Assembly (NCBI RefSeq): GCF_000315425.1
Contig: NZ_JH992924.1
Location: 370,695-434,694 of the forward strand
Direction: 5' to 3'
Source: Massilia timonae CCUG 45783
GTDB lineage: Bacteria; Pseudomonadota; Gammaproteobacteria; Burkholderiales; Burkholderiaceae_D
DNA: 64,000 nucleotides
Below are positions 1 through 64,000 of the stretch, one piece after another. The notes below the pieces were generated by a model, which did not search any database, was not told the DNA's origin, and saw nothing but the letters and a program-made list of their open reading frames with translations. The translations under genes and the position numbers were made by a program. Position 1 is the first letter of the stretch; each line of letters begins with the position of its first letter.

Positions 1-496
1 CACGGAGCCCCTCAAGATGTTCCAGGTGGTCCTGCTTCTCCTCGAGCCGGACTTGGGCGGCCGCCGCTTCCCACATGCGGTTGCGCACTACGCCGGCAAC
101 AGCGAGGCGGGTGGCGCCGATGTGAGCGGCGACTTCTTCAGTGCTGCGCGCGGCCAGCGCTTCGCGGGCGCTCTTCTGGCCCGGCAGGAAGAATGAGGAC
201 GAGACCGATATCTCGGATTCTCGCTGGTCGCGCTCGGACGAACCCTGGTCTGCGCGCTGGGACAAGCCGAAGGTCGGGTTGGAGGCGAGCCAGGAGCGTG
301 CGTTGTCGCGCGCAGCATGCGCTTCGTCCTGGCGCGCTTCGATCGTGCGGGCGGCGGGTGCTCGCTGCCATGCACTCTCTACGGCTTGCTTCAATGTGGT
401 GCCGATTACAGTCGGCGGAGGCGGTGCTGCGATGGCCTGACATGGCAGGACCAGGGCGGCACCAATAAGGTAAAGGGACAGGCGGCAGGTGCGCAT
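1..496 (-). CDS. CzcC/TolC-type outer-membrane efflux factor, N-terminal part
   Basis: Partial gene: it starts at the ATG whose complement is 494-496 and runs off the left edge without a stop. A GGAG ribosome-binding site lies 6 bases before the start. The first 24 or so residues (MRTCRLSLYLIGAALVLPCQ, then AIAA) form a clear signal peptide. After it come TLKQAVESAWQRAPAARTIEARQDEA and a long helical stretch typical of the outer-membrane factor of RND or copper/cobalt-zinc-cadmium efflux systems. The family forms the outer-membrane tunnel of a tripartite pump. The CzcI-like gene just upstream on the same strand supports a czc-type metal efflux operon whose membrane-fusion and RND genes would lie outside the window. 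The family is likely; the metal is not known. Confidence 0.72.
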   Translation of the reverse strand, partial: MRTCRLSLYLIGAALVLPCQAIAAPPPPTVIGTTLKQAVESAWQRAPAARTIEARQDEAHAARDNARSWLASNPTFGLSQRADQGSSERDQRESEISVSSSFFLPGQKSAREALAARSTEEVAAHIGATRLAVAGVVRNRMWEAAAAQVRLEEKQDHLEHLEGLR

Positions 497-575
497 GTGT
501 TCTCCATCGGGTGATATTCAGAATCACCGAGGGCGAGCACGTCAGCGCAGCTTGCGTTGCGCCTGCATCTTTCGA

Positions 576-971
576 TTATGCGTGCAGCGTTCCCCCGGCA
601 GTGTGGCCGAGGGAGAAAGCTGGGGGTCTGTGTGGTCCGTCGAGGAACGGTTCAGGAACTGCCTGGGCAACATATGGCCCCAGTTCGGACACTGGCTGTT
701 CTGGAGGGAGTACCAGGCGCGGGAGACCGAAGCCTACCGGTTGTGAAGGCGAGGAATGTTCCTGCGCGTGATCGAGGGATTCATCCGAGTCGTCATAGTG
801 AACGGAGCCGTCGTCCTCATGATGGTGGTGATGGATGCCCTCATCGTGCTCCAGCTCGTGGACGAGCGAGACCGCGTCCGCGACAGGCGGCAGGCTGCCT
901 TGCATGGCGAAACCATACAGGGGCAAGCACAATAGCAGGAGGATGTGAACAATCCGACGCAAGGGAATCAC
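576..971 (-). CDS. CzcI-like histidine-rich periplasmic protein
   Basis: A 131-residue protein with a signal peptide (RRIVHILLLLCLPLYGFAM) and an acidic, histidine-rich middle (HELEHDEGIHHHHHEDDGS, then HYDDSDESLDHAQEH) that looks like a divalent-metal-binding segment. Proteins of this type commonly precede czcC-like genes in Burkholderiales metal-efflux operons, where CzcI-type proteins are thought to modulate expression. The start is a GTG (complement of 969-971) with a weak ribosome-binding site, so the exact start is uncertain. It lies 79 bases upstream of the efflux-factor gene on the same strand and is probably co-transcribed. The operon is divergent from chrB. Confidence 0.62.
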   Translation of the reverse strand: MIPLRRIVHILLLLCLPLYGFAMQGSLPPVADAVSLVHELEHDEGIHHHHHEDDGSVHYDDSDESLDHAQEHSSPSQPVGFGLPRLVLPPEQPVSELGPYVAQAVPEPFLDGPHRPPAFSLGHTAGGTLHA

Positions 972-988
972 CAGGTAAATTTCGCGAA

Positions 989-994
989 ATTATA
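989..994 (-). promoter_or_regulatory. -10 box of the czcI-like operon
   Basis: A perfect TATAAT on the minus strand, about 18 bases before the czcI-like GTG start. No good -35 box sits 17 bases upstream, which would suit an activator-dependent metal-responsive promoter. That last point is inference. Confidence 0.4.
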
Positions 995-1053
995 ACAGCC
1001 TGTCTGCCGCCATTGGTTCCTATCCAAAATGTTCGGGAAGTTAAGGAACTATT

Positions 1054-1090
1054 TTGTCGCTGTCGTATCAATAATTGTAATTGCAATTAC
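1054..1090 (+). promoter_or_regulatory. chrB promoter with overlapping palindromic operator
   Basis: A -35-like TTGTCG (1054-1059), a 16-base spacer and a -10-like TGTAAT (1076-1081) precede chrB. A perfect 14-base palindrome, GTAATTGCAATTAC (1077-1090), overlaps the -10 and ends 19 bases before the chrB ATG. ChrB proteins are chromate-responsive regulators of chr operons, so this palindrome is a good candidate for the ChrB operator. Binding is inferred. Confidence 0.5.
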
Positions 1091-1109
1091 TAAATGATAA
1101 GCTAGCAGG

Positions 1110-1409
1110 ATGACAAGCCCCCCAGAATGGCAGTTACTCGTGCTGACCCTGCCGAGTAACAATGCGACCGCTCGTATCCGGATATGGCGCGCCCTCAAGG
1201 CGCTTGGTTGTGTGCCGCTACGAGACGGCGCTTATCTGTTGCCGCATACCGTCCAGCTGGAACATCAGTTGCGAACGTTAGCCGACGAGTGTCTTCGGGA
1301 AAGCGGTAGCGCGTGGCTTCTGGTCGTTCAGCCTCAATCGGAAGTCGACAGCGCCGCCTACCGTTCGCTCTTCGACCGCAGCGCCGACTACTGTCAGCAG
1401 CGGTTGTAA
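1110..1409 (+). pseudogene. chrB: chrB, 5' fragment (split by IS21-type element)
   Basis: The first 94 codons (1110-1391) match the N-terminal part of ChrB, the chromate-responsive regulator of chromate resistance (WQLLVLTLPSNNATARIRIW, then RALKALGCVPLRDGAYLLP). The reading frame then enters the left end of an IS21-type element and stops after a few foreign codons at 1407-1409. The gene continues at 3431. Joining 1110-1391 to 3431-4114 restores one frame of 321 residues, the usual length of ChrB. The intact regulator can no longer be made, although the 3' part might be expressed separately. Confidence 0.88.
1387..1391. repeat. Target-site duplication, left copy (ACTAC)
   Basis: ACTAC directly precedes the left end of the IS21-type element and recurs directly after its right end (3426-3430). 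Removing the element plus one copy restores the chrB frame. Confidence 0.85.
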
Positions 1410-1491
1410 ACTGATACAGGCAGCGATTGAAAACTGATACACCATTTTGAGAAGATGGCCGCTTTGCGGAGCGGCCTTGAAACCCAAAGAG

Positions 1492-3338
<1,847 letters not shown>

Positions 3339-3425
3339 ACACGGACGGTGTTCGGCGACGGCGGTGTATCAGTTTTAAATCGCTGGGACGACGAAATCTG
3401 TATCAGTTTTCAATCGCCGTTGACA

Positions 3426-3430
3426 ACTAC
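3426..3430. repeat. Target-site duplication, right copy (ACTAC)
   Basis: Second copy of the 5-bp duplication flanking the IS21-type element; see 1387-1391. Confidence 0.85.
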
Positions 3431-4114
3431 GCAGTCTTCCTGAGCGCTGTGGCCGATGCGAGCGCTGCGTTAGCTAATGCCACTCCCCAAGCCATCACAC
3501 GGGTCAGGAGAAAGCTTCAGCGCGAGTATGAGACCTTGCGGACTACGGACTATTTTCCCGGTCAGGCAAGCAGCCAGGCCGAAATCGCCTGGACGGAATT
3601 TGTCAGCCTCAGCGAACGCAGCTTATCTACGGGAGAACCGGTTCCAGTCGAGGCAAGCATCGCAAAACGGGACATCACCAAGTATCGGCACCGCGTCTGG
3701 GCTACCCGCCGCCGGCTATGGGTCGATCGCGTTGCCTGTGCCTGGCTGATCCGTCGCTTCATTGACAAGGAGGCGTCGTTCGTATGGCTTGCGTCGCCGC
3801 AGGAGTGTCCTGCAAATGCGCTTGGCTTCGATTACGACGGAGCCGAGTTCACGCATGTCGGCAAACGTGTCTCTTTCGAAGTCCTGTTGGCGAGCTTCGG
3901 TCTGGATAGCGATACAGGCTTGTTGCGGCTGGGCGCCATGGTCCGATTTCTCGATGTGGGTGACGGCTTTGTGCCGGAGGCGAGCGGTTTCGAGGCCATC
4001 CTGGATGGCGCCCGCCAGCGGGCTGCCGATGACGATGCCCTGCTCAGCGAGGTCAGCGGCGTACTGGATTCGCTGTACGCCTATTTTTCTAAAGACGATG
4101 GAGTCCCTGCATGA
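3431..4114 (+). pseudogene. chrB: chrB, 3' fragment
   Basis: The remaining 227 codons of chrB after the IS21-type insertion. It contains the family's conserved C-terminal region, including TRRRLWVDRVACAWLIRRFI and the acidic FLDVGDG segment. Translation could restart internally (for example near 3449), but the N-terminal part would be missing. The stop overlaps the chrA start by four bases (ATGA at 4111-4114), so chrB and chrA were one operon. The insertion probably also changes chrA expression, either by polarity or by promoters within the element. Confidence 0.88.
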
Positions 4115-4992
4115 ACGATCCAGCAAACAGTGGCGGCAGGCCTGCCTATACCTTGTGGCAGATGATCGCCTACATGCTGCGTTTGGGTGCGCTTGGGTTT
4201 GGCGGCCCGGTAGCATTGGTCGGATACATGCATCGCGACTTGGTGGAGTCACGTAAATGGGTATCGGAAGCTGACTATAAGGAGGGACTGGCGCTGTCGC
4301 AATTGGCCCCCGGCCCTCTGGCTGCCCAGCTGGCGATTTACCTCGGTTATGTGCATTACCGGATATGGGGTGCGACGCTGGTCGGCATCGCCTTCGTTAT
4401 CCCGTCATTCATTATTGTGGTCGTGCTTGGCTGGGCCTATGTCCGTTTTGGTGGACTATCGTGGATGCAGGCAGTGTTTTACGGGGTTGGCGCAGCTGTC
4501 GTGGGCATCATCGTGATGAGCGCAAAAAAGCTCACCGAGAAAAGTGTCGGCAAGGACAAGCTGCTCTGGGCCATCTATCTAGTATTGGCGGCCGTCACCA
4601 TCGCCACCGAGTCGGAAATCGCCTGGCTCTTCATTGCGGCCGGTGTCCTGGTGTGGTTTTGGCGCGCGCCACCGAAGTGGCTTAACCGTGGCAGCGTCAA
4701 CGCGCTTGCCGCCACCCAACTGCGGATGGTCTCGAGCCTGTATGCAGCGGCGGACGTGTCGCTGCTGGTGCAGATCGCGCTGTTTTTTGCGAAAGCCGGC
4801 GCCTTCGTCTTCGGTTCCGGGCTGGCGATCGTGCCCTTCCTGTACGGGGGCGTAGTTACCGAACACGCGTGGCTGACGGAGAAGCAGTTCGTCGACGCCG
4901 TTGCAGTTGCCATGATCACACCGGGGCCGGTGGTTATTACCGTGGGCTTCATCGGGTATCTGAATCGCCACGACTTCCATAGACACTCCTGA
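4111..4992 (+). pseudogene. chrA: chrA chromate transporter, truncated by IS3-type element
   Basis: Encodes the N-terminal 283 residues of a ChrA-family (CHR) chromate efflux protein. The conserved LGFGGPVALVGYMHRDLV, LAPGPLAAQLAIYLGY and ITPGPVVITVGFIGYL segments and many membrane helices are visible. At 4961 the gene runs into the left end of an IS3-type element and ends after foreign codons (NRHDFHRHS). Typical ChrA proteins exceed 390 residues, so about a third is missing. The missing 3' part is not found on the other side of the element, so it has been lost rather than only separated. Chromate efflux from this locus is presumably inactive. Confidence 0.9.
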
Positions 4993-5022
4993 GCCTATAA
5001 TTGTAGGGTCAAGGAAAAAAGT

Positions 5023-5343
5023 ATGAGCGGCAAACGGTATCCCGAAGAATTCAAGATCGAAGCGGTCAAGCAAGTGACGGAGCGTGGGCACGCGGCGACG
5101 GAAGTTGCTACACGGTTGGGCGTCAGCTCGCACAGCCTGTACCAGTGGGTAAAGCGCTACAGCGCACCGCCGGCCGAGCGGCAGAAGGTGGACGATCAGC
5201 AGGCTGAGATGAAGCGCCTGAAGGCCGAGCTGAAACGCGTTACCGAGGAGCGCGATATTTTAAAAAACCGCCCCGCACGGTCGCCCGTGGCCCTCATGAA
5301 TAGAAACTCCAGAAGAGTACACTGGTTGCACGCAGGACTGTGA
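5023..5343 (+). pseudogene. IS3-family OrfA, disrupted near its 3' end
   Basis: The N-terminal part is a helix-turn-helix protein of the IS3 OrfA type (KRYPEEFKIEAVKQVTERGH, GVSSHSLYQWVKRY) followed by a leucine-zipper-like coiled coil (MKRLKAELKRVTEERDILK). After codon 82 the frame enters the IS110-type insertion. The original ending, KAAAYFAKMSG and stop, is found at 6868-6902. The break lies in an A6 tract, which together with the following G would be the A-AAA-AAG slippery site used for -1 frameshifting into orfB. The OrfAB fusion transposase therefore cannot be made from this copy. Confidence 0.88.
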
Positions 5344-5495
5344 CCGAACGCTTTTTGGAGGCATAGACCCCGTCAAAAAACCTGGTCCAGGGGAAGCTGC
5401 GGACTCATATGTGGCGGCGCCATCTGGCGACCCCGTTTAGGAAGTTGATCAATTCCGAGTCCCCGTCCTGCACCTGACTATCCAGGAGGTGGCCC
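5268..5495 (+). ncRNA. Probable IS110 bridge-RNA region
   Basis: A 228-base non-coding leader between the element's left end and the recombinase start. In IS110-subgroup elements this region is transcribed as the bridge RNA, whose loops pair with donor and target DNA. Visible structure includes CCTGGTCCAGG near 5381-5391 and a U-rich/A-rich pair (CTTTTTGG 5351-5358 with CAAAAAAC 5374-5381). AAAAAACC recurs at 5262-5269, across the left junction. The role comes from family knowledge; the fold and guides were not computed. Confidence 0.55.
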
Positions 5496-6857
5496 ATGTC
5501 CAGAGAGCGTTCACGATCCAAGCCCAGCGGGCTGCCGATCATTCATCCATTCGCGGCCGGCATCGATATCGGTGCACGATTCCACGTCGCCGCCGTCAGC
5601 CCGGATCTGTGCGACGAACCAGTCCAGACGTTTCAGGCTTTTACCAGTGATCTGGAACGCATGGCCAATTGGCTGGTTGCAACCGGAACGAAAACGGTCG
5701 TGATGGAATCGACAGGCGTCTACTGGGTCGCCGCCTTTGAAGTGCTCGAGTCGCACGGGCTCGAAGTCATCCTGGCCAACGCCCGCGAAGCGCGGGCCGT
5801 CCCAGGTAGAAAAAGCGACGTCAACGATGCCCAGTGGCTGCAGCGTTTGCATGCCTGCGGCCTGCTGCGTGCTAGCTTCCGTCCTGGCCGCGATATCGCA
5901 GAGTTGCGGGCCTATCTTCGCGCCCGCGAGAAGCACACCGACTACGCTGCCGCACATATCCAGCACATGCAGAAGGCGCTGACGTTCATGAACATTCAGC
6001 TCCATCACGTTATCGCCACGATCACCGGCGTCACGGGCATGAGGATCATCCGTGCCATCGTTGCCGGCGAGCGCAATCCCGATACGTTGGCGGCGATGCG
6101 CGATGTGCGCTGCAAGGAAAGCCTGGAAACCATCCGCAGTGCGCTGGTTGGTAATTACCAGCCCGAACACGTGTTTGCGCTCAAGCAGGCGCTTGCCCTT
6201 TACGATTTTTATCAGCGCTGCATCGACGAATGCGACGTGGAAATCGAACGTACGGTGGCGGGGCTGAACATTGGCAAGACGATGCCGGACGCGCCGCTCC
6301 CGAAGGCCAAACATCGCAGCAAAATGCCGAGCGATCCTAAGTTTGACGTGCGCGCTGCCCTGTATCAGCTAACCGGCACCGATCTCACGCAAATCCACGG
6401 CGTCGGCCCATTCCTGGCATTACGGTTTATCGGCGAATGTGGTACGGACATGGGTCGATGGCGTAGCGCGAAACACTTCACGTCATGGTTGACGTTGTCA
6501 CCCGGCTGCAAAATCAGCGGCGGCAAGGTGCTGTCGGCGCATACGCGCAAGACCAGCAGCCGGCTGACCGTCGCGATTCGACTGGCAGCCGTCACCGTTG
6601 GACGGAGCGACACCGCGCTCGGCGCGTTCTACCGACGTCTTGCAGGACGCATCGGCACGGCCAAAGCAGTGACCGCCACAGCCCGCAAGATTGCGGTCCT
6701 GTTTTACAACGCTATGCGGTATGGTATGGATTACCGGGACCCCGGTGCCGACCACTATGAACAGCAGTATCGCGATCGCGTGGTCAAGCAGCTGCATCGG
6801 CGCGCAGCGCAGTTCGGATTTGCTCTGCAGCCTCAGGAATCAATGGCTAGCGGGTGA
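5496..6857 (+). CDS. IS110-family DEDD recombinase (transposase)
   Basis: A 453-residue protein. The N-terminal RuvC-like DEDD domain shows GIDIGARFHVAAVS, VVMESTGVYW and GRKSDVNDAQWLQRLHACGL. The C-terminal Transposase_20 domain shows ALYQLTGTDLTQIHGVGPFL and the KISGGKVLSAHTRKTSS segment containing the catalytic-serine motif. It is longer than the roughly 330 residues of compact members such as IS621, mainly through extra middle sequence. An AGGAGGTGG ribosome-binding site precedes the ATG. The family performs RNA-guided donor-target recombination. Intact and probably functional. Confidence 0.93.
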   Translation: MSRERSRSKPSGLPIIHPFAAGIDIGARFHVAAVSPDLCDEPVQTFQAFTSDLERMANWLVATGTKTVVMESTGVYWVAAFEVLESHGLEVILANAREARAVPGRKSDVNDAQWLQRLHACGLLRASFRPGRDIAELRAYLRAREKHTDYAAAHIQHMQKALTFMNIQLHHVIATITGVTGMRIIRAIVAGERNPDTLAAMRDVRCKESLETIRSALVGNYQPEHVFALKQALALYDFYQRCIDECDVEIERTVAGLNIGKTMPDAPLPKAKHRSKMPSDPKFDVRAALYQLTGTDLTQIHGVGPFLALRFIGECGTDMGRWRSAKHFTSWLTLSPGCKISGGKVLSAHTRKTSSRLTVAIRLAAVTVGRSDTALGAFYRRLAGRIGTAKAVTATARKIAVLFYNAMRYGMDYRDPGADHYEQQYRDRVVKQLHRRAAQFGFALQPQESMASG

Positions 6858-6959
6858 GTTTCTTAGGAAGGCCGCCGCGTACTTTGCCAAGATGTCCGGG
6901 TAAGGTACGCCTTCATTCGCGATGCCCGTAACGAACATTCGATCCGAAGGCTTTGCAAG

Positions 6960-7775
6960 ATGATGACAGTGCATCCCAGCGGTTTCTACGCCTGGTGTGC
7001 CGAGCCGGAAAGCCAGCGAACCCAGGAAGACCGGCGCCTGCTCGGGCACATTAAGCAGTCGTGGTTGGAAAGCGGCGCAGTGTACGGCTACAGGAAAGTC
7101 TCGGACGACTTGCGCGACCTGGGCGAGCAATGTGGGATCAACCGCGTTCACCGAATCATGCGCGCCGCCGGCCTGCACTCGCAAACAGGCTATGGCAAGC
7201 GCCGCTTCAAACGCGGCGGCATTCCATCGGTAGTAGCACCAAACCACCTGCAGCGGCAATTCGATGTGACTGAACCAAACAAGGTTTGGGTCACGGACAT
7301 CACGTACATCCGCACGCATGAGGGTTGGTTGTACCTGGCCGCAGTGCTCGACCTGTTTTCACGCCAGGTCATCGGCTGGTCGATGGGTTCGAGGATGGAT
7401 CGCGAGTTGGCTCTGAACGCTTTGCTGATGGCTGTCTGGCGTCGCCAGCCTAAGCAGACCGTCATGGTTCACTCGGATCAGGGCAGCCAGTTCAGCAGCT
7501 ACGACTGGCGCGATTTTCTGAGAGCGCACAACCTCGAACAGAGCATGAGCCGACGCGGCAATTGTCACGACAATGCGGTCGCCGAGAGCTTTTTCCAGCT
7601 ACTGAAGCGGGAACGTGTTCGCCGGCGGATCTACATTACTCGCGATGAGGCCAGGCAGGACATCTTCGACTATATCGAGATGTTCTACAATCCGAAGCGC
7701 CGGCACAGTTTCAGCAATGACTTGTCGCCGGTCGAGTATGAAAAGCAGTATTTCCAGCGGCTCTCGAGTGTCTAG
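6960..7775 (+). CDS. IS3-family transposase OrfB
   Basis: Catalytic half of the IS3 transposase, rve family. The start of the conserved core is VHPSGFYAW, an HTH_21 region follows, and the DDE residues lie in VWVTDITYIRTHEGWLYLA, VMVHSDQGSQFSS and NCHDNAVAESFFQLLKRER. The ATG at 6960 is only a convenient start. The frame is open upstream through VRYAFIRDARNEHSIRRLCK, because OrfB is normally produced as a -1 frameshift fusion with OrfA. The IS110-type insertion separates the two halves, so this transposase is probably inactive despite an intact catalytic domain. Confidence 0.9.
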   Translation: MMTVHPSGFYAWCAEPESQRTQEDRRLLGHIKQSWLESGAVYGYRKVSDDLRDLGEQCGINRVHRIMRAAGLHSQTGYGKRRFKRGGIPSVVAPNHLQRQFDVTEPNKVWVTDITYIRTHEGWLYLAAVLDLFSRQVIGWSMGSRMDRELALNALLMAVWRRQPKQTVMVHSDQGSQFSSYDWRDFLRAHNLEQSMSRRGNCHDNAVAESFFQLLKRERVRRRIYITRDEARQDIFDYIEMFYNPKRRHSFSNDLSPVEYEKQYFQRLSSV

Positions 7776-7860
7776 AAAAGCTGTGGCGATTCACATCGTG
7801 CTTGCCTGCGCCTGCTATAGTATTAAGCAGTAGCTTTATGTCAGATAGAGGTAGAGCTAC

Positions 7861-7930
7861 TGCGAACTACGTGAGAACGCTGCGAATTCGCTGCGAAGTT
7901 TTCTGAGACGCTGCGAAGTATTCTGAGAAC
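7861..7930. repeat. Short direct repeats TGCGAA...TGAGA, probable remnant of a lost element's end
   Basis: TGCGAA occurs at 7861, 7881, 7892 and 7912. Three copies continue into a GTGAGAAC or CTGAGA(A)C motif with a 20-base unit. Multiple short terminal repeats of this kind are seen at the ends of some IS21-type elements, but no transposase goes with them here. They sit in the 152-base gap between the IS3-type element and the end of pilC and may mark an old rearrangement junction. Confidence 0.4.
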
Positions 7931-7945
7931 CTACAACTACCCGCT

Positions 7946-9178
7946 TCAGACCACCGACCCCAGCTTGAAGATCGGCAAATACATCGCAATCACCAGCCCG
8001 CCGATCAACACCCCAAGAATGACCATGATCAGCGGCTCCATCAGCGACGACAACGCCGCCACCGCCTCATCGACCTCATCCTCGAAGAAATCCGCCACCT
8101 TGCCCAGCATCGCGTCGAGCGAACCCGATTCTTCGCCGATCTGCACCATCTGGATCACGAGGTTCGGGAACACGTCCGCATTCTGCATCGAGGCGGTCAG
8201 GCTGGTGCCGGTGCTGACCTCGTTCTGGATCTTGCGCGTGGCTTCCAGGTAGACCGCATTGCCCGACGCCCCGCCGACCGAATCGAGCGCTTCGACCAGC
8301 GGCACGCCGGCCGCGAACATGGTCGATAGCGTGCGCGTCCAGCGCGCGATGGTGGCCTTGCGGATCACGCTGCCGAAGATCGGCAGGCGCAGCAGCAGGC
8401 GGTCCATCACCTGCTGCATCCTGAGCGAGCGGCGCCAGGCCTGGAAGAACAGGTACAGCCCGGCGAACAGCGAGCCGAAGATCACGTACCACCATTCCAC
8501 GACGAAGTCGGAGATCGCCATCACCACCACGGTCGGGGTCGGCAAGTCGGCGCCGAAGCTCGAGAACACCTGCTTGAAGGCCGGCACCACCCAGATCATG
8601 ATCACGGCGGTGACGACCAGGGCCACCGCCAGGATCGCGATCGGATAGGTCAGGGCCGACTTGATCTTGCCCTTGAGTGCCAGCGTCTTTTCCTTGTAGA
8701 TCGCCAGGCGCGTGAGCAGGTCTTCCAGGATGCCGGCCTGTTCGCCGGCGCCGACCAGGTTGCAGAACAGCGGATCGAAGTACAGCGGGAACTTGCGGAA
8801 GGCGCGGTTCAGGCTGGTGCCGGTCTCGACGTCGTTGCGCAGGTCCTGGATCAGCTTGGCCATCGACGGGTTGCTGTGGCCCTTGCCGACGATATCGAAC
8901 GATTGCAGCAGGGGCACGCCGGCCTTCATCATGGTCGCGAGCTGGCGCGTGAACATGGTCAAGTCCTTGTCCGTGATCTTGCGGCCGCTGCGGTAGACCT
9001 TCTTCTTGACCTTGGTGACCATGATGCCCTGGCGGCGCAGGGTCACGTTGACGATCGCCTCGCCGCCGGCGCGCACTTCGCCGCGCACCACGCGGCCGGT
9101 CTTGTCCTTGCCCTCCCAGGCGTACACGTTTTCCTTGACCTGCGCGCCACGGCTCTTGGGTTGGGGGGATGTTGCCAT
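7946..9178 (-). CDS. pilC: Type IV pilus inner-membrane platform protein PilC
   Basis: A 410-residue member of the GspF/PilC family. It has two T2SSF domains, each followed by hydrophobic segments (YPIAILAVALVVTAVIMIWV; LMEPLIMVILGVLIGGLVIA). Family signatures include FTRQLATMMKAGVPLLQSFD and IGEESGSLDAML. The ATG at 9178 is chosen because AGGAAG lies just upstream; the open frame extends 18 codons further but lacks a good site. It anchors the pilus motor in the inner membrane and follows pilB after 22 bases. The usual next gene, pilD (prepilin peptidase), is not present in this window; its place is taken by insertion sequences. Confidence 0.96.
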   Translation of the reverse strand: MATSPQPKSRGAQVKENVYAWEGKDKTGRVVRGEVRAGGEAIVNVTLRRQGIMVTKVKKKVYRSGRKITDKDLTMFTRQLATMMKAGVPLLQSFDIVGKGHSNPSMAKLIQDLRNDVETGTSLNRAFRKFPLYFDPLFCNLVGAGEQAGILEDLLTRLAIYKEKTLALKGKIKSALTYPIAILAVALVVTAVIMIWVVPAFKQVFSSFGADLPTPTVVVMAISDFVVEWWYVIFGSLFAGLYLFFQAWRRSLRMQQVMDRLLLRLPIFGSVIRKATIARWTRTLSTMFAAGVPLVEALDSVGGASGNAVYLEATRKIQNEVSTGTSLTASMQNADVFPNLVIQMVQIGEESGSLDAMLGKVADFFEDEVDEAVAALSSLMEPLIMVILGVLIGGLVIAMYLPIFKLGSVV

Positions 9179-9200
9179 TGTTCGTCTTCCTGTCCGGGTC

Positions 9201-10928
9201 TTATTCGTTGGTGCAGCCAAGCACTTCTTCAAGGCTGGTCAGCCCCTGTTTTACTTTCAGCAAACCCGAGCGGCGCAACGAGTTGACGCCTTCCTTCTCG
9301 GCCTGGGCCGCGATTTCCATGGAATTGCCATTGGCCAGGATCAGCGCCTCGATACTGGGGGAGATCGGCATGATCTGGTAGATGCCGACCCGGCCCTTGT
9401 AGCCCGAGCCCAGGCAGCGGTCGCAGCCGACCGGGCCGTAGGGCCGCCAGTCGCCGTCCAGGTCGCTGTCGCGGTAGCCGGCGGCCAGCAGGGCCTCGCG
9501 GCTGATCTCGAGCGGCTGCTTGCAGCCGCACAGGCGCCGCGCCAGGCGCTGGGCCGTGATCAGGATCACCGACGAGGCGATGTTGAACGGCGCCACGCCC
9601 ATGTTCATCAGGCGCGTCAGGGTCGACGGCGCATCGTTGGTGTGCAGCGTCGAGAACACCATGTGGCCGGTCTGGGCGGCCTTGACCGCGATGTCGGCGG
9701 TTTCCAGGTCGCGGATCTCGCCGACCATGATGATGTCGGGATCCTGGCGCAGGAAGGATTTCAGCGCCACCGGGAAGGTCAGGCCGGCCTTTTCGTTGAC
9801 GTTGACCTGGTTCACGCCCGGCAGGTTGATCTCGGCCGGGTCTTCGGCGGTCGAAATGTTAATGCCTGGCTTGTTCAGCAGATTCAGGCAGCTGTACAGT
9901 GACACGGTCTTGCCGGAGCCGGTCGGGCCCGTCACCAGCACCATGCCGTAGGGGCGGGTGATCGCTTCCAGCAGCAGCGCCTTCTGGTCCGGATCGTAGC
10001 CGAGCGCGTCGATGCCCATCTGCGCCTGGGTCGCGTCCAGGATACGCATCACGGTCTTTTCGCCGAACAGCGTGGGCAGGGTGCTGACACGGAAATCGAT
10101 GGTGCGGGTGGCCGACATGATCAGCCGCATGCGGCCGTCTTGTGGCACGCGTTTTTCGGCGATGTCCAGCCGCGCCAGCACCTTGATGCGCGACACCAGT
10201 TTTTCGCGGATCGACAGCGGCGGCGAGGCGTGGTCGCGCAGCACCCCGTCGACCCGCAGGCGGATCCGGTAATACTTTTCGTAGGGCTCGAAATGGATGT
10301 CCGACGCGCCCATCTGTACCGCGTCCATCAGGATCTTGTTCAGGAAGCGCACGATCGGCGCGTCCTCGACGTCGCTGGCGGCCTCCGGGTTCGTGGCCGC
10401 CTGCTGGTCTTCTTCGGCGAATTCGATCTCGGCGTCGTCGCCGGCCAGCTCGCTCAAATCCTGTTCGGCGCCCTTGGCGATCGCAGCCAGCAGATTGAGC
10501 AGCGCGTCGTGCGGCACGATCACCGGCTCGACCGTCGCCTCGCTCTGGAACTTGATCTGGTCCAGGGCCTGGTTATTGGTCGGGTCGGACAGCGCGACCG
10601 ACAGCTTGTTGCCGCGCTTGGCCAGCGCGATCACGCGCTGGGCCTGCATCAGCCTGGCGTCGATGGCGCTGGTGGGCAGGAACTCCGGCGCGAAGGCCGA
10701 CAGGTCGAACAGCGGATAGCCGAAGGTCTCGGCGCAGAAGGCGGCCAGCGCGCGCGGCTCGATCGCGCCGCTGGCGAGCACGGCGTCGATGAAGGCGGTC
10801 TTTTCCTGGATGGCCTTCTTGTGCAGCATGTCCGCCTGTGCGGCGCTCAGGCGATTGGCCTGCACCAGCGCGCGCGCCAGGCCCGACAGCGCGGTGCCGG
10901 TGGTCGTGTTGGGGAGGACTGCTGCCAT
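9201..10928 (-). CDS. pilB: Type IV pilus assembly ATPase PilB
   Basis: A 575-residue motor ATPase powering pilus extension. The N-terminal MshEN-type domain is followed by the secretion ATPase core: Walker A GPTGSGKTVSLYS, Asp box (STAEDPAEINL), Walker B region (DPDIIMVGEIRDLETADIA), and the His box with FSTLHTNDAPSTLTRL. The cysteine cluster (LCGCK and CDRCLGSGYKG) matches the zinc-binding element. The ATG at 10928 gives a family-typical N-terminus (MAAVLPN); a TTG at 10964 is the alternative. It is cytoplasmic and works on PilC. Confidence 0.96.
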   Translation of the reverse strand: MAAVLPNTTTGTALSGLARALVQANRLSAAQADMLHKKAIQEKTAFIDAVLASGAIEPRALAAFCAETFGYPLFDLSAFAPEFLPTSAIDARLMQAQRVIALAKRGNKLSVALSDPTNNQALDQIKFQSEATVEPVIVPHDALLNLLAAIAKGAEQDLSELAGDDAEIEFAEEDQQAATNPEAASDVEDAPIVRFLNKILMDAVQMGASDIHFEPYEKYYRIRLRVDGVLRDHASPPLSIREKLVSRIKVLARLDIAEKRVPQDGRMRLIMSATRTIDFRVSTLPTLFGEKTVMRILDATQAQMGIDALGYDPDQKALLLEAITRPYGMVLVTGPTGSGKTVSLYSCLNLLNKPGINISTAEDPAEINLPGVNQVNVNEKAGLTFPVALKSFLRQDPDIIMVGEIRDLETADIAVKAAQTGHMVFSTLHTNDAPSTLTRLMNMGVAPFNIASSVILITAQRLARRLCGCKQPLEISREALLAAGYRDSDLDGDWRPYGPVGCDRCLGSGYKGRVGIYQIMPISPSIEALILANGNSMEIAAQAEKEGVNSLRRSGLLKVKQGLTSLEEVLGCTNE

Positions 10929-11068
10929 ATGCGCCGTGTGTGGGAACCTCAAGGGAAGCGACAAGGGCGCCGGGCGAGCCGGCGGATCAAAGGATCATGC
11001 CTACAGGCACTAAATTTGTAAAGGATTTGGTGTGCATGAGATGCGTCCGTACCACGTGGACGAATTGG

Positions 11069-11094
11069 CATTCCGGGCAGGATCGCCCGGAATG
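11069..11094 (-). terminator. Stem-loop after the chemoreceptor gene
   Basis: A perfect 10-base stem (CATTCCGGGC / GCCCGGAATG) with a six-base loop, located 37 bases beyond the chemoreceptor stop. There is no T-run on the minus strand, so it may be a weak or bidirectional terminator or an mRNA-stabilising hairpin. Confidence 0.45.
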
Positions 11095-11130
11095 GATGGG
11101 CTGGTATTGCGCTGCTTCGCGTGCGGCGCG

Positions 11131-12699
11131 TTAAGCTTGATGAAACAGTCTTGGCAAAGCTTTCACGGTCGTGGTCGGTTCGGAAACCTGCAGCCTGAAC
11201 ACCGCCAGCGCCTCGGTCAGCTGCCCGGTCTGGTCGGTCAGCGACTCCGCCGCCGCCGATGCCTCTTCGACCAGGGCCGCGTTCTGCTGCGTCATCTCGT
11301 CGATGCTGCCGATCGCGCGGCCGATGTCTTCGATGCCCGCGTGCTGGCGCGCGCCGGCGTCGCGGATTTCGACCATGATGGTCTGCACCTTGCGCACCGC
11401 GTCCACGAGCTGTTCCATCGTCGCTCCCGCTTCGTCGACCAGCGCGCTGCCGGCGTTCACCTTGGACACCGAATCGCCGATCAGTTGCTTGATTTCCTTG
11501 GCCGCCGCCGCCGAGCGGTGGGCCAGCGTGCGCACCTCGCTGGCCACGACCGCGAAGCCGCGGCCCTGTTCGCCGGCGCGCGCCGCTTCCACCGCCGCGT
11601 TCAGCGCCAGGATATTGGTCTGGAAGGCAATGCCATCGATGGTGGCGATGATCTCGACGATCTTCCTGGACGAGGCGTCGATGTCGCCCATCGTGGTCAC
11701 CACGCCGCCCACCACGGCGCCGCCGCGGGTGGCGATGTCGGTGGCCGAGGCCACCAGGGCGTTGGCCTGGCTGGCGTTGGCGGCGTTCTGGCGCACGGCG
11801 CCGGTCAGCTCTTCCATCGCGCGCGTGGTGCGGTCCAGGCTCGCCGCCTGCGATTCGGTGCGGCGCGCCAGGTCGGCGTTGCCGCTCGCGATCTCGGTGC
11901 TGGCGTTGGCGATGGTGTCGGCCGAACCCTTGATGCCGGCCACCAGCGTCGCCAGGCGTTCGCGCATGTCCTTCAGCGCCACCAGCAGGCTGTCGTTGTC
12001 GCCCGCTTCGATCCGGATATCCATCGACAGGTCGCCGGCGGCCACCGCCTGCGCGATCGTGCGCGCATAGGCCGGCTCGCCGCCCAGCTGGCGCCAGATG
12101 GTGCGCACCACGAACCACGAGGTGATCGCCAGCGCGGCGAGCACGGCCAGGGCGCTGGCGACCATCGCCACCAGCGTGTTGCGCACGCTGTCCTGGCTGG
12201 CGGCGATGCCGGCCGCGAACTGGCGCTGGGCGCTGTCGACGGTCTTGGCCAGGTCGGCGTTCAGGGAGGCCAGCGCCGCCTGCATCTTGCCGACCGTCGC
12301 CTGCGGGTCGCCCTGTTCCATTTCGAGCATGATGCGCGCCGACGACAGCGCGGGAGCGTAGTAGGCGTCGAATTCGTTCTTGAGGCGCGCGCCGGTCGCT
12401 GCATGGCCCGGGATCTGTCCAAGCTTGTCGAGATCGGCGCGCACCTTGTTCGCCTGCGCGCCGACCTGCTCGATGCGCGCCTTGTCGCCCTCGGTCACGG
12501 CGTCGGTCAGGCCCTCGGTGACGGCGGCGATGTCGAGCGTCACCGCCTTGACGGCATCCATCAGCGGGTAATCGACGGTTTCGGTGGTGGTGATCGACGC
12601 CAGTGCGCCGTTCGCGATCGTCACGCTGGCGCCGGCCCCGAGGCCGAAGATGATGGCGGAAATGACGGGCAGTGCCCAGATCCTGCGCTTGATGCTCAT
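11131..12699 (-). CDS. Methyl-accepting chemotaxis protein with 4-helix-bundle sensor
   Basis: A 522-residue chemoreceptor. It has an N-terminal membrane helix ([19 protein letters not shown]), a periplasmic helical-bundle sensor of about 170 residues, a second membrane helix ([17 protein letters not shown]), a HAMP domain, then the signalling domain with the conserved tip [18 protein letters not shown]. The ATG at 12699 follows GGAGACATC; an upstream in-frame ATG is less likely. There is no C-terminal CheR-tethering pentapeptide. It is the last gene of a porin / periplasmic binding protein / chemoreceptor operon, so it may sense the ligand of the neighbouring binding protein. That link is inference. 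Confidence 0.92.
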
Positions 12700-12793
12700 G
12701 ATGTCTCCAGATATGCGAGACCCGCCGGGCGGCGAATGCCGTCGGCGGATCGACAAGGCGGCGCGGCAATGCCGGCCGCCTGGCAGATGCCAT

Positions 12794-13198
12794 TTACTGC
12801 GCGGTGTGGACGACCTTGACCGTCGCGTCGACCGCGCTCTTCTCGATATAGCCGATCGCTTTCGGGTTGGCCGCCACGGCCGCCTTCACGGCCGCGCTGT
12901 CGGCGACTTCCTTCGGCATCGTGGCCTTGCCGGTGAACACCAGCTTGGACCACAGCGCCTTGGCCTGGGCCGCGTCCTTGTCCGCGACCTTCTTGTAGAA
13001 GTCGGCGCGGATCGGTGCGCCGTCCGGCTGGTCGATCGGGGTCATGGCCGTCGATTTACCGAGGAAGAACTGGGCGACCTGTTCCTTGGTCATGCTGCTC
13101 TCGGCCGCCTTGGGATTGACGACCACGACCACCTGGGCCATTGCCGGCAGGACGGCGAAGCTCGATGCCGCGCACGCGGCCAGAATCAATTTCTTCAT
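12794..13198 (-). CDS. Short periplasmic phosphate-binding-like (PBP-like) protein
   Basis: A 134-residue secreted protein with a signal peptide ending VLPAMAQ. The rest resembles one lobe of a PstS-type binding protein ([53 protein letters not shown]). Full PstS proteins are over 300 residues, so this is the short, single-lobe type often found beside porins and signalling genes. It lies 10 bases after the porin and 94 bases before the chemoreceptor, all on one strand. The ligand is unknown; phosphate is only a family-based guess. Confidence 0.75.
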
Positions 13199-13208
13199 GT
13201 TCGCTCCT

Positions 13209-14450
13209 TCAGAACACGAAATCGAGGGCCACGGCGCCCACGGTCACCGGACCGGAGAAGCCAGGCTGGGCGTTGATGAACAGGCCGTTGCCGCTTGGCT
13301 TGATGCGGTCGATCTGGACCTTGAGCGCCACCGAGCTGGCGAAATCCCAGCGCACGCCGATGGTGTCGGTGGTCTGCTCGCCCTGGCCCACGCCCGATAC
13401 CGGGATGCGGCGCACGGCGCCGTCCAGCTGCATCAGGGTCGGGGTGCAGGCCGCGGGATAGCCCGCCGGGCAGGCCGCAGGCACGGTGCTGTTGATGGAC
13501 CCGTCGATCTTCAGTTCAGACCGCGTGTAGTACGGCAAGAACTTGCCGATGCGGTAGCCGCCCATCACGTACCAGGAGGTGGTGTCGTTGATATAGGTCT
13601 CGGTCTTGCGCTTGGCGAACTCGGTCTGCAGCACGAAGTTGTTCCAGTCGGCGGTCAGGCCGATCGAATTGAAGGTGCCCTTGGCATCCTTGGCTTCGAT
13701 CTGGCCGGCCAGGTCGGTCAGCTGTGGCAGGCGATAGCCGGCGCCGGCGGCGCGCAGCGAGCCGACCAGGGTGTTGAGCGAGGCCAGGTCGTCCACCGTG
13801 ATCCTGGTGCGGGCATGGCCGACGCGCAGCGTGAACGGGCCATTCTCGGCGACCACGTTCAGCGCCACGATGTCCTTGCCGCGCACGTGGAAGCCGTCGA
13901 GCGGCGACTTGATGGCGCCGGCCGCCAGCTGCGACGTGATGGTGGTGTTGCCGTAGTCGCGACGCCAGGTGATGTCGGCGCCGTCGACGCTGTTGAACGG
14001 CACTTGCGAATACACTTCCGACGGCGGACGCAGCATGGTGTTGGCGTAGCCGACGTTGCGGTAGTCCGAGATCATAAAGACCGGCAGGCCGACGCGGCCG
14101 ACGCGCACGCTCAGGTCGTCCGAGATGCGGAACTTGGCGAACGCCCAGCTCAGTTCGGCGCCGTAGTGTTCTTCGGCATCCTGGCGCACCAGGCCCTGGG
14201 CAGTCAGCGACAGCCAGTTGTTGACCGCGTAGTCGGCCTGCAAGCCGAGGTTGGAATCGACGCCGGTGCGGAAATTGTCGGCGGCGCCGCTGGCCTGGTT
14301 CGGGCGGCCGAACTGGGCGCGGTCGTCGTCCGACCAGGTGAGGGCGGCGGTGCCGAAACCGCTGATCTTGACGGCGTTATCTTGCGCCTGGGCCATCGCA
14401 GGGACGACCAAGGGGAGCGCCAGCAGGCTGGCGAGAATCTTTTTGTTCAT
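13209..14450 (-). CDS. Outer-membrane porin-like protein
   Basis: 413 residues with a signal peptide (MNKKILASLLALPLVVPAMA) and a beta-barrel profile ending in a C-terminal phenylalanine (VALDFVF), typical of outer-membrane proteins. The middle alternates hydrophobic and polar residues in strands (LSVRVGRVGLPVF, WYVMGGYRIGKFLPYYTRSE). It resembles the porin-like proteins encoded next to short phosphate-binding-like proteins. The ATG at 14450 is chosen because it starts the signal peptide; the longer frame adds 17 unlikely residues. It is first in a three-gene operon and probably admits the ligand used by the next two products. Confidence 0.8.
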   Translation of the reverse strand: MNKKILASLLALPLVVPAMAQAQDNAVKISGFGTAALTWSDDDRAQFGRPNQASGAADNFRTGVDSNLGLQADYAVNNWLSLTAQGLVRQDAEEHYGAELSWAFAKFRISDDLSVRVGRVGLPVFMISDYRNVGYANTMLRPPSEVYSQVPFNSVDGADITWRRDYGNTTITSQLAAGAIKSPLDGFHVRGKDIVALNVVAENGPFTLRVGHARTRITVDDLASLNTLVGSLRAAGAGYRLPQLTDLAGQIEAKDAKGTFNSIGLTADWNNFVLQTEFAKRKTETYINDTTSWYVMGGYRIGKFLPYYTRSELKIDGSINSTVPAACPAGYPAACTPTLMQLDGAVRRIPVSGVGQGEQTTDTIGVRWDFASSVALKVQIDRIKPSGNGLFINAQPGFSGPVTVGAVALDFVF

Positions 14451-14640
14451 TGCGGGGGTGATACCGGATTTGTAACGTGAGCTGCTAGGGAAGATGCGCA
14501 CGCAAGGGCAGCAGGCATGGGCGCTGGAAATTATTCTATCCAGCAGGTAATTTTCGCAGCAACAAATTTATGACAATTGGAGATATTTGGAGATGCTTTG
14601 CCATATTCTGTGGCTGGATTGACACATTTCGTTGTCAGAT

Positions 14641-15198
14641 TTAGTTCCACCAATGACAAGTCGGCCCTGCTGTCGGCAATCTGGCCTGCACCGCTTCGTG
14701 GACGATGCCGGCGCCAACCGCCTCCTCGGCGGTATAGATACGGGCCTGGCCGGTCAGGTGCGGCCGGATGTCGGTTTCATGGCCGGCTTCGCGGGTAGCC
14801 TCGCGAAAGATGCTGGCGTAGCGTTCGGCATCGAAATCCAGGCACTCGCGCCACTCCGACACGCGCGCATGGTCGGCCGCCACCAGATTGCCGAAACCCC
14901 AGTGCAGCGGGTGGATCAGGAAGCGCGTGCCGGGGCAGGCATAACGCTTCTGGCCGGCCAAAAAGATCACCACGCCGACCGATTCGACGCTGCCGATATT
15001 GTGGGTGGTGAGCGGGATCGGCAGGGATTTCAGGAAGAAGTAGAGCGCGAAGCCGGCCGTCATATTGCCGCCCTCGGTCGACATGTGCAGCGCGATCTCG
15101 GTCGCGCCTTTTTGCAGCGCCTCCAGGCAGCAATTACGTACGGTGCAGGCGGAGTTGTGGTTGATCGGGCCGATGAAATGAACGATGTGCAATGCCAT
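14641..15198 (-). CDS. ClpP/crotonase-fold serine protease-like protein
   Basis: A 185-residue protein with the ClpP-type fold: EIALHMSTEGGNMTAGFALY matches the oxyanion-hole glycines, Ser73 in NIGSVESVGVVIFLAG is the likely nucleophile, and His96 in RFLIHPLHWG is the likely base. It lacks the propeptide and hydrophobic-pocket features of housekeeping ClpP, so it may be a ClpP-like accessory or ATP-independent protease. The ATG at 15198 follows a strong GGAGGGGAGG. It lies 54 bases after the DUF4153 gene on the same strand and is probably co-transcribed. The substrate is unknown. Confidence 0.8.
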   Translation of the reverse strand: MALHIVHFIGPINHNSACTVRNCCLEALQKGATEIALHMSTEGGNMTAGFALYFFLKSLPIPLTTHNIGSVESVGVVIFLAGQKRYACPGTRFLIHPLHWGFGNLVAADHARVSEWRECLDFDAERYASIFREATREAGHETDIRPHLTGQARIYTAEEAVGAGIVHEAVQARLPTAGPTCHWWN

Positions 15199-15252
15199 AT
15201 GCGCGCCTCCCCTCCAGCGGTAGTATCCGGCCCCCGAGCATAGCAATATTCG

Positions 15253-17091
15253 TCAGCGCGGCGCGTCTTCCTGGACGGCGCCGGCCCTCTGGCCTTGCCC
15301 GAACGTCGCTGCGCAATTGGGTAATGTCGCGGCCGGCTCGATCGCGACATGCCGGCCGCCGATCTCGAGATCGGCCATCGGCGGCGCTACCGCGCGCACC
15401 CGGCCCGCGCGCAGGGCGTCGAGCATGGGCGCGCAACCGGTCAGCGACGCGGGCAGGCTGCCGGCGATTTCCCAAGCGCCCTGGTCGTCCTGGCGCAGCA
15501 CGGCATTGCCATGGTCGCGGGCGCCGATCACGACGACCTCCAGCCTGGCGTCGCCGCCGAGATCGATCACATAGGCGTCGCACGGCGTCTGCTGGCGTTG
15601 CAGGCATAGCGGCAGATTGTACTGCCCGTCGACTTTCTTCCAATCGTATTGCGCGAAGCCGGCGGGCAGGGAGGCGCCGGCCGGCCAGACCTTGAGGTTG
15701 CGCGCGATCTGCGCCGGCGCGTCGGCGCCGAGTGGGCGTGGCTGGCGCAGGCGCGCCAGTTCGGCGCGCAGCCAGTCGGCGTCGGGGCCGGCGGCGTCTT
15801 GCTCCAGCCGCGCCAGCGCCGCGCGGCCATGGCGCGCCCCGTGGTGATGAAGGTAGGCGACGTCCAGCTGGCGCAGCGTGATCTGGCCCGCCGCCAGGCG
15901 CGCCAGCTGGCTGTTGACCGCGATGCGGCCCGGATCGAGGACGGGCGACAGCAGCAGCACCAGCACGGCCAGCACCACGAAGGCGGCTGCGATATTGACG
16001 CCGGCCAGGGTACGCAACCAGCCGCGGCGCAGTGCTGCCGCCGCATAGCCGCCGGCATAACAGGCCGCGACCAGCAGGCTGGCGGCGGCGATGACGCGGT
16101 CGGCCGACCAGCCGTGGTCCGCGACCCGCAGCGCGAGGGCATGGGCGGCGAGCAGCGTCAGCGGCACCAGCAGCAGGCAGGCGATGCGCGCCGACGCGGC
16201 CAGCACGCGCGCCGGCGGGCTGGCGCCGTCCTGGTAGGCGGCATTGATCAGCACCACGAAGGCAGCCGCCGCGCTGAGCAGCATGCCGCCGGCGCTGCGG
16301 GTGGCCCACAGCGGATCGAGACCGGTGAACGGCAGGCTGGCCAGGAAGCCCCCCACCAGCAGGGTGAGCACCGGCAAGATCCAGGACAGCAGCACGTGCA
16401 GCAGGTTGCGGATGCCGCGCACGATGGCGGGCTTGACGTCGGTCAGGTGCATCGCCACCGAGAACGCGAAGGCGGTGACGGGAATGAAGAACCAGGCCTT
16501 GCCGATGGCCCAGCTCAGGAAATTCAGTTTGACCAGGTCGAACAGCGCGGCGCCCAGCTGCAGCACCATCCAGGTCGCGCCCACGAACACGAGGCAGAAC
16601 AGGATCTGCAGATTGAGCTTCCAGGCGACCTCGAAGTAGCTGGCATAGGCCGCGATGCGGCGCCCCTCGCGGCAGGCCGCCAGCACCAGCGCATGGGCGA
16701 TGAAGAAGCCGACCGCCAGGCAGAAGGTGAGCATGCCGGACGGCTTGCCGCCCTCCCCATCGGGCCCGCCGAGCCGGCGCCACATATCGTAGGCGGCCAG
16801 CAGCGCGATGACGATGGCCGCCGACACCGCCCATGACGCCAGCTGGCGGCGCGACAGGTGGCCCAGGCCGCTGATCAGGATCACCGGCAGCAGCAGGCCG
16901 AGCATGACGAGCGGCCCGAACAGCAGCGGCATGGTGGCCGGCCAGGATTTGTCTTGCGCCGCCGTGTACAGCAGGTAGAGCAGCAGGCCCTGGGCCAGGC
17001 CGATGCCGATGCGCGTGGGGCCGAGCCAGGCCGGGACCAGGTCGTCGTCGGGCGAAAGCGCGGAAGAAGCGGCGGGCGCGGGCTGCTGCAT
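15253..17091 (-). CDS. DUF4153-type multispanning membrane protein
   Basis: 612 residues with about 10-12 hydrophobic segments in the first 400 (for example QGLLLYLLYTAAQ, LLFGPLVMLGLLLPVILISG, ASWAVSAAIVIALLAAYD). A soluble C-terminal region of about 200 residues then contains a repeat-protein-like section and two short Cys-containing segments. The arrangement matches DUF4153 proteins, whose function is unknown. The C-terminal half is probably periplasmic or cytoplasmic and globular; the topology was not computed. It precedes the ClpP-like gene, which hints at a membrane-associated protease pair, as an inference only. Confidence 0.7.
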   Translation of the reverse strand: MQQPAPAASSALSPDDDLVPAWLGPTRIGIGLAQGLLLYLLYTAAQDKSWPATMPLLFGPLVMLGLLLPVILISGLGHLSRRQLASWAVSAAIVIALLAAYDMWRRLGGPDGEGGKPSGMLTFCLAVGFFIAHALVLAACREGRRIAAYASYFEVAWKLNLQILFCLVFVGATWMVLQLGAALFDLVKLNFLSWAIGKAWFFIPVTAFAFSVAMHLTDVKPAIVRGIRNLLHVLLSWILPVLTLLVGGFLASLPFTGLDPLWATRSAGGMLLSAAAAFVVLINAAYQDGASPPARVLAASARIACLLLVPLTLLAAHALALRVADHGWSADRVIAAASLLVAACYAGGYAAAALRRGWLRTLAGVNIAAAFVVLAVLVLLLSPVLDPGRIAVNSQLARLAAGQITLRQLDVAYLHHHGARHGRAALARLEQDAAGPDADWLRAELARLRQPRPLGADAPAQIARNLKVWPAGASLPAGFAQYDWKKVDGQYNLPLCLQRQQTPCDAYVIDLGGDARLEVVVIGARDHGNAVLRQDDQGAWEIAGSLPASLTGCAPMLDALRAGRVRAVAPPMADLEIGGRHVAIEPAATLPNCAATFGQGQRAGAVQEDAPR

Positions 17092-17164
17092 GGCGTCAAT
17101 CCTTGATCGTGGTCTTGATGAGTATCTTACTTCCGATCAACGCAGAATGATGCCCACAAGTCTG

Positions 17165-17518
17165 CTAGCTGCCGCGGTAGGTCGAATACGACCACGGCGT
17201 CATCACCAGCGGCACGTGGTAGTTCTGGGCGGGATCGGCGATGCCGAAGGCGAGCGTGATGCGGTCCAGGAAGCGGGGAGACGGAAGGTCGACGCCGCGC
17301 GCCGCGTAGTAGTCGCCGGCGTGGAACACCAGTTCGTACTGGCCGGCCTGCAGCGCGGCCGCCTCCAGCAGGGGCGCGCCGCAGCGGCCGTCGTCGTTCG
17401 TTACTGCGCTATTGAGCAGCGTGCGACCGTCGGCGCCGGTTGCGTACAGCTCGACCCGGATGCCGGCGCCGGGGCAGCCGTGGGCGGTGTCGAGCACATG
17501 GGTGGTCAGTTTTCCCAT
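17165..17518 (-). CDS. uraH: 5-hydroxyisourate hydrolase (transthyretin-like)
   Basis: 117 residues of the transthyretin-related family. It has the N-terminal GKLTTHVLDTAHGCPGAGI motif, a central QYELVFHAGDYY, and the family's C-terminal YRGS tetrapeptide. It converts 5-hydroxyisourate, made from urate, to OHCU in ureide formation. The ATG at 17518 gives the exact family N-terminus; the longer open frame adds 40 residues without homology. It is divergent from puuE across a 193-base region, so the two purine-degradation genes probably share control. Confidence 0.95.
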   Translation of the reverse strand: MGKLTTHVLDTAHGCPGAGIRVELYATGADGRTLLNSAVTNDDGRCGAPLLEAAALQAGQYELVFHAGDYYAARGVDLPSPRFLDRITLAFGIADPAQNYHVPLVMTPWSYSTYRGS

Positions 17519-17648
17519 CGTGGTCCTTGTCGGGGAATGTGGGGGGAGCTCATCATAACGCCGATCTGGACGGATACAAGCGTCGACCCATTCGTCATGC
17601 GCGCCTGAGTGACGTATATCGGCGCCAAGAGCCCGCATATGCGTCCTG

Positions 17649-17680
17649 TCATATACTGTTGTGGTCGTTGCAATATATGA
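17649..17680. promoter_or_regulatory. Inverted repeat in the uraH-puuE intergenic region
   Basis: TCATATA (17649-17655) and TATATGA (17674-17680) form 7-base arms around 18 bases, in the AT-richest part of the divergent region 32 bases before the puuE ATG. TATACT at 17652-17657 could be a -10 box. A regulator site is plausible; no factor is identified. Confidence 0.35.
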
Positions 17681-17711
17681 TCAAGCGTATTCTTCCTTGT
17701 CGAGGGACGCC

Positions 17712-18659
17712 ATGGCAGCTTCCTATCCGCGCGACCTGGCCGGCTACGGCCGCAATCCGCCGCATGCGCGCTGGCCCGGCGGCGCGCGCATCGCCCTGCA
17801 GTTCGTGCTGAACTTTGAGGAGGGCGCCGAGAATTGCGTGCTGCACGGCGATCCGGCCTCCGAGACCTTCCTGTCCGAGATCGTCGGCGCCAGCGCCTTC
17901 CCGGCGCGCCACATGAGCATGGAGTCGCTCTACGAATACGGTTCACGCGCCGGCCTGTGGCGCCTGCTGCGGCTGTTCGAGGATCGCCGGCTGCCCCTGA
18001 CCGTGTTCGGCGTGGCGCAGGCGCTCGAGCGCAACCCCGACGCCGTCGCCGCGTTTCGCGAACTGGGGCACGAGATCGCCTGCCACGGCCTGCGCTGGAT
18101 CTCGTACCAGAACGTCGACGAGGCGATCGAGCGCGCGCACATGAAAGAGGCCGTCGAGATCATGCGCCGCCTGCTAGGTGCCGCGCCGCAGGGCTGGTAT
18201 ACGGGACGCGATTCGCCCAATACGCGCCGGCTGGTGGTCGAGCATGGCGGCTTCGCCTACGATGCCGACCACTATGGCGACGACCTGCCGTTCTGGCAGC
18301 GGGTCGACGCGCTTGACGCCGATGGCGTCGTGCGCGCGGCGCCGCACCTGGTGGTGCCGTACACGCTCGACACCAACGACATGCGCTTCGCCACCGCCCA
18401 GGGCTTCAACTCAGGAACCCAGTTCTTCGACTACCTGAAGGATGCTTTCGACGTGCTCTACGCGGAAGGCGACCCCGCCGGCCTGGACCGGCCGAAGATG
18501 CTCTCGGTCGGCCTGCACTGCCGCCTGGCGGGGCGGCCGGGGCGCACGGCGGCGCTGGCGCGCTTCCTCGATTACGTGATGCGGCATGACCGGGTCTGGG
18601 TGACGCGCCGCATCGATATCGCCAATCACTGGAAAACCGTGCATCCTTACGTGGAATGA
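17712..18659 (+). CDS. puuE: Allantoinase PuuE (polysaccharide-deacetylase fold)
   Basis: 315 residues of the metal-type, deacetylase-fold allantoinase family that opens allantoin to allantoate. The N-terminus (YPRDLAGYGRNPPHARWPGG) and LNFEEGAENCVLHGD, GHEIACHGLRWISYQ, GWYTGRDSPNTRRLV and LDTNDMRFATAQGFN are all PuuE signatures. The ATG at 17712 is preceded by CGAGGGA; an upstream GTG frame lacks family similarity. It faces uraH, but OHCU decarboxylase and urate oxidase, needed between xanthine oxidation and allantoin, are not seen in this window. Confidence 0.95.
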   Translation: MAASYPRDLAGYGRNPPHARWPGGARIALQFVLNFEEGAENCVLHGDPASETFLSEIVGASAFPARHMSMESLYEYGSRAGLWRLLRLFEDRRLPLTVFGVAQALERNPDAVAAFRELGHEIACHGLRWISYQNVDEAIERAHMKEAVEIMRRLLGAAPQGWYTGRDSPNTRRLVVEHGGFAYDADHYGDDLPFWQRVDALDADGVVRAAPHLVVPYTLDTNDMRFATAQGFNSGTQFFDYLKDAFDVLYAEGDPAGLDRPKMLSVGLHCRLAGRPGRTAALARFLDYVMRHDRVWVTRRIDIANHWKTVHPYVE

Positions 18660-18691
18660 GGCGCAAGGACGCGCGTCCAAGATATTCGCAG

Positions 18692-18723
18692 TTGATGATA
18701 ACCGATATCAGAATTTGATGATA
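18692..18723 (+). repeat. Direct repeat TTGATGATA upstream of xdhA
   Basis: TTGATGATA occurs at 18692-18700 and 18715-18723, 23 bases apart, within the 131-base gap before xdhA. The spacing is close to two helical turns, so a dimeric regulator is possible; nothing further supports it. Confidence 0.3.
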
Positions 18724-18790
18724 TGAGGATGGCCACCGGATGGTAGCCTTCCGCCCTTGGCGAACAATAAAGTTGTACTTCGAGACAGGC

Positions 18791-20254
18791 ATGTCAGAAC
18801 CGATCCGATTCCTCTTCCGTGGCGAGGTGCGCGAACTGCGCGAGACGCCGCCGACGCAAACCATCCTGCAACACCTGCGGGAGGACGTGCGCTGCACCGG
18901 CACCAAGGAAGGCTGCGCCGAAGGCGACTGCGGCGCCTGCACGGTGGTGGTCGGTTCGCTGGAAGACGGCCATCTTGCACTCAAGTCCATTAACGCCTGC
19001 ATCCAGTTCACCCCGACGCTGGACGGCAAGGCGCTGTTCACGGTCGAAGACCTGGCCCAGGCCGACGGCGCGCTGCACCCGGTGCAGCAGGCGCTGGTCG
19101 AGTGCCATGGTTCCCAGTGCGGCTTCTGCACGCCGGGCTTTGCCATGTCGCTGTGGGGCATGTACCTCAAGCAGGAGGGCCGCGCGCCGGCGCGCCGCGA
19201 GATCATTGACGCGCTGTCCGGCAACCTGTGCCGCTGCACCGGCTACCGTCCCATCATCGACGCCGCGCGCCGCATGACCGAACTGCCGCCGGTCGCCTTC
19301 GACAAGGCGGCCCTGGCCGAGCGCCTGCGCGGCCTGCAGCGCAGCACCGGCTTCAGCTATACGGCCGGCGGCCAGCGCTTCCACGTGCCGCGCACGCTGG
19401 ACGAACTGGTGGCCTTGCGCGCCGCGCACCCGGCCGCCGTGCTGCTGGCCGGTTCCACCGACGTCGGCCTGTGGGTCACCAAGCAGCTGCGCGATCTGGG
19501 CGACGTCATCTACCTGGGCCAGGTCGAGGCGCTCAAGAGCGTGCGTATGGATGCCGGCATGCTGGAGATCGGCGCCGGCGTCTCGCTGCAGGATGCCTAC
19601 GCGGCGCTGTGCGAGCGCTATCCGGCCGAGTTGTCCGAACTCTGGCAGCGCTTTGCCTCGCTCCCGATCCGCAATGCGGGCACCCTGGGCGGCAACGTCG
19701 CCAACGGTTCGCCGATCGGCGATTCGATGCCGTGGCTGATCGCGCTGGGCAGCCAGGTGGTCTTGCGCGGTAACGAGGGCAGCCGCGTGCTGGCGCTGGA
19801 AGATTTTTATCTGGGCTACCAGCAGAAAGACCTGCGCGCGGGCGAGTTCGTGCAAGCGGTGCGCGTGCCGCTGCCGTTGCCCGGGCTGCGCTTCCGTACC
19901 TATAAGCTGGCCAAGCGCTTCGACCAGGACATCTCGGCGGTGTGCGCCGCCTTCGCCGTGACGCTCGACGGCGCGACCATCGTCGACGCGCGCATTGCCT
20001 TTGGAGGCATGGCGGCCACGCCGAAGCGCGCGCTTGAGGCCGAAGCCGTCCTGCGAGGCCAGGACTGGAACGAAGCCACGCTGCGCGCGGCGATGGCGGC
20101 GCTCGCCCGCGACTACGCGCCGCTGAGCGACGCGCGCGCCTCCAGCAGCTACCGCATGCGCACCGCGCAAAACCTGCTGCACCGCTTCTGGCTGGAGACG
20201 CGCCCGGAAAATCCGCTGCCGGCCAGCGCCGTCAACGCCTTTGCAAGCTTGTGA
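18791..20254 (+). CDS. xdhA: Xanthine dehydrogenase small subunit (FeS and FAD domains)
   Basis: 487 residues. The N-terminal plant-type [2Fe-2S] domain has Cys42, Cys47, Cys50 and Cys70. A second [2Fe-2S] domain has CGFCTPGF and CRCTGY. The FAD-binding domain follows, with FHVPRTLDELVALRAAHPAA, LLAGSTDVGLWVTK and NAGTLGGNVANGSPIGDSMP. It passes electrons from the molybdenum subunit to NAD. The ATG at 18791 starts MSEPIRF; the longer frame is not conserved. It is followed after 10 bases by xdhB and forms an operon xdhABC-guaD that turns guanine and hypoxanthine into urate. Confidence 0.97.
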   Translation: MSEPIRFLFRGEVRELRETPPTQTILQHLREDVRCTGTKEGCAEGDCGACTVVVGSLEDGHLALKSINACIQFTPTLDGKALFTVEDLAQADGALHPVQQALVECHGSQCGFCTPGFAMSLWGMYLKQEGRAPARREIIDALSGNLCRCTGYRPIIDAARRMTELPPVAFDKAALAERLRGLQRSTGFSYTAGGQRFHVPRTLDELVALRAAHPAAVLLAGSTDVGLWVTKQLRDLGDVIYLGQVEALKSVRMDAGMLEIGAGVSLQDAYAALCERYPAELSELWQRFASLPIRNAGTLGGNVANGSPIGDSMPWLIALGSQVVLRGNEGSRVLALEDFYLGYQQKDLRAGEFVQAVRVPLPLPGLRFRTYKLAKRFDQDISAVCAAFAVTLDGATIVDARIAFGGMAATPKRALEAEAVLRGQDWNEATLRAAMAALARDYAPLSDARASSSYRMRTAQNLLHRFWLETRPENPLPASAVNAFASL

Positions 20255-20264
20255 GGGATTGATC

Positions 20265-22589
20265 ATGAACGATGCAGGCTTGAACCGCATGGACGCCTGG
20301 GCCGAAGTCGGCCGCGCACGCAAGCACGAATCCGCCGAGCTGCACGTGCGCGGCCAGGCCACCTATACCGACGACATCCTCGAGCTGGCCGGCACCCTGC
20401 ACGCGGCACTGGGCCTGTCGGCGCGCGCGCATGCGCGCGTCAAGGCGATCGACCTGGCGAAGGTGTCCGCCAGCCGCGGCGTGGTCGCGGTGCTGACGGC
20501 GCGCGACATCCCCGGCCTGAACGATTGCGGCCCGATCGTCCACGACGATCCGATCCTGGCCGATGGCCTGGTCCAGTACGTCGGCCAGCCGATCTTCATC
20601 GTCGTCGCCGACAGCCATGACAACGCGCGCCGCGCGGCGCGCCTGGCCGTGGTCGACTACGACGACCTGCCGGCCATCCTCACGCCGCAGGCGGCGCGCG
20701 CCGCCGCATCCTACGTGCTGCCGCCGATGCGCCTGGCCCGCGGCGACGCGGCGCAGGCCTTTGCTCGCGCGCCGCACGTCGTCAGGGGCGAGCTGCACGT
20801 CGGCGGCCAGGAACAGTTCTACCTCGAAGGGCAGATCGCCTATGCGATCCCCGGCGAAGACCGCGGCATGCACGTGTACTGCTCGACCCAGCACCCGAGC
20901 GAGATGCAGCACGTGGTCGCGCATGCGCTGGGCCTGCACTCGCATCACGTGACGGTCGAGTGCCGCCGCATGGGCGGCGGCTTCGGCGGCAAGGAGTCGC
21001 AGTCGGCGCTGTGGGCCGCGGCGGCGTCGATCGCGGCCGTGCGCACCGGGCGCCCGGTCAAATTGCGCGCCGACCGCGACGACGACATGCTGGTCACGGG
21101 CAAGCGCCACTGCTTCCACTACGAGTACGAGGTCGGCTACGACGACGACGGCCGCATCCTGGCGGCGAAGGTCGACATGGTCACCCGCGCCGGCTATTCG
21201 GCCGACCTGTCGGGCCCCGTCGCCACGCGCGCGGTCTGCCACTTCGACAATGCGTATTATCTTTCCGACGTCGAGATCCGGGCCGCCTGCGGCAAGACCA
21301 ACACCCAGTCGAACACCGCATTTCGCGGCTTCGGCGGACCGCAGGGCGCGATCGCCATCGAGTACGTGCTCGACGAGATCGCGCGCGAGCTGAGGCGCGA
21401 TGCGCTCGACATCCGGCGCCTGAATTTCTATGGCAAGACCGAGCGCAACGTCACGCCCTTCGGCCAGGAGATCGTCGACAACGTGCTCCCCGAACTGGTG
21501 GCCGAGCTCGAAGCCGACAGCGATTATCGCGCCCGGCGCGCCGCCATCCTCGAGTACAACCGCGCCAGCCCGGTGCTCAAGAAGGGCCTGGCGCTCACGC
21601 CGCTCAAGTTCGGCATCGCCTTCAACGTCACCCACCTGAACCAGGCCGGCGCGCTGGTGCACGTCTACGTGGATGGCTCGGTCCTGGTCAACCATGGCGG
21701 CACCGAGATGGGGCAGGGCATCAACACCAAGGTGATGCAGGTGGTGGCGCACGAGCTGGGCGTGGAACTGGAAAGGGTGCGCGCCACCGCCACCAATACG
21801 TCCAAGGTCGCCAATACCTCGGCCACGGCGGCGTCGACCGGCGCTGACCTGAACGGCAAGGCGGCCCAGGATGCGGCGCGCACCATCCGCGCGCGCCTTG
21901 CCGATTTCGCCGCCGGCCAGTACGGCGGCGCGGCCAGCGAGGTGCGCTTCGCGGCCGGGACCGTGTTCGTCGCCGGCATGGCGCTGCCGTTCGAGGAACT
22001 GGTGGCCAAAGCGTATCTGGCGCGGGTGCAGCTGTGGTCCGACGGTTTCTATGCGACGCCCGGCCTGCACTGGGATCCGAAGACGATGAGCGGCCGGCCG
22101 TTCTCGTATTTCGCCTATGGCGCGGCGGTGTCCGAAGTCGTGGTCGACACGCTCACCGGCGAATGGAAGCTGCTGCGCGTGGATGCGCTGTACGACGCCG
22201 GCCGCTCGCTCAATCCGGCGATCGACATCGGCCAGGTCGAAGGCGCCTTCATCCAGGGCATGGGTTGGCTGACGACGGAAGAACTGTGGTGGAATCCGGC
22301 CGGCAAACTGATGACGCATGCGCCGTCCACCTACAAGATTCCGGCCGTCTCGGATTGTCCCGAAGACTTCCGCGTGCGCCTGTTCGACAACGCCAACGTC
22401 GAGGACAGCATCCACCGCTCGAAGGCGGTCGGCGAGCCGCCGCTGCTGCTGCCGTTCTCGGTCTTCTTCGCGATCCGCGACGCCGTCTCGAGCGTGGGCG
22501 GGCACCGTGTCAACCCGCCTTTGAACGCGCCGGCGACGTCCGAAGAGATCCTGAAGGCGGTCGCTTTCGTCGAGGCGGCGCGCGCATGA
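20265..22589 (+). CDS. xdhB: Xanthine dehydrogenase large, molybdopterin-binding subunit
   Basis: 774 residues with the a/b hammerhead domain at the N-terminus (AELHVRGQATYTDDI in xdhB style) and the molybdopterin domain: GGQEQFYLEGQIAYAIPGED, RMGGGFGGKESQ, NTAFRGFGGPQGAIAIEYVL, and the catalytic glutamate in SKAVGEPPLLLPFSVF. It oxidises hypoxanthine to xanthine and urate. The ATG at 20265 follows GAGGGATTGATC. It overlaps xdhC by four bases (ATGA). Confidence 0.97.
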   Translation: MNDAGLNRMDAWAEVGRARKHESAELHVRGQATYTDDILELAGTLHAALGLSARAHARVKAIDLAKVSASRGVVAVLTARDIPGLNDCGPIVHDDPILADGLVQYVGQPIFIVVADSHDNARRAARLAVVDYDDLPAILTPQAARAAASYVLPPMRLARGDAAQAFARAPHVVRGELHVGGQEQFYLEGQIAYAIPGEDRGMHVYCSTQHPSEMQHVVAHALGLHSHHVTVECRRMGGGFGGKESQSALWAAAASIAAVRTGRPVKLRADRDDDMLVTGKRHCFHYEYEVGYDDDGRILAAKVDMVTRAGYSADLSGPVATRAVCHFDNAYYLSDVEIRAACGKTNTQSNTAFRGFGGPQGAIAIEYVLDEIARELRRDALDIRRLNFYGKTERNVTPFGQEIVDNVLPELVAELEADSDYRARRAAILEYNRASPVLKKGLALTPLKFGIAFNVTHLNQAGALVHVYVDGSVLVNHGGTEMGQGINTKVMQVVAHELGVELERVRATATNTSKVANTSATAASTGADLNGKAAQDAARTIRARLADFAAGQYGGAASEVRFAAGTVFVAGMALPFEELVAKAYLARVQLWSDGFYATPGLHWDPKTMSGRPFSYFAYGAAVSEVVVDTLTGEWKLLRVDALYDAGRSLNPAIDIGQVEGAFIQGMGWLTTEELWWNPAGKLMTHAPSTYKIPAVSDCPEDFRVRLFDNANVEDSIHRSKAVGEPPLLLPFSVFFAIRDAVSSVGGHRVNPPLNAPATSEEILKAVAFVEAARA

Positions 22590-23587
22590 CGAACGACTGG
22601 CTTGCCCCGCACGCGGGCGCGGCCGCCGTGCTGGTGACGGTGGCGGCCGTGAAGGGCTCGGTGCCGCGCGAACCGGGGGCGAAGATGCTGGTGCGCGCCG
22701 GGGATTTCGACGGCACCATCGGCGGCGGCCACCTCGAGCACCGGGCACTGGACATCGCGCGTGCGATGCTGCAGCTTGGCGAAGCGCGCCGCTTCGAGCG
22801 CTTTCCCCTTGGCCCGAGCCTGGGCCAGTGCTGCGGCGGCGTGGCCTGGCTTGCGTTCGAGCGCATGGAAGCCGAACAGATGGATATCCTGCGCGCGCGC
22901 CGCCACCAGGACACCTGGCGCCTGGTCGCCCTCGACGGCGCCAGCGAATGGACGCTGCTCGACGAAGCGGGCCGTCACCTCGCCGGTGCGGTCACGACGC
23001 CAATCCTTGCAGCGCAAGGCGATACGCGCGTGGTGGAGGGGGAGGGCCGCCGCCGCTGGCTGCTGGACGCCGTCCTCGCCCCGCGCGAGCACCTGATGCT
23101 GTTCGGCGCCGGCCATGTCGGCGCCGCCATCGTGCGCGCGCTGGCGCCCTTGCCGTGCCGCGTCACCTGGGTCGACGAACGCGACGACCTGTTCCCGCTT
23201 GACGTCCCCGCCAACGTGACGGTGGAAGCGACCGACACCCCGGAAGCACTGGCCGAACGCGCCGCCCCCGGGACCAGCTTCCTGGTCATGACTCACAGCC
23301 ACGCGCTCGACCTGCGCCTGTGCCATGCAATCCTGTCACGCGCGCGCAGTGATTCCTGCAAGGATTGGTTCGGCCTGATAGGATCGAGTACCAAACGCAG
23401 CCAGTTCGAGGCGCGCCTGCGCGAACGCGGCATCGATGCCGCGCGCCTGGCCGATATGACCTGCCCGATCGGCCTGCCTGGCATCGACGGCAAGGCCCCG
23501 GCCGTGATCGCCGCCTCCGTCGCCGCCCAGCTGCTGTCCGTGTGGGAAGCCGCCCACTACCCTGAAGAACAACCGGAACTCTCGTAA
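22586..23587 (+). CDS. xdhC: Xanthine dehydrogenase accessory protein XdhC
   Basis: 333 residues of the XdhC/CoxI family. It binds the molybdenum cofactor, is needed for its sulfuration and inserts it into XdhB. The N-terminal part has AVLVTVAAVKGSVPREPGAK and DGTIGGGHLEH. The C-terminal Rossmann part has LMLFGAGHVGAAIVRAL, FLVMTHSHALDLRLCHAIL and GLPGIDGKAPAVIAASVAAQ. The start overlaps the xdhB stop, and the stop overlaps the guaD start by one base, so the four genes are tightly coupled. Confidence 0.95.
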   Translation: MTNDWLAPHAGAAAVLVTVAAVKGSVPREPGAKMLVRAGDFDGTIGGGHLEHRALDIARAMLQLGEARRFERFPLGPSLGQCCGGVAWLAFERMEAEQMDILRARRHQDTWRLVALDGASEWTLLDEAGRHLAGAVTTPILAAQGDTRVVEGEGRRRWLLDAVLAPREHLMLFGAGHVGAAIVRALAPLPCRVTWVDERDDLFPLDVPANVTVEATDTPEALAERAAPGTSFLVMTHSHALDLRLCHAILSRARSDSCKDWFGLIGSSTKRSQFEARLRERGIDAARLADMTCPIGLPGIDGKAPAVIAASVAAQLLSVWEAAHYPEEQPELS

Positions 23588-24903
23588 TGTCCACCGCATC
23601 ATCCAATGTGCAAGCCTACCGTGCCAGCTTGCTGCACTTTCGCGCCGATCCGGCCTTCGACGACGGGGCCGCGCTGTGGCATGAAGACGGCCTGCTGATC
23701 GTCGAGGATGGCCGCGTCAAGGCCGCCGGCGACCATGCCGCGCTGGTTTCCACTTTGCCGCCCGGCCTGGAGCCGGTCGACTACCGCGGCAAGGTGATCG
23801 CCCCCGGCTTCATCGACACCCACCTGCATTACCCGCAGACCGACATGATCGCCTCGCCGTCGCCGGGCCTGTTGCCATGGCTGGAGACCTACACCTTCCC
23901 GAGCGAGCGCCGTTTCGAGGACCCGGCGCATGCGCGCGCGACCGCCGAGTTCTTCCTCGACGAACTGCTGCGCTGCGGCACCACCACCGCCGTGGTGTAT
24001 TGCACCGTGCATCCGCAATCGGTCGACGCCTTTTTTGAGGCGAGCGAGGCGCGCAACCTGCGCATGGTGGCCGGCAAGGTGCTGATGGACCGCAACTGCC
24101 CGGACTTCCTGCGCGACCTCGAGGGCGACCTGGGGCAGAGCGAAGACCTGATCCACAAATGGCACAAGCGCGGACGGTCGCTGTACGCGATCACGCCACG
24201 CTTCGCCCCGACGTCGACCGACGTCCAGCTGCGCCTGACCGGCGAGCTGGCGGCGCGCCACCCGGACACCTTCATCCAGACCCACGTCTCGGAAAACAAG
24301 GACGAGTGCACCTGGGTGAGCGAGCTGTTCCCGCAGGCGCGCAGCTACCTCGACGTGTACGAGCGCTTTGGCCTGATGCGTCCGCGCGCATTGTTCGGCC
24401 ACTGCATCTGGCTCGACGACGAAGACTTCGCGCGCATGGCGGCCACCGGGTCGGCCGCCGCCGTGTGCCCGACCTCGAACCTGTTCCTGGGCAGCGGCCT
24501 GTTCGACTTCGAACGCGCCGACAGCGCGCGTGCGCTGCTCTCGCTGGGCACCGACGTCGGCGCCGGCACCTCGTTCTCGATGCTGCAGACCATGAACGAA
24601 GCCTACAAGGTGGCGCGCCTGAAGGGCAGCTACCTGCCGGCGCTGCGCATGTTCTACCTCGCCACACTGGGCGCGGCGCGCAGCATGCGCCTGGACGACA
24701 CGATCGGCAGCTTCCAGCCCGGCCTGGAAGCCGACTTCGTGGTGCTCGACCGCGAGGCGACGCCGCTGCTGGCGCGCCGCACCAGCTACGCCGATTCGCT
24801 GGAAGAACTGCTGTTCGCGCTGGCGCTGCTGGGAGACGACCGCACGATCGCCGCGACGTATTCGGGCGGACGCAAGGTGCATCAGCGCGCATTTGGCAAA
24901 TGA
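23587..24903 (+). CDS. guaD: Guanine deaminase
   Basis: 438 residues of the amidohydrolase superfamily. Metal-binding HLHYPQTDMIASPSPGLLPW, then TYTFPSERRFEDP, a third ligand region TFIQTHVSENKDECTWV, FGHCIWLDDEDF and LGTDVGAGTSFSMLQTMNEA identify guanine deaminase. It converts guanine to xanthine, the substrate of the dehydrogenase encoded just upstream. Its ATG shares a base with the xdhC stop. Cytoplasmic; no signal peptide. Confidence 0.96.
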   Translation: MSTASSNVQAYRASLLHFRADPAFDDGAALWHEDGLLIVEDGRVKAAGDHAALVSTLPPGLEPVDYRGKVIAPGFIDTHLHYPQTDMIASPSPGLLPWLETYTFPSERRFEDPAHARATAEFFLDELLRCGTTTAVVYCTVHPQSVDAFFEASEARNLRMVAGKVLMDRNCPDFLRDLEGDLGQSEDLIHKWHKRGRSLYAITPRFAPTSTDVQLRLTGELAARHPDTFIQTHVSENKDECTWVSELFPQARSYLDVYERFGLMRPRALFGHCIWLDDEDFARMAATGSAAAVCPTSNLFLGSGLFDFERADSARALLSLGTDVGAGTSFSMLQTMNEAYKVARLKGSYLPALRMFYLATLGAARSMRLDDTIGSFQPGLEADFVVLDREATPLLARRTSYADSLEELLFALALLGDDRTIAATYSGGRKVHQRAFGK

Positions 24904-24906
24904 GTC

Positions 24907-24920
24907 TGGCAATATTGCCA
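24907..24920. promoter_or_regulatory. Perfect palindrome between guaD and the adenosine deaminase gene
   Basis: TGGCAATATTGCCA is a perfect 14-base palindrome starting three bases after the guaD stop and 55 bases before the next ATG. It could be an operator for the exported deaminase or a short terminator stem; no T-run follows. Confidence 0.3.
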
Positions 24921-24975
24921 AGGGTGAACTAAGCAGTTAGAGTGGCGCGATTCCATCTCATCCAGAAAGCACACT

Positions 24976-26469
24976 ATGCACAAGCTACTCTCCGGCAGCG
25001 CGCTGCTGGCGCTGGCCGTGGCCGGCGCTCCGGCCTGGGCCAAGGAGCCTGCCGCCAACGCCAATGAAGCGGCCACCGCCCGCCACTACGCGGGCCTGAT
25101 CGCGGGCGAGCAGCCGAAGCTGTCCGAGCTGACGATGTTCTTCACGCAGATGCCGAAGGGCGGCGACCTGCACCACCATTATTCGGGTTCGGTGTATGCC
25201 GAGACCTATACCGAATTCGTCGACAAGCAGGGCTTCTGCATCAACACGCAGACGTATCGGATCGAGACCGACAAGGCAGTCGTCGCCGCCGAACGCGCGA
25301 AGCCGGCAGCCCAGCGTGCTTGCCGCTCGGGCGCCGAGGTGCGCGCCGACGAAGACACCTGGCGCGAAGTGGCCAAGCGCTGGTCGAACAGGGATTTCTA
25401 CAACCACACCAACCTGCAGCCGGCGCCCGACCAGCGCTTCTTCCAGACCTTCGGCTACTTCGGCCCGGTGGCCAACGACAACCTGCGCGAAGGCCTGCTG
25501 GAGATCAAGGAGCGCGCGATCGCGGAAAACGTCGGCTACATCGAAACGATGTTCCTGCTGTCGCCCTTCATCGCCAATCCGGATTTCGACAGCCAGGCCT
25601 GGGCCACGGTGAACGACGACAAGGCGCTCGACGATGCGCTGCGCGCGAAACTGGCTGCGCTGGATAAAGACGCCGCCTTCAACAAGTCGATCGACGACTT
25701 CGTCCAGCAGATCCATGCCGCCTCCGAAGGCATCGACGACGAGCGTTTCACCATGCGCTACCAGAACTACACGCTGCGCCTGTTGAACCCGTCGCAGGTC
25801 TTCTCGGCCATGGTGTCGAGCTTCAAGGCGGCAGCCAAGGGCGGGCGCGTCGTCGGCCTGAACATCGTGGGCCAGGAAAGCACCCACGTCTCGATGCGCG
25901 ACTATCTTCTCCACATGAAGATGTTCCGCTTCCTGAAGTCGGTCTACCCGGACGTGAAGGTGGCGATGCATGCGGGCGAACTGGCGCTGGGCGACGTGCC
26001 GCCGGAAGGCCTGAAGTTCCACATCGACCAGGCGCTGGCGGTGGCGGGCGCCGACCGCATCGGCCACGGCCTGGACCTGGCGCACGAGGCGAATGCCCCC
26101 GGCATCATGAAGACCATGCGCGAGAAGGACATCCCGGTCGAGATCAACCTGACCTCGAACGCCTTCATCAGCGGCGTGTCGACCACGAACCATCCGCTCA
26201 ACCTGTACCGTAAATATGGCGTGCCTTACGTGATCTCGACCGACGATGCCGGCGTGACCCGTCACACGCTGTCGCATGAGTACGTACAGTTCGCCAGCCA
26301 GTTCAAGCCGAGCTACGCGGAAGTGAAGAAGGCCTCGTACAACAGCATCCGCTATGCCTTCTTGCCCGTGGCAGAAAAGCAACGGCTGACCCGACAACTG
26401 GATCAGCGTTACACGGAATTCGAGGCAAAGATCGCTGCCCTGGACGCCGCGGCCGTCCGTGCCAAATAA
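24976..26469 (+). CDS. Exported adenosine deaminase-like protein
   Basis: 497 residues. A signal peptide (MHKLLSGSALLALAVAGAPA, cleavage after AWA at about residue 22) leads into an adenosine/AMP deaminase-type TIM barrel. Metal and catalytic motifs are PKGGDLHHHYSGS, VAMHAGELALGD, DRIGHGLDLAHEAN and VISTDDAGVTRHTLSHEY. Cytoplasmic bacterial Add is about 330-350 residues with no signal; the extra N-terminal region resembles the extracellular ADGF type. It would convert adenosine to inosine in the periplasm or outside the cell. It follows guaD but may have its own promoter. Substrate preference is inferred. Confidence 0.87.
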   Translation: MHKLLSGSALLALAVAGAPAWAKEPAANANEAATARHYAGLIAGEQPKLSELTMFFTQMPKGGDLHHHYSGSVYAETYTEFVDKQGFCINTQTYRIETDKAVVAAERAKPAAQRACRSGAEVRADEDTWREVAKRWSNRDFYNHTNLQPAPDQRFFQTFGYFGPVANDNLREGLLEIKERAIAENVGYIETMFLLSPFIANPDFDSQAWATVNDDKALDDALRAKLAALDKDAAFNKSIDDFVQQIHAASEGIDDERFTMRYQNYTLRLLNPSQVFSAMVSSFKAAAKGGRVVGLNIVGQESTHVSMRDYLLHMKMFRFLKSVYPDVKVAMHAGELALGDVPPEGLKFHIDQALAVAGADRIGHGLDLAHEANAPGIMKTMREKDIPVEINLTSNAFISGVSTTNHPLNLYRKYGVPYVISTDDAGVTRHTLSHEYVQFASQFKPSYAEVKKASYNSIRYAFLPVAEKQRLTRQLDQRYTEFEAKIAALDAAAVRAK

Positions 26470-26483
26470 AGTGTGACATCCAC

Positions 26484-26503
26484 GGCCCGGCGCCCGCCGG
26501 GCC
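26484..26503 (+). terminator. Stem-loop after the adenosine deaminase gene
   Basis: GGCCCGGC and GCCGGGCC form a perfect 8-base stem around GCCC, 15 bases after the stop. No T-run follows, so termination may be weak. Confidence 0.5.
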
Positions 26504-26539
26504 ACTACCTTGTCATGATTCTCCGGTGACTCTTTGGTA

Positions 26540-26564
26540 ATAAGTTAATATAAAATTAACTTAT
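26540..26564. promoter_or_regulatory. AT-rich inverted repeat
   Basis: ATAAGTTAAT and ATTAACTTAT are perfect 10-base arms around ATAAA. In a GC-rich genome such an AT-rich perfect repeat is notable and may be an operator. Confidence 0.35.
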
Positions 26565-26980
26565 GTCGCCTTCTCGCTACAAAAATCTTCGTTCCCTACG
26601 CACTTCCACTGAATTTTTATCAAAAAAATTCCGCTGGAGAACGCCGCACATATAATCCCGCCTTGTCATATTCCGGCTGGCAGCACTCCGATTATGTCGC
26701 GTAAAGACAACACATACGCGGTGATTTATACGTAAAAGCTCTGAATAACGAAGCCAAAACGAATTTGTCGGCTTGTTCAAAGCTCATGCATATTGGCGGA
26801 ATTCCGCTGTATCTCATCACTCCGTCGTGTCACTTTGTTGAAACATTGTAACGATACAATCGCAGCCGCTTGCCGGCTGAAGCGCTGCCGCACCAAGCAA
26901 AAAATTCAAGCAGTAAATCGTAGGGGAGGGCGTCCGCCCGGGCGTCCAACAATAAATTGAAGTTCTTTTTGGGGTAATCA

Positions 26981-29900
26981 ATGATCACTCAACAACAGAT
27001 CCGGCTCACCAAATTGGCGCTGGCTTTGTCGGTTGCACTGGCGGCGTCGCCGTCGTTTGCACAGAACACCACGTCCGCCATCGGTGGCCGTATCTCGAAC
27101 GCTGCGGGCGCACCAGCCGCCGGCGCCCAAGTGCAGATCCTGCACGTCGAGTCGGGTTCTGTCAGCAATGTCGTCACTGACGCGGAAGGCCGCTACACCG
27201 CGCGCGGCCTGCGCGTGGGTGGTCCTTACACCATTACCATCACCAAGGATGGCGTCACCCAGACCCGCAACGACGTCTACGTCGAGCTGGCGCAGACCGC
27301 GACCGTCGACGCGACCGTCGGCATCCAGACCGTGACCGTGGCCGGCTCGGCTGTTCGTTCGGAGATTTTCTCGAGCAACAACATGGGCTCGGGCACCTCG
27401 ATCAGCAACACCGAACTGCAGACCCAGGCATCGATCCAGCGTAACCTGCAAGATTACGCACGTGCCGACCCGCGCGTGTCGCAGACCGACAAGGACCGCG
27501 GCGAACTGTCCGTGGCCGGCCAGAACTCGCGCTACAACTCGATGACCATCGACGGCGTCGCGATCAACGACACCTTCGGCCTGGAAGCGAACGGCAGCCC
27601 GACCGCACGCCAGCCGATCTCGATCGAAGCGATCCAGTCGGTGCAGGTCAACGTCGCCAACTACGACGTGACCCAGAAGGGCTACACCGGCGCCAACATC
27701 AACGCCGTGACCAAGTCGGGCACCAACACCTACAAGGGTGGCGTGTACTACGTGTTCCGCAACGACACCATGTCGGGCGACCGTTACAACCCGATCACCG
27801 ACGTCTACAGCGAGCCGCCGAAGTCGAAGGAAACCACCAAGGGTATCTGGGCTTCCGGTCCCCTGATCCAGGACAAGCTGTTCATCTTCGCCCTGGCTGA
27901 AAACTATGAAAGCTCGCGTTCGAGCCCGGACTTCGGACCGATCGGCAGCGGCGCCGGCACCACCGTCGCCATCACCCCGGCAGCCATCTCCGAAGCCCAG
28001 CGCATCGCCCAGAGCGTCTACGGCGTCGACATCGGCAGCCCGACCGTTCCTAGCGGCTCGATGCTGACCTCGAAAGAGCGCATGGTGAAGTTCGACTGGA
28101 ACATCACCGACGAGCACCGCGCCAACCTGCGCTACGCCAAGACCACCCAGGGCGAGCCGTTCTACCCGGGCTTCTCGGCCACCGGCGTCGGCCTGTCGTC
28201 GAGCTTCTACAACCAGGGCAAGGAGATCGAGACCGTCGTCGGCCAGATCTTCTCGGACTGGACCCCGACCTTCTCGACCGAGTTCAAGTTCTCGACCCGC
28301 GACTATGATTCGGTCCCGGTCAACGCGACCCGCACCCCATCGATCGGCCTGCAATTCTCGGGCGCGCTGCCAGCCGGCGCACCGGCCGGCCTGTCGACCG
28401 CCAACCGTTTCCTGAACTTCGGCACCGAGTTCAGCCGCCATAACAACGTCCTGCGCAACAAGACCAAGGACATGTATGCGGGCGCCAACTGGATCGTGGG
28501 CGACCATGAGCTGAAGTTCGGCGTCGACCAGACCAAGAACGAAGTCTATAACGCCTTCCTGCAGGGCATTAACGGCTCGTACACCTTCGCCTGCCTGGAT
28601 TCGGCCGATACCAACTTCTACTCGTTCGGCGCGCTGACCTGCTCCGGCGCCTCGGCCGAGCGCATCCAGCAAGCCGTGCTCGAGAACTTCCAGCGCGGCC
28701 GTCCGCTGAGCTTCAGCCAGCAGCGCGCGCTGCCGGGCGCATCGCTGAACGACGCGATCGCCACGTTCGAAACCAAGAACACCGGCCTGTTCCTGCAGGA
28801 CACCTGGGCTGTCAACGACCAGCTGACCCTGACCTACGGCGTGCGTTACGACCGGAACGATGTCGGCGGCGTCCCGCTGTACAACGCCGCTGCCGCCGCA
28901 CCGATGGTTGCCGGCAACCCGGCCACCGGCGTCCGCCAGAGCGGCGGCTTCGGTCTGGACAACCGCCAGACCATCGACGGCACCGACCTGGTCCAGCCAC
29001 GCGTGGGCTTCAACTACCGCTTCGACAAGGCGGAGCGTCCGACCCAGCTGCGCGGCGGCGTCGGCCTGTTCCAGGGCGCGGCAGCGACCGTCTGGATGTC
29101 GAACCCGTTCTCGGGCACCGGCGTGGCAACCGCCACCATCAGCTGCTCGGGCACCGGCGCGACCCGCTGCCCGACCACGGGCGGCCTGGCCAGCCTGGAT
29201 CCGGACGCCCAGCCGGCGATTTCCGGCGCGATTCCGGCTGCTGACGTGAACTTCCTGGATCCGAACTTCCGCCAGCCGTCGATCTGGAAAGCCAACCTGG
29301 CGTTCGATACCGAACTGCCTTGGTACGGCATCGTGTTCGGCGCCGAAGCGCTGTACACCAAGAACAAGAACGGCATCTACTACGAGCACCTGAACCTGGG
29401 CGCGTCGACCCGCACCGGCACCGACGGTCGTGAGCTGTACTGGAACGCGGCCGGCTTGAACCAGAATAGCTGGGGCGTGTCGAACAACACCGCCAACGTG
29501 ATCACCAGCGCCGGCGCACAGACTCGCTCGCTGAACAACCGCAGCTTCGGCAACGTGCTGGTGGCGCGCGATACCGACAAGGGCGATGCAAAAGTCCTGA
29601 CCGCGTCGCTGTCGCGTCCAATGACCAAGGGCTTCGGCTGGTCGGTGGCTTACACCTACACCGATGCAACCGAAGTCTCGCCGCTGACCTCGTCGGTGGC
29701 CAACTCGAACTGGCGCGGTCGTTCGGTGTTCAACCCGAACGAAGAAGTCGCTGCAGCGTCGAGCTACGCCATCAAGAACCGCGTCAATGCGCTGGTCAAC
29801 TTCCAGAAGAAGTTCTTCTCGAACTACAACACCCGCCTGGGCATCTTCTACGAAGGTCGTGAAGGTCGTCCATACAGCTGGACCATCAACAATGACCTGA

Positions 29901-30397
29901 ATGGTGACGGCGAGTCGGGCAACGACCTGATGTACATCCCGACCGCGTTCGGTTCCGGCGAAGTCGTGTTCTACGGCGACACCGCGACCAACCATTCGAA
30001 CGAGCAGCGTTTCTGGGACGTCGTCAACGCCAACAAGGGCCTGCACGGTTCGGCTGGTGGCGTCGTGAAGCGTAACAACAGCACCGCTGAGTGGGTCAAC
30101 ACCTTCGACGTGCGTATCAGCCAGGAAATCCCTGGCCTGTTCAAGCGCAACAAGGCGACCTTCACCCTGGACTTCATGAACTTCGGCAACCTGCTGAACA
30201 AGAAGTGGGGCCGTACCGAAGAGATCAGCTTCCAGTCGTCGGGCGGCATGGCGCGTAGCTTCGTCGACTACGCCGGTCTGGACAGCCAGGGTCGTTACAT
30301 CTACGTCGTGCGCAACGACGTCGAGCGTCAAGACCTGAAGCAGTCGAAGGGCGAGTCGCAGTGGGCGATCCAGGCAACCCTCAAGTACGAATTCTAA
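26981..30397 (+). CDS. Oar-like TonB-dependent outer-membrane receptor
   Basis: 1,138 residues. A signal peptide ends SPSFAQ. A carboxypeptidase-regulatory-like beta-sandwich (GGRISNAAGAPAAGAQVQIL) spans about residues 30-120, then a plug domain with VAGQNSRYNSMTIDGVAIND and NINAVTKSGTNTYKGGVYYV, then a large barrel ending in the aromatic LKYEF. This is the Oar/OmpA-related TonB receptor architecture common in Oxalobacteraceae and Xanthomonadaceae. The family takes up large or scarce substrates; the ligand is not readable from sequence. It lies between an exported adenosine deaminase and secreted nucleic-acid hydrolases, so oligonucleotide or nucleoside uptake is a reasonable hypothesis. A strong terminator follows. 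Confidence 0.93.
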   Translation: MITQQQIRLTKLALALSVALAASPSFAQNTTSAIGGRISNAAGAPAAGAQVQILHVESGSVSNVVTDAEGRYTARGLRVGGPYTITITKDGVTQTRNDVYVELAQTATVDATVGIQTVTVAGSAVRSEIFSSNNMGSGTSISNTELQTQASIQRNLQDYARADPRVSQTDKDRGELSVAGQNSRYNSMTIDGVAINDTFGLEANGSPTARQPISIEAIQSVQVNVANYDVTQKGYTGANINAVTKSGTNTYKGGVYYVFRNDTMSGDRYNPITDVYSEPPKSKETTKGIWASGPLIQDKLFIFALAENYESSRSSPDFGPIGSGAGTTVAITPAAISEAQRIAQSVYGVDIGSPTVPSGSMLTSKERMVKFDWNITDEHRANLRYAKTTQGEPFYPGFSATGVGLSSSFYNQGKEIETVVGQIFSDWTPTFSTEFKFSTRDYDSVPVNATRTPSIGLQFSGALPAGAPAGLSTANRFLNFGTEFSRHNNVLRNKTKDMYAGANWIVGDHELKFGVDQTKNEVYNAFLQGINGSYTFACLDSADTNFYSFGALTCSGASAERIQQAVLENFQRGRPLSFSQQRALPGASLNDAIATFETKNTGLFLQDTWAVNDQLTLTYGVRYDRNDVGGVPLYNAAAAAPMVAGNPATGVRQSGGFGLDNRQTIDGTDLVQPRVGFNYRFDKAERPTQLRGGVGLFQGAAATVWMSNPFSGTGVATATISCSGTGATRCPTTGGLASLDPDAQPAISGAIPAADVNFLDPNFRQPSIWKANLAFDTELPWYGIVFGAEALYTKNKNGIYYEHLNLGASTRTGTDGRELYWNAAGLNQNSWGVSNNTANVITSAGAQTRSLNNRSFGNVLVARDTDKGDAKVLTASLSRPMTKGFGWSVAYTYTDATEVSPLTSSVANSNWRGRSVFNPNEEVAAASSYAIKNRVNALVNFQKKFFSNYNTRLGIFYEGREGRPYSWTINNDLNGDGESGNDLMYIPTAFGSGEVVFYGDTATNHSNEQRFWDVVNANKGLHGSAGGVVKRNNSTAEWVNTFDVRISQEIPGLFKRNKATFTLDFMNFGNLLNKKWGRTEEISFQSSGGMARSFVDYAGLDSQGRYIYVVRNDVERQDLKQSKGESQWAIQATLKYEF

Positions 30398-30429
30398 GCA
30401 GGTCGAATTCGTAGCATGAGCTAGTCAAG

Positions 30430-30459
30430 AAACGGCCGGTGGAAACACCGGCCGTTTTT
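30430..30459 (+). terminator. Rho-independent terminator of the TonB receptor gene
   Basis: ACGGCCGGTG and CACCGGCCGT form a perfect 10-base stem around GAAA, followed by TTTTT. It lies 34 bases after the stop. Confidence 0.92.
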
Positions 30460-30602
30460 CTTTCAAAAATTGAGAAACCCAGCCGCCGTAAGGATTTCCT
30501 GCGCACAAGCCGCGTGGGATAATGTTGGCTGTCGAGTTCGCTCGAACTCCGTTTTTCCGGACCCGCCGTTCGCGCCGGTCCGCATCCACTAAAGGTGTTC
30601 CC

Positions 30603-32285
30603 ATGATCGTTTCGCGCCGCGCATGCGCCAGTCTTTCCACCCTCACCATGGCGCTGCTGCTGGCCGGCTGCGTCAGCGCGCCCCAGGGGCCGGTCACCCT
30701 CAACCTCGTGTCGCTGAACGACTTCCACGGCAACCTCGAGCCGAGCCGCTACGTCCTCAAGCATGCGGACGGCAGGGAAGAAGTCATGCGCGCCGGCGGC
30801 GCCGAAGCGGTGGCCGCGGCCCTGCAGGCCTGGCGCAAGGAAGACAAGGACCTGCTGCTGGTGTCCACCGGCGACATCGTCGGCGCCAGCCCGGCGCTGT
30901 CTTCGCTGTGGGCCGACGAGCCGACCATCGAAGTGATGAACATGCTGAACCTGCGCGCCAGCGCGGTCGGCAACCATGAGTTCGACGGCGGCCGCAAGGA
31001 ATTGCTGCGCCAGCAGAACGGCGGCTGCGATTCGCCGCATCCGACCCGCGCCTGCAAGCTCACCCCGAACTTCGGCGGCGCCAGGTTCACCTACCTCGGC
31101 GCCAACGTGATCGACTCGGCCACCGGCAAGCCGGTCATCCCGGGCTTCAGGATCGAAGACGTCAAGGGCATCAAGGTCGGCCTGGTCGGCGTGGTGCTGA
31201 AGGACACGCCGAACATGGTGGTCGCTTCCGGCATCGCCGGCCTGCGCTTCGGCGACGAGGCCGAGGCGATCAATGCCGCGCTGCCGGCCATGCGCGCCGC
31301 CGGCGCGCAAGTCATCGTGGCCCTGGTGCACCAGGGCGGCCGCACGGTGGAGTCGCCGCTGCAGGCCGGCTGCTCGCAGCTCAAGGGCGACATCGTCGAC
31401 GTGGTGAAAAAGATCGACCCGTCGGTTAAGCTGGTGCTGACCGGCCACTCGCACCAGGGCTATCTGTGCAATGTGGATGGCCGCACCGTGACCCAGGCCG
31501 ACACCGCCGGCCACCTGCTCACCCGCGTGTCGATGCAGGTCGAGCCGAAGACCGGCGCGGTGAGCAACCTGGTCGTGAAGAATGTGGTGATGAAGCCGGG
31601 CGAGTACCCGGCGGACCCGAAGATGACGGCCTTCGTGGCGCAGGTGAAGGAGCGCAGCAAGGAAGCCCTGAATCGCCCGATCGCCAGGGTGGTCGGGGCG
31701 CCCGTGCTGCGCAGGACCAACGATGCAGGCGAATCGGTGCTGGGTAATATGATCGCCGATGCGGCCCTCGATTCGGTCCGTCACCTGGGCGCGCAACTGG
31801 CCTTCATGAACAATGGCGGCATCCGCCGCGACCTCGAGGCCGGCGCTGACGGTACGGTGGCCTTCGGCCAGGTCCAGGTGGTGCTCCCATTCGGCAACAC
31901 GACGGTCGTGATGGACCTGACCGGCGCCCAGATCCGCGCCCTGCTGGAACGCCAGTGGGCCGACGGCGTCGATTCGAATTCGTCGGTGCTGCAGATTTCC
32001 GAGGGCTTCAGCTATGCCTGGGACCCGAAGCGTCCGGCGGGCAGCCGCCTGGTCCCGGGCAGCCTCAGGCTGAACGGCAAGGAGATGCAGGACAACGCCA
32101 CCTACCGCATCGCCACCAACAACTTCCTGGCCGAAGGCAGCGACGGTTATCCGGAGTTCGGCAAGGGCACGGCGCGCGTCGACACCGGCATGCGCGACCT
32201 GGACGGCTTCATCGCTTACCTGAAGAAGATCGAAGGGCAGGGCGCGATGGCGCCAGCGGCTCCGCGCATCCGCAAGGTCAACTGA
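30603..32285 (+). CDS. Lipoprotein 5'-nucleotidase
   Basis: 560 residues. The lipobox LLAGC puts the lipidated cysteine at residue 23. The metallophosphatase domain has VSLNDFHGNLEPSRY, STGDIVGASPALSSL, AVGNHEFDGGRKELL and LTGHSHQGYLCN. The C-terminal nucleotide-binding domain has GNMIADAALDSVR, AFMNNGGIRRDLE and NNFLAEGSDGYPEF. The enzyme removes phosphate from 5'-nucleotides outside the inner membrane and releases nucleosides. It is followed after 17 bases by a secreted S1/P1 nuclease, whose products are its substrates. The ATG at 30603 is chosen because it starts the signal sequence. Confidence 0.94.
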   Translation: MIVSRRACASLSTLTMALLLAGCVSAPQGPVTLNLVSLNDFHGNLEPSRYVLKHADGREEVMRAGGAEAVAAALQAWRKEDKDLLLVSTGDIVGASPALSSLWADEPTIEVMNMLNLRASAVGNHEFDGGRKELLRQQNGGCDSPHPTRACKLTPNFGGARFTYLGANVIDSATGKPVIPGFRIEDVKGIKVGLVGVVLKDTPNMVVASGIAGLRFGDEAEAINAALPAMRAAGAQVIVALVHQGGRTVESPLQAGCSQLKGDIVDVVKKIDPSVKLVLTGHSHQGYLCNVDGRTVTQADTAGHLLTRVSMQVEPKTGAVSNLVVKNVVMKPGEYPADPKMTAFVAQVKERSKEALNRPIARVVGAPVLRRTNDAGESVLGNMIADAALDSVRHLGAQLAFMNNGGIRRDLEAGADGTVAFGQVQVVLPFGNTTVVMDLTGAQIRALLERQWADGVDSNSSVLQISEGFSYAWDPKRPAGSRLVPGSLRLNGKEMQDNATYRIATNNFLAEGSDGYPEFGKGTARVDTGMRDLDGFIAYLKKIEGQGAMAPAAPRIRKVN

Positions 32286-32302
32286 ATCAACAAGGAATCA
32301 CC

Positions 32303-33364
32303 ATGAAAAAACTCGCATGCGCGCTGGCGCTGACCGGCGTCTTCGCATCGGTGGCCGCGCCCGACGCCGCCGCCTGGGGCCGCGACGGCCACCGCGCCAT
32401 CGGCGCCATCGCCGACCGCCTGCTCAAGGGCAGCAACGCGCAAAAGGAAATCGCGCAGCTCTTGCAGCCGGGCGAATCGCTGGCGTCGATGGCCAGCTGG
32501 GCCGACTGCGTCAAGGGCACCTATTGCGGCCCGCAAACGCCCGAGATGATCGAGTACGTGGCCGCCAATCCGCGCCACAGCGAATACCACTACACCAATG
32601 TGCCGTTCCAGCTGGACCACTACCATGAACACGGCGTGGGCACGAGCGAGGTCGACATCGTGCAGACGCTGGAGCAGTGCATCGCCGTCCTGCAAGGCAA
32701 TACCGACCCTGCCCTGAACCCGCACAAGTTCACCAAGCGCCAGGCCCTGATCCTGCTGACCCACTTCGCCGGCGACATCCACCAGCCGCTGCACGTGGGT
32801 TCGGCTTTCGTTTCCAAGGACGGCCAGTTCGTGGTGCCGAAAGACCGCGCCGAGATCGACGAGACCCTGGTCTTCGACTCGCGCGGCGGCAACAACCTGC
32901 TGCTGGATAACGAGCGCCTGTCGGCCCTGTCGGCCGGCGTGATCCCGGCCGGCGAGCCAATCGTCGTCAAGGAAGGCGTGCCGGCGGCGCTGACCAAGCC
33001 GTTCCACTCCTACTGGGACAGCACCACGGTCGATTACGCCTTCCGCCGCATCAAGACCCGCACGCCGGAGCAGTTCGCCGACGTCGCGGTCGCCAGCCGG
33101 CCACAGATCAAGCGGGCGCAGGGCGATGTCTCGACCTGGCCGGTGCAGTGGGTCGAGGACGGCCTGGTGTCGGCCAAGCTGGCCTACAAGGACGTGACAC
33201 CTGGAAAGCTGACCCCGCAGACCAGCAAGAAGGGCGAGACCTATTACACCTTCGCGCTCGAAGTGCCGCAGAACTACCCGGTGCCGAGTTCGGAGATCGC
33301 CAAGACCCAGCTGATCAAGGGCGGCTACAACCTGGCGGCGATGCTGCAGGCGATCTGGCCGTAA
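32303..33364 (+). CDS. Secreted S1/P1-type nuclease
   Basis: 353 residues with a signal peptide ending DAAA, which leaves Trp25 at the mature N-terminus as in P1 nuclease, where it is a zinc ligand. Other zinc-ligand motifs are WGRDGHRAIG, MASWADCV, YHYTNVPFQ and LTHFAGDIHQPLHVG. The family cuts single-stranded RNA and DNA to 5'-nucleotides. It forms an operon with the 5'-nucleotidase upstream, so the pair would turn nucleic acid into nucleosides outside the cytoplasm. Confidence 0.94.
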   Translation: MKKLACALALTGVFASVAAPDAAAWGRDGHRAIGAIADRLLKGSNAQKEIAQLLQPGESLASMASWADCVKGTYCGPQTPEMIEYVAANPRHSEYHYTNVPFQLDHYHEHGVGTSEVDIVQTLEQCIAVLQGNTDPALNPHKFTKRQALILLTHFAGDIHQPLHVGSAFVSKDGQFVVPKDRAEIDETLVFDSRGGNNLLLDNERLSALSAGVIPAGEPIVVKEGVPAALTKPFHSYWDSTTVDYAFRRIKTRTPEQFADVAVASRPQIKRAQGDVSTWPVQWVEDGLVSAKLAYKDVTPGKLTPQTSKKGETYYTFALEVPQNYPVPSSEIAKTQLIKGGYNLAAMLQAIWP

Positions 33365-33456
33365 TTTTGCGCCGCGCCGATCCCCGGTCGCGTATGGCGC
33401 ATTTTTTTCGTGGCCTCGGCTAGAATCGCGTCATCCCGACCAGATTCCGAGGCCAC

Positions 33457-34332
33457 ATGCATCCCACCCTCAAGGCCGCTATCGCGGCCGCATGCCTGAT
33501 TCCCTCCCTCCACGCCAGCGCGCAGTCGCCCGAACTGGCGCCCGCCTCGGCCGGTTTGCCGCTCTGGGAATTCGGCGTGGGGGCCTTCGGCCTCACGGCG
33601 CCGGCCTATCCCGGCGCCGACGATCGCAACAACCGCGTCCTGCCCGTGCCCTACCTGCTGTACCGCGGCGAAGTGCTGCGCGCCGACCAGTCGGGCATCG
33701 GTGCGCGCCTGTTCCGTTCCGACCGGCTCGAGTTCGACGTCGGCCTGGCCGGCGCCTTGCCATCCGATTCCGACGACGTCGAGATCCGCGCCGGCATGCC
33801 CGACCTGGGAGCACTGTTCGAATTCGGTCCACGCCTGAAGATCCGGGTGGCCGATTTCGACGAGCGCAGCCGCCTGCGCGCGGAGCTGCCGCTGCGCGCC
33901 GTGATCGAGGCAAGGGGAGGGCTGCGGCGCCAGGGCTGGACCTTCGAGCCCAAGCTGGCGTATGAGACGCGTGGCGAACGCGGGCTGTGGAGCGTCGAGG
34001 GGAATGTCTCGGTCGTGTTCGGCGACAAGCGCATCAACCGCTATTTCTACGAGGTGCAGCCGCAGTATGCGAACGCGTCGCGCGCCGCTTATGGCGCCGA
34101 CGCCGGCCTGATGCTGACCCGCGTCGGCCTGTTCGCCACGCGCCAATTGAATCCGGATGTGCGCCTGTTCGGCTTCGTGCGCTTCGAATCGTATGCGGGC
34201 AGCGCCAACCGCGACAGCCCGCTGCACCTCAAGAACACCGGCACCTCGGCCGGCATCGGCTTTGCCTGGACCCTGGCGCGCTCGAGCCGCCGCGCGGCCG
34301 GCTATGAGCCGGTCGATCCGGTCACGCGATAA
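33457..34332 (+). CDS. MipA/OmpV family outer-membrane protein
   Basis: 291 residues with a signal peptide ending LHASAQ. WEFGVGAFGLTAPAYPGADD and RVLPVPYLLYRGEVLRAD are signatures of MipA/OmpV barrels. The family has been linked to murein hydrolase scaffolding and to outer-membrane transport or signalling, but its role here is open. It lies 92 bases after the nuclease gene with no obvious terminator between, so it may be read with it. Confidence 0.87.
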   Translation: MHPTLKAAIAAACLIPSLHASAQSPELAPASAGLPLWEFGVGAFGLTAPAYPGADDRNNRVLPVPYLLYRGEVLRADQSGIGARLFRSDRLEFDVGLAGALPSDSDDVEIRAGMPDLGALFEFGPRLKIRVADFDERSRLRAELPLRAVIEARGGLRRQGWTFEPKLAYETRGERGLWSVEGNVSVVFGDKRINRYFYEVQPQYANASRAAYGADAGLMLTRVGLFATRQLNPDVRLFGFVRFESYAGSANRDSPLHLKNTGTSAGIGFAWTLARSSRRAAGYEPVDPVTR

Positions 34333-34357
34333 AAAAACGCCGGGACCAGCCCGGCGT
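34331..34357 (-). terminator. Terminator of the second chemoreceptor gene
   Basis: A perfect 8-base stem (ACGCCGGG / CCCGGCGT) with a five-base loop. On the minus strand it is followed by T7. It lies in the convergent gap and may also stop plus-strand transcripts. Confidence 0.88.
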
Positions 34358-34382
34358 CAAACGAAGACACGAATCGTCGGCG

Positions 34383-36002
34383 TCAGGCCGCCTGGCGCAT
34401 CGCCAGGGCCGGACGGCCGGCGTTCTTGAGCGCAGGACGGCCGGCAGCCGCTTCGGGCTCGAAGCGGAAGGTCGACACCAGCTGCGCCAGCAATTGCGCC
34501 TGTTCGCGCATCGAGGTCGAGGCAGCCGCCGCTTCTTCCACCAGCGCCGCGTTCTGCTGCGTCACCTGGTCCATCTGGGCGATCGCCTGGTTCACCTGCT
34601 CGATGCCGGCCGACTGCTCCTGGCTGGCCATGGCGATGCCCGACATGATCGCGGTGACGCGGCCGATGCTGTCCACGATTTCCTGCATGGTCGCGCCGGC
34701 ATCCGACACCAGGCGGCTGCCTTCCTCGACCTTGGCGCTCGAGTCGCCGATCAGGGTCTTGATTTCCTTGGCCGCCGCCGCCGAACGCTGGGCCAGGTTG
34801 CGCACCTCGCTCGCCACGACCGCGAAGCCGCGGCCCTGTTCGCCGGCGCGCGCCGCTTCCACGGCCGCATTCAGCGCCAGGATATTGGTCTGGAAGGCGA
34901 TGCCGTCGATGACCGAGATGATGTCGACGATCTTCTTCGACGAATCGTTGATCGCGTCCATGGTCTGCACCACGCGGCCGACGGTCTCGCCGCCGCGGCC
35001 CGCCACTTGCGAGGCGGTCTGCGCCAGCGCATTGGCTTCGCGCGCATTGTCGGCGTTCTGCTTCACGGTCGAGGTCAGTTCTTCCATCGACGACGCGGTC
35101 TCTTCCAGCGCGCCGGCCTGCTGCTCGGTGCGCGACGACAGTTCGAGGTTGCCGGCCGAAATCTGGTCGGCCGCTTCGACGATGGTCTCGGTGCCGCTGC
35201 GCACCTGGCCGACGATGCCCACCAGGTTGTCGTTCATGTCCTTCAGGGCGCCCATCAGCACGCCGGTTTCGTTGCTGCCCTGGGCGACGATGCGGCTGCT
35301 CAAGTCACCGGTTGCGACGGTCTGGGCCACGGCCACGGCTTCTTCCAACGGCGCGGTGATGCGGCGGCCGATCCACCAGGCGAAGGCGGCGCCGGCCACC
35401 AGGGCGATCGCGGCCAGGGTCAGCTGCAGGTTCAGGCTGGTCTTGAAGCCGTCATCGATCGACTGCGCATCGGCTTCGACCACCTTCTTCTGGTACTCGA
35501 CGATCGCGCGCAGGCTCTCGATGTACGACTTCACACGCGGCAGCATGTCCTTGGCCAGGAATTCGCGCACCGCTTCGTCGTCGCCGGCCGCTTTTTTCTC
35601 CAGCACGCTCTTGCGCGCGGCGCGGTAGCCTTCGCGCTGCTCGTCGACCTTGTCGAACAGGGCCATCGCCGCGGCGTCGTCCTTCAGGCTTTCGATCAGG
35701 CCCTTGTGCAGCACGTCCGAACGCTTGGACGAGGAGGCGATATCGTCGAGGAAGTATTTCTCGTCGGCGGCGTCAGCCATCTTGATGGCGGCGATCGTGC
35801 GCGCCGCATTGGTTTCGATGATGGCCTGCCATTCCTGCAGCATGGCCAGACGCTCCATGCTTTCGGTGGTCAGCCTGTCGGTCAAGTCTTCCGCCTTCTT
35901 GGTCTGGATCAGGCCGATGCCGACCAGGATCAGCATTGCCGCAAGCAGGGTAGCGAAGCCGCCGAACAGGAGGCTGCGCAGCTTGATGTTCTCGATTGCC
36001 AT
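34383..36002 (-). CDS. Methyl-accepting chemotaxis protein (4HB sensor, HAMP)
   Basis: 539 residues. An N-terminal membrane helix ([20 protein letters not shown]), a 4HB_MCP periplasmic sensor, a second membrane helix ([20 protein letters not shown]), HAMP and the signalling domain with [18 protein letters not shown]. The signalling half closely resembles that of the chemoreceptor at 11131-12699, but the sensor differs. It stands alone between the MipA gene (convergent) and the nucleoside transporter operon (same strand, after a terminator). The ligand is unknown. Confidence 0.93.
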
Positions 36003-36216
36003 AAGTTTCCTATAGAGAAAATTTGCATGTCAACGACCATGGTCTGTTCGTTGCCATACGGAAAGTCGGTATTTTCTCAGACTGGACAGCAATTTCCGAA
36101 CAAGATTGCATTTTGTATGCCAAATTTCTTGATATGTGTGGCAATGCAGTCACGTTCACTTGTCATCACAACAAGTGATAGCTGATTTCGCGCTGCGAGG
36201 CGGGGCAGGGAAGGAG

Positions 36217-36246
36217 AAAACGCCTGCCCGCGAACGCGGGCAGGCG
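36217..36246 (-). terminator. Terminator of the nucleoside ABC transporter operon
   Basis: A perfect 12-base stem (CGCCTGCCCGCG / CGCGGGCAGGCG) with a two-base loop, followed on the minus strand by TTTT. It lies 10 bases past the last permease gene. Confidence 0.88.
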
Positions 36247-36256
36247 AAGGTATTGC

Positions 36257-37222
36257 TCAGCGCGACTTGACGAAGGGTTTGCCCAGCGCTTTCGGCGCCA
36301 CCGACTTGGCCATCAGGCCAGCCAGCACGACCACGGTGACGATGTACGGGATCATCTGAATCAGCGAGCCCGGGATGCGGCCCACGACCGGCAGGTCGAC
36401 GCCTTCGATCTGGATCTGCACCGCGGCGAAGAAGCCGAACATCATGCAGCCGAGCACCGTGTGCAGCGGACGCCAGTTGCCGAACACCAGGGCGGTCAGC
36501 GCCAGGTAGCCGGCGCCGGCCGACATGTCGCGCAGGAAGAAGCCGCTCTGGACGATCGACAGGTAGGCGCCCGAGAACGAGCACAGCACGCCGGCGATGA
36601 TCATCGCCGTGTAGCGGGTGCGCTGGACCGAGATGCCGGCGGCGTCGGCCGCGTGCGGATTCTCTCCGCAGGCGCGCAGGCGCAGGCCGAAGCGGCTGTG
36701 GAACAGCACCCAGTGCACGATCGGCAGCAGGGCGAAGGCGAAGTACACCAGCGGCGAGTGGCCGCCGATCAGGCGCGTCCAGACCCAGCCCAGGCCGGGG
36801 ATGTCGGCCACCAGGTCGGAACCCGGCAGCACCACGGTCGACAGGCGCGCCTCGCCCAGGTCCGGCGTACGGCCGCCCTGCTGGAAGAAGTACTGGGCCA
36901 CGACAAAAGTCAGGCCGCTCATCGCGATATTGATGGCGATGCCCGCCACCAGCTGGTTGCCCTTCTGGGTGATCGAGACGAAGGCCTGCACCAGGGCCAG
37001 TGCGACTGATGCGAGGATGCCGGCGGCGATGCCGATCCACGGGTCCTGGTAGGTGTAGGCGACGCCGGCCGAGACGAAGGCCGAGGCCAGGATCTTGCCC
37101 TCGAGGCCGATGTCGACCACGCCGCTGCGTTCGGCGAACAGGCCGGCCATGGCCGCGAAGATCAGCACCGGCGCGTTGCGGATGGTGGAGACGACGATGC
37201 TGGCGAACTGGAAGTCTTCCAT
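36257..37222 (-). CDS. Nucleoside ABC transporter permease 2 (BPD_transp_2)
   Basis: 321 residues with 8-9 hydrophobic segments. GLFAERSGVVDIGLEGKILA, RACGENPHAADAAGISVQRT and GDLSAG-like loops (RDMSAGAGYLALTALVFG) mark the branched-chain/ribose-type permease family used with BMP binding proteins (NupQ, RnsD type). It begins three bases after the previous permease gene and is the last gene of the operon. It forms the membrane channel with the other permease. Confidence 0.93.
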   Translation of the reverse strand: MEDFQFASIVVSTIRNAPVLIFAAMAGLFAERSGVVDIGLEGKILASAFVSAGVAYTYQDPWIGIAAGILASVALALVQAFVSITQKGNQLVAGIAINIAMSGLTFVVAQYFFQQGGRTPDLGEARLSTVVLPGSDLVADIPGLGWVWTRLIGGHSPLVYFAFALLPIVHWVLFHSRFGLRLRACGENPHAADAAGISVQRTRYTAMIIAGVLCSFSGAYLSIVQSGFFLRDMSAGAGYLALTALVFGNWRPLHTVLGCMMFGFFAAVQIQIEGVDLPVVGRIPGSLIQMIPYIVTVVVLAGLMAKSVAPKALGKPFVKSR

Positions 37223-37225
37223 GGC

Positions 37226-38320
37226 TTATCCCTTGCTACGACGAGTGGCGTTGATCAGTTTCAGCAGCGCCGGTCCATACATGTTTTCCATGGCGCCGCA
37301 GAACAGGATGATCAGGCCCTGGATGAAAATGAAGGTCTCTTGCGGGATGTTCGGCTTTTCCAGCGACAGGTCGAAGCCGCCCTGGATCAGCGCGCCGAAC
37401 AGCACCGACGACAGCAGGATGCCGACCGGATGCTGGCGGCCCATCAGCGCGATCGCGATGCCGATGAAGCCGGCGCCGGCCGGGAAGTTCAGGCTCAGGT
37501 AGTGGGTCGAGCCGAGGATCGAGTTCACCGCCGCCAGGCCGGCCAGGGCGCCCGAGATCAGCATCGCGACGATGATGGTGCGGCTGATGCGCACGCCGGC
37601 GTAATGGGCGGCGTGGGCGTTCAGGCCGGTCGCCTGCAGCTTGTAGCCCCAGCTCGAACGCGACACCGCCACCCAATAGACCACCAGCGCGACCAGGGCC
37701 AGGATGAAGGCCAGGTTGAGCGGCGTGTTCTCGCCGAAGAACGGCAGCCAGGTCGACAGCTGCGGGATCGCCGCGGCGTCCGAGAACACGCGGCTGGCCG
37801 GGTTCTGGTCGCCCTCGGGGATCATGTACTTGACGATGATGAAATTCATCAGGCCGGCGGCGATGAAGTTGAACATGATGGTCGTGACCACCACGTGGCT
37901 GCCGCGCCTGGCCTGCAGGTAGCCGGGCAGGAAGGCCCAGGCCGCGCCGAACAGGGCGCTGGCGACGATCGCCAGCGGGATCAGGAGCCAGGCGGAGAGC
38001 GAGGCGTCGAACGCCAGCATCGCCAGGGTCAGGCCCAGGCCGCCCAGGTACATCTGGCCTTCGGCGCCGATGTTGAACAGGCCCGCCTTCATCGCGATCG
38101 ACACGGCCAGGCCGGTGAACACGAACGTGGAGGCGTAGAACAGCGTATAGCTCAGGCCTTCCGGATTGATGACGGCGCTGTTGACGAGGATCTGCAGCGA
38201 TTCGACCGGGCTTTCGCCCAGCAGGTGGATGACCAGCGCGGCGACCAGCAGCGCGGACAGCAGGTTCAGGACCGGCAGGACGAAGCCCGAGGCCCAGCGT
38301 GGGAGTTCAGTCGTTTTCAT
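37226..38320 (-). CDS. Nucleoside ABC transporter permease 1 (BPD_transp_2)
   Basis: 364 residues with about ten membrane segments. FVFTGLAVSIAMKAGLFNIG, AEGQMYLGGLGLTLAML and GLNAHAAHYAGVRISRTIIV are conserved in NupP/RnsC-type permeases. The start overlaps the stop of the ATPase gene by four bases. It partners with the next permease. Confidence 0.94.
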   Translation of the reverse strand: MKTTELPRWASGFVLPVLNLLSALLVAALVIHLLGESPVESLQILVNSAVINPEGLSYTLFYASTFVFTGLAVSIAMKAGLFNIGAEGQMYLGGLGLTLAMLAFDASLSAWLLIPLAIVASALFGAAWAFLPGYLQARRGSHVVVTTIMFNFIAAGLMNFIIVKYMIPEGDQNPASRVFSDAAAIPQLSTWLPFFGENTPLNLAFILALVALVVYWVAVSRSSWGYKLQATGLNAHAAHYAGVRISRTIIVAMLISGALAGLAAVNSILGSTHYLSLNFPAGAGFIGIAIALMGRQHPVGILLSSVLFGALIQGGFDLSLEKPNIPQETFIFIQGLIILFCGAMENMYGPALLKLINATRRSKG

Positions 38321-39843
38321 GATTTGTGCATCCCGCCCATCAGGAGGCCGATGCGGGTGGTGTCGAATTCGTCAATATGGAGTTCGCCGGTGACGCGGCC
38401 GCCCGACATCACGACGATGCGGTCGCTGAGTGCGCGCACTTCTTCCAGCTCGGTCGACACCAGCAGGATGGCCACGCCTTCGTCGCGCAGGCGCAGCAGC
38501 TGGGTGTGGATGCTCTCGATGGTGCCGATGTCGACGCCGCGGGTCGGCTGGCCGACCAGCATCAGCTTCGGCGCGGCCGACACTTCGCGCGCGATCACGA
38601 CCTTCTGCTGGTTGCCGCCCGAGAGCAGGCCGATGCGCACATTGGGGTCTTTCGGGCGCACGTCGAATTGCTCGAGCAAGCCGGCGCAGCGTTTGGCGAT
38701 GGCGTCGAAGTCGAACAGGCCGCGCTTCGTGACGCGGTCCTGGTAGCCGAACACGGTGTTCTGCATGACCGAGAAATCCTTGATCACGCCGTCGCGCAGG
38801 CGGTCTTCCGGCACGTGGCCGATGCCGAGGTCACGAAATAGGGCGGGCAGGCCGTCGGCGTTGGCGCGGCCGGCGAAGGGCAGCGGCGCGCCTTCCATCG
38901 TCACCTTGCCGGAAGTCGGCAGGCGCATGCCCGCCAGGATTTCCATCAGCTCGCTCTGGCCATTGCCCGAGACGCCCGCGATGGCGACGATCTCGCCGGC
39001 GCGCACGTTGAGGGCAATGTCGGCCAGCAGCTGGACGCCGTTGGCGTCCTTCAGTTGCAGGTTCTCCACCTGCAGCACCGGCGCGCCGGGGGCGTGCGGT
39101 TTGCGCGGCAGGTTGCCCTCGATCGGGCGGCCCACCATCATGTTCGCGAGCTGCTCCTTCGAGGTGTCGCGGGTGGCGACGGCGCCGGCCACGCGGCCAG
39201 CGCGCATCACCGTCACCTGGTCGGTGATCTCCATGATCTCGCCCAGCTTGTGGGTGATCAGGATGATGGTCTTGCCCTGTTCCTTGAACAGTCGCAGGAT
39301 GTCGAACAGCGAGGCGATCTCTTGCGTGGTAAGCACCGCGGTCGGCTCGTCCAGGATCAGGATCTCGGCGCTGCGGTAGATCTGCTTGAGGATCTCGACC
39401 CGCTGCTGGGCGCCGACCGACAGGGTCGAGATGACCGCCAGCGGATCGACGTCGAGGTGGTAGCGGGCGCAGATCTCGCGCAGCTTGGCCTCAAGCTCGG
39501 TACGCTTCTTCGCCAGCTTGAAGCCGCCCTCGGCGCCGAGCATCACGTTATCGAGCACGGTCATGTTCTCGACCAGCATGAAGTGCTGGTGGACCATGCC
39601 GATGCCCAGGTCGATCGCCTCCTGGCTGGAGCGGATCTTCTGCTCGGCGCCGTTGATGACGAGCTGCCCGCTGTCGGCATGGTAGTAGCCGTACAGGATG
39701 CTCATCAGGGTGGATTTGCCGGCGCCATTTTCGCCGATCACGCCATGGATCGAGCCCTTGGCGATCGAGAAGCTGACGTCGGCGTTCGCCTGCACAGGCC
39801 CGAAGGCCTTGCTGATGTTGCGAAATTCTACGGCTGGCTGCAT
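38317..39843 (-). CDS. Nucleoside ABC transporter ATP-binding protein (two ABC domains)
   Basis: 508 residues with two tandem ABC domains. The first has Walker A GENGAGKSTLMSIL, signature LSVGAQQRVEILK and Walker B LILDEPTAVL. The second has a degenerate Walker A (AGVSGNGQSELMEI), signature LLSGGNQQKVVIAREV and LMLVGQPTRGVD. The asymmetric pair is typical of sugar/nucleoside importers of the RbsA, NupO or YufO kind. It energises the two permeases encoded downstream. Confidence 0.95.
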   Translation of the reverse strand: MQPAVEFRNISKAFGPVQANADVSFSIAKGSIHGVIGENGAGKSTLMSILYGYYHADSGQLVINGAEQKIRSSQEAIDLGIGMVHQHFMLVENMTVLDNVMLGAEGGFKLAKKRTELEAKLREICARYHLDVDPLAVISTLSVGAQQRVEILKQIYRSAEILILDEPTAVLTTQEIASLFDILRLFKEQGKTIILITHKLGEIMEITDQVTVMRAGRVAGAVATRDTSKEQLANMMVGRPIEGNLPRKPHAPGAPVLQVENLQLKDANGVQLLADIALNVRAGEIVAIAGVSGNGQSELMEILAGMRLPTSGKVTMEGAPLPFAGRANADGLPALFRDLGIGHVPEDRLRDGVIKDFSVMQNTVFGYQDRVTKRGLFDFDAIAKRCAGLLEQFDVRPKDPNVRIGLLSGGNQQKVVIAREVSAAPKLMLVGQPTRGVDIGTIESIHTQLLRLRDEGVAILLVSTELEEVRALSDRIVVMSGGRVTGELHIDEFDTTRIGLLMGGMHKS

Positions 39844-39937
39844 TGCGATCTGTCGTAAATATGAGTGTGCTTATCATTCAAAAGCGCGCCGGGCCGGTTG
39901 AAGCCGGCGCGGCGCGCTTTGAATGGGAATGAAAAGA

Positions 39938-40954
39938 TCAGACCGGGCAGCTGCTGCCTGCGCGGTAATCGATGACCTTGATCTTGCCGTTGATGATGTC
40001 CTGGCGCACGGCGTTGACGCGCTTTTCGATCTCGGGCGTGACCACCTTGCGGTTGTCCTTGTCCAGCACCCAGTCCACGCCGCCTTCCTTCAGGCCCTTG
40101 TAGTGCACGCCAGCCTTCCAGCTGCCGTTCTTGACGGCCATGAAGGAGTCGTACACGGCCACGTCGACGCGCTTGACCATCGAGGTCAGCATGGTGCCCG
40201 GATGCATGTAGTTCTGGTTCGAGTCGACGCCGATCGCCAGCTTGCCGCGTTCCTTGGCGGCCTGCAGCGTGCCCATGCCGCTGCCGCCGGCCACCGCGAA
40301 CACGACGTCGACGCCGCGCGCGAACTGCGCGCGCGCCAGCTCGCCGCCCTTGGCCGGGTCGTTCCAGGCGGCGGCGGTGGTGCCGACCATGTTCTGGACG
40401 ATCTCGATCTTCGGCGCCTGGGCCTTGGCGCCCTGGCCGTAGCCGCAGGCGAAGGCGCGGATCAGCGGGATGTCCATGCCGCCCACGAAGCCGAGCTTCT
40501 TGGACTTGGAGGCCATGGCGGCGGCCACGCCGACCAGGTAGGAGCCTTCCTGTTCCTTGAACATCACCGATTCGATGTTCGGGCCTTGCGCGACGCTGTC
40601 GATCAGCACGAAGCGCACGTTCGGGAATTCACGGGCGACCTTCTGCACGGCCTGGGTTTGCGAGAAACCGATGGCGGCGATCATGTCGACCTTCTTGCGC
40701 GCCAGGCCGCGCATGACCTGCTCGGCCTGGGTATCGCTATTGGCCTGGACTTCGAACACCTTGACGCCGGTCTCTTTGGTGAAGCGCTGCAGGCCTTCGA
40801 AGGCCGACTGGTTGAACGATTTGTCGAATTTGCCGCCCGCATCGTAGACCATGCCGAGCTTCGGCTGCGCGATCGGACCTGCTGCCGGCGCGGCCAATGC
40901 ACTGCCTGCGACGCACAGCGCCGCGATGGTCATGCTGAGTTGCTTAAATTTCAT
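39938..40954 (-). CDS. BMP-family nucleoside-binding protein
   Basis: 338 residues with a signal peptide ending GSALAAPA. The Bmp/PnrA fold shows PKLGMVYDAGGKFDKSFNQS, MIAAIGFSQTQAVQKVAREF, KLGFVGGMDIPLIRAFACGY and DVVFAVAGGSGMGTLQAAKE. BMP proteins bind purine nucleosides and feed this transporter class. The ATG at 40954 follows AGGAGCCC; the longer frame is not a signal sequence. It is first in the operon, followed after 94 bases by the ATPase gene. Nucleoside specificity is inferred from the family and the surrounding nucleoside genes. Confidence 0.92.
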   Translation of the reverse strand: MKFKQLSMTIAALCVAGSALAAPAAGPIAQPKLGMVYDAGGKFDKSFNQSAFEGLQRFTKETGVKVFEVQANSDTQAEQVMRGLARKKVDMIAAIGFSQTQAVQKVAREFPNVRFVLIDSVAQGPNIESVMFKEQEGSYLVGVAAAMASKSKKLGFVGGMDIPLIRAFACGYGQGAKAQAPKIEIVQNMVGTTAAAWNDPAKGGELARAQFARGVDVVFAVAGGSGMGTLQAAKERGKLAIGVDSNQNYMHPGTMLTSMVKRVDVAVYDSFMAVKNGSWKAGVHYKGLKEGGVDWVLDKDNRKVVTPEIEKRVNAVRQDIINGKIKVIDYRAGSSCPV

Positions 40955-41319
40955 CAATGGGCTCCTGGAATAGCGATATTGTACCCGCGGCATGGTGGCC
41001 GATGGTAAGGGCTGCGCAATTGCGACCTCGAGCGACATGGCGGGGACGGCACTTCGCGCTGTGCGATTGTGTCAGTCCGGCGATCCGCAGGAAGTTACGG
41101 TTTGTATCTGGCGACTATTTTCTCAGCAGAAGGGCATGCGTGTAGCACGGCCACAACAGGCTGGGAGGGTCGATCTGGCTGAAGTGAGCAAATCATGAGC
41201 AAACTCACGCCATTTCAGCGCAAGCTGTCAAATATGCATCAACCTGCAAGTTGATGACAAATACGATTTTACTTGCCAATTTATTCGTTGGAAATATAAC
41301 TGCTGACAACTTTCAGCAA
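40955..41319. other. Intergenic region upstream of the nucleoside transporter
   Basis: 365 bases with no supported gene. On the minus strand a -10-like TACAAT (40978-40983) gives a short leader before the BMP gene. A small hairpin (CATCAAC / GTTGATG, 41237-41256) may end the upstream hydrolase transcript. The remainder shows nothing I recognise. Confidence 0.45.
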
Positions 41320-42258
41320 TTATTTTGTCGCGAGGACGAAATCGGCGGGCGTCGGCACCGCCTCGGCGGGTGGTTCGGCGGTGGCGACCGCGTCGGCAAC
41401 GGCCGCCGCGGCGGCCGGCGTCACCGGCTGGCTGAACTGGCGCGTGAGAAAGCCCGCGATCATGTCCTGGGTCGATGCCAGGTAGGGGATGTTCATGTGG
41501 TCGGAGTCGGGCACGATGTCGTCCGCCACCAGCTGGCCCAGCTTGGCCACCAGCAGGTCGGTATGCGTGTGCGGCACCACGTCGTCGCTGGCCGCGCGCA
41601 GCACATAGGTCGGCGCCTTGAGCGAGGGCGCGTACTTGATCGACTCGAAGCGGTGCTGCAGCATGTACTCGATCGGCATCACGCGGAAGCGTCGCTTGGC
41701 GATCGCCAGGATCGAATCGTAGGGCGTGATCAGGACCACGGAATGGGCGGGCCGCTCCTTGGCGACCTGCACCGCGACGCCCGAACCCAGGCTGCGGCCG
41801 ACCACGGCGATGCGGTGCGGATCGACCTGGCCGCGCGTGGCGAGCCAGTCGTACAGCAGGCAGCCGTCTTCGATCATGTGGATCTCGGCCGGCACGCCCT
41901 GCGATTCGCCATAGCCGCGGTAGTTCATCGCCAGCACGGTCATGTTGGGAAACAGCTTGCCCGCATCGCGCACGACCCAGGACACTTCTTCGGAACGGCC
42001 GCCGAAATACAGCACCGCCGGGCGCGGACCGGGAATGGTCGGGGTCATCAGCCAACCCGAGAGGCGGGTGCCGTCGTTGGCGCGCAAGACCACGGGACGG
42101 GTGCGGTGGCCGCTGCTGCGCGGGCTTTTCACCTCGCGCTCGAGCGTCGGATTGAAGACCAGGCGGCGCTGGTTGGCGGCGACGGCCGCCGTCAGCCCCA
42201 GCCACAGCATGCTGGCAAAGCCCGTGATCCCCGCCGCCATTTTCTTCGACATATCCAT
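41320..42258 (-). CDS. Alpha/beta hydrolase with N-terminal membrane anchor
   Basis: 312 residues. A hydrophobic N-terminus (ITGFASMLWLGLTAAVAANQ) likely anchors or exports it. The hydrolase fold shows a nucleophile elbow GRSLGS, an oxyanion segment before it (AMNYRGYGES) and the late acid and His (AASDDVVPHTHTD, PDSDHMNIPYL). It resembles BEM46/YfhR-type serine hydrolases. The substrate is unknown, and the alanine/proline-rich C-terminal tail is not conserved. It is transcribed alone. Confidence 0.82.
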   Translation of the reverse strand: MDMSKKMAAGITGFASMLWLGLTAAVAANQRRLVFNPTLEREVKSPRSSGHRTRPVVLRANDGTRLSGWLMTPTIPGPRPAVLYFGGRSEEVSWVVRDAGKLFPNMTVLAMNYRGYGESQGVPAEIHMIEDGCLLYDWLATRGQVDPHRIAVVGRSLGSGVAVQVAKERPAHSVVLITPYDSILAIAKRRFRVMPIEYMLQHRFESIKYAPSLKAPTYVLRAASDDVVPHTHTDLLVAKLGQLVADDIVPDSDHMNIPYLASTQDMIAGFLTRQFSQPVTPAAAAAVADAVATAEPPAEAVPTPADFVLATK

Positions 42259-42447
42259 GACTGACAGTCTACGCCAGCCGCTGAGTTTTGTTTTGTGTGA
42301 TGCCTCTCACTGTCGGGCGGGCCATGCGAAACGGGTCAAGAAGTTGTTTTAAACCAACATCGAGCGCTGCCGTCGTGCTGGTGCCGCCGTCGGGCGATTG
42401 CGGGTACGATGTACGTTCACATTCATCCAAGCCATCCTGGAGACGCC

Positions 42448-42750
42448 GTGCATTACCTGCTCACCTATGACCTCGCCCCCGACTACCTCGAACGCCGCGG
42501 CGAATTCCGCGACGAACACCTGAAGCTGGCCTGGGAAGCGCAGGAACGCGGCGAACTGGTGCTGGCCGGCGCGCTGGCCGAGCCGGCCGATCATGCGGTG
42601 CTGGTCTTCGATTGCGAGACGGCCGAACCGGTCCAGCTGTTCGCGGCGCGCGACCCCTACGTCACCCATGGCCTGGTGCGCGCCTTCCACGTGCGCCAGT
42701 GGAATACGGTGGTCGGTGACCTGGCGGGCAATCCCGTACGGCCTGCCTGA
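42448..42750 (+). CDS. YciI-like protein
   Basis: 100 residues of the YciI/YCII ferredoxin-like fold: a beta start (VHYLLTYDLAPDYLERRGEF), the conserved RDEHLKLAWEAQERGELVLA region with His, and ARDPYVTHGLVRAFHVRQWN. The start is the GTG at 42448 with GGAG seven bases upstream; an upstream ATG frame adds unlikely residues. Function in the family is poorly known (small-molecule binding or dehydrochlorinase-like). Confidence 0.85.
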   Translation: MHYLLTYDLAPDYLERRGEFRDEHLKLAWEAQERGELVLAGALAEPADHAVLVFDCETAEPVQLFAARDPYVTHGLVRAFHVRQWNTVVGDLAGNPVRPA

Positions 42751-42829
42751 ATCGCCGCCTGAGTTCTTGCCGAATTAACACACAAGATCGGGTAACATCC
42801 TCGGCTTGTCGAACATTGCCGGGGAATCC

Positions 42830-43546
42830 ATGCAATCTGCTGTCAATCTGTGGCCACTGCTCGGCGTGGTCGTCGTCGTCGCCGGCTTTTTGCTGCGCGC
42901 CAATCCGGTGCTGGTCGCCGTCGCCGCCTGCGGCGTGACGGGCGTCGCGGCCGCCATGCCCGTCATGGCCCTGCTCGAGTCGCTCGGCGCCGCCTTCGTC
43001 AAGACGCGCAACCTGCCGTTGATCCTGTTGCTGCCGCTGGCCGCGATCGGTCTGCTGGAGCGCTTCGGCCTGCGCGAACAGGCGCAATCGGTGATCGCGA
43101 AGGTGCGCTCTGCCACCGCCGGCCGCCTGTTGATCGTCTACCTGTTCGCGCGCGAGAGCACCGCCGCGATGGGGCTGACCAGCCTGGGCGGCCATCCGAC
43201 GATGGTGCGGCCACTGGTCGCGCCGATGGCCGAGGCGGCTGCGGAAGCGCAGCACGGCAGCCTGCCCGCACGCGTGCGCCATCGCATCCGCGCCATGTCG
43301 GCCGCCACCGACAATATCGGCCTGTTCTTCGGCGAAGACATCTTCGTCGCCTTCGGCGCCATCGTCCTGATGCACACGATCCTGCAGGCCGAGGGCATCG
43401 AGGTCAATCCGCTGCACATCGCGCTGTGGGGCATCCCGACCGCGATCACCGCCTTCGTGATCCATGCCTGGAACCTGCGCCGGCTCGATGCCGAGATCAG
43501 GCGCGAGGTCGGGCGTGACGTGTCGGCGGCGAAGGAGGCGGCATGA
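42830..43546 (+). CDS. DUF969 membrane protein
   Basis: 238 residues, strongly hydrophobic. LWPLLGVVVVVAGFLLRANP, LFARESTAAMGLTSLGGHPT and MSAATDNIGLFFGEDIFVAF mark DUF969. It overlaps the DUF979 gene by four bases and is followed by pcp; this trio recurs in many bacteria. The two DUFs probably form one permease, perhaps for peptides or pyroglutamate freed by Pcp. The transport role is inference. Confidence 0.85.
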   Translation: MQSAVNLWPLLGVVVVVAGFLLRANPVLVAVAACGVTGVAAAMPVMALLESLGAAFVKTRNLPLILLLPLAAIGLLERFGLREQAQSVIAKVRSATAGRLLIVYLFARESTAAMGLTSLGGHPTMVRPLVAPMAEAAAEAQHGSLPARVRHRIRAMSAATDNIGLFFGEDIFVAFGAIVLMHTILQAEGIEVNPLHIALWGIPTAITAFVIHAWNLRRLDAEIRREVGRDVSAAKEAA

Positions 43547-44499
43547 CCCTCACCATCGACCATTTCTACATCCTGGTCGGCCTCCTGCTCGCCAGTGTCG
43601 CCATCATGAACCTGGTGGACCGCAGCAATCCGCGCCGCCATACCACCGCGTTGTTCTGGGGCCTGTATGCCCTGCTGTACCTGGCCGGCGAGCGCATGCC
43701 GCCGGCGGCGGTCGGCGCCCTGATGATAGGCATGGCGCTGCTGGCCGGCTTTGGCGGCGTCAAGGCCGGCGCGCCGAAGGCGCTGGAGCCGGAGGCGCGC
43801 CGCGCCAGCGCCGCGCGGCTCGGCAACCGCATCTTCATCCCGGCCTTGCTGCTGCCGCTGGTGACCGTGATCGGCGCCACCGTGCTCAAGGACGTTCACA
43901 TTGGCGGCCTGCCCATGCTCGACCCGGCCCACCTGACCCTGGTCAGCATGGGCTGCGGCGCGGTCGTGGCCCTGGCTGCCGCCTGCTGGCTGACGCGCGC
44001 GACGCCGCTGCAGGGCGTGCGCGAGGCGCGGCGCCTGGTCGACGCCATGAGCTGGGCGGTGGTGCTGCCGCACATCCTGGCGGTGCTGGGGCTGCTGTTC
44101 TCGGAAGCCGGCGTCGGCAAGGCGGTGGCGCACCTGACGACCACCTATATCGGCATGGATTCGGCATTCGTCGCGGTGGCGGTGTACTGTATCGGCATGG
44201 CGCTGTTCACCATCGTGATGGGCAACGGCTTCGCCGCCTTCCCGGTGATGGCGGGCGGCGTCGGCATTCCGGTGCTGATCGGCGTGTATGGCGCCAATCC
44301 GGCCGTGATGGCGGCGATCGGCATGTTCAGCGCCTATTGCGGCACCCTGATGACGCCGATGGCGGCCAACTTCAATATCGTGCCGGCGGCGCTGCTCGAC
44401 CTGCCCGACAAGAACGCGGTGATCCGCGCCCAGATACCGAGCGCGCTGCCGATCCTGATAGCGAATATCTTCCTGCTGTATTTTTTGATGAACCTGTGA
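43543..44499 (+). CDS. DUF979 membrane protein
   Basis: 318 residues with about nine hydrophobic segments (FYILVGLLLASVAIMNLVD, LPLVTVIGATVLKDV, YCGTLMTPMAANFNIVPAAL). The start overlaps the DUF969 stop (ATGA). It pairs with DUF969 as a putative two-component permease and is followed after seven bases by pcp. Confidence 0.85.
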   Translation: MTLTIDHFYILVGLLLASVAIMNLVDRSNPRRHTTALFWGLYALLYLAGERMPPAAVGALMIGMALLAGFGGVKAGAPKALEPEARRASAARLGNRIFIPALLLPLVTVIGATVLKDVHIGGLPMLDPAHLTLVSMGCGAVVALAAACWLTRATPLQGVREARRLVDAMSWAVVLPHILAVLGLLFSEAGVGKAVAHLTTTYIGMDSAFVAVAVYCIGMALFTIVMGNGFAAFPVMAGGVGIPVLIGVYGANPAVMAAIGMFSAYCGTLMTPMAANFNIVPAALLDLPDKNAVIRAQIPSALPILIANIFLLYFLMNL

Positions 44500-44506
44500 G
44501 GCCACG

Positions 44507-45172
44507 ATGATCAAGACCGTACTGCTTACCGGCTTCGAGCCGTTCAATGGCGCCAGCATCAACCCGGCCTGGGAAGCGGTGCGCGCGCTCGAAGGCTGGG
44601 AAGGCGAGGTGGGGGAACATCGCTTCCGGGTCGAGGTGCGCCAGTTGCCCTGCGTGTTCGGGCAGGCGATCGAAGACCTGGTGGCGATGGTCGACGAGCT
44701 GCATCCGGATGTCGCGATCGCCGTCGGCCAGGCCGGCGGACGGCCCGACATCTCGGTCGAGCGCGTGGCGATCAACGTCGACGATGCGGCGATCCTCGAC
44801 AACGGCGGCCAGCAGCCGGTGGATGCGGCGATCGCGGCCGACGGTCCCGCCGCCTATTTCTCGACCTTGCCGATCAAGGCCATCGTGCGCGCGCTGCGCG
44901 AGAAGGGGTTGGTGGCCGGCGTGTCGCAGACCGCCGGCACCTTCGTGTGCAACCATGTGTTCTATGGATTGATGCACCATGCGGCGCGCCAGCCGCAGCC
45001 AATGAAGGCCGGTTTCATCCACGTGCCTTTCCTGCCGGAGCAGGCCGCGGCGCGGTCGGATGCGCCGCCGTCGATGGCGCTGGACGACATCATCGCCGGC
45101 ATCAAGCTGGCGGTGGAGGTGACCGTGAGCATCGAGGCCGACGTGCGCGAAACGGGCGGCGCCACGCACTGA
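44507..45172 (+). CDS. pcp: Pyrrolidone-carboxylate peptidase
   Basis: 221 residues of peptidase family C15. It removes N-terminal pyroglutamate from peptides. The triad is visible as Glu85 (DISVERVAINV), Cys148 (SQTAGTFVCNHVFYG) and His172 (GFIHVPFLPEQ). The N-terminal LLTGFEPFNGASINPAWEA is the family signature. Cytoplasmic, last of the DUF969-DUF979-pcp operon. Confidence 0.96.
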   Translation: MIKTVLLTGFEPFNGASINPAWEAVRALEGWEGEVGEHRFRVEVRQLPCVFGQAIEDLVAMVDELHPDVAIAVGQAGGRPDISVERVAINVDDAAILDNGGQQPVDAAIAADGPAAYFSTLPIKAIVRALREKGLVAGVSQTAGTFVCNHVFYGLMHHAARQPQPMKAGFIHVPFLPEQAAARSDAPPSMALDDIIAGIKLAVEVTVSIEADVRETGGATH

Positions 45173-45194
45173 ACTTCCCTACTGGCCGGCCCTC

Positions 45195-45431
45195 ATGCTC
45201 AAGTCGCTCGCACTGACCGCTCTCACCGTATTGACGGCCTGGCTGCTCATTCCGGTCTTCGTCCTGCCGCCGCTGGCGTTCTACTATGGCTACCAGGGCT
45301 ACCGGCGGCGTCACGATGGCCGGACGCGCACGAGTATGGGCGCGAAGATACTATCATCGATCCCGATGCTGCTTGCGGCGGCGGTCTTCTGCTTCGGGGT
45401 GTTCCTGATCACGACCGAGTATCGAGCCTGA
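45195..45431 (+). CDS. Small two-helix membrane protein, unknown
   Basis: 78 residues with two membrane segments (LALTALTVLTAWLLIPVFVL and SIPMLLAAAVFCFGVFLITT) separated by a short basic loop (YRRRHDGRTRT). It starts 22 bases after pcp on the same strand and could be co-transcribed. I do not recognise a family. Confidence 0.55.
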   Translation: MLKSLALTALTVLTAWLLIPVFVLPPLAFYYGYQGYRRRHDGRTRTSMGAKILSSIPMLLAAAVFCFGVFLITTEYRA

Positions 45432-45920
45432 GCGTGGCGGTCTGCCCTTGCCGAGAGTACGAGAAGTCTGACAAGCGAACAGTCTTTGCGCTGGCACTAT
45501 TGTCGAGCACTTAGTGAATAAAATCATCTCACTACGTGTGCAAGCGAGAAACGATGCCGGACCAAATATTCATTACATCAAGAAAGCAGAGGGAAGGCAG
45601 CTACTGTGGACAAAGCAGCGCCCATAGCGGCCAGCGCAAGCACGTGCGCAGCAAGACCTGCATCGGTCACCCTCCGGGCACGGGAAGCGCCGAGCTGGAA
45701 ATCGCGTGCCGAAGAATCCGTCGCACACAGAGCGGGTCAGGCGCCGCGTCCGGTTGCGGATGACATCCAGTCTGGAATCACGCTACCGGCGGCCACGGAA
45801 GAATCGTTCAGCAATCCGGAAAGTCGCCGCAACATCCGTGCCTCGACAGCGAGCAGCCGAATGTGGCCGTCCAGCTCAGCATGGCGGCTTGCGACGCCGC
45901 CGCTGCGGGACTGAAGCCGA
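45432..45920. other. 489-base stretch without a supported gene
   Basis: The first 170 bases are less GC-rich than the surroundings. Open frames exist on both strands (for example 45536-45763 and 45606-45914, plus), but their compositions look random and none has a good ribosome-binding site or recognisable family. It may hold a decayed gene or regulatory sequence. Confidence 0.4.
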
Positions 45921-46349
45921 TCAACGCAATTTGATATAGCTGACCGCCTTCTCGTCACGCAGCACGAAGGCTGCATCCTCGAAGCTCGGCGGCCCGAAGC
46001 GCCCGCGCGCATCGCGGCTGAAGGCATAGCGCTCCTTCGGGATGCCCAGCGCATTGCGATCGAGCTTGCCGTTGTCGTTCTCGTCCTGGAACGACAGCAC
46101 GGCCCAGGTGCCGGGCGGCAGGTCGTCGACGGTGACCACGGTCTCGCCCACGCGCGCCGCGGCCGACGCCGCATACGGGCAATCCTTCAGGAAGGTCGCC
46201 TTGTCGCAGATCGCGACCCGCACCGTGCCCTTGGCAGTGGTGACGCCCTGGACCCTGACCTCGATCGCCGCGGCCGAAGCAAGACCGGCGGCGCCCACGC
46301 CTGACGCCAGCAGGAGGGAAAGACCCAGGGTGCGAAAGATCGACTGCAT
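45921..46349 (-). CDS. DUF2141 secreted protein
   Basis: 142 residues with a signal peptide ending GLASAAA. The beta-sandwich core IEVRVQGVTTAKGTVRVAIC, LPPGTWAVLSFQDENDNGKL and GIPKERYAFSRDARGRFGPP is typical of DUF2141. The family is of unknown function and is often encoded near carotenoid genes, as here (divergent from crtZ across about 135 bases). A link to pigments is speculation. Confidence 0.88.
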   Translation of the reverse strand: MQSIFRTLGLSLLLASGVGAAGLASAAAIEVRVQGVTTAKGTVRVAICDKATFLKDCPYAASAAARVGETVVTVDDLPPGTWAVLSFQDENDNGKLDRNALGIPKERYAFSRDARGRFGPPSFEDAAFVLRDEKAVSYIKLR

Positions 46350-46484
46350 GAAAACTCCATAAGGTTAAGTGTGAATCGTGTTTGACCGTGTTTGACCGGT
46401 CTGCGGCAGCGCCGCGCAACCGTGCGCGCGGGCCGCCATGATAGGCTGTTGATATCCCGTCAACCCGCTCCGGCAGCCCTCATT

Positions 46485-47021
46485 ATGCTTTCCAACGCGC
46501 TCATCGTCCTGGCCACCATCGCGTTCATGGAAGTGTTTTCCATCGTCGCGCACAAGTACGTGATGCACGGCTTCGGGTGGGGCTGGCACCGCTCGCACCA
46601 CGAGCCGCGCACCGGCTGGTTCGAAAAGAACGACCTGTACGCCGTGGTGTTCGCCGGGGTCGCCATCGCCCTGATCTGGTTCGGCACGCGCGGCTACCAC
46701 CCCCTCGAATGGATCGGCGCCGGCATGACCGCCTACGGCGCCTTGTACTTCATCGCCCACGACGGCCTGGTGCACCAGCGCTGGCCATTCCGCTACGTCC
46801 CCCGGAGCGGCTACCTCAAGCGCCTGTACCAGGCCCACCGCATGCACCATGCGGTGGAAGGTAAAGAGGGCGCCGTGTCCTTCGGCTTCCTGTACGCGCC
46901 GCCGGTCGCCCGGCTTAAACGTCAGCTGCAGGCGCGGCAGGGCCAGGTGCGCCGCCCGCGCGCCCAGGACGCAGCCACAGATCGCGCCGCCGCGGCGCCC
47001 TCGCTGCCCGAGCAGGGCTGA
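46485..47021 (+). CDS. crtZ: Beta-carotene hydroxylase CrtZ
   Basis: 178 residues of the di-iron fatty-acid-hydroxylase-like family. The histidine motifs are HKYVMH (23-28), HRSHH (35-39), HDGLVH and HRMHH. It hydroxylates both rings of beta-carotene to give zeaxanthin. The ATG at 46485 begins the first membrane helix (ALIVLATIAFMEVFSIVA). The hydrophilic C-terminal tail overlaps the end of crtB on the other strand by 107 bases. It is the only plus-strand gene of the pigment cluster, as in the Pantoea cluster. Confidence 0.96.
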   Translation: MLSNALIVLATIAFMEVFSIVAHKYVMHGFGWGWHRSHHEPRTGWFEKNDLYAVVFAGVAIALIWFGTRGYHPLEWIGAGMTAYGALYFIAHDGLVHQRWPFRYVPRSGYLKRLYQAHRMHHAVEGKEGAVSFGFLYAPPVARLKRQLQARQGQVRRPRAQDAATDRAAAAPSLPEQG

Positions 47022-47910
47022 GGCGCGAGGCCAGCGCCTGGGCGCCGCCCAGGGCCAGCAGGCGCAGCTTGGCCGCCTTCGAGGTGCCCACCCGTTCGTC
47101 CCAGGCGTGCGCGCCGCGCCGCTTGACTTCGATCCCGATCTGCCGATAGACATTGCGCGCGGTGGCGATCGCCCAGGCCGAACGCAGGGGCAGGGCGGCG
47201 ATGCCGAGCGTGGCGGACGCGTAATACGGCTCGGCATGGTCGACCAGGCGCGCGGCGACGGTCGCCAGCGCCGCGCGATGGCGCGGCAGGGCCACGTGGT
47301 CGGGCTGTATGCCGGCCTCCAGCAGCCATTCGGACGGCACGTAGCAGCGCCCGATCTTCGCATCGTCGATGATGTCGCGCGCGATGTTCGTCAGCTGGAA
47401 GGCCAGCCCCAGGTCGCAGGCGCGGTCCAGTACCAGCTCGTCGCGGGCGCCCATGATCGAGGCCATCATCAGGCCCACCACGCCGGCCACGTGGTAGCAG
47501 TAGCGCATGGTGTCGTCGATGGTGCGGTAGCGCGCCTCGTTGACGTCCATCGCGAAGCCGGCCAGGTGGTCGAAGGCATAGCGCGGCGCGATCGCGTGGC
47601 CCAGCGCCACTTCCTGGAAGGCGGCGAAGGCCGGGGTGCGCATCGGTTCGCCCGAATAGGCGCGCCGGGTGTCGTCGTACAGGCGGTCGAGCTCGAAATT
47701 GGCGCCATAGGCGCTCGGCGCGGCGGCGGCGAAGCCCAGTTCCTGGCCGTCGACCACGTCGTCGCAATGGCGGCACCAGGCGTACAGCATCAGCACGCTG
47801 CGCCGGGTGGCGGGCGGGAACAGCCTGGCGGCCGCCGCGAAGCTCTTCGACCCGACCGCGATGGTCTGGGTCGCGTGTTCCATCAGCTTGGTGCCGGCGT
47901 AGGCGCTCAT
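46915..47910 (-). CDS. crtB: Phytoene synthase CrtB
   Basis: 331 residues of the squalene/phytoene synthase family; it joins two GGPP molecules to phytoene. The aspartate-rich motifs are YAWCRHCDDVVDG and LTNIARDIIDD, with YHVAGVVGLMMASIMG between them. The ATG at 47910 overlaps the crtI stop by four bases. The last 40 residues (ARAARAPRRRDLWLRPGRAG and beyond) are an arginine/alanine-rich tail not expected in the family, encoded in the overlap with crtZ. It is the last gene of crtEXYIB. Confidence 0.96.
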   Translation of the reverse strand: MSAYAGTKLMEHATQTIAVGSKSFAAAARLFPPATRRSVLMLYAWCRHCDDVVDGQELGFAAAAPSAYGANFELDRLYDDTRRAYSGEPMRTPAFAAFQEVALGHAIAPRYAFDHLAGFAMDVNEARYRTIDDTMRYCYHVAGVVGLMMASIMGARDELVLDRACDLGLAFQLTNIARDIIDDAKIGRCYVPSEWLLEAGIQPDHVALPRHRAALATVAARLVDHAEPYYASATLGIAALPLRSAWAIATARNVYRQIGIEVKRRGAHAWDERVGTSKAAKLRLLALGGAQALASRLSPARAARAPRRRDLWLRPGRAGGAPGPAAPAADV

Positions 47911-49433
47911 GAGTGCACCCCGGCATGCACGCCTTCCAGCATCAGGCCGGCGGTCGCCTTGGCCGAGCCGATCACGCCCGGCACGCCGGCGCCGGGATGG
48001 GTGCCGGCGCCGACCAGGTACAGGTTGGGCAGCTCGGCGTCGCGGTTGTGCGGGCGGAACCAGGCGCTTTGCGTGAGGATCGGCTCCAGCGAGAAGGCCG
48101 AACCCAGGTGGGCGTTGAGTTGGTCGCGGAAATCGTGCGGCGTGAAGATGCGGCTCGTCACCAGCTGGCTGCGCAGGCCCGGCATGTAGCGCCGCTCGAG
48201 ATAGTCGAAGATACGGTCGCGGTAGCGCGGGCCTTCGGTCTCCCAGTCGATCGGCGCGTTGCCCAGGTGCGGCACCGGCGCCAGCACGTAGTGGCTGCCG
48301 CAGCCGGGCGGCGCGAGCGAGGGATCGGTGACGCAGGGCGCGTGCAGGTAGAGCGAGAAGTCGTCGGCCAGTTGCTGGCCGTGGAAGATGTCCTTGATCA
48401 GCTCGCGGTAGCGCGGGCCGAAGCACACCGTGTGGTGCTGCAGCTGCTCGTGGTGTTTGTCCAGGCCGAAGTACAGCACGAACAGCGAATTGCTGAAGCG
48501 TTTCTTCTTGAGCGCCTCGCCGTGGCTGCTGCCGCGGCCATGGTTCTTCAGCAGGTCGGCATAAGTGTGCACCACGTCGGCGTTCGACGCCACGGCGTCG
48601 GCCATGAACCAGCGGCCGTCTTCCAGCCGCACGCCGCTGGCGAGATTGCCGGCGGTCTCGATGCGCGCCACCGATGCGTTCAGTTCCAGCTTGCCGCCCA
48701 TGTCCTCGAACAGCCGCACCAGGCCTTTCACGAGCGCGCCGGTGCCGCCGCGCGGGAACCACACGCCCCAGCGTCGTTCGAGCGCATGAATAAGGGTGTA
48801 GATCGACGAGGTGGCGAACGGGTTGCCGCCCACCAGCAGCGAATGGAAGGAAAACGCCTGGCGCAGCTGCTCGTCCTTCACGAAGCGCGACACCATGCCG
48901 TACACGCTCTTCCACGCCTCCAGCCGCGCCAGCTGCGGGCCGGCCTGGATCATGTCGCGGAAAGAGAGAAACGGCACCGCGCCCAGCTTCAGGTAACCCT
49001 CGTCGAACACCGCCTTCGAATACGCCAAAAAGCGCCGGTAGCCGGCGACGTCTTGCGGGTTGCGCGCATGGATCTGGCGGTCCAGCGCCTCCTGGTCGTT
49101 GGCGTAGTCGAAGTGGCTGCCGTCTTCCCAGCACAGGCGGTAGAAGGGCGTGACCGGCAGCATCTCGACGTAGTCGCCCATCCGCTTGCCGCACAGGGTG
49201 AACAGTTCTTCGATCGCCGACGGATCGGTGATGACGGTCGGGCCGGCGTCGAACACGAAGCCCTGGTCCTCGTAGACGTAGGCGCGGCCGCCCGGCTTGT
49301 CGCGCTGTTCGAGCAGGGTCGTTTGCATGCCGGCGGCCTGCAGGCGGATGGCCAGCGCCAGGCCGCCGAATCCGGCGCCGATCACGACGGCGCGCTTTGG
49401 CTCGAGTCTCGGCTTGAAATTCATCTGGTTCAT
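47907..49433 (-). CDS. crtI: Phytoene desaturase CrtI
   Basis: 508 residues. The N-terminal dinucleotide fold is VVIGAGFGGLALAIRL with LEQRDKPGGRAYVYEDQGF and DAGPTVITDPSAIEEL. The C-terminal family signature is NLYLVGAGTHPGAGVPGVIG. It converts phytoene to lycopene with FAD. The start ATG (complement of 49431-49433) overlaps the crtY stop, and its own stop overlaps crtB, so the genes are translationally coupled. Confidence 0.97.
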   Translation of the reverse strand: MNQMNFKPRLEPKRAVVIGAGFGGLALAIRLQAAGMQTTLLEQRDKPGGRAYVYEDQGFVFDAGPTVITDPSAIEELFTLCGKRMGDYVEMLPVTPFYRLCWEDGSHFDYANDQEALDRQIHARNPQDVAGYRRFLAYSKAVFDEGYLKLGAVPFLSFRDMIQAGPQLARLEAWKSVYGMVSRFVKDEQLRQAFSFHSLLVGGNPFATSSIYTLIHALERRWGVWFPRGGTGALVKGLVRLFEDMGGKLELNASVARIETAGNLASGVRLEDGRWFMADAVASNADVVHTYADLLKNHGRGSSHGEALKKKRFSNSLFVLYFGLDKHHEQLQHHTVCFGPRYRELIKDIFHGQQLADDFSLYLHAPCVTDPSLAPPGCGSHYVLAPVPHLGNAPIDWETEGPRYRDRIFDYLERRYMPGLRSQLVTSRIFTPHDFRDQLNAHLGSAFSLEPILTQSAWFRPHNRDAELPNLYLVGAGTHPGAGVPGVIGSAKATAGLMLEGVHAGVHS

Positions 49434-50614
49434 TCTGCGGTCCTGATCTGATAGGGGTGGGTCTTGCGCACGGCGTGAAAGGCTTCCATGACGGGCACCG
49501 GTGGTTTGCCGGTCAGCAGCCGCGCCTTGTCGCCCACGGTCGGATGGCCGGCATAGAAGCGGGCGATCAAGGGCGCGGGCAGGCCATAGAAACGCTGCAT
49601 CACGCGCCAGCGGTGATCCGGGCTGCCGGCCAAAAACAGCATGCGGTTGAGCATGCGGAAGAAGCGCTGTTCGTCCCAGGCGTGCCGCGCCAGCGTGCGG
49701 ATGGCGGCGAACAGCGTCGGGGCCGACAGGGCTGGCAGCGCGGCAATGCGCTCGGCCAGCCGCACTGCGTGCGGCAGCGAGTAGCCGGTGGTCGGGTGGA
49801 ACAGGCCGGCGCGCAGGCCGACGCTGGGCTGGCCGTGAAGCTCGTCCCAGAAGCGGTCGAAGTCGCCGGCCAGCACGATCGGCAGCGAACCCTGTTCTTC
49901 GCGCAGCATGTCGCGCACGCGCCAGCCGCGCGCCCCCACATAGGCGGCGATGTTGGCGCGCAGCCGCTCCGGGTCCCAGGCGGCGCTGTCGACGTAGTGC
50001 GTGTCCTCGACCAGCACCCGGTCGGGCCCGAAAGGCAGCAGGTAGACGAAGCGGTAGCCGCCTTGCTGGGCCACGCTGGCGTCCATGATCACCGGCGCCG
50101 TCAAGCCATGGGCGGCGTCGAGCCGCAGTTCCTGGCCGAGGAAGGTCTGGTAGCCGAGCGCGAGATGGCTGCTGGGGCGCATGCCGCGGCCGTCGATGAC
50201 GGCGCGCGCGTGCAGGGTTTCGCCATCGGCCAGCCGCACCGTGGTCGGCGTCACCTCGTCGATCCAGACGCCGGTGCGCAGCGCCGCGCCAAGTGCCGGT
50301 GCGACGACCTGGGCCAGGTCGTGCGAGGCGATGCTGGCATAGCCCCCCGCCAGTGTGCGGGCCAGATCGGGAAACACCACGTCGTAGCGCGGCCAGCGGT
50401 GGGTGACCAGCGGCGCGATCCAGCGCAGTTGCGCGGCATCGAGATCGCTGTCGTGGAACGACCAGGTATGGTTGCCGCCCAGGCGCTTGCCCTGTTCGAG
50501 CAGCAGGATGCGCAGTTCGGGGCGCGCGCTGCGCAGGCGCCACGCGGTCAAGCTGTTGGCCAGGCCGCCGCCGGCCAGGATCAGGTCGTAGTCGGGCTTG
50601 CCGCGTTCATCCAT
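49430..50614 (-). CDS. crtY: Lycopene beta-cyclase CrtY
   Basis: 394 residues. DLILAGGGLANSLTAWRL is the N-terminal nucleotide-binding motif; LGGNHTWSFHDSDLD, VIDGRGMRPSSHLALGYQTF and GYSLPHAVRLAERI are conserved in CrtY. It forms the beta-rings of beta-carotene. It overlaps crtX by eight bases at its start and crtI by four at its end. Confidence 0.95.
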   Translation of the reverse strand: MDERGKPDYDLILAGGGLANSLTAWRLRSARPELRILLLEQGKRLGGNHTWSFHDSDLDAAQLRWIAPLVTHRWPRYDVVFPDLARTLAGGYASIASHDLAQVVAPALGAALRTGVWIDEVTPTTVRLADGETLHARAVIDGRGMRPSSHLALGYQTFLGQELRLDAAHGLTAPVIMDASVAQQGGYRFVYLLPFGPDRVLVEDTHYVDSAAWDPERLRANIAAYVGARGWRVRDMLREEQGSLPIVLAGDFDRFWDELHGQPSVGLRAGLFHPTTGYSLPHAVRLAERIAALPALSAPTLFAAIRTLARHAWDEQRFFRMLNRMLFLAGSPDHRWRVMQRFYGLPAPLIARFYAGHPTVGDKARLLTGKPPVPVMEAFHAVRKTHPYQIRTAE

Positions 50615-51929
50615 GGCTGGCCAGGCCTCGGGTCGCGGGTTGCAGGCCGAGCGCGGCCTCGATGACGTCGGCCGCGCGCGGCGCGCCGCCGGCCTGGCGG
50701 ATCTGGTCGGCCAGCGGTTCCATGCGTTGCCGGAAGCCTGGCTCGTCGAGCAGGCGGCGCAGTTTGCGCGACAGTTCGGCCACCGTCGCGAAGCGCGGCG
50801 AGGCGCGCAGGCCGACGCCGGCGTATTCCACGCGGGCGGCGGCGCCCGGATGGTCGAAGGCGATCGGCAGCGCCAGGATCGGCGTGCGGCTGGCGACGGC
50901 TTCCATCACGGTGTTGGCGCCGGCATGCGAGATGACGGCGTCGGCGCGCGCCAGCACGGCCAGCTGGGGCACATAGGTGCGCACGCGGGTGTCGCCGATG
51001 CGTTCGAGCGCGCGCACCTGGGATCGATCCAGGCCGCCGCAGTGGGCGACCAGCAGTTGCGCGTCCTGGCGCGCGCAGGCCTGCGCGATGCGCTTGAACA
51101 GGCCGAAGCGCTGGCTGACCAGGGTGCCGAGCGAGGCGTAGACGAAGGGGCGCGTGTTCGACGCGGGCGGCAGCAACGTGGCAAGTTCGGCAGCCAGTTC
51201 GGCCGGCGTCTGGGCCGGCGCCGCGGCCCCGCTGTGCAGCGGGCCGACGTGATGAAAATGCGGCGGCAGCGCGCGCCGTGGAAAATCGAATCCCGGCACG
51301 ATCTGGCCGACCTGGGCCAGCGGAGACAGGCAGTCGTGCAGTTTTCCGCGCGGCCCCAATCCGAGCTGCCGGGCCGCGGCGGAGATGGCGCGCTCGTGCG
51401 GCCGCATCATCCAGTCGTAGACCATGGTGCTGCCTTCGACGATCTTGAAGGCGCGCTCGCTGTCTTCATACATGAACGGCATGACGGGCAGCGGAATGCC
51501 GGGTTCACGGTTGACCGGCAGCGCGCAGGCGACCGAGACGAACGGCATGCCGGTGCCCTCGGCCACCAGGCCGCCGGCCGCCTCCATCTGGTCGGCGACC
51601 AGGAAGTCGACCTGCAGCCGGCGCAGCGCGGCCGGCAGTTCGCGGCACAGCATCGTGGTGCTGGCCGCCATGTCGAGGATCACGCGGCGCAGGCCCAGCG
51701 GCGAGCCGGGATTGGCCACCCGCGCCAGCATCGCCGGCAGCGAGCCGGCCGGGTGGGTGTCGAGACCGACGGCATGGAAGCCGATGCGTTCGTCCTTCAC
51801 GTAGGCGGCGGCATCCGGCCGGTGCACGAAGGTGACGCGGTGCCCGCGCGCGAGCAGTTCGCGCGCGAGCACCGTCAGCGTATTGAAGTGGCTGTAGAGC
51901 GCCGGGGCCACCACCGCGAAATGCGCCAT
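50607..51929 (-). CDS. crtX: Zeaxanthin glucosyltransferase CrtX
   Basis: 440 residues of glycosyltransferase family 1. The N-terminal acceptor half starts MAHFAVVAPALYSHFNTLTV; the donor half contains FVYASLGTLVSQRFGLFKRI and VISHAGANTVMEAVASRTPI, the UDP-sugar-binding region. It glucosylates zeaxanthin. Its presence between crtE and crtY predicts zeaxanthin mono- or diglucoside as end product. Confidence 0.94.
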   Translation of the reverse strand: MAHFAVVAPALYSHFNTLTVLARELLARGHRVTFVHRPDAAAYVKDERIGFHAVGLDTHPAGSLPAMLARVANPGSPLGLRRVILDMAASTTMLCRELPAALRRLQVDFLVADQMEAAGGLVAEGTGMPFVSVACALPVNREPGIPLPVMPFMYEDSERAFKIVEGSTMVYDWMMRPHERAISAAARQLGLGPRGKLHDCLSPLAQVGQIVPGFDFPRRALPPHFHHVGPLHSGAAAPAQTPAELAAELATLLPPASNTRPFVYASLGTLVSQRFGLFKRIAQACARQDAQLLVAHCGGLDRSQVRALERIGDTRVRTYVPQLAVLARADAVISHAGANTVMEAVASRTPILALPIAFDHPGAAARVEYAGVGLRASPRFATVAELSRKLRRLLDEPGFRQRMEPLADQIRQAGGAPRAADVIEAALGLQPATRGLASHG

Positions 51930-51943
51930 GCGGACCGCCGGCT

Positions 51944-52942
51944 TCAGGAGAGGCGCAGCTCGGCCAGTTGGGCGCCCGCACGCAGCTCGCGCGCCTTGGC
52001 CAGCTCGGGGGCGAAGCGCTTTCCCTTGCCTTCTTTCGCGAACAGGCCGGACACGAAGCGGCGCGTGCGGCCGTGGGCGCCGACGGCGGCGCTGAGGCAG
52101 CGGTCGGCTTCGACCAGGCAGGCCGCCAGGCGGCGCTGCGCTTCGTCGCGGCCCAGCGTGTTGATCAGGGTGGCCTTGCCGACGTCCTTGCCGGTGTCCT
52201 TGCCCGTGACGGCGCTGTCGTTGCCGGCGCCGTCGAGGAAGTCATCCTTGATCTGGAAGGCCTGGCCAGCCGCCAGCGCGAAGGCGCGCAACTGCTGCGC
52301 GACCTGCTCGTCGGCATGGCAGACGATGCAGGCCATGTCGACCGCGACGCCGAGCAGCAAGCCGGTCTTGAGTTCGTTGGTGGTGGCGATCGCCTCGGGC
52401 GAACGCGCGCCGCCGTGCAGGTCTTCGAACTGGCCGCGCACCAGGCCCTGGTCGCCGACCGTCTGCGCCAGCGTCGCGACCAGGCGCGCGCGGGTGGCGG
52501 GGGCGATGTCCTGGGCCTGCGACAGCACGCCGAAGGCGCGGCTGAGCAGGGCCACCGAAGCGAGGATGGCGACGTCTTCGCCATACTGGATGTGGATCGC
52601 GGGCTTGCCGCGCCGCAGGCTGGCGTCGTCCATGCAGGGCAGGTCGTCGAGGATCAGCGAGGCCGCGTGCACGAGCTCGACCGCGCAGGCGACGTCGATC
52701 AGGGCCGGCGAATTGCAGCCGAGGTCGCGCGCGACCAGCATCAGGAGCAGGGGACGCATGCGCTTGCCGGCGCTGAGCGCGGACGAGCGCATGGCCCTGG
52801 TGAGCTGGTCGTGGGGGCTGCCGGAGAGCAGCTGGTCGATGCGTTCGTCCACCGCCCGGCGCAGCGATGCGATGTCATCGAAGGCGGCGTCGTCGCCCGT
52901 TTCCACGCCGATCCCATCGTACCGCCGCGTCGCTGTAGTCAT
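51944..52942 (-). CDS. crtE: Geranylgeranyl diphosphate synthase CrtE
   Basis: 332 residues of the short-chain trans-prenyltransferase family. The first aspartate-rich motif is DDLPCMDD and the second is DDFLDG (in QAFQIKDDFLDG); GKRMRPLLLML and the small residues before the first motif fit a GGPP synthase. It makes the C20 precursor of phytoene. First gene of crtEXYIB. An AGGA lies seven bases before the ATG. The frame ends 14 bases before crtX. Confidence 0.95.
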   Translation of the reverse strand: MTTATRRYDGIGVETGDDAAFDDIASLRRAVDERIDQLLSGSPHDQLTRAMRSSALSAGKRMRPLLLMLVARDLGCNSPALIDVACAVELVHAASLILDDLPCMDDASLRRGKPAIHIQYGEDVAILASVALLSRAFGVLSQAQDIAPATRARLVATLAQTVGDQGLVRGQFEDLHGGARSPEAIATTNELKTGLLLGVAVDMACIVCHADEQVAQQLRAFALAAGQAFQIKDDFLDGAGNDSAVTGKDTGKDVGKATLINTLGRDEAQRRLAACLVEADRCLSAAVGAHGRTRRFVSGLFAKEGKGKRFAPELAKARELRAGAQLAELRLS

Positions 52943-52977
52943 ACGGAATCCTGTAGAAATTGATGAACTTGATAACC

Positions 52978-52983
52978 ATCATA
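52978..52983 (-). promoter_or_regulatory. -10 box of the crt operon
   Basis: TATGAT on the minus strand would give a leader of about 29 bases before crtE. The expected -35 (53001-53006) reads CTATTT, a poor match, so an activator is likely. A TTGAGTTCAA palindrome lies just upstream (53013-53022). The LysR gene next door is a candidate regulator, by inference. Confidence 0.4.
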
Positions 52984-53083
52984 CCGGAGACAAAGTTGAG
53001 AAATAGTTAATTGAACTCAATCGTGCGGGGGTTTCTTGCGCAAAAAATGCGCAATTTACGCTAGGACTTATGGGAAGGCGGTA

Positions 53084-53116
53084 CAAAAACGGTTCGGCCC
53101 GCACATGGCGGGCCGA
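53084..53116 (-). terminator. Terminator after the LysR gene
   Basis: A 9-base stem (TCGGCCCGC / GCGGGCCGA) with a five-base loop, followed on the minus strand by ACCGTTTTT. It separates the psuKG-lysR transcript from crtE. Confidence 0.88.
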
Positions 53117-53140
53117 GCAGAAAAAGATAACCGGAAGTCG

Positions 53141-54049
53141 TCAGGCCGGCTGTTCTTCGGGAAACAGGATCTTGAGGAAGGCGCGCACCACCGGCGCATC
53201 GTCCTGGGCCGGGTAGCTGATGTACAGGTTGGCCGATGGCGCGTGGGCGTGGATCGGCAGGAAGCGCACGCCCGGCCAGCCGATGCGGCTGGTGGTTTCG
53301 GGCATCAGCGCCACGCCGAGGCCGGCGCCGACCATGGCCAGCAGGGTCTGCGGCTCGGCCGCCTCCTGGAAGATGGTCGGCTGGAACCCGGCGTTCACGC
53401 AGCACTGGAGCAGGTAGCGCGGCTCGGCCGACTGGTCCAGGTGCAGGGACAGCATGGGTTCGCCCGCGATCTCGGGCAGGGCGATGGCGTCGCGCGCGGC
53501 CAGCGGATGGCGGGCATTGACCGCCACGCAGAACTGCTCCCTGAAACAGAGTTCCTGGCGCAGGTTGGCCTGCTTGAGCACGTCCTGCTCGATGCGCGGC
53601 TCGCGCCAGAAGCCGACGTCGATCTGCTTGCTGCGCAGCGCTTCCCACTGGTCGTTCGGGCCCAGCTCGTGGATGGTCCAGCTCACGCGCGGAAACTGGC
53701 TCTGGAACTGCTCCAGCAGGCCGGGGATCGGGCCCCACATCGCCGAGCCGACGATGCCGACCCGTAGCCGTCCGACCTCGCCGCGGTCGATCTGGCGGAT
53801 CGTGTCGATCGTCATGCGCATCTTGCCGAGCAGCTCGGCCGCCTCGACCATCAGCGCGCGGCCGGCCACGGTCAGCTCGAAGCTGCGCGTGGTGCGGGTG
53901 AACAGCTTCACCCCCAGCTCGCTCTCGAGCTTCATGATCTGCTGCGACAGCGGCGGCTGCGAGATGTGCAGGCGCTCGGCGGCGCGGCTGAAGCTTTTTT
54001 CTTCGGCCACCGCCAGGAAGTATTTGAGCTGTTTCAGGTCGATCGACAT
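53141..54049 (-). CDS. LysR-family transcriptional regulator
   Basis: 302 residues. The N-terminal winged helix-turn-helix (LKQLKYFLAVAEEKSFSRAA, then ERLHISQPPLSQQI) and a type 2 periplasmic-binding-like effector domain from about residue 90 make a standard LysR regulator of the CatR/BenM size. It follows psuG closely on the same strand and ends before the crt operon. It may control either; the position gives no decision. Confidence 0.93.
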   Translation of the reverse strand: MSIDLKQLKYFLAVAEEKSFSRAAERLHISQPPLSQQIMKLESELGVKLFTRTTRSFELTVAGRALMVEAAELLGKMRMTIDTIRQIDRGEVGRLRVGIVGSAMWGPIPGLLEQFQSQFPRVSWTIHELGPNDQWEALRSKQIDVGFWREPRIEQDVLKQANLRQELCFREQFCVAVNARHPLAARDAIALPEIAGEPMLSLHLDQSAEPRYLLQCCVNAGFQPTIFQEAAEPQTLLAMVGAGLGVALMPETTSRIGWPGVRFLPIHAHAPSANLYISYPAQDDAPVVRAFLKILFPEEQPA

Positions 54050-54071
54050 GGCGCGCCGCTCTTCGTTTTCA

Positions 54072-54989
<918 letters not shown>

Positions 54990-55003
54990 GGTCGGGTCTT
55001 TAT

Positions 55004-56128
55004 TCAGTCGGTAACGAGGTCCTGGACCGGGGCGTCGAACAGCCCCGGCGCCAGTTGCGGGCAGACGGTCTGCGCGCAGGCGATGGTCATGGCGGCGAGC
55101 AGCTGGCCGCGGCGGCAGGCCGTTTCCAGGTCCAGCTCGGGCTGGCCGTTGTACAGGCTCCAGCAGACGGCGGCGCCGAAGGCGTCGCCGGCGCCGGTGA
55201 CGTCGACCACGGCTGGCGCGTCGACAGGCTGGCCTTCGAGCGCCGCGATGCCGGTCGCGGTCGTGAACATGGCGCCTTGCGCGCCGCGCGTGACGATCAC
55301 GTCCCGGACGCCGTCGCGCCGCAGTTCGGCGCAGGCCGCGGCGATGTCGGCAGCGGTCGCCAGCGGGCGGCCGGCGCGGGCCGCCAGCTCGCCCACGTTC
55401 AGGATCAACAGGCGCAGGCCGGTCAGGTCGCGCGGCAGGCGGTCGATCTTCGGTTCCGAGACGGCGACGATCACCATTGGCACACCGTCGCGCCGGCTGC
55501 CCTCCAGCAGCGTGGCGACCGTCTCGCGCGGCAGGTTCAGGTCGGCGACGATCAGGGCGGCGCCGGCGCGCTGCTGTTCGCGGGTGGCGAGGAAATCGGG
55601 CGTGAGCGACTCGTTGATCTCCATGTCGGCCAGCGCCACGCGCATGTCGCCGTCCTCGTCGAGCACCGCGGTATAGGTGCCGCTGGCGGCGCCGTCCACG
55701 CGCAGCGCGCCGCGGGTGTCGATGCCGGCTTCGTCGGCGTAGGAGAGCAGGGCGCGGCCGGACGAATCGCCGCCGACCGCCGTGACCAGCGCCGTGGGGG
55801 CGCCCAGGCGCGCCAGGTTCTCGGCGATGTTGCGCGCGACGCCGCCGAAGGATTCGGTCTGGCGCGCCGGGTTCGAGGTATTCAGGGTCAGCTTGCCGAT
55901 GGTGCGCAGCTTGCGGTCGAGGTTGGCCGCGCCGACGCACAGGATCGGACGATGGTCGGGCAGCACGTAGGCGCGGCCGAGGATGCGGCGCTCGCGCACC
56001 AGGGTGGCGATGTAGTTCGCGACCGCGGAGCGCGACAGGCCGAGATGGCCGGCCAGGTCTTGTTGCGAGATGAAGGGGTTAGAACGGATCAGCTCGTATA
56101 ACTGTTCTTTTTTCGGCATCGCGTTCAA
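55004..56128 (-). CDS. psuK: Pseudouridine kinase (PfkB family) with N-terminal winged helix
   Basis: 374 residues. The first 60 residues (QLYELIRSNPFISQQDLAGH, then LGLSRSAVANYIATL) form a winged helix-turn-helix. A PfkB kinase domain follows, with ILCVGAANLDRKLR, SFGGVARNIAENLARLG and the C-terminal VDVTGAGDAFGAAVCWSLYN. Pseudouridine kinases of the YeiC type share this architecture. It phosphorylates pseudouridine for PsuG, which is encoded immediately downstream. ATG codons at 56128 and 56119 are both possible starts; no clear ribosome-binding site decides. The DNA-binding part suggests it may control its own operon; see the sites upstream. Confidence 0.94.
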   Translation of the reverse strand: MNAMPKKEQLYELIRSNPFISQQDLAGHLGLSRSAVANYIATLVRERRILGRAYVLPDHRPILCVGAANLDRKLRTIGKLTLNTSNPARQTESFGGVARNIAENLARLGAPTALVTAVGGDSSGRALLSYADEAGIDTRGALRVDGAASGTYTAVLDEDGDMRVALADMEINESLTPDFLATREQQRAGAALIVADLNLPRETVATLLEGSRRDGVPMVIVAVSEPKIDRLPRDLTGLRLLILNVGELAARAGRPLATAADIAAACAELRRDGVRDVIVTRGAQGAMFTTATGIAALEGQPVDAPAVVDVTGAGDAFGAAVCWSLYNGQPELDLETACRRGQLLAAMTIACAQTVCPQLAPGLFDAPVQDLVTD

Positions 56129-56148
56129 ATGCGCCGTCAGGCGCCCAG

Positions 56149-56192
56149 GACAATTGTTTTATCATGCTAGACAATTGTTTGGAGCATGTCAA
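56149..56192 (-). promoter_or_regulatory. psuK promoter with two ACAATTGT operator boxes
   Basis: On the minus strand: perfect -35 TTGACA (56187-56192), 17-base spacer, -10 TAGCAT (56164-56169). An 11-base repeat GACAATTGTTT (read on the plus strand) occurs at 56149-56159 and 56170-56180, exactly 21 bases apart; each holds the palindrome ACAATTGT. One box lies inside the spacer and the other at the expected start of transcription. This is the layout of a repressor-controlled promoter. The binder is not known. Confidence 0.7.
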
Positions 56193-56307
56193 CGAATCTT
56201 TCCCCCAGTGTAAGCACCTCTCTCTCGCTTCGCATAATTTATCTATAAAAGATATAAATCGGGAAGAAAAAGTGTATTTGCCATACATATCGCCAATCAT
56301 GCATAGT

Positions 56308-56313
56308 TATAAT
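56308..56313 (+). promoter_or_regulatory. -10 box upstream of xapA
   Basis: TATAAT 95 bases before the xapA ATG, followed by ATCTAGTTGTCC, a partial half-match to the ACAATTGT boxes. No good -35 pairs with it. Confidence 0.4.
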
Positions 56314-56407
56314 ATCTAGTTGTCCAAATGCGCCGCACTCGTGTGCGCTGGGCAGCTGCCTCTCTCATCCGCGATCCCACATCACCCAGTTTTCAACAAG
56401 GAATATC

Positions 56408-57244
56408 ATGTCCAGCAATACCCCATTCGAAGCCGCCGACATCATCCGCGCCCGCAAGCCGGGTTTCGCCCCGCGTGTGGCGCTGATCCTCGGTTCCGGA
56501 CTGGGCGTGCTGGCCGAACAGCTGGTCGACGCGGTGTCGATCAGCTATGCCGACCTGCCGGGCTTCCCGATCTCCACCGTGCATGGCCACGCCGGCGAAC
56601 TGGTGCTGGGTACCCTGGCCGGCGTCCCGGTCGCCTGCATGAAGGGCCGCGGCCACTTCTATGAAGGCTACGGTCCGGGCGTGATGACCTCGGCCATCCG
56701 CACGCTCAAGGAAATCGGCTGCGAACTGCTGTTCGTCACCAATGCCGCCGGTTCGCTGCGCGTCGAAGCCGACGCCGGCAGCCTGGTCGCGATCACCGAC
56801 CATATCAACTTCCTGCCGGGCAGCCCGATGGCCGGCCCGAACGACGAGCGCTTCGGCCCGCGCTTCTTCAGCATGTCCAACGCCTATGACGCGGAGATCC
56901 GCGAGCAGGTCAAGCTTGTCGCGGCCGAGAAGGGCATCACCCTGCACGAAGGCGTGTACCTGGCCGCCGCCGGCCCGCACTTCGAGACCGTCGCCGAAAT
57001 CCGCGCCTTCAAGACGCTGGGCGCCGACGTGGTGGGCATGTCGCTGATCCCGGAAGTGATCGCCGCGCGCCACTGCGGCCTGAAGGTCGCCGCCGTCTCG
57101 GCCATCACCAACCTGGCCGAAGGCCTGTCGCCGTTCGCGCTGTCGCACGAGCAGACCCTGAAGTACGCCGCCGTCGCGGCGCAGGACATGGTCAAGCTGA
57201 TCCATGCGTACATCGAGCGCCTGGGTTCGACCCCGCGCGTTTGA
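56408..57244 (+). CDS. xapA: Purine nucleoside phosphorylase, XapA/trimeric type
   Basis: 278 residues. FAPRVALILGSGLGVLAEQL, LPGFPISTVHGHAGELVLG, CMKGRGHFYEGYG, GCELLFVTNAAGSLR and GMSLIPEVIAARHCGLKVAA match the trimeric phosphorylases and are especially close to E. coli xanthosine phosphorylase XapA. It splits inosine, guanosine or xanthosine with phosphate to base and (deoxy)ribose 1-phosphate. It is first of the xapA-deoB-deoC-ALDH-deoA-cdd series and supplies substrates to both DeoB and the xanthine dehydrogenase. The exact substrate range is inferred. Confidence 0.93.
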   Translation: MSSNTPFEAADIIRARKPGFAPRVALILGSGLGVLAEQLVDAVSISYADLPGFPISTVHGHAGELVLGTLAGVPVACMKGRGHFYEGYGPGVMTSAIRTLKEIGCELLFVTNAAGSLRVEADAGSLVAITDHINFLPGSPMAGPNDERFGPRFFSMSNAYDAEIREQVKLVAAEKGITLHEGVYLAAAGPHFETVAEIRAFKTLGADVVGMSLIPEVIAARHCGLKVAAVSAITNLAEGLSPFALSHEQTLKYAAVAAQDMVKLIHAYIERLGSTPRV

Positions 57245-57276
57245 GCGTAATCCATCCTTTTTTGAAAGCGAAGACC

Positions 57277-58470
57277 ATGTCACGCGCATTCATCCTCCTG
57301 CTTGATTCCTTCGGCCTCGGCGCATTGCCGGACGCCGACAAATACGGCGACGCGGGCGCCAACACCTTCGGCCACATCGCCAAGTGGGCGGCGAAAGAGG
57401 GCAAGCCGATGTCGCTGCCGAACCTGGAGAAACTGGGTCTCGCGGCTGCCGCGCACAAGGCGAGCGGCGAGTGGGCGCCCGGCTTCGACCTGCGCGATGG
57501 CTTCACTGGCGCCTGGGGCGTCGCCCGCGAGCAGTCGACCGGCAAGGACACGCAGAGCGGCCACTGGGAAATCGCCGGCGTGCCGGTGCTGTTCGACTGG
57601 GGTTACTTCCCCAAGACCGTGCCGTCGTTCCCGGCCGAGCTGACCGACAAGCTGCAAGCGCTGACCGGCGTGCCGGGCTGGCTGGGCAACTGCCACGCCT
57701 CGGGCACCACCGTCATCAACGAGCTGGGCGACGAGCACGTCGCCACAGGCAAGCCGATCCTGTATACCTCGGCCGACTCGGTGCTGCAGATCGCGGCCCA
57801 CGAAGAACACTTCGGCCTCGAGCGCCTGTACGAAGTCTGCGAAGCGGCCTACGAGCTGGTCAAGCCCTACAATATCGGCCGCGTGATCGCGCGTCCATTC
57901 GTGGGCGCCAACGGCGACTACAAGCGCACGTCGAACCGCCACGACTACGCCGTGCCGCCGATCGCGCCGACCCTGCTCGACCACGTCAAGGAAGCGGGCG
58001 GCGAGATGATCGCGCTCGGCAAGATCAGCGACATCTTCGCCGGCCAGGGCGTCACCCGCCTGGTCAAGGGCCCGGACAATATGGCGCTGTTCGACCGCCT
58101 GCTGGAAGTGGCCGACGAAGCGGGCGACAAGTCGCTCACTTTCGTCAACTTCGTCGACTTCGACATGCACTTCGGTCACCGCCGCGACGTCGCCGGCTAT
58201 GCGAACGCGCTGCACGAGCTGGACGCGCGCCTGCCGGAATTCATGGCCAAGCTGAAGGATGGCGACCTGGTCGTGATCACCGCCGACCACGGCTGCGACC
58301 CGACCGCGCCTGGCTCGGACCACACCCGCGAGCACATCCCGATGATCTTCTTCGGCCCGGGCGTGAAGGCGCAGGAACTGCCGACCGCCGACACCTTCTC
58401 GAGCATCGGCGCCACGCTGGCGCAGCACCTCGGCGTCAAACCACTTTCGAACGGAACCGCACTGTTATGA
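57277..58470 (+). CDS. deoB: Phosphopentomutase
   Basis: 397 residues of the alkaline-phosphatase superfamily. AFILLLDSFGLGALPDADKY, GNCHASGTTVINELG, DTQSGHWEIAGVPV, FDMHFGHRRDVAGYA and ADHGCDPTAPGSDHTREHIP carry the metal ligands and the phosphorylated threonine region. It converts ribose 1-phosphate and deoxyribose 1-phosphate to 5-phosphates. The ATG at 57277 gives the family N-terminus. The stop overlaps deoC by four bases. Confidence 0.97.
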   Translation: MSRAFILLLDSFGLGALPDADKYGDAGANTFGHIAKWAAKEGKPMSLPNLEKLGLAAAAHKASGEWAPGFDLRDGFTGAWGVAREQSTGKDTQSGHWEIAGVPVLFDWGYFPKTVPSFPAELTDKLQALTGVPGWLGNCHASGTTVINELGDEHVATGKPILYTSADSVLQIAAHEEHFGLERLYEVCEAAYELVKPYNIGRVIARPFVGANGDYKRTSNRHDYAVPPIAPTLLDHVKEAGGEMIALGKISDIFAGQGVTRLVKGPDNMALFDRLLEVADEAGDKSLTFVNFVDFDMHFGHRRDVAGYANALHELDARLPEFMAKLKDGDLVVITADHGCDPTAPGSDHTREHIPMIFFGPGVKAQELPTADTFSSIGATLAQHLGVKPLSNGTALL

Positions 58471-59423
58471 GCCAGCCCCTGGATTTCAAACGTAATACCG
58501 GCATTGCGCTGGACCTGGGCCTGGTGAACAGCCTCAAGGTCAACCGCAACGCGGCCGACCGCCGCGCCGCCAGCCTGGCGAACCGCCGCACGGTCAAGAA
58601 GGAATACCAGGCCGCCTGGCTGGTGCGCGCCATCGAGTGCATGGACCTGACCACGCTGAGCGGCGACGACACGCCGGGCCGCGTCGAGCGCCTGTGCATG
58701 AAGGCGATGCGTCCGCTGCGCGCCGATCTGATGCAGGCCCTCGGCCTCGAGACCCTGTCGACCGGCGCCGTGTGCGTGTACCACGAGATGATCCAGCCCG
58801 CGGTGAAAGTGATCCAGGGCCGCCTGCCGATCGCCGCCGTGTCGACCGCTTTCCCGGCCGGCCTGTCGAGCATGGAAACCAAGGTGCGCGAAATCGAATT
58901 GTCGGTGGCCGCGGGCGCCACCGAGATCGACATCGTCATCACCCGCCAGCACGTGTTGACCGGTAACTGGCAAGCGCTGTACGACGAGATGGTGGCGTAT
59001 CGCCAGGCGTGCGGCGAAGCGCACGTCAAGGCGATCCTGGCCACCGGCGACCTGGTGACCCTGGAAAACGTGGCCAAGGCCTCCTGGGTGTGCATGATGG
59101 GCGGCGCCGACTTCATCAAGACCTCGACCGGCAAGGAAGGCGTCAACGCCACCATTCCGGTGTCCCTGGTGATGGTGCGCGCGATCCGCGATTACTACGA
59201 ACAGACCGGCTTCCAGATCGGCTACAAGCCGGCCGGCGGCGTGTCGACCGCGAAGTCGGCGCTGCAATACCTGACCGTGATGAAGGAAGAACTGGGCAAC
59301 GACTGGCTGCAGCCGCACCTGTTCCGCATCGGCGCTTCCAGCCTGCTGACCGACATCGAGCGCCAGCTGGAGCACTACGTGACCGGGAACTACTCGGCCG
59401 CCCATCGCCACGCGCAACCTTAA
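58467..59423 (+). CDS. deoC: Deoxyribose-phosphate aldolase
   Basis: 318 residues; an aldolase TIM barrel. The Schiff-base lysine is in GGADFIKTSTGKEG and a second lysine in IGYKPAGGVSTAKSAL. It splits deoxyribose 5-phosphate into acetaldehyde and glyceraldehyde 3-phosphate. It is longer at the N-terminus than the 220-260 residues of E. coli DeoC, as in the DeoC2-like subfamily. The next gene is an aldehyde dehydrogenase, likely for the acetaldehyde produced. Confidence 0.96.
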   Translation: MSQPLDFKRNTGIALDLGLVNSLKVNRNAADRRAASLANRRTVKKEYQAAWLVRAIECMDLTTLSGDDTPGRVERLCMKAMRPLRADLMQALGLETLSTGAVCVYHEMIQPAVKVIQGRLPIAAVSTAFPAGLSSMETKVREIELSVAAGATEIDIVITRQHVLTGNWQALYDEMVAYRQACGEAHVKAILATGDLVTLENVAKASWVCMMGGADFIKTSTGKEGVNATIPVSLVMVRAIRDYYEQTGFQIGYKPAGGVSTAKSALQYLTVMKEELGNDWLQPHLFRIGASSLLTDIERQLEHYVTGNYSAAHRHAQP

Positions 59424-59437
59424 TTCCGGACTTCGTC

Positions 59438-61816
59438 ATGCCAACAATCAAAGAGATTCTGAACACCATGGATTACGGTCCTGCACCAGAGAGTACCAAG
59501 GAAGCGCTCGCGTGGCTGGACCAGCGTGGCCGCCGCTTCGGCCTGTTCATCGACAACGCCTGGAGCGAGGCCGGCGCGACCTTCGCCACCAACAATCCGG
59601 CTGACGGCAGCGAGCTGGCGCAGGTGACGCAGGCGACGCAGGACGACGTCGAACGCGCCGTCGCCGCCGCGCGCCGCGCGCAGCCGGGCTGGGTCGCCCT
59701 CGGCGGCCATGGCCGCGCCAAGATCATGTATGCCTTGTCGCGCCTGCTGCAAAAGCACGCGCGCCTGTTCGCGGTGCTCGAGACGCTCGACAACGGCAAG
59801 ACCATCCGCGAAACCCGCGACGCCGACCTGCCGTTAGCAAGCAGGCACTTCTATTATCACGCCGGCTGGGCGCAGCTGCAGTCCGAAGAATTCGCGGATT
59901 ACCGCGCCGTCGGCGTGGTGGGCCAGATCGTGCCGTGGAATTTCCCGCTCCTGATGCTGGCATGGAAGATCGCGCCGGCGCTGGCCGCCGGTAACACGGT
60001 CGTGTTCAAGCCGGCCGAGTACACGCCCTTGAGCGCGCTGCTGTTCGCCGAGATCTGCCAGCGCGCCGGCGTCCCAAGCGGCGTGGTCAACATCGTCACC
60101 GGCGACGGCCGCGTGGGCGAAGCGATCGTGAATCACCCTGGCATCGACAAGATCGCCTTCACCGGCTCGACCGAAGTCGGCCGCCTGATCCGCAAGGCCA
60201 CCGCAGGCAGCGGCAAGAAGCTGTCGCTGGAACTGGGCGGCAAGTCGCCGTTCATCGTGTTCGACGACGCCGACCTGGATGCGGCGGTCGAAGGCTTGGT
60301 CGATTCGATCTGGTTCAATCAGGGCCAGGTGTGCTGCGCCGGTTCGCGCCTGCTGGTGCAGGAGTCGGTCTATGACCGCTTCATCGCCAAGGTGAAGGCG
60401 CGCATGCAGAACCTGCGCGTCGGCTCGCCGCTGGACAAATCGAACGATATCGGCGCACTGGTCGATCCGGTGCAGCAGCAGCGCATCCACGGCCTCGTCG
60501 AATCGGCGCGCGCCGAGGGTTGCGAAGTGTGGCAGCCGAACGTCGAGCTGGCGACCACCGGCTCGTGGTATCTGCCGACCCTGATCACGGGCGCGTCGAC
60601 CTCGGCTGCCGTGGCCCAGGCCGAGATCTTCGGACCGGTCCTGGTGGCGATGAGCTTCCGCACCCCGGCCGAGGCGGTTCAGTTGGCCAACAACACCGTG
60701 TATGGCCTGGGGGCCTGCGTGTGGAGCGAGTCGATCAGCCTGGCGCTGGACGTGGTCCCGCAGATCAAGGCCGGTGTGGTGTGGATCAACACCGCCAACC
60801 AGTTCGACGCGGCTTGCGGCTTTGGCGGCTACAAGGAATCGGGCTATGGCCGCGAAGGCGGCAAGGAGGGCATGGTCGAGTACCTGACGCCGCTGGCGGA
60901 AGATGCGCGTCCAGCGGCGCCAATCGTGGCCGACAAAGCCAAGGCCAGGCCGGCGCAGGAAGACAGCCCGTTCGCGGTCGACCGCACCGCCAAGCTGTAC
61001 ATCGGCGGCAAGCAGGCCCGCCCTGACGGCGCCTACAGCCGCGCCATCCATGGCGCCAATGGCGACTTCCTGGCGGACATCGGCGAAGGCAGCCGCAAGG
61101 ACATCCGCAACGCCGTGGAAGCGGCGCACAAGGCCGCCGGCTGGACCAGGGCGACCGCGCACAACCGCGCGCAGGTGCTGTACTACATCGCCGAGAACCT
61201 GGCGATCCGCGCCGACGAATTCGCGCAGCGCATCGCGCAGCAGACCGGTTCGAAGGATGCGGCGCGCGAAGTGGCCGCCTCGATCGAGCGCCTGTTCTAC
61301 TGGGCGGCGTGGGCCGACAAGTACGACGGCGCGGCGCACCAGCCGCCGATGCACGGCATCACCGTCGCGCTCAACGAGCCGGTCGGCGTGATCGGCATCG
61401 TGTGCCCGAACGAGAACCCGCTGCTGGGCTTCATCTCGTTGGTGGCGCCGGCGCTGGCGCTGGGCAACCGCGTGGTGGCGGTGCCGTCGGAGCAGCATCC
61501 GTTATCGAGCATCGACCTGTACCAGGTGCTGGATACCTCGGACCTGCCGGGCGGCGCGCTGAACATCGTCACTGGCTCCGCCGACGAGCTGGCGCGCACA
61601 CTGGCGACGCATGGCGATATCGATGCGGTGTGGCGTCATGATGGTTCGGCGGAAGGCTGTGCCGAAGTCGAGCGTTTGTCGGCCGAATCGCTCAAGCGCA
61701 CCTGGACCGGCGGCGCCAAGGGCCGCGACTGGTTCGATCCGAAGCAGGCCTGCGGCCGCACGGTGCTGCAGCATGCGAGCCAGGTCAAGAATGTCTGGAT
61801 TCCGTACGGCGTGTAA
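59438..61816 (+). CDS. ALDH16-like protein with two aldehyde dehydrogenase domains
   Basis: 792 residues. The first domain (about 30-490) is complete: VVGQIVPWNFPLLM, FTGSTEVGRL, catalytic Glu in LSLELGGKSPF, catalytic Cys in FNQGQVCCAGSRL. The second (about 510-790) has the cofactor-binding start VIGIVCPNENPLLGFISLVA but lacks the Glu and Cys motifs and is shortened, as in the ALDH16 family, where it acts as a pseudo-domain. It lies between deoC and deoA and probably oxidises acetaldehyde from DeoC to acetate. The ATG at 59438 is 15 bases after deoC. Confidence 0.92.
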   Translation: MPTIKEILNTMDYGPAPESTKEALAWLDQRGRRFGLFIDNAWSEAGATFATNNPADGSELAQVTQATQDDVERAVAAARRAQPGWVALGGHGRAKIMYALSRLLQKHARLFAVLETLDNGKTIRETRDADLPLASRHFYYHAGWAQLQSEEFADYRAVGVVGQIVPWNFPLLMLAWKIAPALAAGNTVVFKPAEYTPLSALLFAEICQRAGVPSGVVNIVTGDGRVGEAIVNHPGIDKIAFTGSTEVGRLIRKATAGSGKKLSLELGGKSPFIVFDDADLDAAVEGLVDSIWFNQGQVCCAGSRLLVQESVYDRFIAKVKARMQNLRVGSPLDKSNDIGALVDPVQQQRIHGLVESARAEGCEVWQPNVELATTGSWYLPTLITGASTSAAVAQAEIFGPVLVAMSFRTPAEAVQLANNTVYGLGACVWSESISLALDVVPQIKAGVVWINTANQFDAACGFGGYKESGYGREGGKEGMVEYLTPLAEDARPAAPIVADKAKARPAQEDSPFAVDRTAKLYIGGKQARPDGAYSRAIHGANGDFLADIGEGSRKDIRNAVEAAHKAAGWTRATAHNRAQVLYYIAENLAIRADEFAQRIAQQTGSKDAAREVAASIERLFYWAAWADKYDGAAHQPPMHGITVALNEPVGVIGIVCPNENPLLGFISLVAPALALGNRVVAVPSEQHPLSSIDLYQVLDTSDLPGGALNIVTGSADELARTLATHGDIDAVWRHDGSAEGCAEVERLSAESLKRTWTGGAKGRDWFDPKQACGRTVLQHASQVKNVWIPYGV

Positions 61817-61838
61817 TCAGCCCGGAACCTCAAACCCT

Positions 61839-61916
61839 GTCATTCCCGCGCAGGCGGGAATCCAAGCAAGCTAGCGTATCGCGAACGACTTGGATTCCCG
61901 CCTCCGCGGGAATGAC
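61839..61916. repeat. Inverted pair of REP-like repeats between ALDH16 and deoA genes
   Basis: Two 28-base arms (61839-61866 and 61889-61916) are inverted copies of a GTCATTCCCGCG...GGAATCCAAG sequence with one mismatch. Each arm is itself palindromic. This is a REP/BIME-type repeat common in intergenic DNA of proteobacteria. It lies inside the deo operon and can form a strong hairpin that may alter deoA expression. Confidence 0.9.
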
Positions 61917-61949
61917 GTTTTCAAGCTATTAGCGAAAACGGACACAATC

Positions 61950-63272
<1,323 letters not shown>

Positions 63273-63286
63273 GCTGAGGACCAATC

Positions 63287-63691
63287 ATGAAATACGCGAA
63301 ACTGATCGATGAAGCGCGCGCCGCGCGCGAGCTGGCCTATGCCCCCTACTCGAAGTTCAAGGTAGGCGCCGCGCTGGAGTGCAAGGATGGCCGCATCTTC
63401 CGCGGCTGTAACGTGGAGAACGCCGCCTACGGCCTGTGCAACTGCGCAGAGCGCACCGCCTTGTTCAGCGCCATCGCCAGCGGCTACCAGCCGGGCGATT
63501 TCGCGGCCCTGGCCGTGATCGGCCAGACCGAGGGCCCGATCGCGCCTTGCGGCGCCTGCCGCCAGGTGATCCTGGAGCTGGGCGGCAACGAATTGCCGGT
63601 GGTGCTGACCAACCTGGGCGGCGACGTATTCGAGACCACTGCGGCGGCGCAGTTGCCGAATGCCTTCGGCGGGCGTGACCTGGGCAATTAA
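63287..63691 (+). CDS. cdd: Cytidine deaminase
   Basis: 134 residues, the homotetrameric type. Zinc ligands Cys53, Cys88 and Cys91 with catalytic Glu55 (NCAERTALF; PCGACRQ). It deaminates cytidine and deoxycytidine to uridine and deoxyuridine for the phosphorylases. It starts 14 bases after deoA with GAGGA upstream of the ATG. Confidence 0.96.
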   Translation: MKYAKLIDEARAARELAYAPYSKFKVGAALECKDGRIFRGCNVENAAYGLCNCAERTALFSAIASGYQPGDFAALAVIGQTEGPIAPCGACRQVILELGGNELPVVLTNLGGDVFETTAAAQLPNAFGGRDLGN

Positions 63692-63768
63692 ACAGGCCTT
63701 GTGATCCGCGATTCGGTCACCACCATGATGACATCCTTATATGCTTTAACCTGGAATTGGAGGTAGTC

Positions 63769-64000
63769 ATGAAGAAAGTCATCGTGCTGTTGAGTGGTGT
63801 GATCATCGCGGCGAGCGCCGCGGCCCAGGCGGACAAGACCAGTTCGAATACAACCCAGGCTGAACGGACGGGAACCGTCGATCGGCAGATTCCGGCCAAT
63901 ACCGACCGCGACAAGCGGGAGAATCCGGCCGCGGAAGGGCCGGAAAGCGCGAACATCGTCGACCCCGATTTCCAGGGCAGCAGCAAGCAGGAAACCACCG
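63769..64000 (+). CDS. Secreted small protein, partial
   Basis: The gene starts with ATG at 63769 after a clear TTGGAGG and is cut by the right edge after 77 codons. A signal peptide (KKVIVLLSGVIIAASAAAQA) is followed by a polar, low-complexity segment rich in Asn, Thr, Arg and acidic residues. I do not recognise a family. Confidence 0.6.
   Translation, partial: MKKVIVLLSGVIIAASAAAQADKTSSNTTQAERTGTVDRQIPANTDRDKRENPAAEGPESANIVDPDFQGSSKQETT

Follow-up and report, generated by a model that had tools for sequence, protein, structure and literature searches.

In trigger enzymes such as PutA and BirA, an enzyme and a repressor share a single chain that acts on the genes of its own pathway (PMC6978683, in excerpt). 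BzdR, which belongs to benzoate degradation, consists of an HTH domain fused to a shikimate-kinase-like domain whose ancestral kinase activity has been lost (PMC3602430, in excerpt). PsuK is the enzyme that starts the recycling of pseudouridine, a modified building block of RNA. In E. coli PsuK, 12 residues that contact pseudouridine have been mapped (excerpt of PMC9247573), and another E. coli protein, YeiI, appears in the excerpted sources among hypothetical transcription factors (PMC6055005) and as an uncharacterised sugar kinase (PMC12506659). Among the open-licence papers listed, titles and abstracts yielded no description of a PsuK with an HTH domain, of its operator or of a YeiI target, and no paper on the bacterial regulation of pseudouridine breakdown; a description may already exist in the subscription literature or in a regulon database.

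The window analysed here, a stretch of 64,000 nucleotides, contains a psuK gene whose product may well unite both activities. With a probability of about 0.78, we read this PsuK as a trigger enzyme, i.e. a working pseudouridine kinase that would also repress its own operon via winged helices on paired boxes. psuK is the first gene of an operon on the minus strand with the order psuK–psuG–lysR, in which gaps of 14 nt (psuK to psuG) and 22 nt (psuG to the LysR gene) separate the genes (table 1); translation of psuK could alternatively start at TTG 56128. Across the psuK promoter, the plus strand between 56408 and 63272 has matches to a nucleoside phosphorylase, a metalloenzyme-superfamily protein, an aldehyde dehydrogenase (two matched stretches) and a pyrimidine nucleoside phosphorylase, and by these matches psuK adjoins a nucleoside-breakdown cluster. 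The window also holds a carotenoid gene cluster on the minus strand (46915–52942), with lycopene cyclase, UDP-glycosyltransferase-like and polyprenyl synthetase genes found by Pfam and with phytoene desaturase-like and phytoene synthase-like frames recognized by eye.

Table 1. Features of the psuK locus in window coordinates.
Feature	Position	Strand	Details
psuK, pseudouridine kinase with N-terminal winged helix	55004..56119	-	371 aa; ATG 56119, stop 55004
PsuK winged-helix domain, residues 3-52	55964..56113	-	Pfam HTH_24 and AlphaFold2 model
PsuK PfkB kinase domain, residues 59-351	55067..55945	-	Pfam; has GAGD and the 12 pseudouridine contacts
psuG, pseudouridine-5'-phosphate glycosidase, second gene of operon	54072..54989	-	Pfam Indigoidine_A
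LysR-family regulator gene, third gene of operon	53141..54049	-	profile searches
Nucleoside phosphorylase gene, divergent from psuK	56408..57244	+	Pfam PNP_UDP_1
-35 element TTGACA	56187..56192	-	read from sequence
Putative operator box 1, AAACAATTGTC	56170..56180	-	within -35/-10 spacer; kept in relatives
-10-like element TAGCAT, between boxes	56164..56169	-	read from sequence; TAnnnT-type hexamer there in relatives
Putative operator box 2, AAACAATTGTC	56149..56159	-	at predicted start site; kept in relatives

A winged helix at the N-terminus of PsuK had been claimed from the sequence alone, and both a Pfam match and a structural model bear it out. HTH_24 matches residues 6–43 (E 9e-8), and the PfkB match (E 4.3e-45) includes the GAGD motif. 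The AlphaFold2 model, built on a 24-row alignment and with a mean pLDDT of 91.8, has helices at residues 3–13, 19–26 and 30–42 plus a wing, with the kinase fold following; the nearest solved structure is that of E. coli PsuK (7vtd), with a TM of 0.93 by target length and 30% identity. In the alignment, all 12 pseudouridine contacts of the E. coli enzyme are present in the window PsuK. For eleven of them, the residue is conserved in all of 25 distant HTH rows and in 114 or 115 of 116 family rows (one row being gapped), while Asn14 is conserved in 18 and 106 of these rows, respectively. Because the contacts are kept, catalysis is probably retained, and because all 12 of them are present, a response of PsuK to pseudouridine is plausible. 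The protein has the layout of YeiI (PRK09954), with an N-terminal HTH and then PfkB, and lies far below the NCBIfam equivalog cut-offs of both YeiI (151.6 versus 561 bits) and PRK09850 (141.8 versus 540 bits), the latter modelling the short E. coli type; the name PsuK is thus given here by predicted function and not as that of a PRK09850 member.

The sequence-only reading had also described a perfect TTGACA at the psuK promoter and two identical repeats with a step of 21 bp, the first inside the -35/-10 spacer and the second at the start site, and all of these features stand. On the minus strand, a 17-bp spacer separates TTGACA from TAGCAT, as read from sequence, and transcription is predicted to start at approximately 56157. 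The repeat reads GACAATTGTTT on the plus strand, is exact at both box positions with starts 21 bp apart, and has no other match with at most one mismatch in the window (expected 0.26; at least two in 3 of 100 shuffles). The palindrome ACAATTGT occurs twice in the window (expected 0.17), and the pair ACAATTGTC-N(6-16)-ACAATTGTC is found a single time in the genome of 6,136,500 bases to which the window belongs. When this genome was scanned for a second target (spacing 21, two mismatches), none stood out, with 5 places versus 4 for the reversed control; one of the 5 is the psuK pair and one overlaps the psuK promoter.

Paired boxes are a regular feature of psuK promoters in the family. PsuK homologues at E ≤ 1e-60 are held by 116 of the 294 genomes searched, presumably Oxalobacteraceae, and all 116 loci were used. 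psuG lies 3' of psuK in every one of them and the divergent nucleoside phosphorylase neighbour is found in 100. Paired ACAWWTGT boxes with at most one mismatch per box lie within 250 nt upstream of psuK in 114 of the 116 loci, and in 108 loci there is at most one mismatch over both boxes together; in the control, 100 dinucleotide shuffles averaged 1.18 and never exceeded 5 of 116, and the same search in the last 250 nt of the psuK genes themselves gave 1 of 116. One of the two misses has a perfect pair approximately 393 nt upstream, beyond the 250-nt range (L110), and in the other (L014) one box of the pair deviates at two positions, while in nine other loci the pair is 112–249 nt from psuK. 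The spacing of the boxes is 20 in 91, 21 in 20 and 19 in 3 loci. The distance from the start of TTGAC to box 1 is exactly 14 nt in 105 of the 114 loci (15 nt in one), and a TAnnnT-type hexamer follows box 1. In the window as in nearly all family loci, one box occupies the -35/-10 spacer and the other the start. Each of the eight columns of box 1 holds 0.5–2.0 bits and the columns just outside the promoter 0.02–0.2 bits; for box 2, where the mixed spacing blurs the signal, the columns hold 0.7–1.7 bits.

Genes for HTH-PsuK also occur far outside this family. A scan of named genomes and plasmid records searched with YeiI as the query served as sources, and such genes are present in Aeromonas, Brevibacillus, Thermoflavimicrobium, Bacillus, Oceanobacillus, Lysinibacillus, Staphylococcus and Listeria as well as in Clostridia, Ilyobacter, rhizobia, a Rhodobacterales species and Deinococcus; genome G483 carries one in another family of the window's class. 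A class-wide search of 369 genomes with the window PsuK (E ≤ 1e-45) returned only its own genome and G483, which is also the only one with a match among the 56 genomes around it, and YeiI as the query had matches in 4 of the 369. In view of these few matches, the close form of PsuK is rare in that sample.

For the distant loci, a matrix derived from the family boxes alone was applied to pairs 16–22 bp apart in the 150 nt upstream, with 200 shuffles each (floor 0.005). The set of 25 comprises 13 of 80 named-genome loci, that of G483 (L157) and 11 of 37 plasmid records, 13 of which had been taken up, with near-duplicates and the E. coli and Salmonella copies excluded. Kept outside were L166 and L167 (match starting inside the HTH), L203 (poor alignment), L181 (39 nt upstream), six Oxalobacteraceae loci of the named-genome scan (the family of the training set), L198–L238 (weak matches), L242–L244 (no complete HTH seen) and L239–L241 (repeats of loci already included). 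At p<0.01, a box pair is present in 18 of the 25 HTH-PsuK loci, which include four Aeromonas and several rhizobia and hence do not represent 25 independent events, versus none of 19 HTH-less relatives, which are mostly from phyla other than those of the HTH set; at p<0.05, these numbers are 22 of 25 and 3 of 19. Other proteobacteria and Bacillota are among the 18, and psuG is found in the examined flank of 24 of the 25 HTH loci and of 15 of the 19 controls. A stricter pair count gave 0 of 18 HTH-less loci, one of which (L181) had 39 nt upstream. Even over large distances, the boxes accompany PsuK in its HTH form. The check put forward with the sequence-only reading, a search for paired boxes at the psuK promoters of relatives, has turned out positive within the family as well as beyond it, and the refuting outcome named there, a lack of conservation in orthologues, did not occur.

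Individual promoters illustrate the range of this association. The Bacillus sp. FJAT-22090 promoter, TTGACT-N17-TATAAT, has ACAAAAGT both within its spacer and behind the -10, as in the window, and the pair of a Neorhizobium is ACATTTGT-N10-ACAAATGT with TTGACA between. Ilyobacter L248, the sole Fusobacteriota member, has a weak pair (p=0.025) with a poor second box. Three distant HTH loci are above p 0.05: Deinococcus L255, with HTH and psuG, has no clear pair (p=0.065), and no pair was found in L177 (p=0.80) or in L176 (p=0.87), the latter having no psuG in the examined flank and possibly not being a PsuK. Likewise, no pair was seen in the Acidimicrobiia loci L166 and L167, which have psuG and match the HTH in part.

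How could a kinase operate such an operator? The kinase domains would bring the N-terminal winged helices together, and these would bind the two ACAWWTGT palindromes, whose distance of about two helical turns suggests two dimers bound to the same side of the DNA. Located over the -35/-10 spacer and the start site, bound PsuK would block RNA polymerase and thereby keep psuK–psuG expression low. Once pseudouridine released by RNA turnover fills the kinase site, or once the enzyme turns over, this arrangement would change; PsuK would leave the operator and the operon would run until the substrate is gone. PsuK very probably switches off its own gene, and relief of this predicted autorepression by pseudouridine is probable. 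We infer the identity of the binder as PsuK itself, its oligomeric state, repression over activation, and the effector, which would be pseudouridine or its 5'-phosphate. The autoregulatory kinase envisaged in the sequence-only reading is supported by the conservation of the boxes in the family and at a distance, by their link to the HTH form and by their overlap with the promoter. Moreover, the two hallmarks of a trigger enzyme are found together at this locus, i.e. a DNA-binding and an intact catalytic domain in one chain and a conserved putative operator where the genes of its own pathway are transcribed from.

Autoregulation seems the simplest reading of who binds the boxes, and the alternatives differ in what they would have to explain. 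That the repeats arose in a single promoter by chance appears extremely improbable: two copies in one window alone are weak evidence, with 3 of 100 shuffles having as many near-matches, but 114 of 116 loci with the pair versus 1.18 expected, the fixed geometry and the confirmation outside the family speak against chance. It is also unlikely, if clearly less so, that another transcription factor (either the LysR protein of the operon or an unlinked regulator) binds the boxes, with the winged helix of PsuK binding elsewhere or nowhere. The presence of the LysR gene in 96 of the 113 family loci with enough flank would fit this, as would E. coli, where the boxes are present and PsuK is without an HTH. 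However, of the 17 loci without the LysR gene, 16 have the pair within 250 nt and only L110 has it farther upstream. The LysR gene is thus dispensable for the boxes, and LysR was rejected as their binder. With respect to any other factor, the pair recurs in other phyla together with HTH-PsuK and is absent at p<0.01 in 19 HTH-less relatives, and E. coli does have a nearby HTH-kinase, YeiI.

Slightly less likely again is the possibility that PsuK does bind the boxes but activates the operon, or that its effector is not pseudouridine but, for instance, pseudouridine 5'-phosphate, ATP or a purine signal. The divergent gene, which encodes a nucleoside phosphorylase, is compatible with such an effector or with activation. 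However, the region between -35 and -10 and the start site, where the boxes lie, are positions typical of repression, and the overlap of the boxes with the promoter favours repression; similarly, the mapped pseudouridine contacts kept in the kinase argue against another effector.

E. coli speaks against a strict rule: its PsuK is without an HTH, but paired boxes (GAGCACATGTTT and GAACACATGTTT, 18 bp apart; p=0.005) stand in front of the gene, which, counted with the controls, makes 1 of 20. An HTH on PsuK is therefore no prerequisite for boxes. E. coli K-12 and the STEC411 record, with 5 differences in the 160 nt compared, are too close to be informative, and the E. coli regions before rihB, yeiH, yeiL and fruB scored at chance level (p 0.45–0.84). 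Approximately 5.6 kb from E. coli psuK lies yeiI (L158, 5701–6789), whose product keeps 11 of the 12 pseudouridine contacts in the alignment, with Met114 replaced by Thr and with GADD for GAGD. YeiI may therefore be a poor or dead kinase and perhaps is a kinase turned sensor, and we propose this orphan HTH-kinase as a candidate repressor of E. coli psuK, a prediction made from one promoter. A more general scenario, to which we give slightly less than even odds, is that HTH-PsuK is an old kinase-repressor of several phyla that senses pseudouridine in its own active site and acts via a strongly conserved operator pair, and that E. coli and its kin split the jobs, with PsuK retaining catalysis and YeiI, with its GADD motif, becoming a dedicated pseudouridine-sensing repressor of psuK–psuG–psuT. 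If true, psuK–psuG–psuT would be the first target for the orphan regulator YeiI.

The region upstream of E. coli psuK is reported to be mutated repeatedly during evolution in the mouse gut and also in long-term stationary phase, with an A to C change in the psuK–fruA interval reported for several gut-evolved populations and one in long-term stationary phase (PMC7518454, PMC9509342 and PMC7858067, all in excerpt). The psuK–fruA intergenic region spans 13298–13719 in the E. coli locus L158. With a genome-version shift that we take to be 1978, the A to C change at 2257444 would fall into the psuK -35 and convert TTTACT to TTGACT; other version shifts for this position also land on an A. The change may strengthen the E. 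coli psuK -35, which is only a lead.

Similar box pairs also occur elsewhere in genomes. With a spacing of 20 and one mismatch, matches, counted irrespective of whether they lie at psuK, were found in 49 of the 58 genomes scanned out of the 116 with psuK; with a spacing of 19, the family-wide scan of 288 genomes had 4 matches, two at psuK, and these came from 3 genomes. The genus mates G223 and G251 have 13 and 11 extra ACAWWTGT pairs, respectively, with a spacing of 20 and near unrelated genes, and the 11 of these regions inspected (L259–L269) had no shared function; the L265 pair is inside an envC-like frame, and G223 also has three ACAWWTGT boxes in a row, 19 bp apart. A further pair recurs in G204, G098, G056 and G079, with a variant in G193, and in the one locus inspected (L146) lies in an envC-like coding sequence.

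Overall, the pathway would be regulated by its own first enzyme, for which a defined putative operator is proposed here. In kind, it would be a trigger enzyme as are PutA and BirA, and what would be new is the enzyme family as well as a putative operator shared between phyla. If true, this would make a nucleoside kinase one of the trigger enzymes, provide a natural pseudouridine sensor and give a hint at the control of psuK in E. coli. Like PutA and BirA as excerpted above, PsuK is a metabolic enzyme with a DNA-binding domain and a predicted repressor in its own pathway; unlike these, it is a PfkB nucleoside kinase, i.e. a different enzyme with a different fold, and repression is known there and predicted here. 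With BzdR, in the excerpted account, it has in common that a DNA-binding domain is joined to a kinase-type ligand domain, whereas PsuK keeps the catalytic motif and is a predicted regulator of its own pathway. E. coli PsuK (YeiC) shares the kinase fold, the 12 pseudouridine contacts and the adjoining psuG, but is without the winged helix. E. coli YeiI (PRK09954), finally, shares the order of HTH and PfkB, but its gene is not in a psuG operon and sits downstream of nfo.
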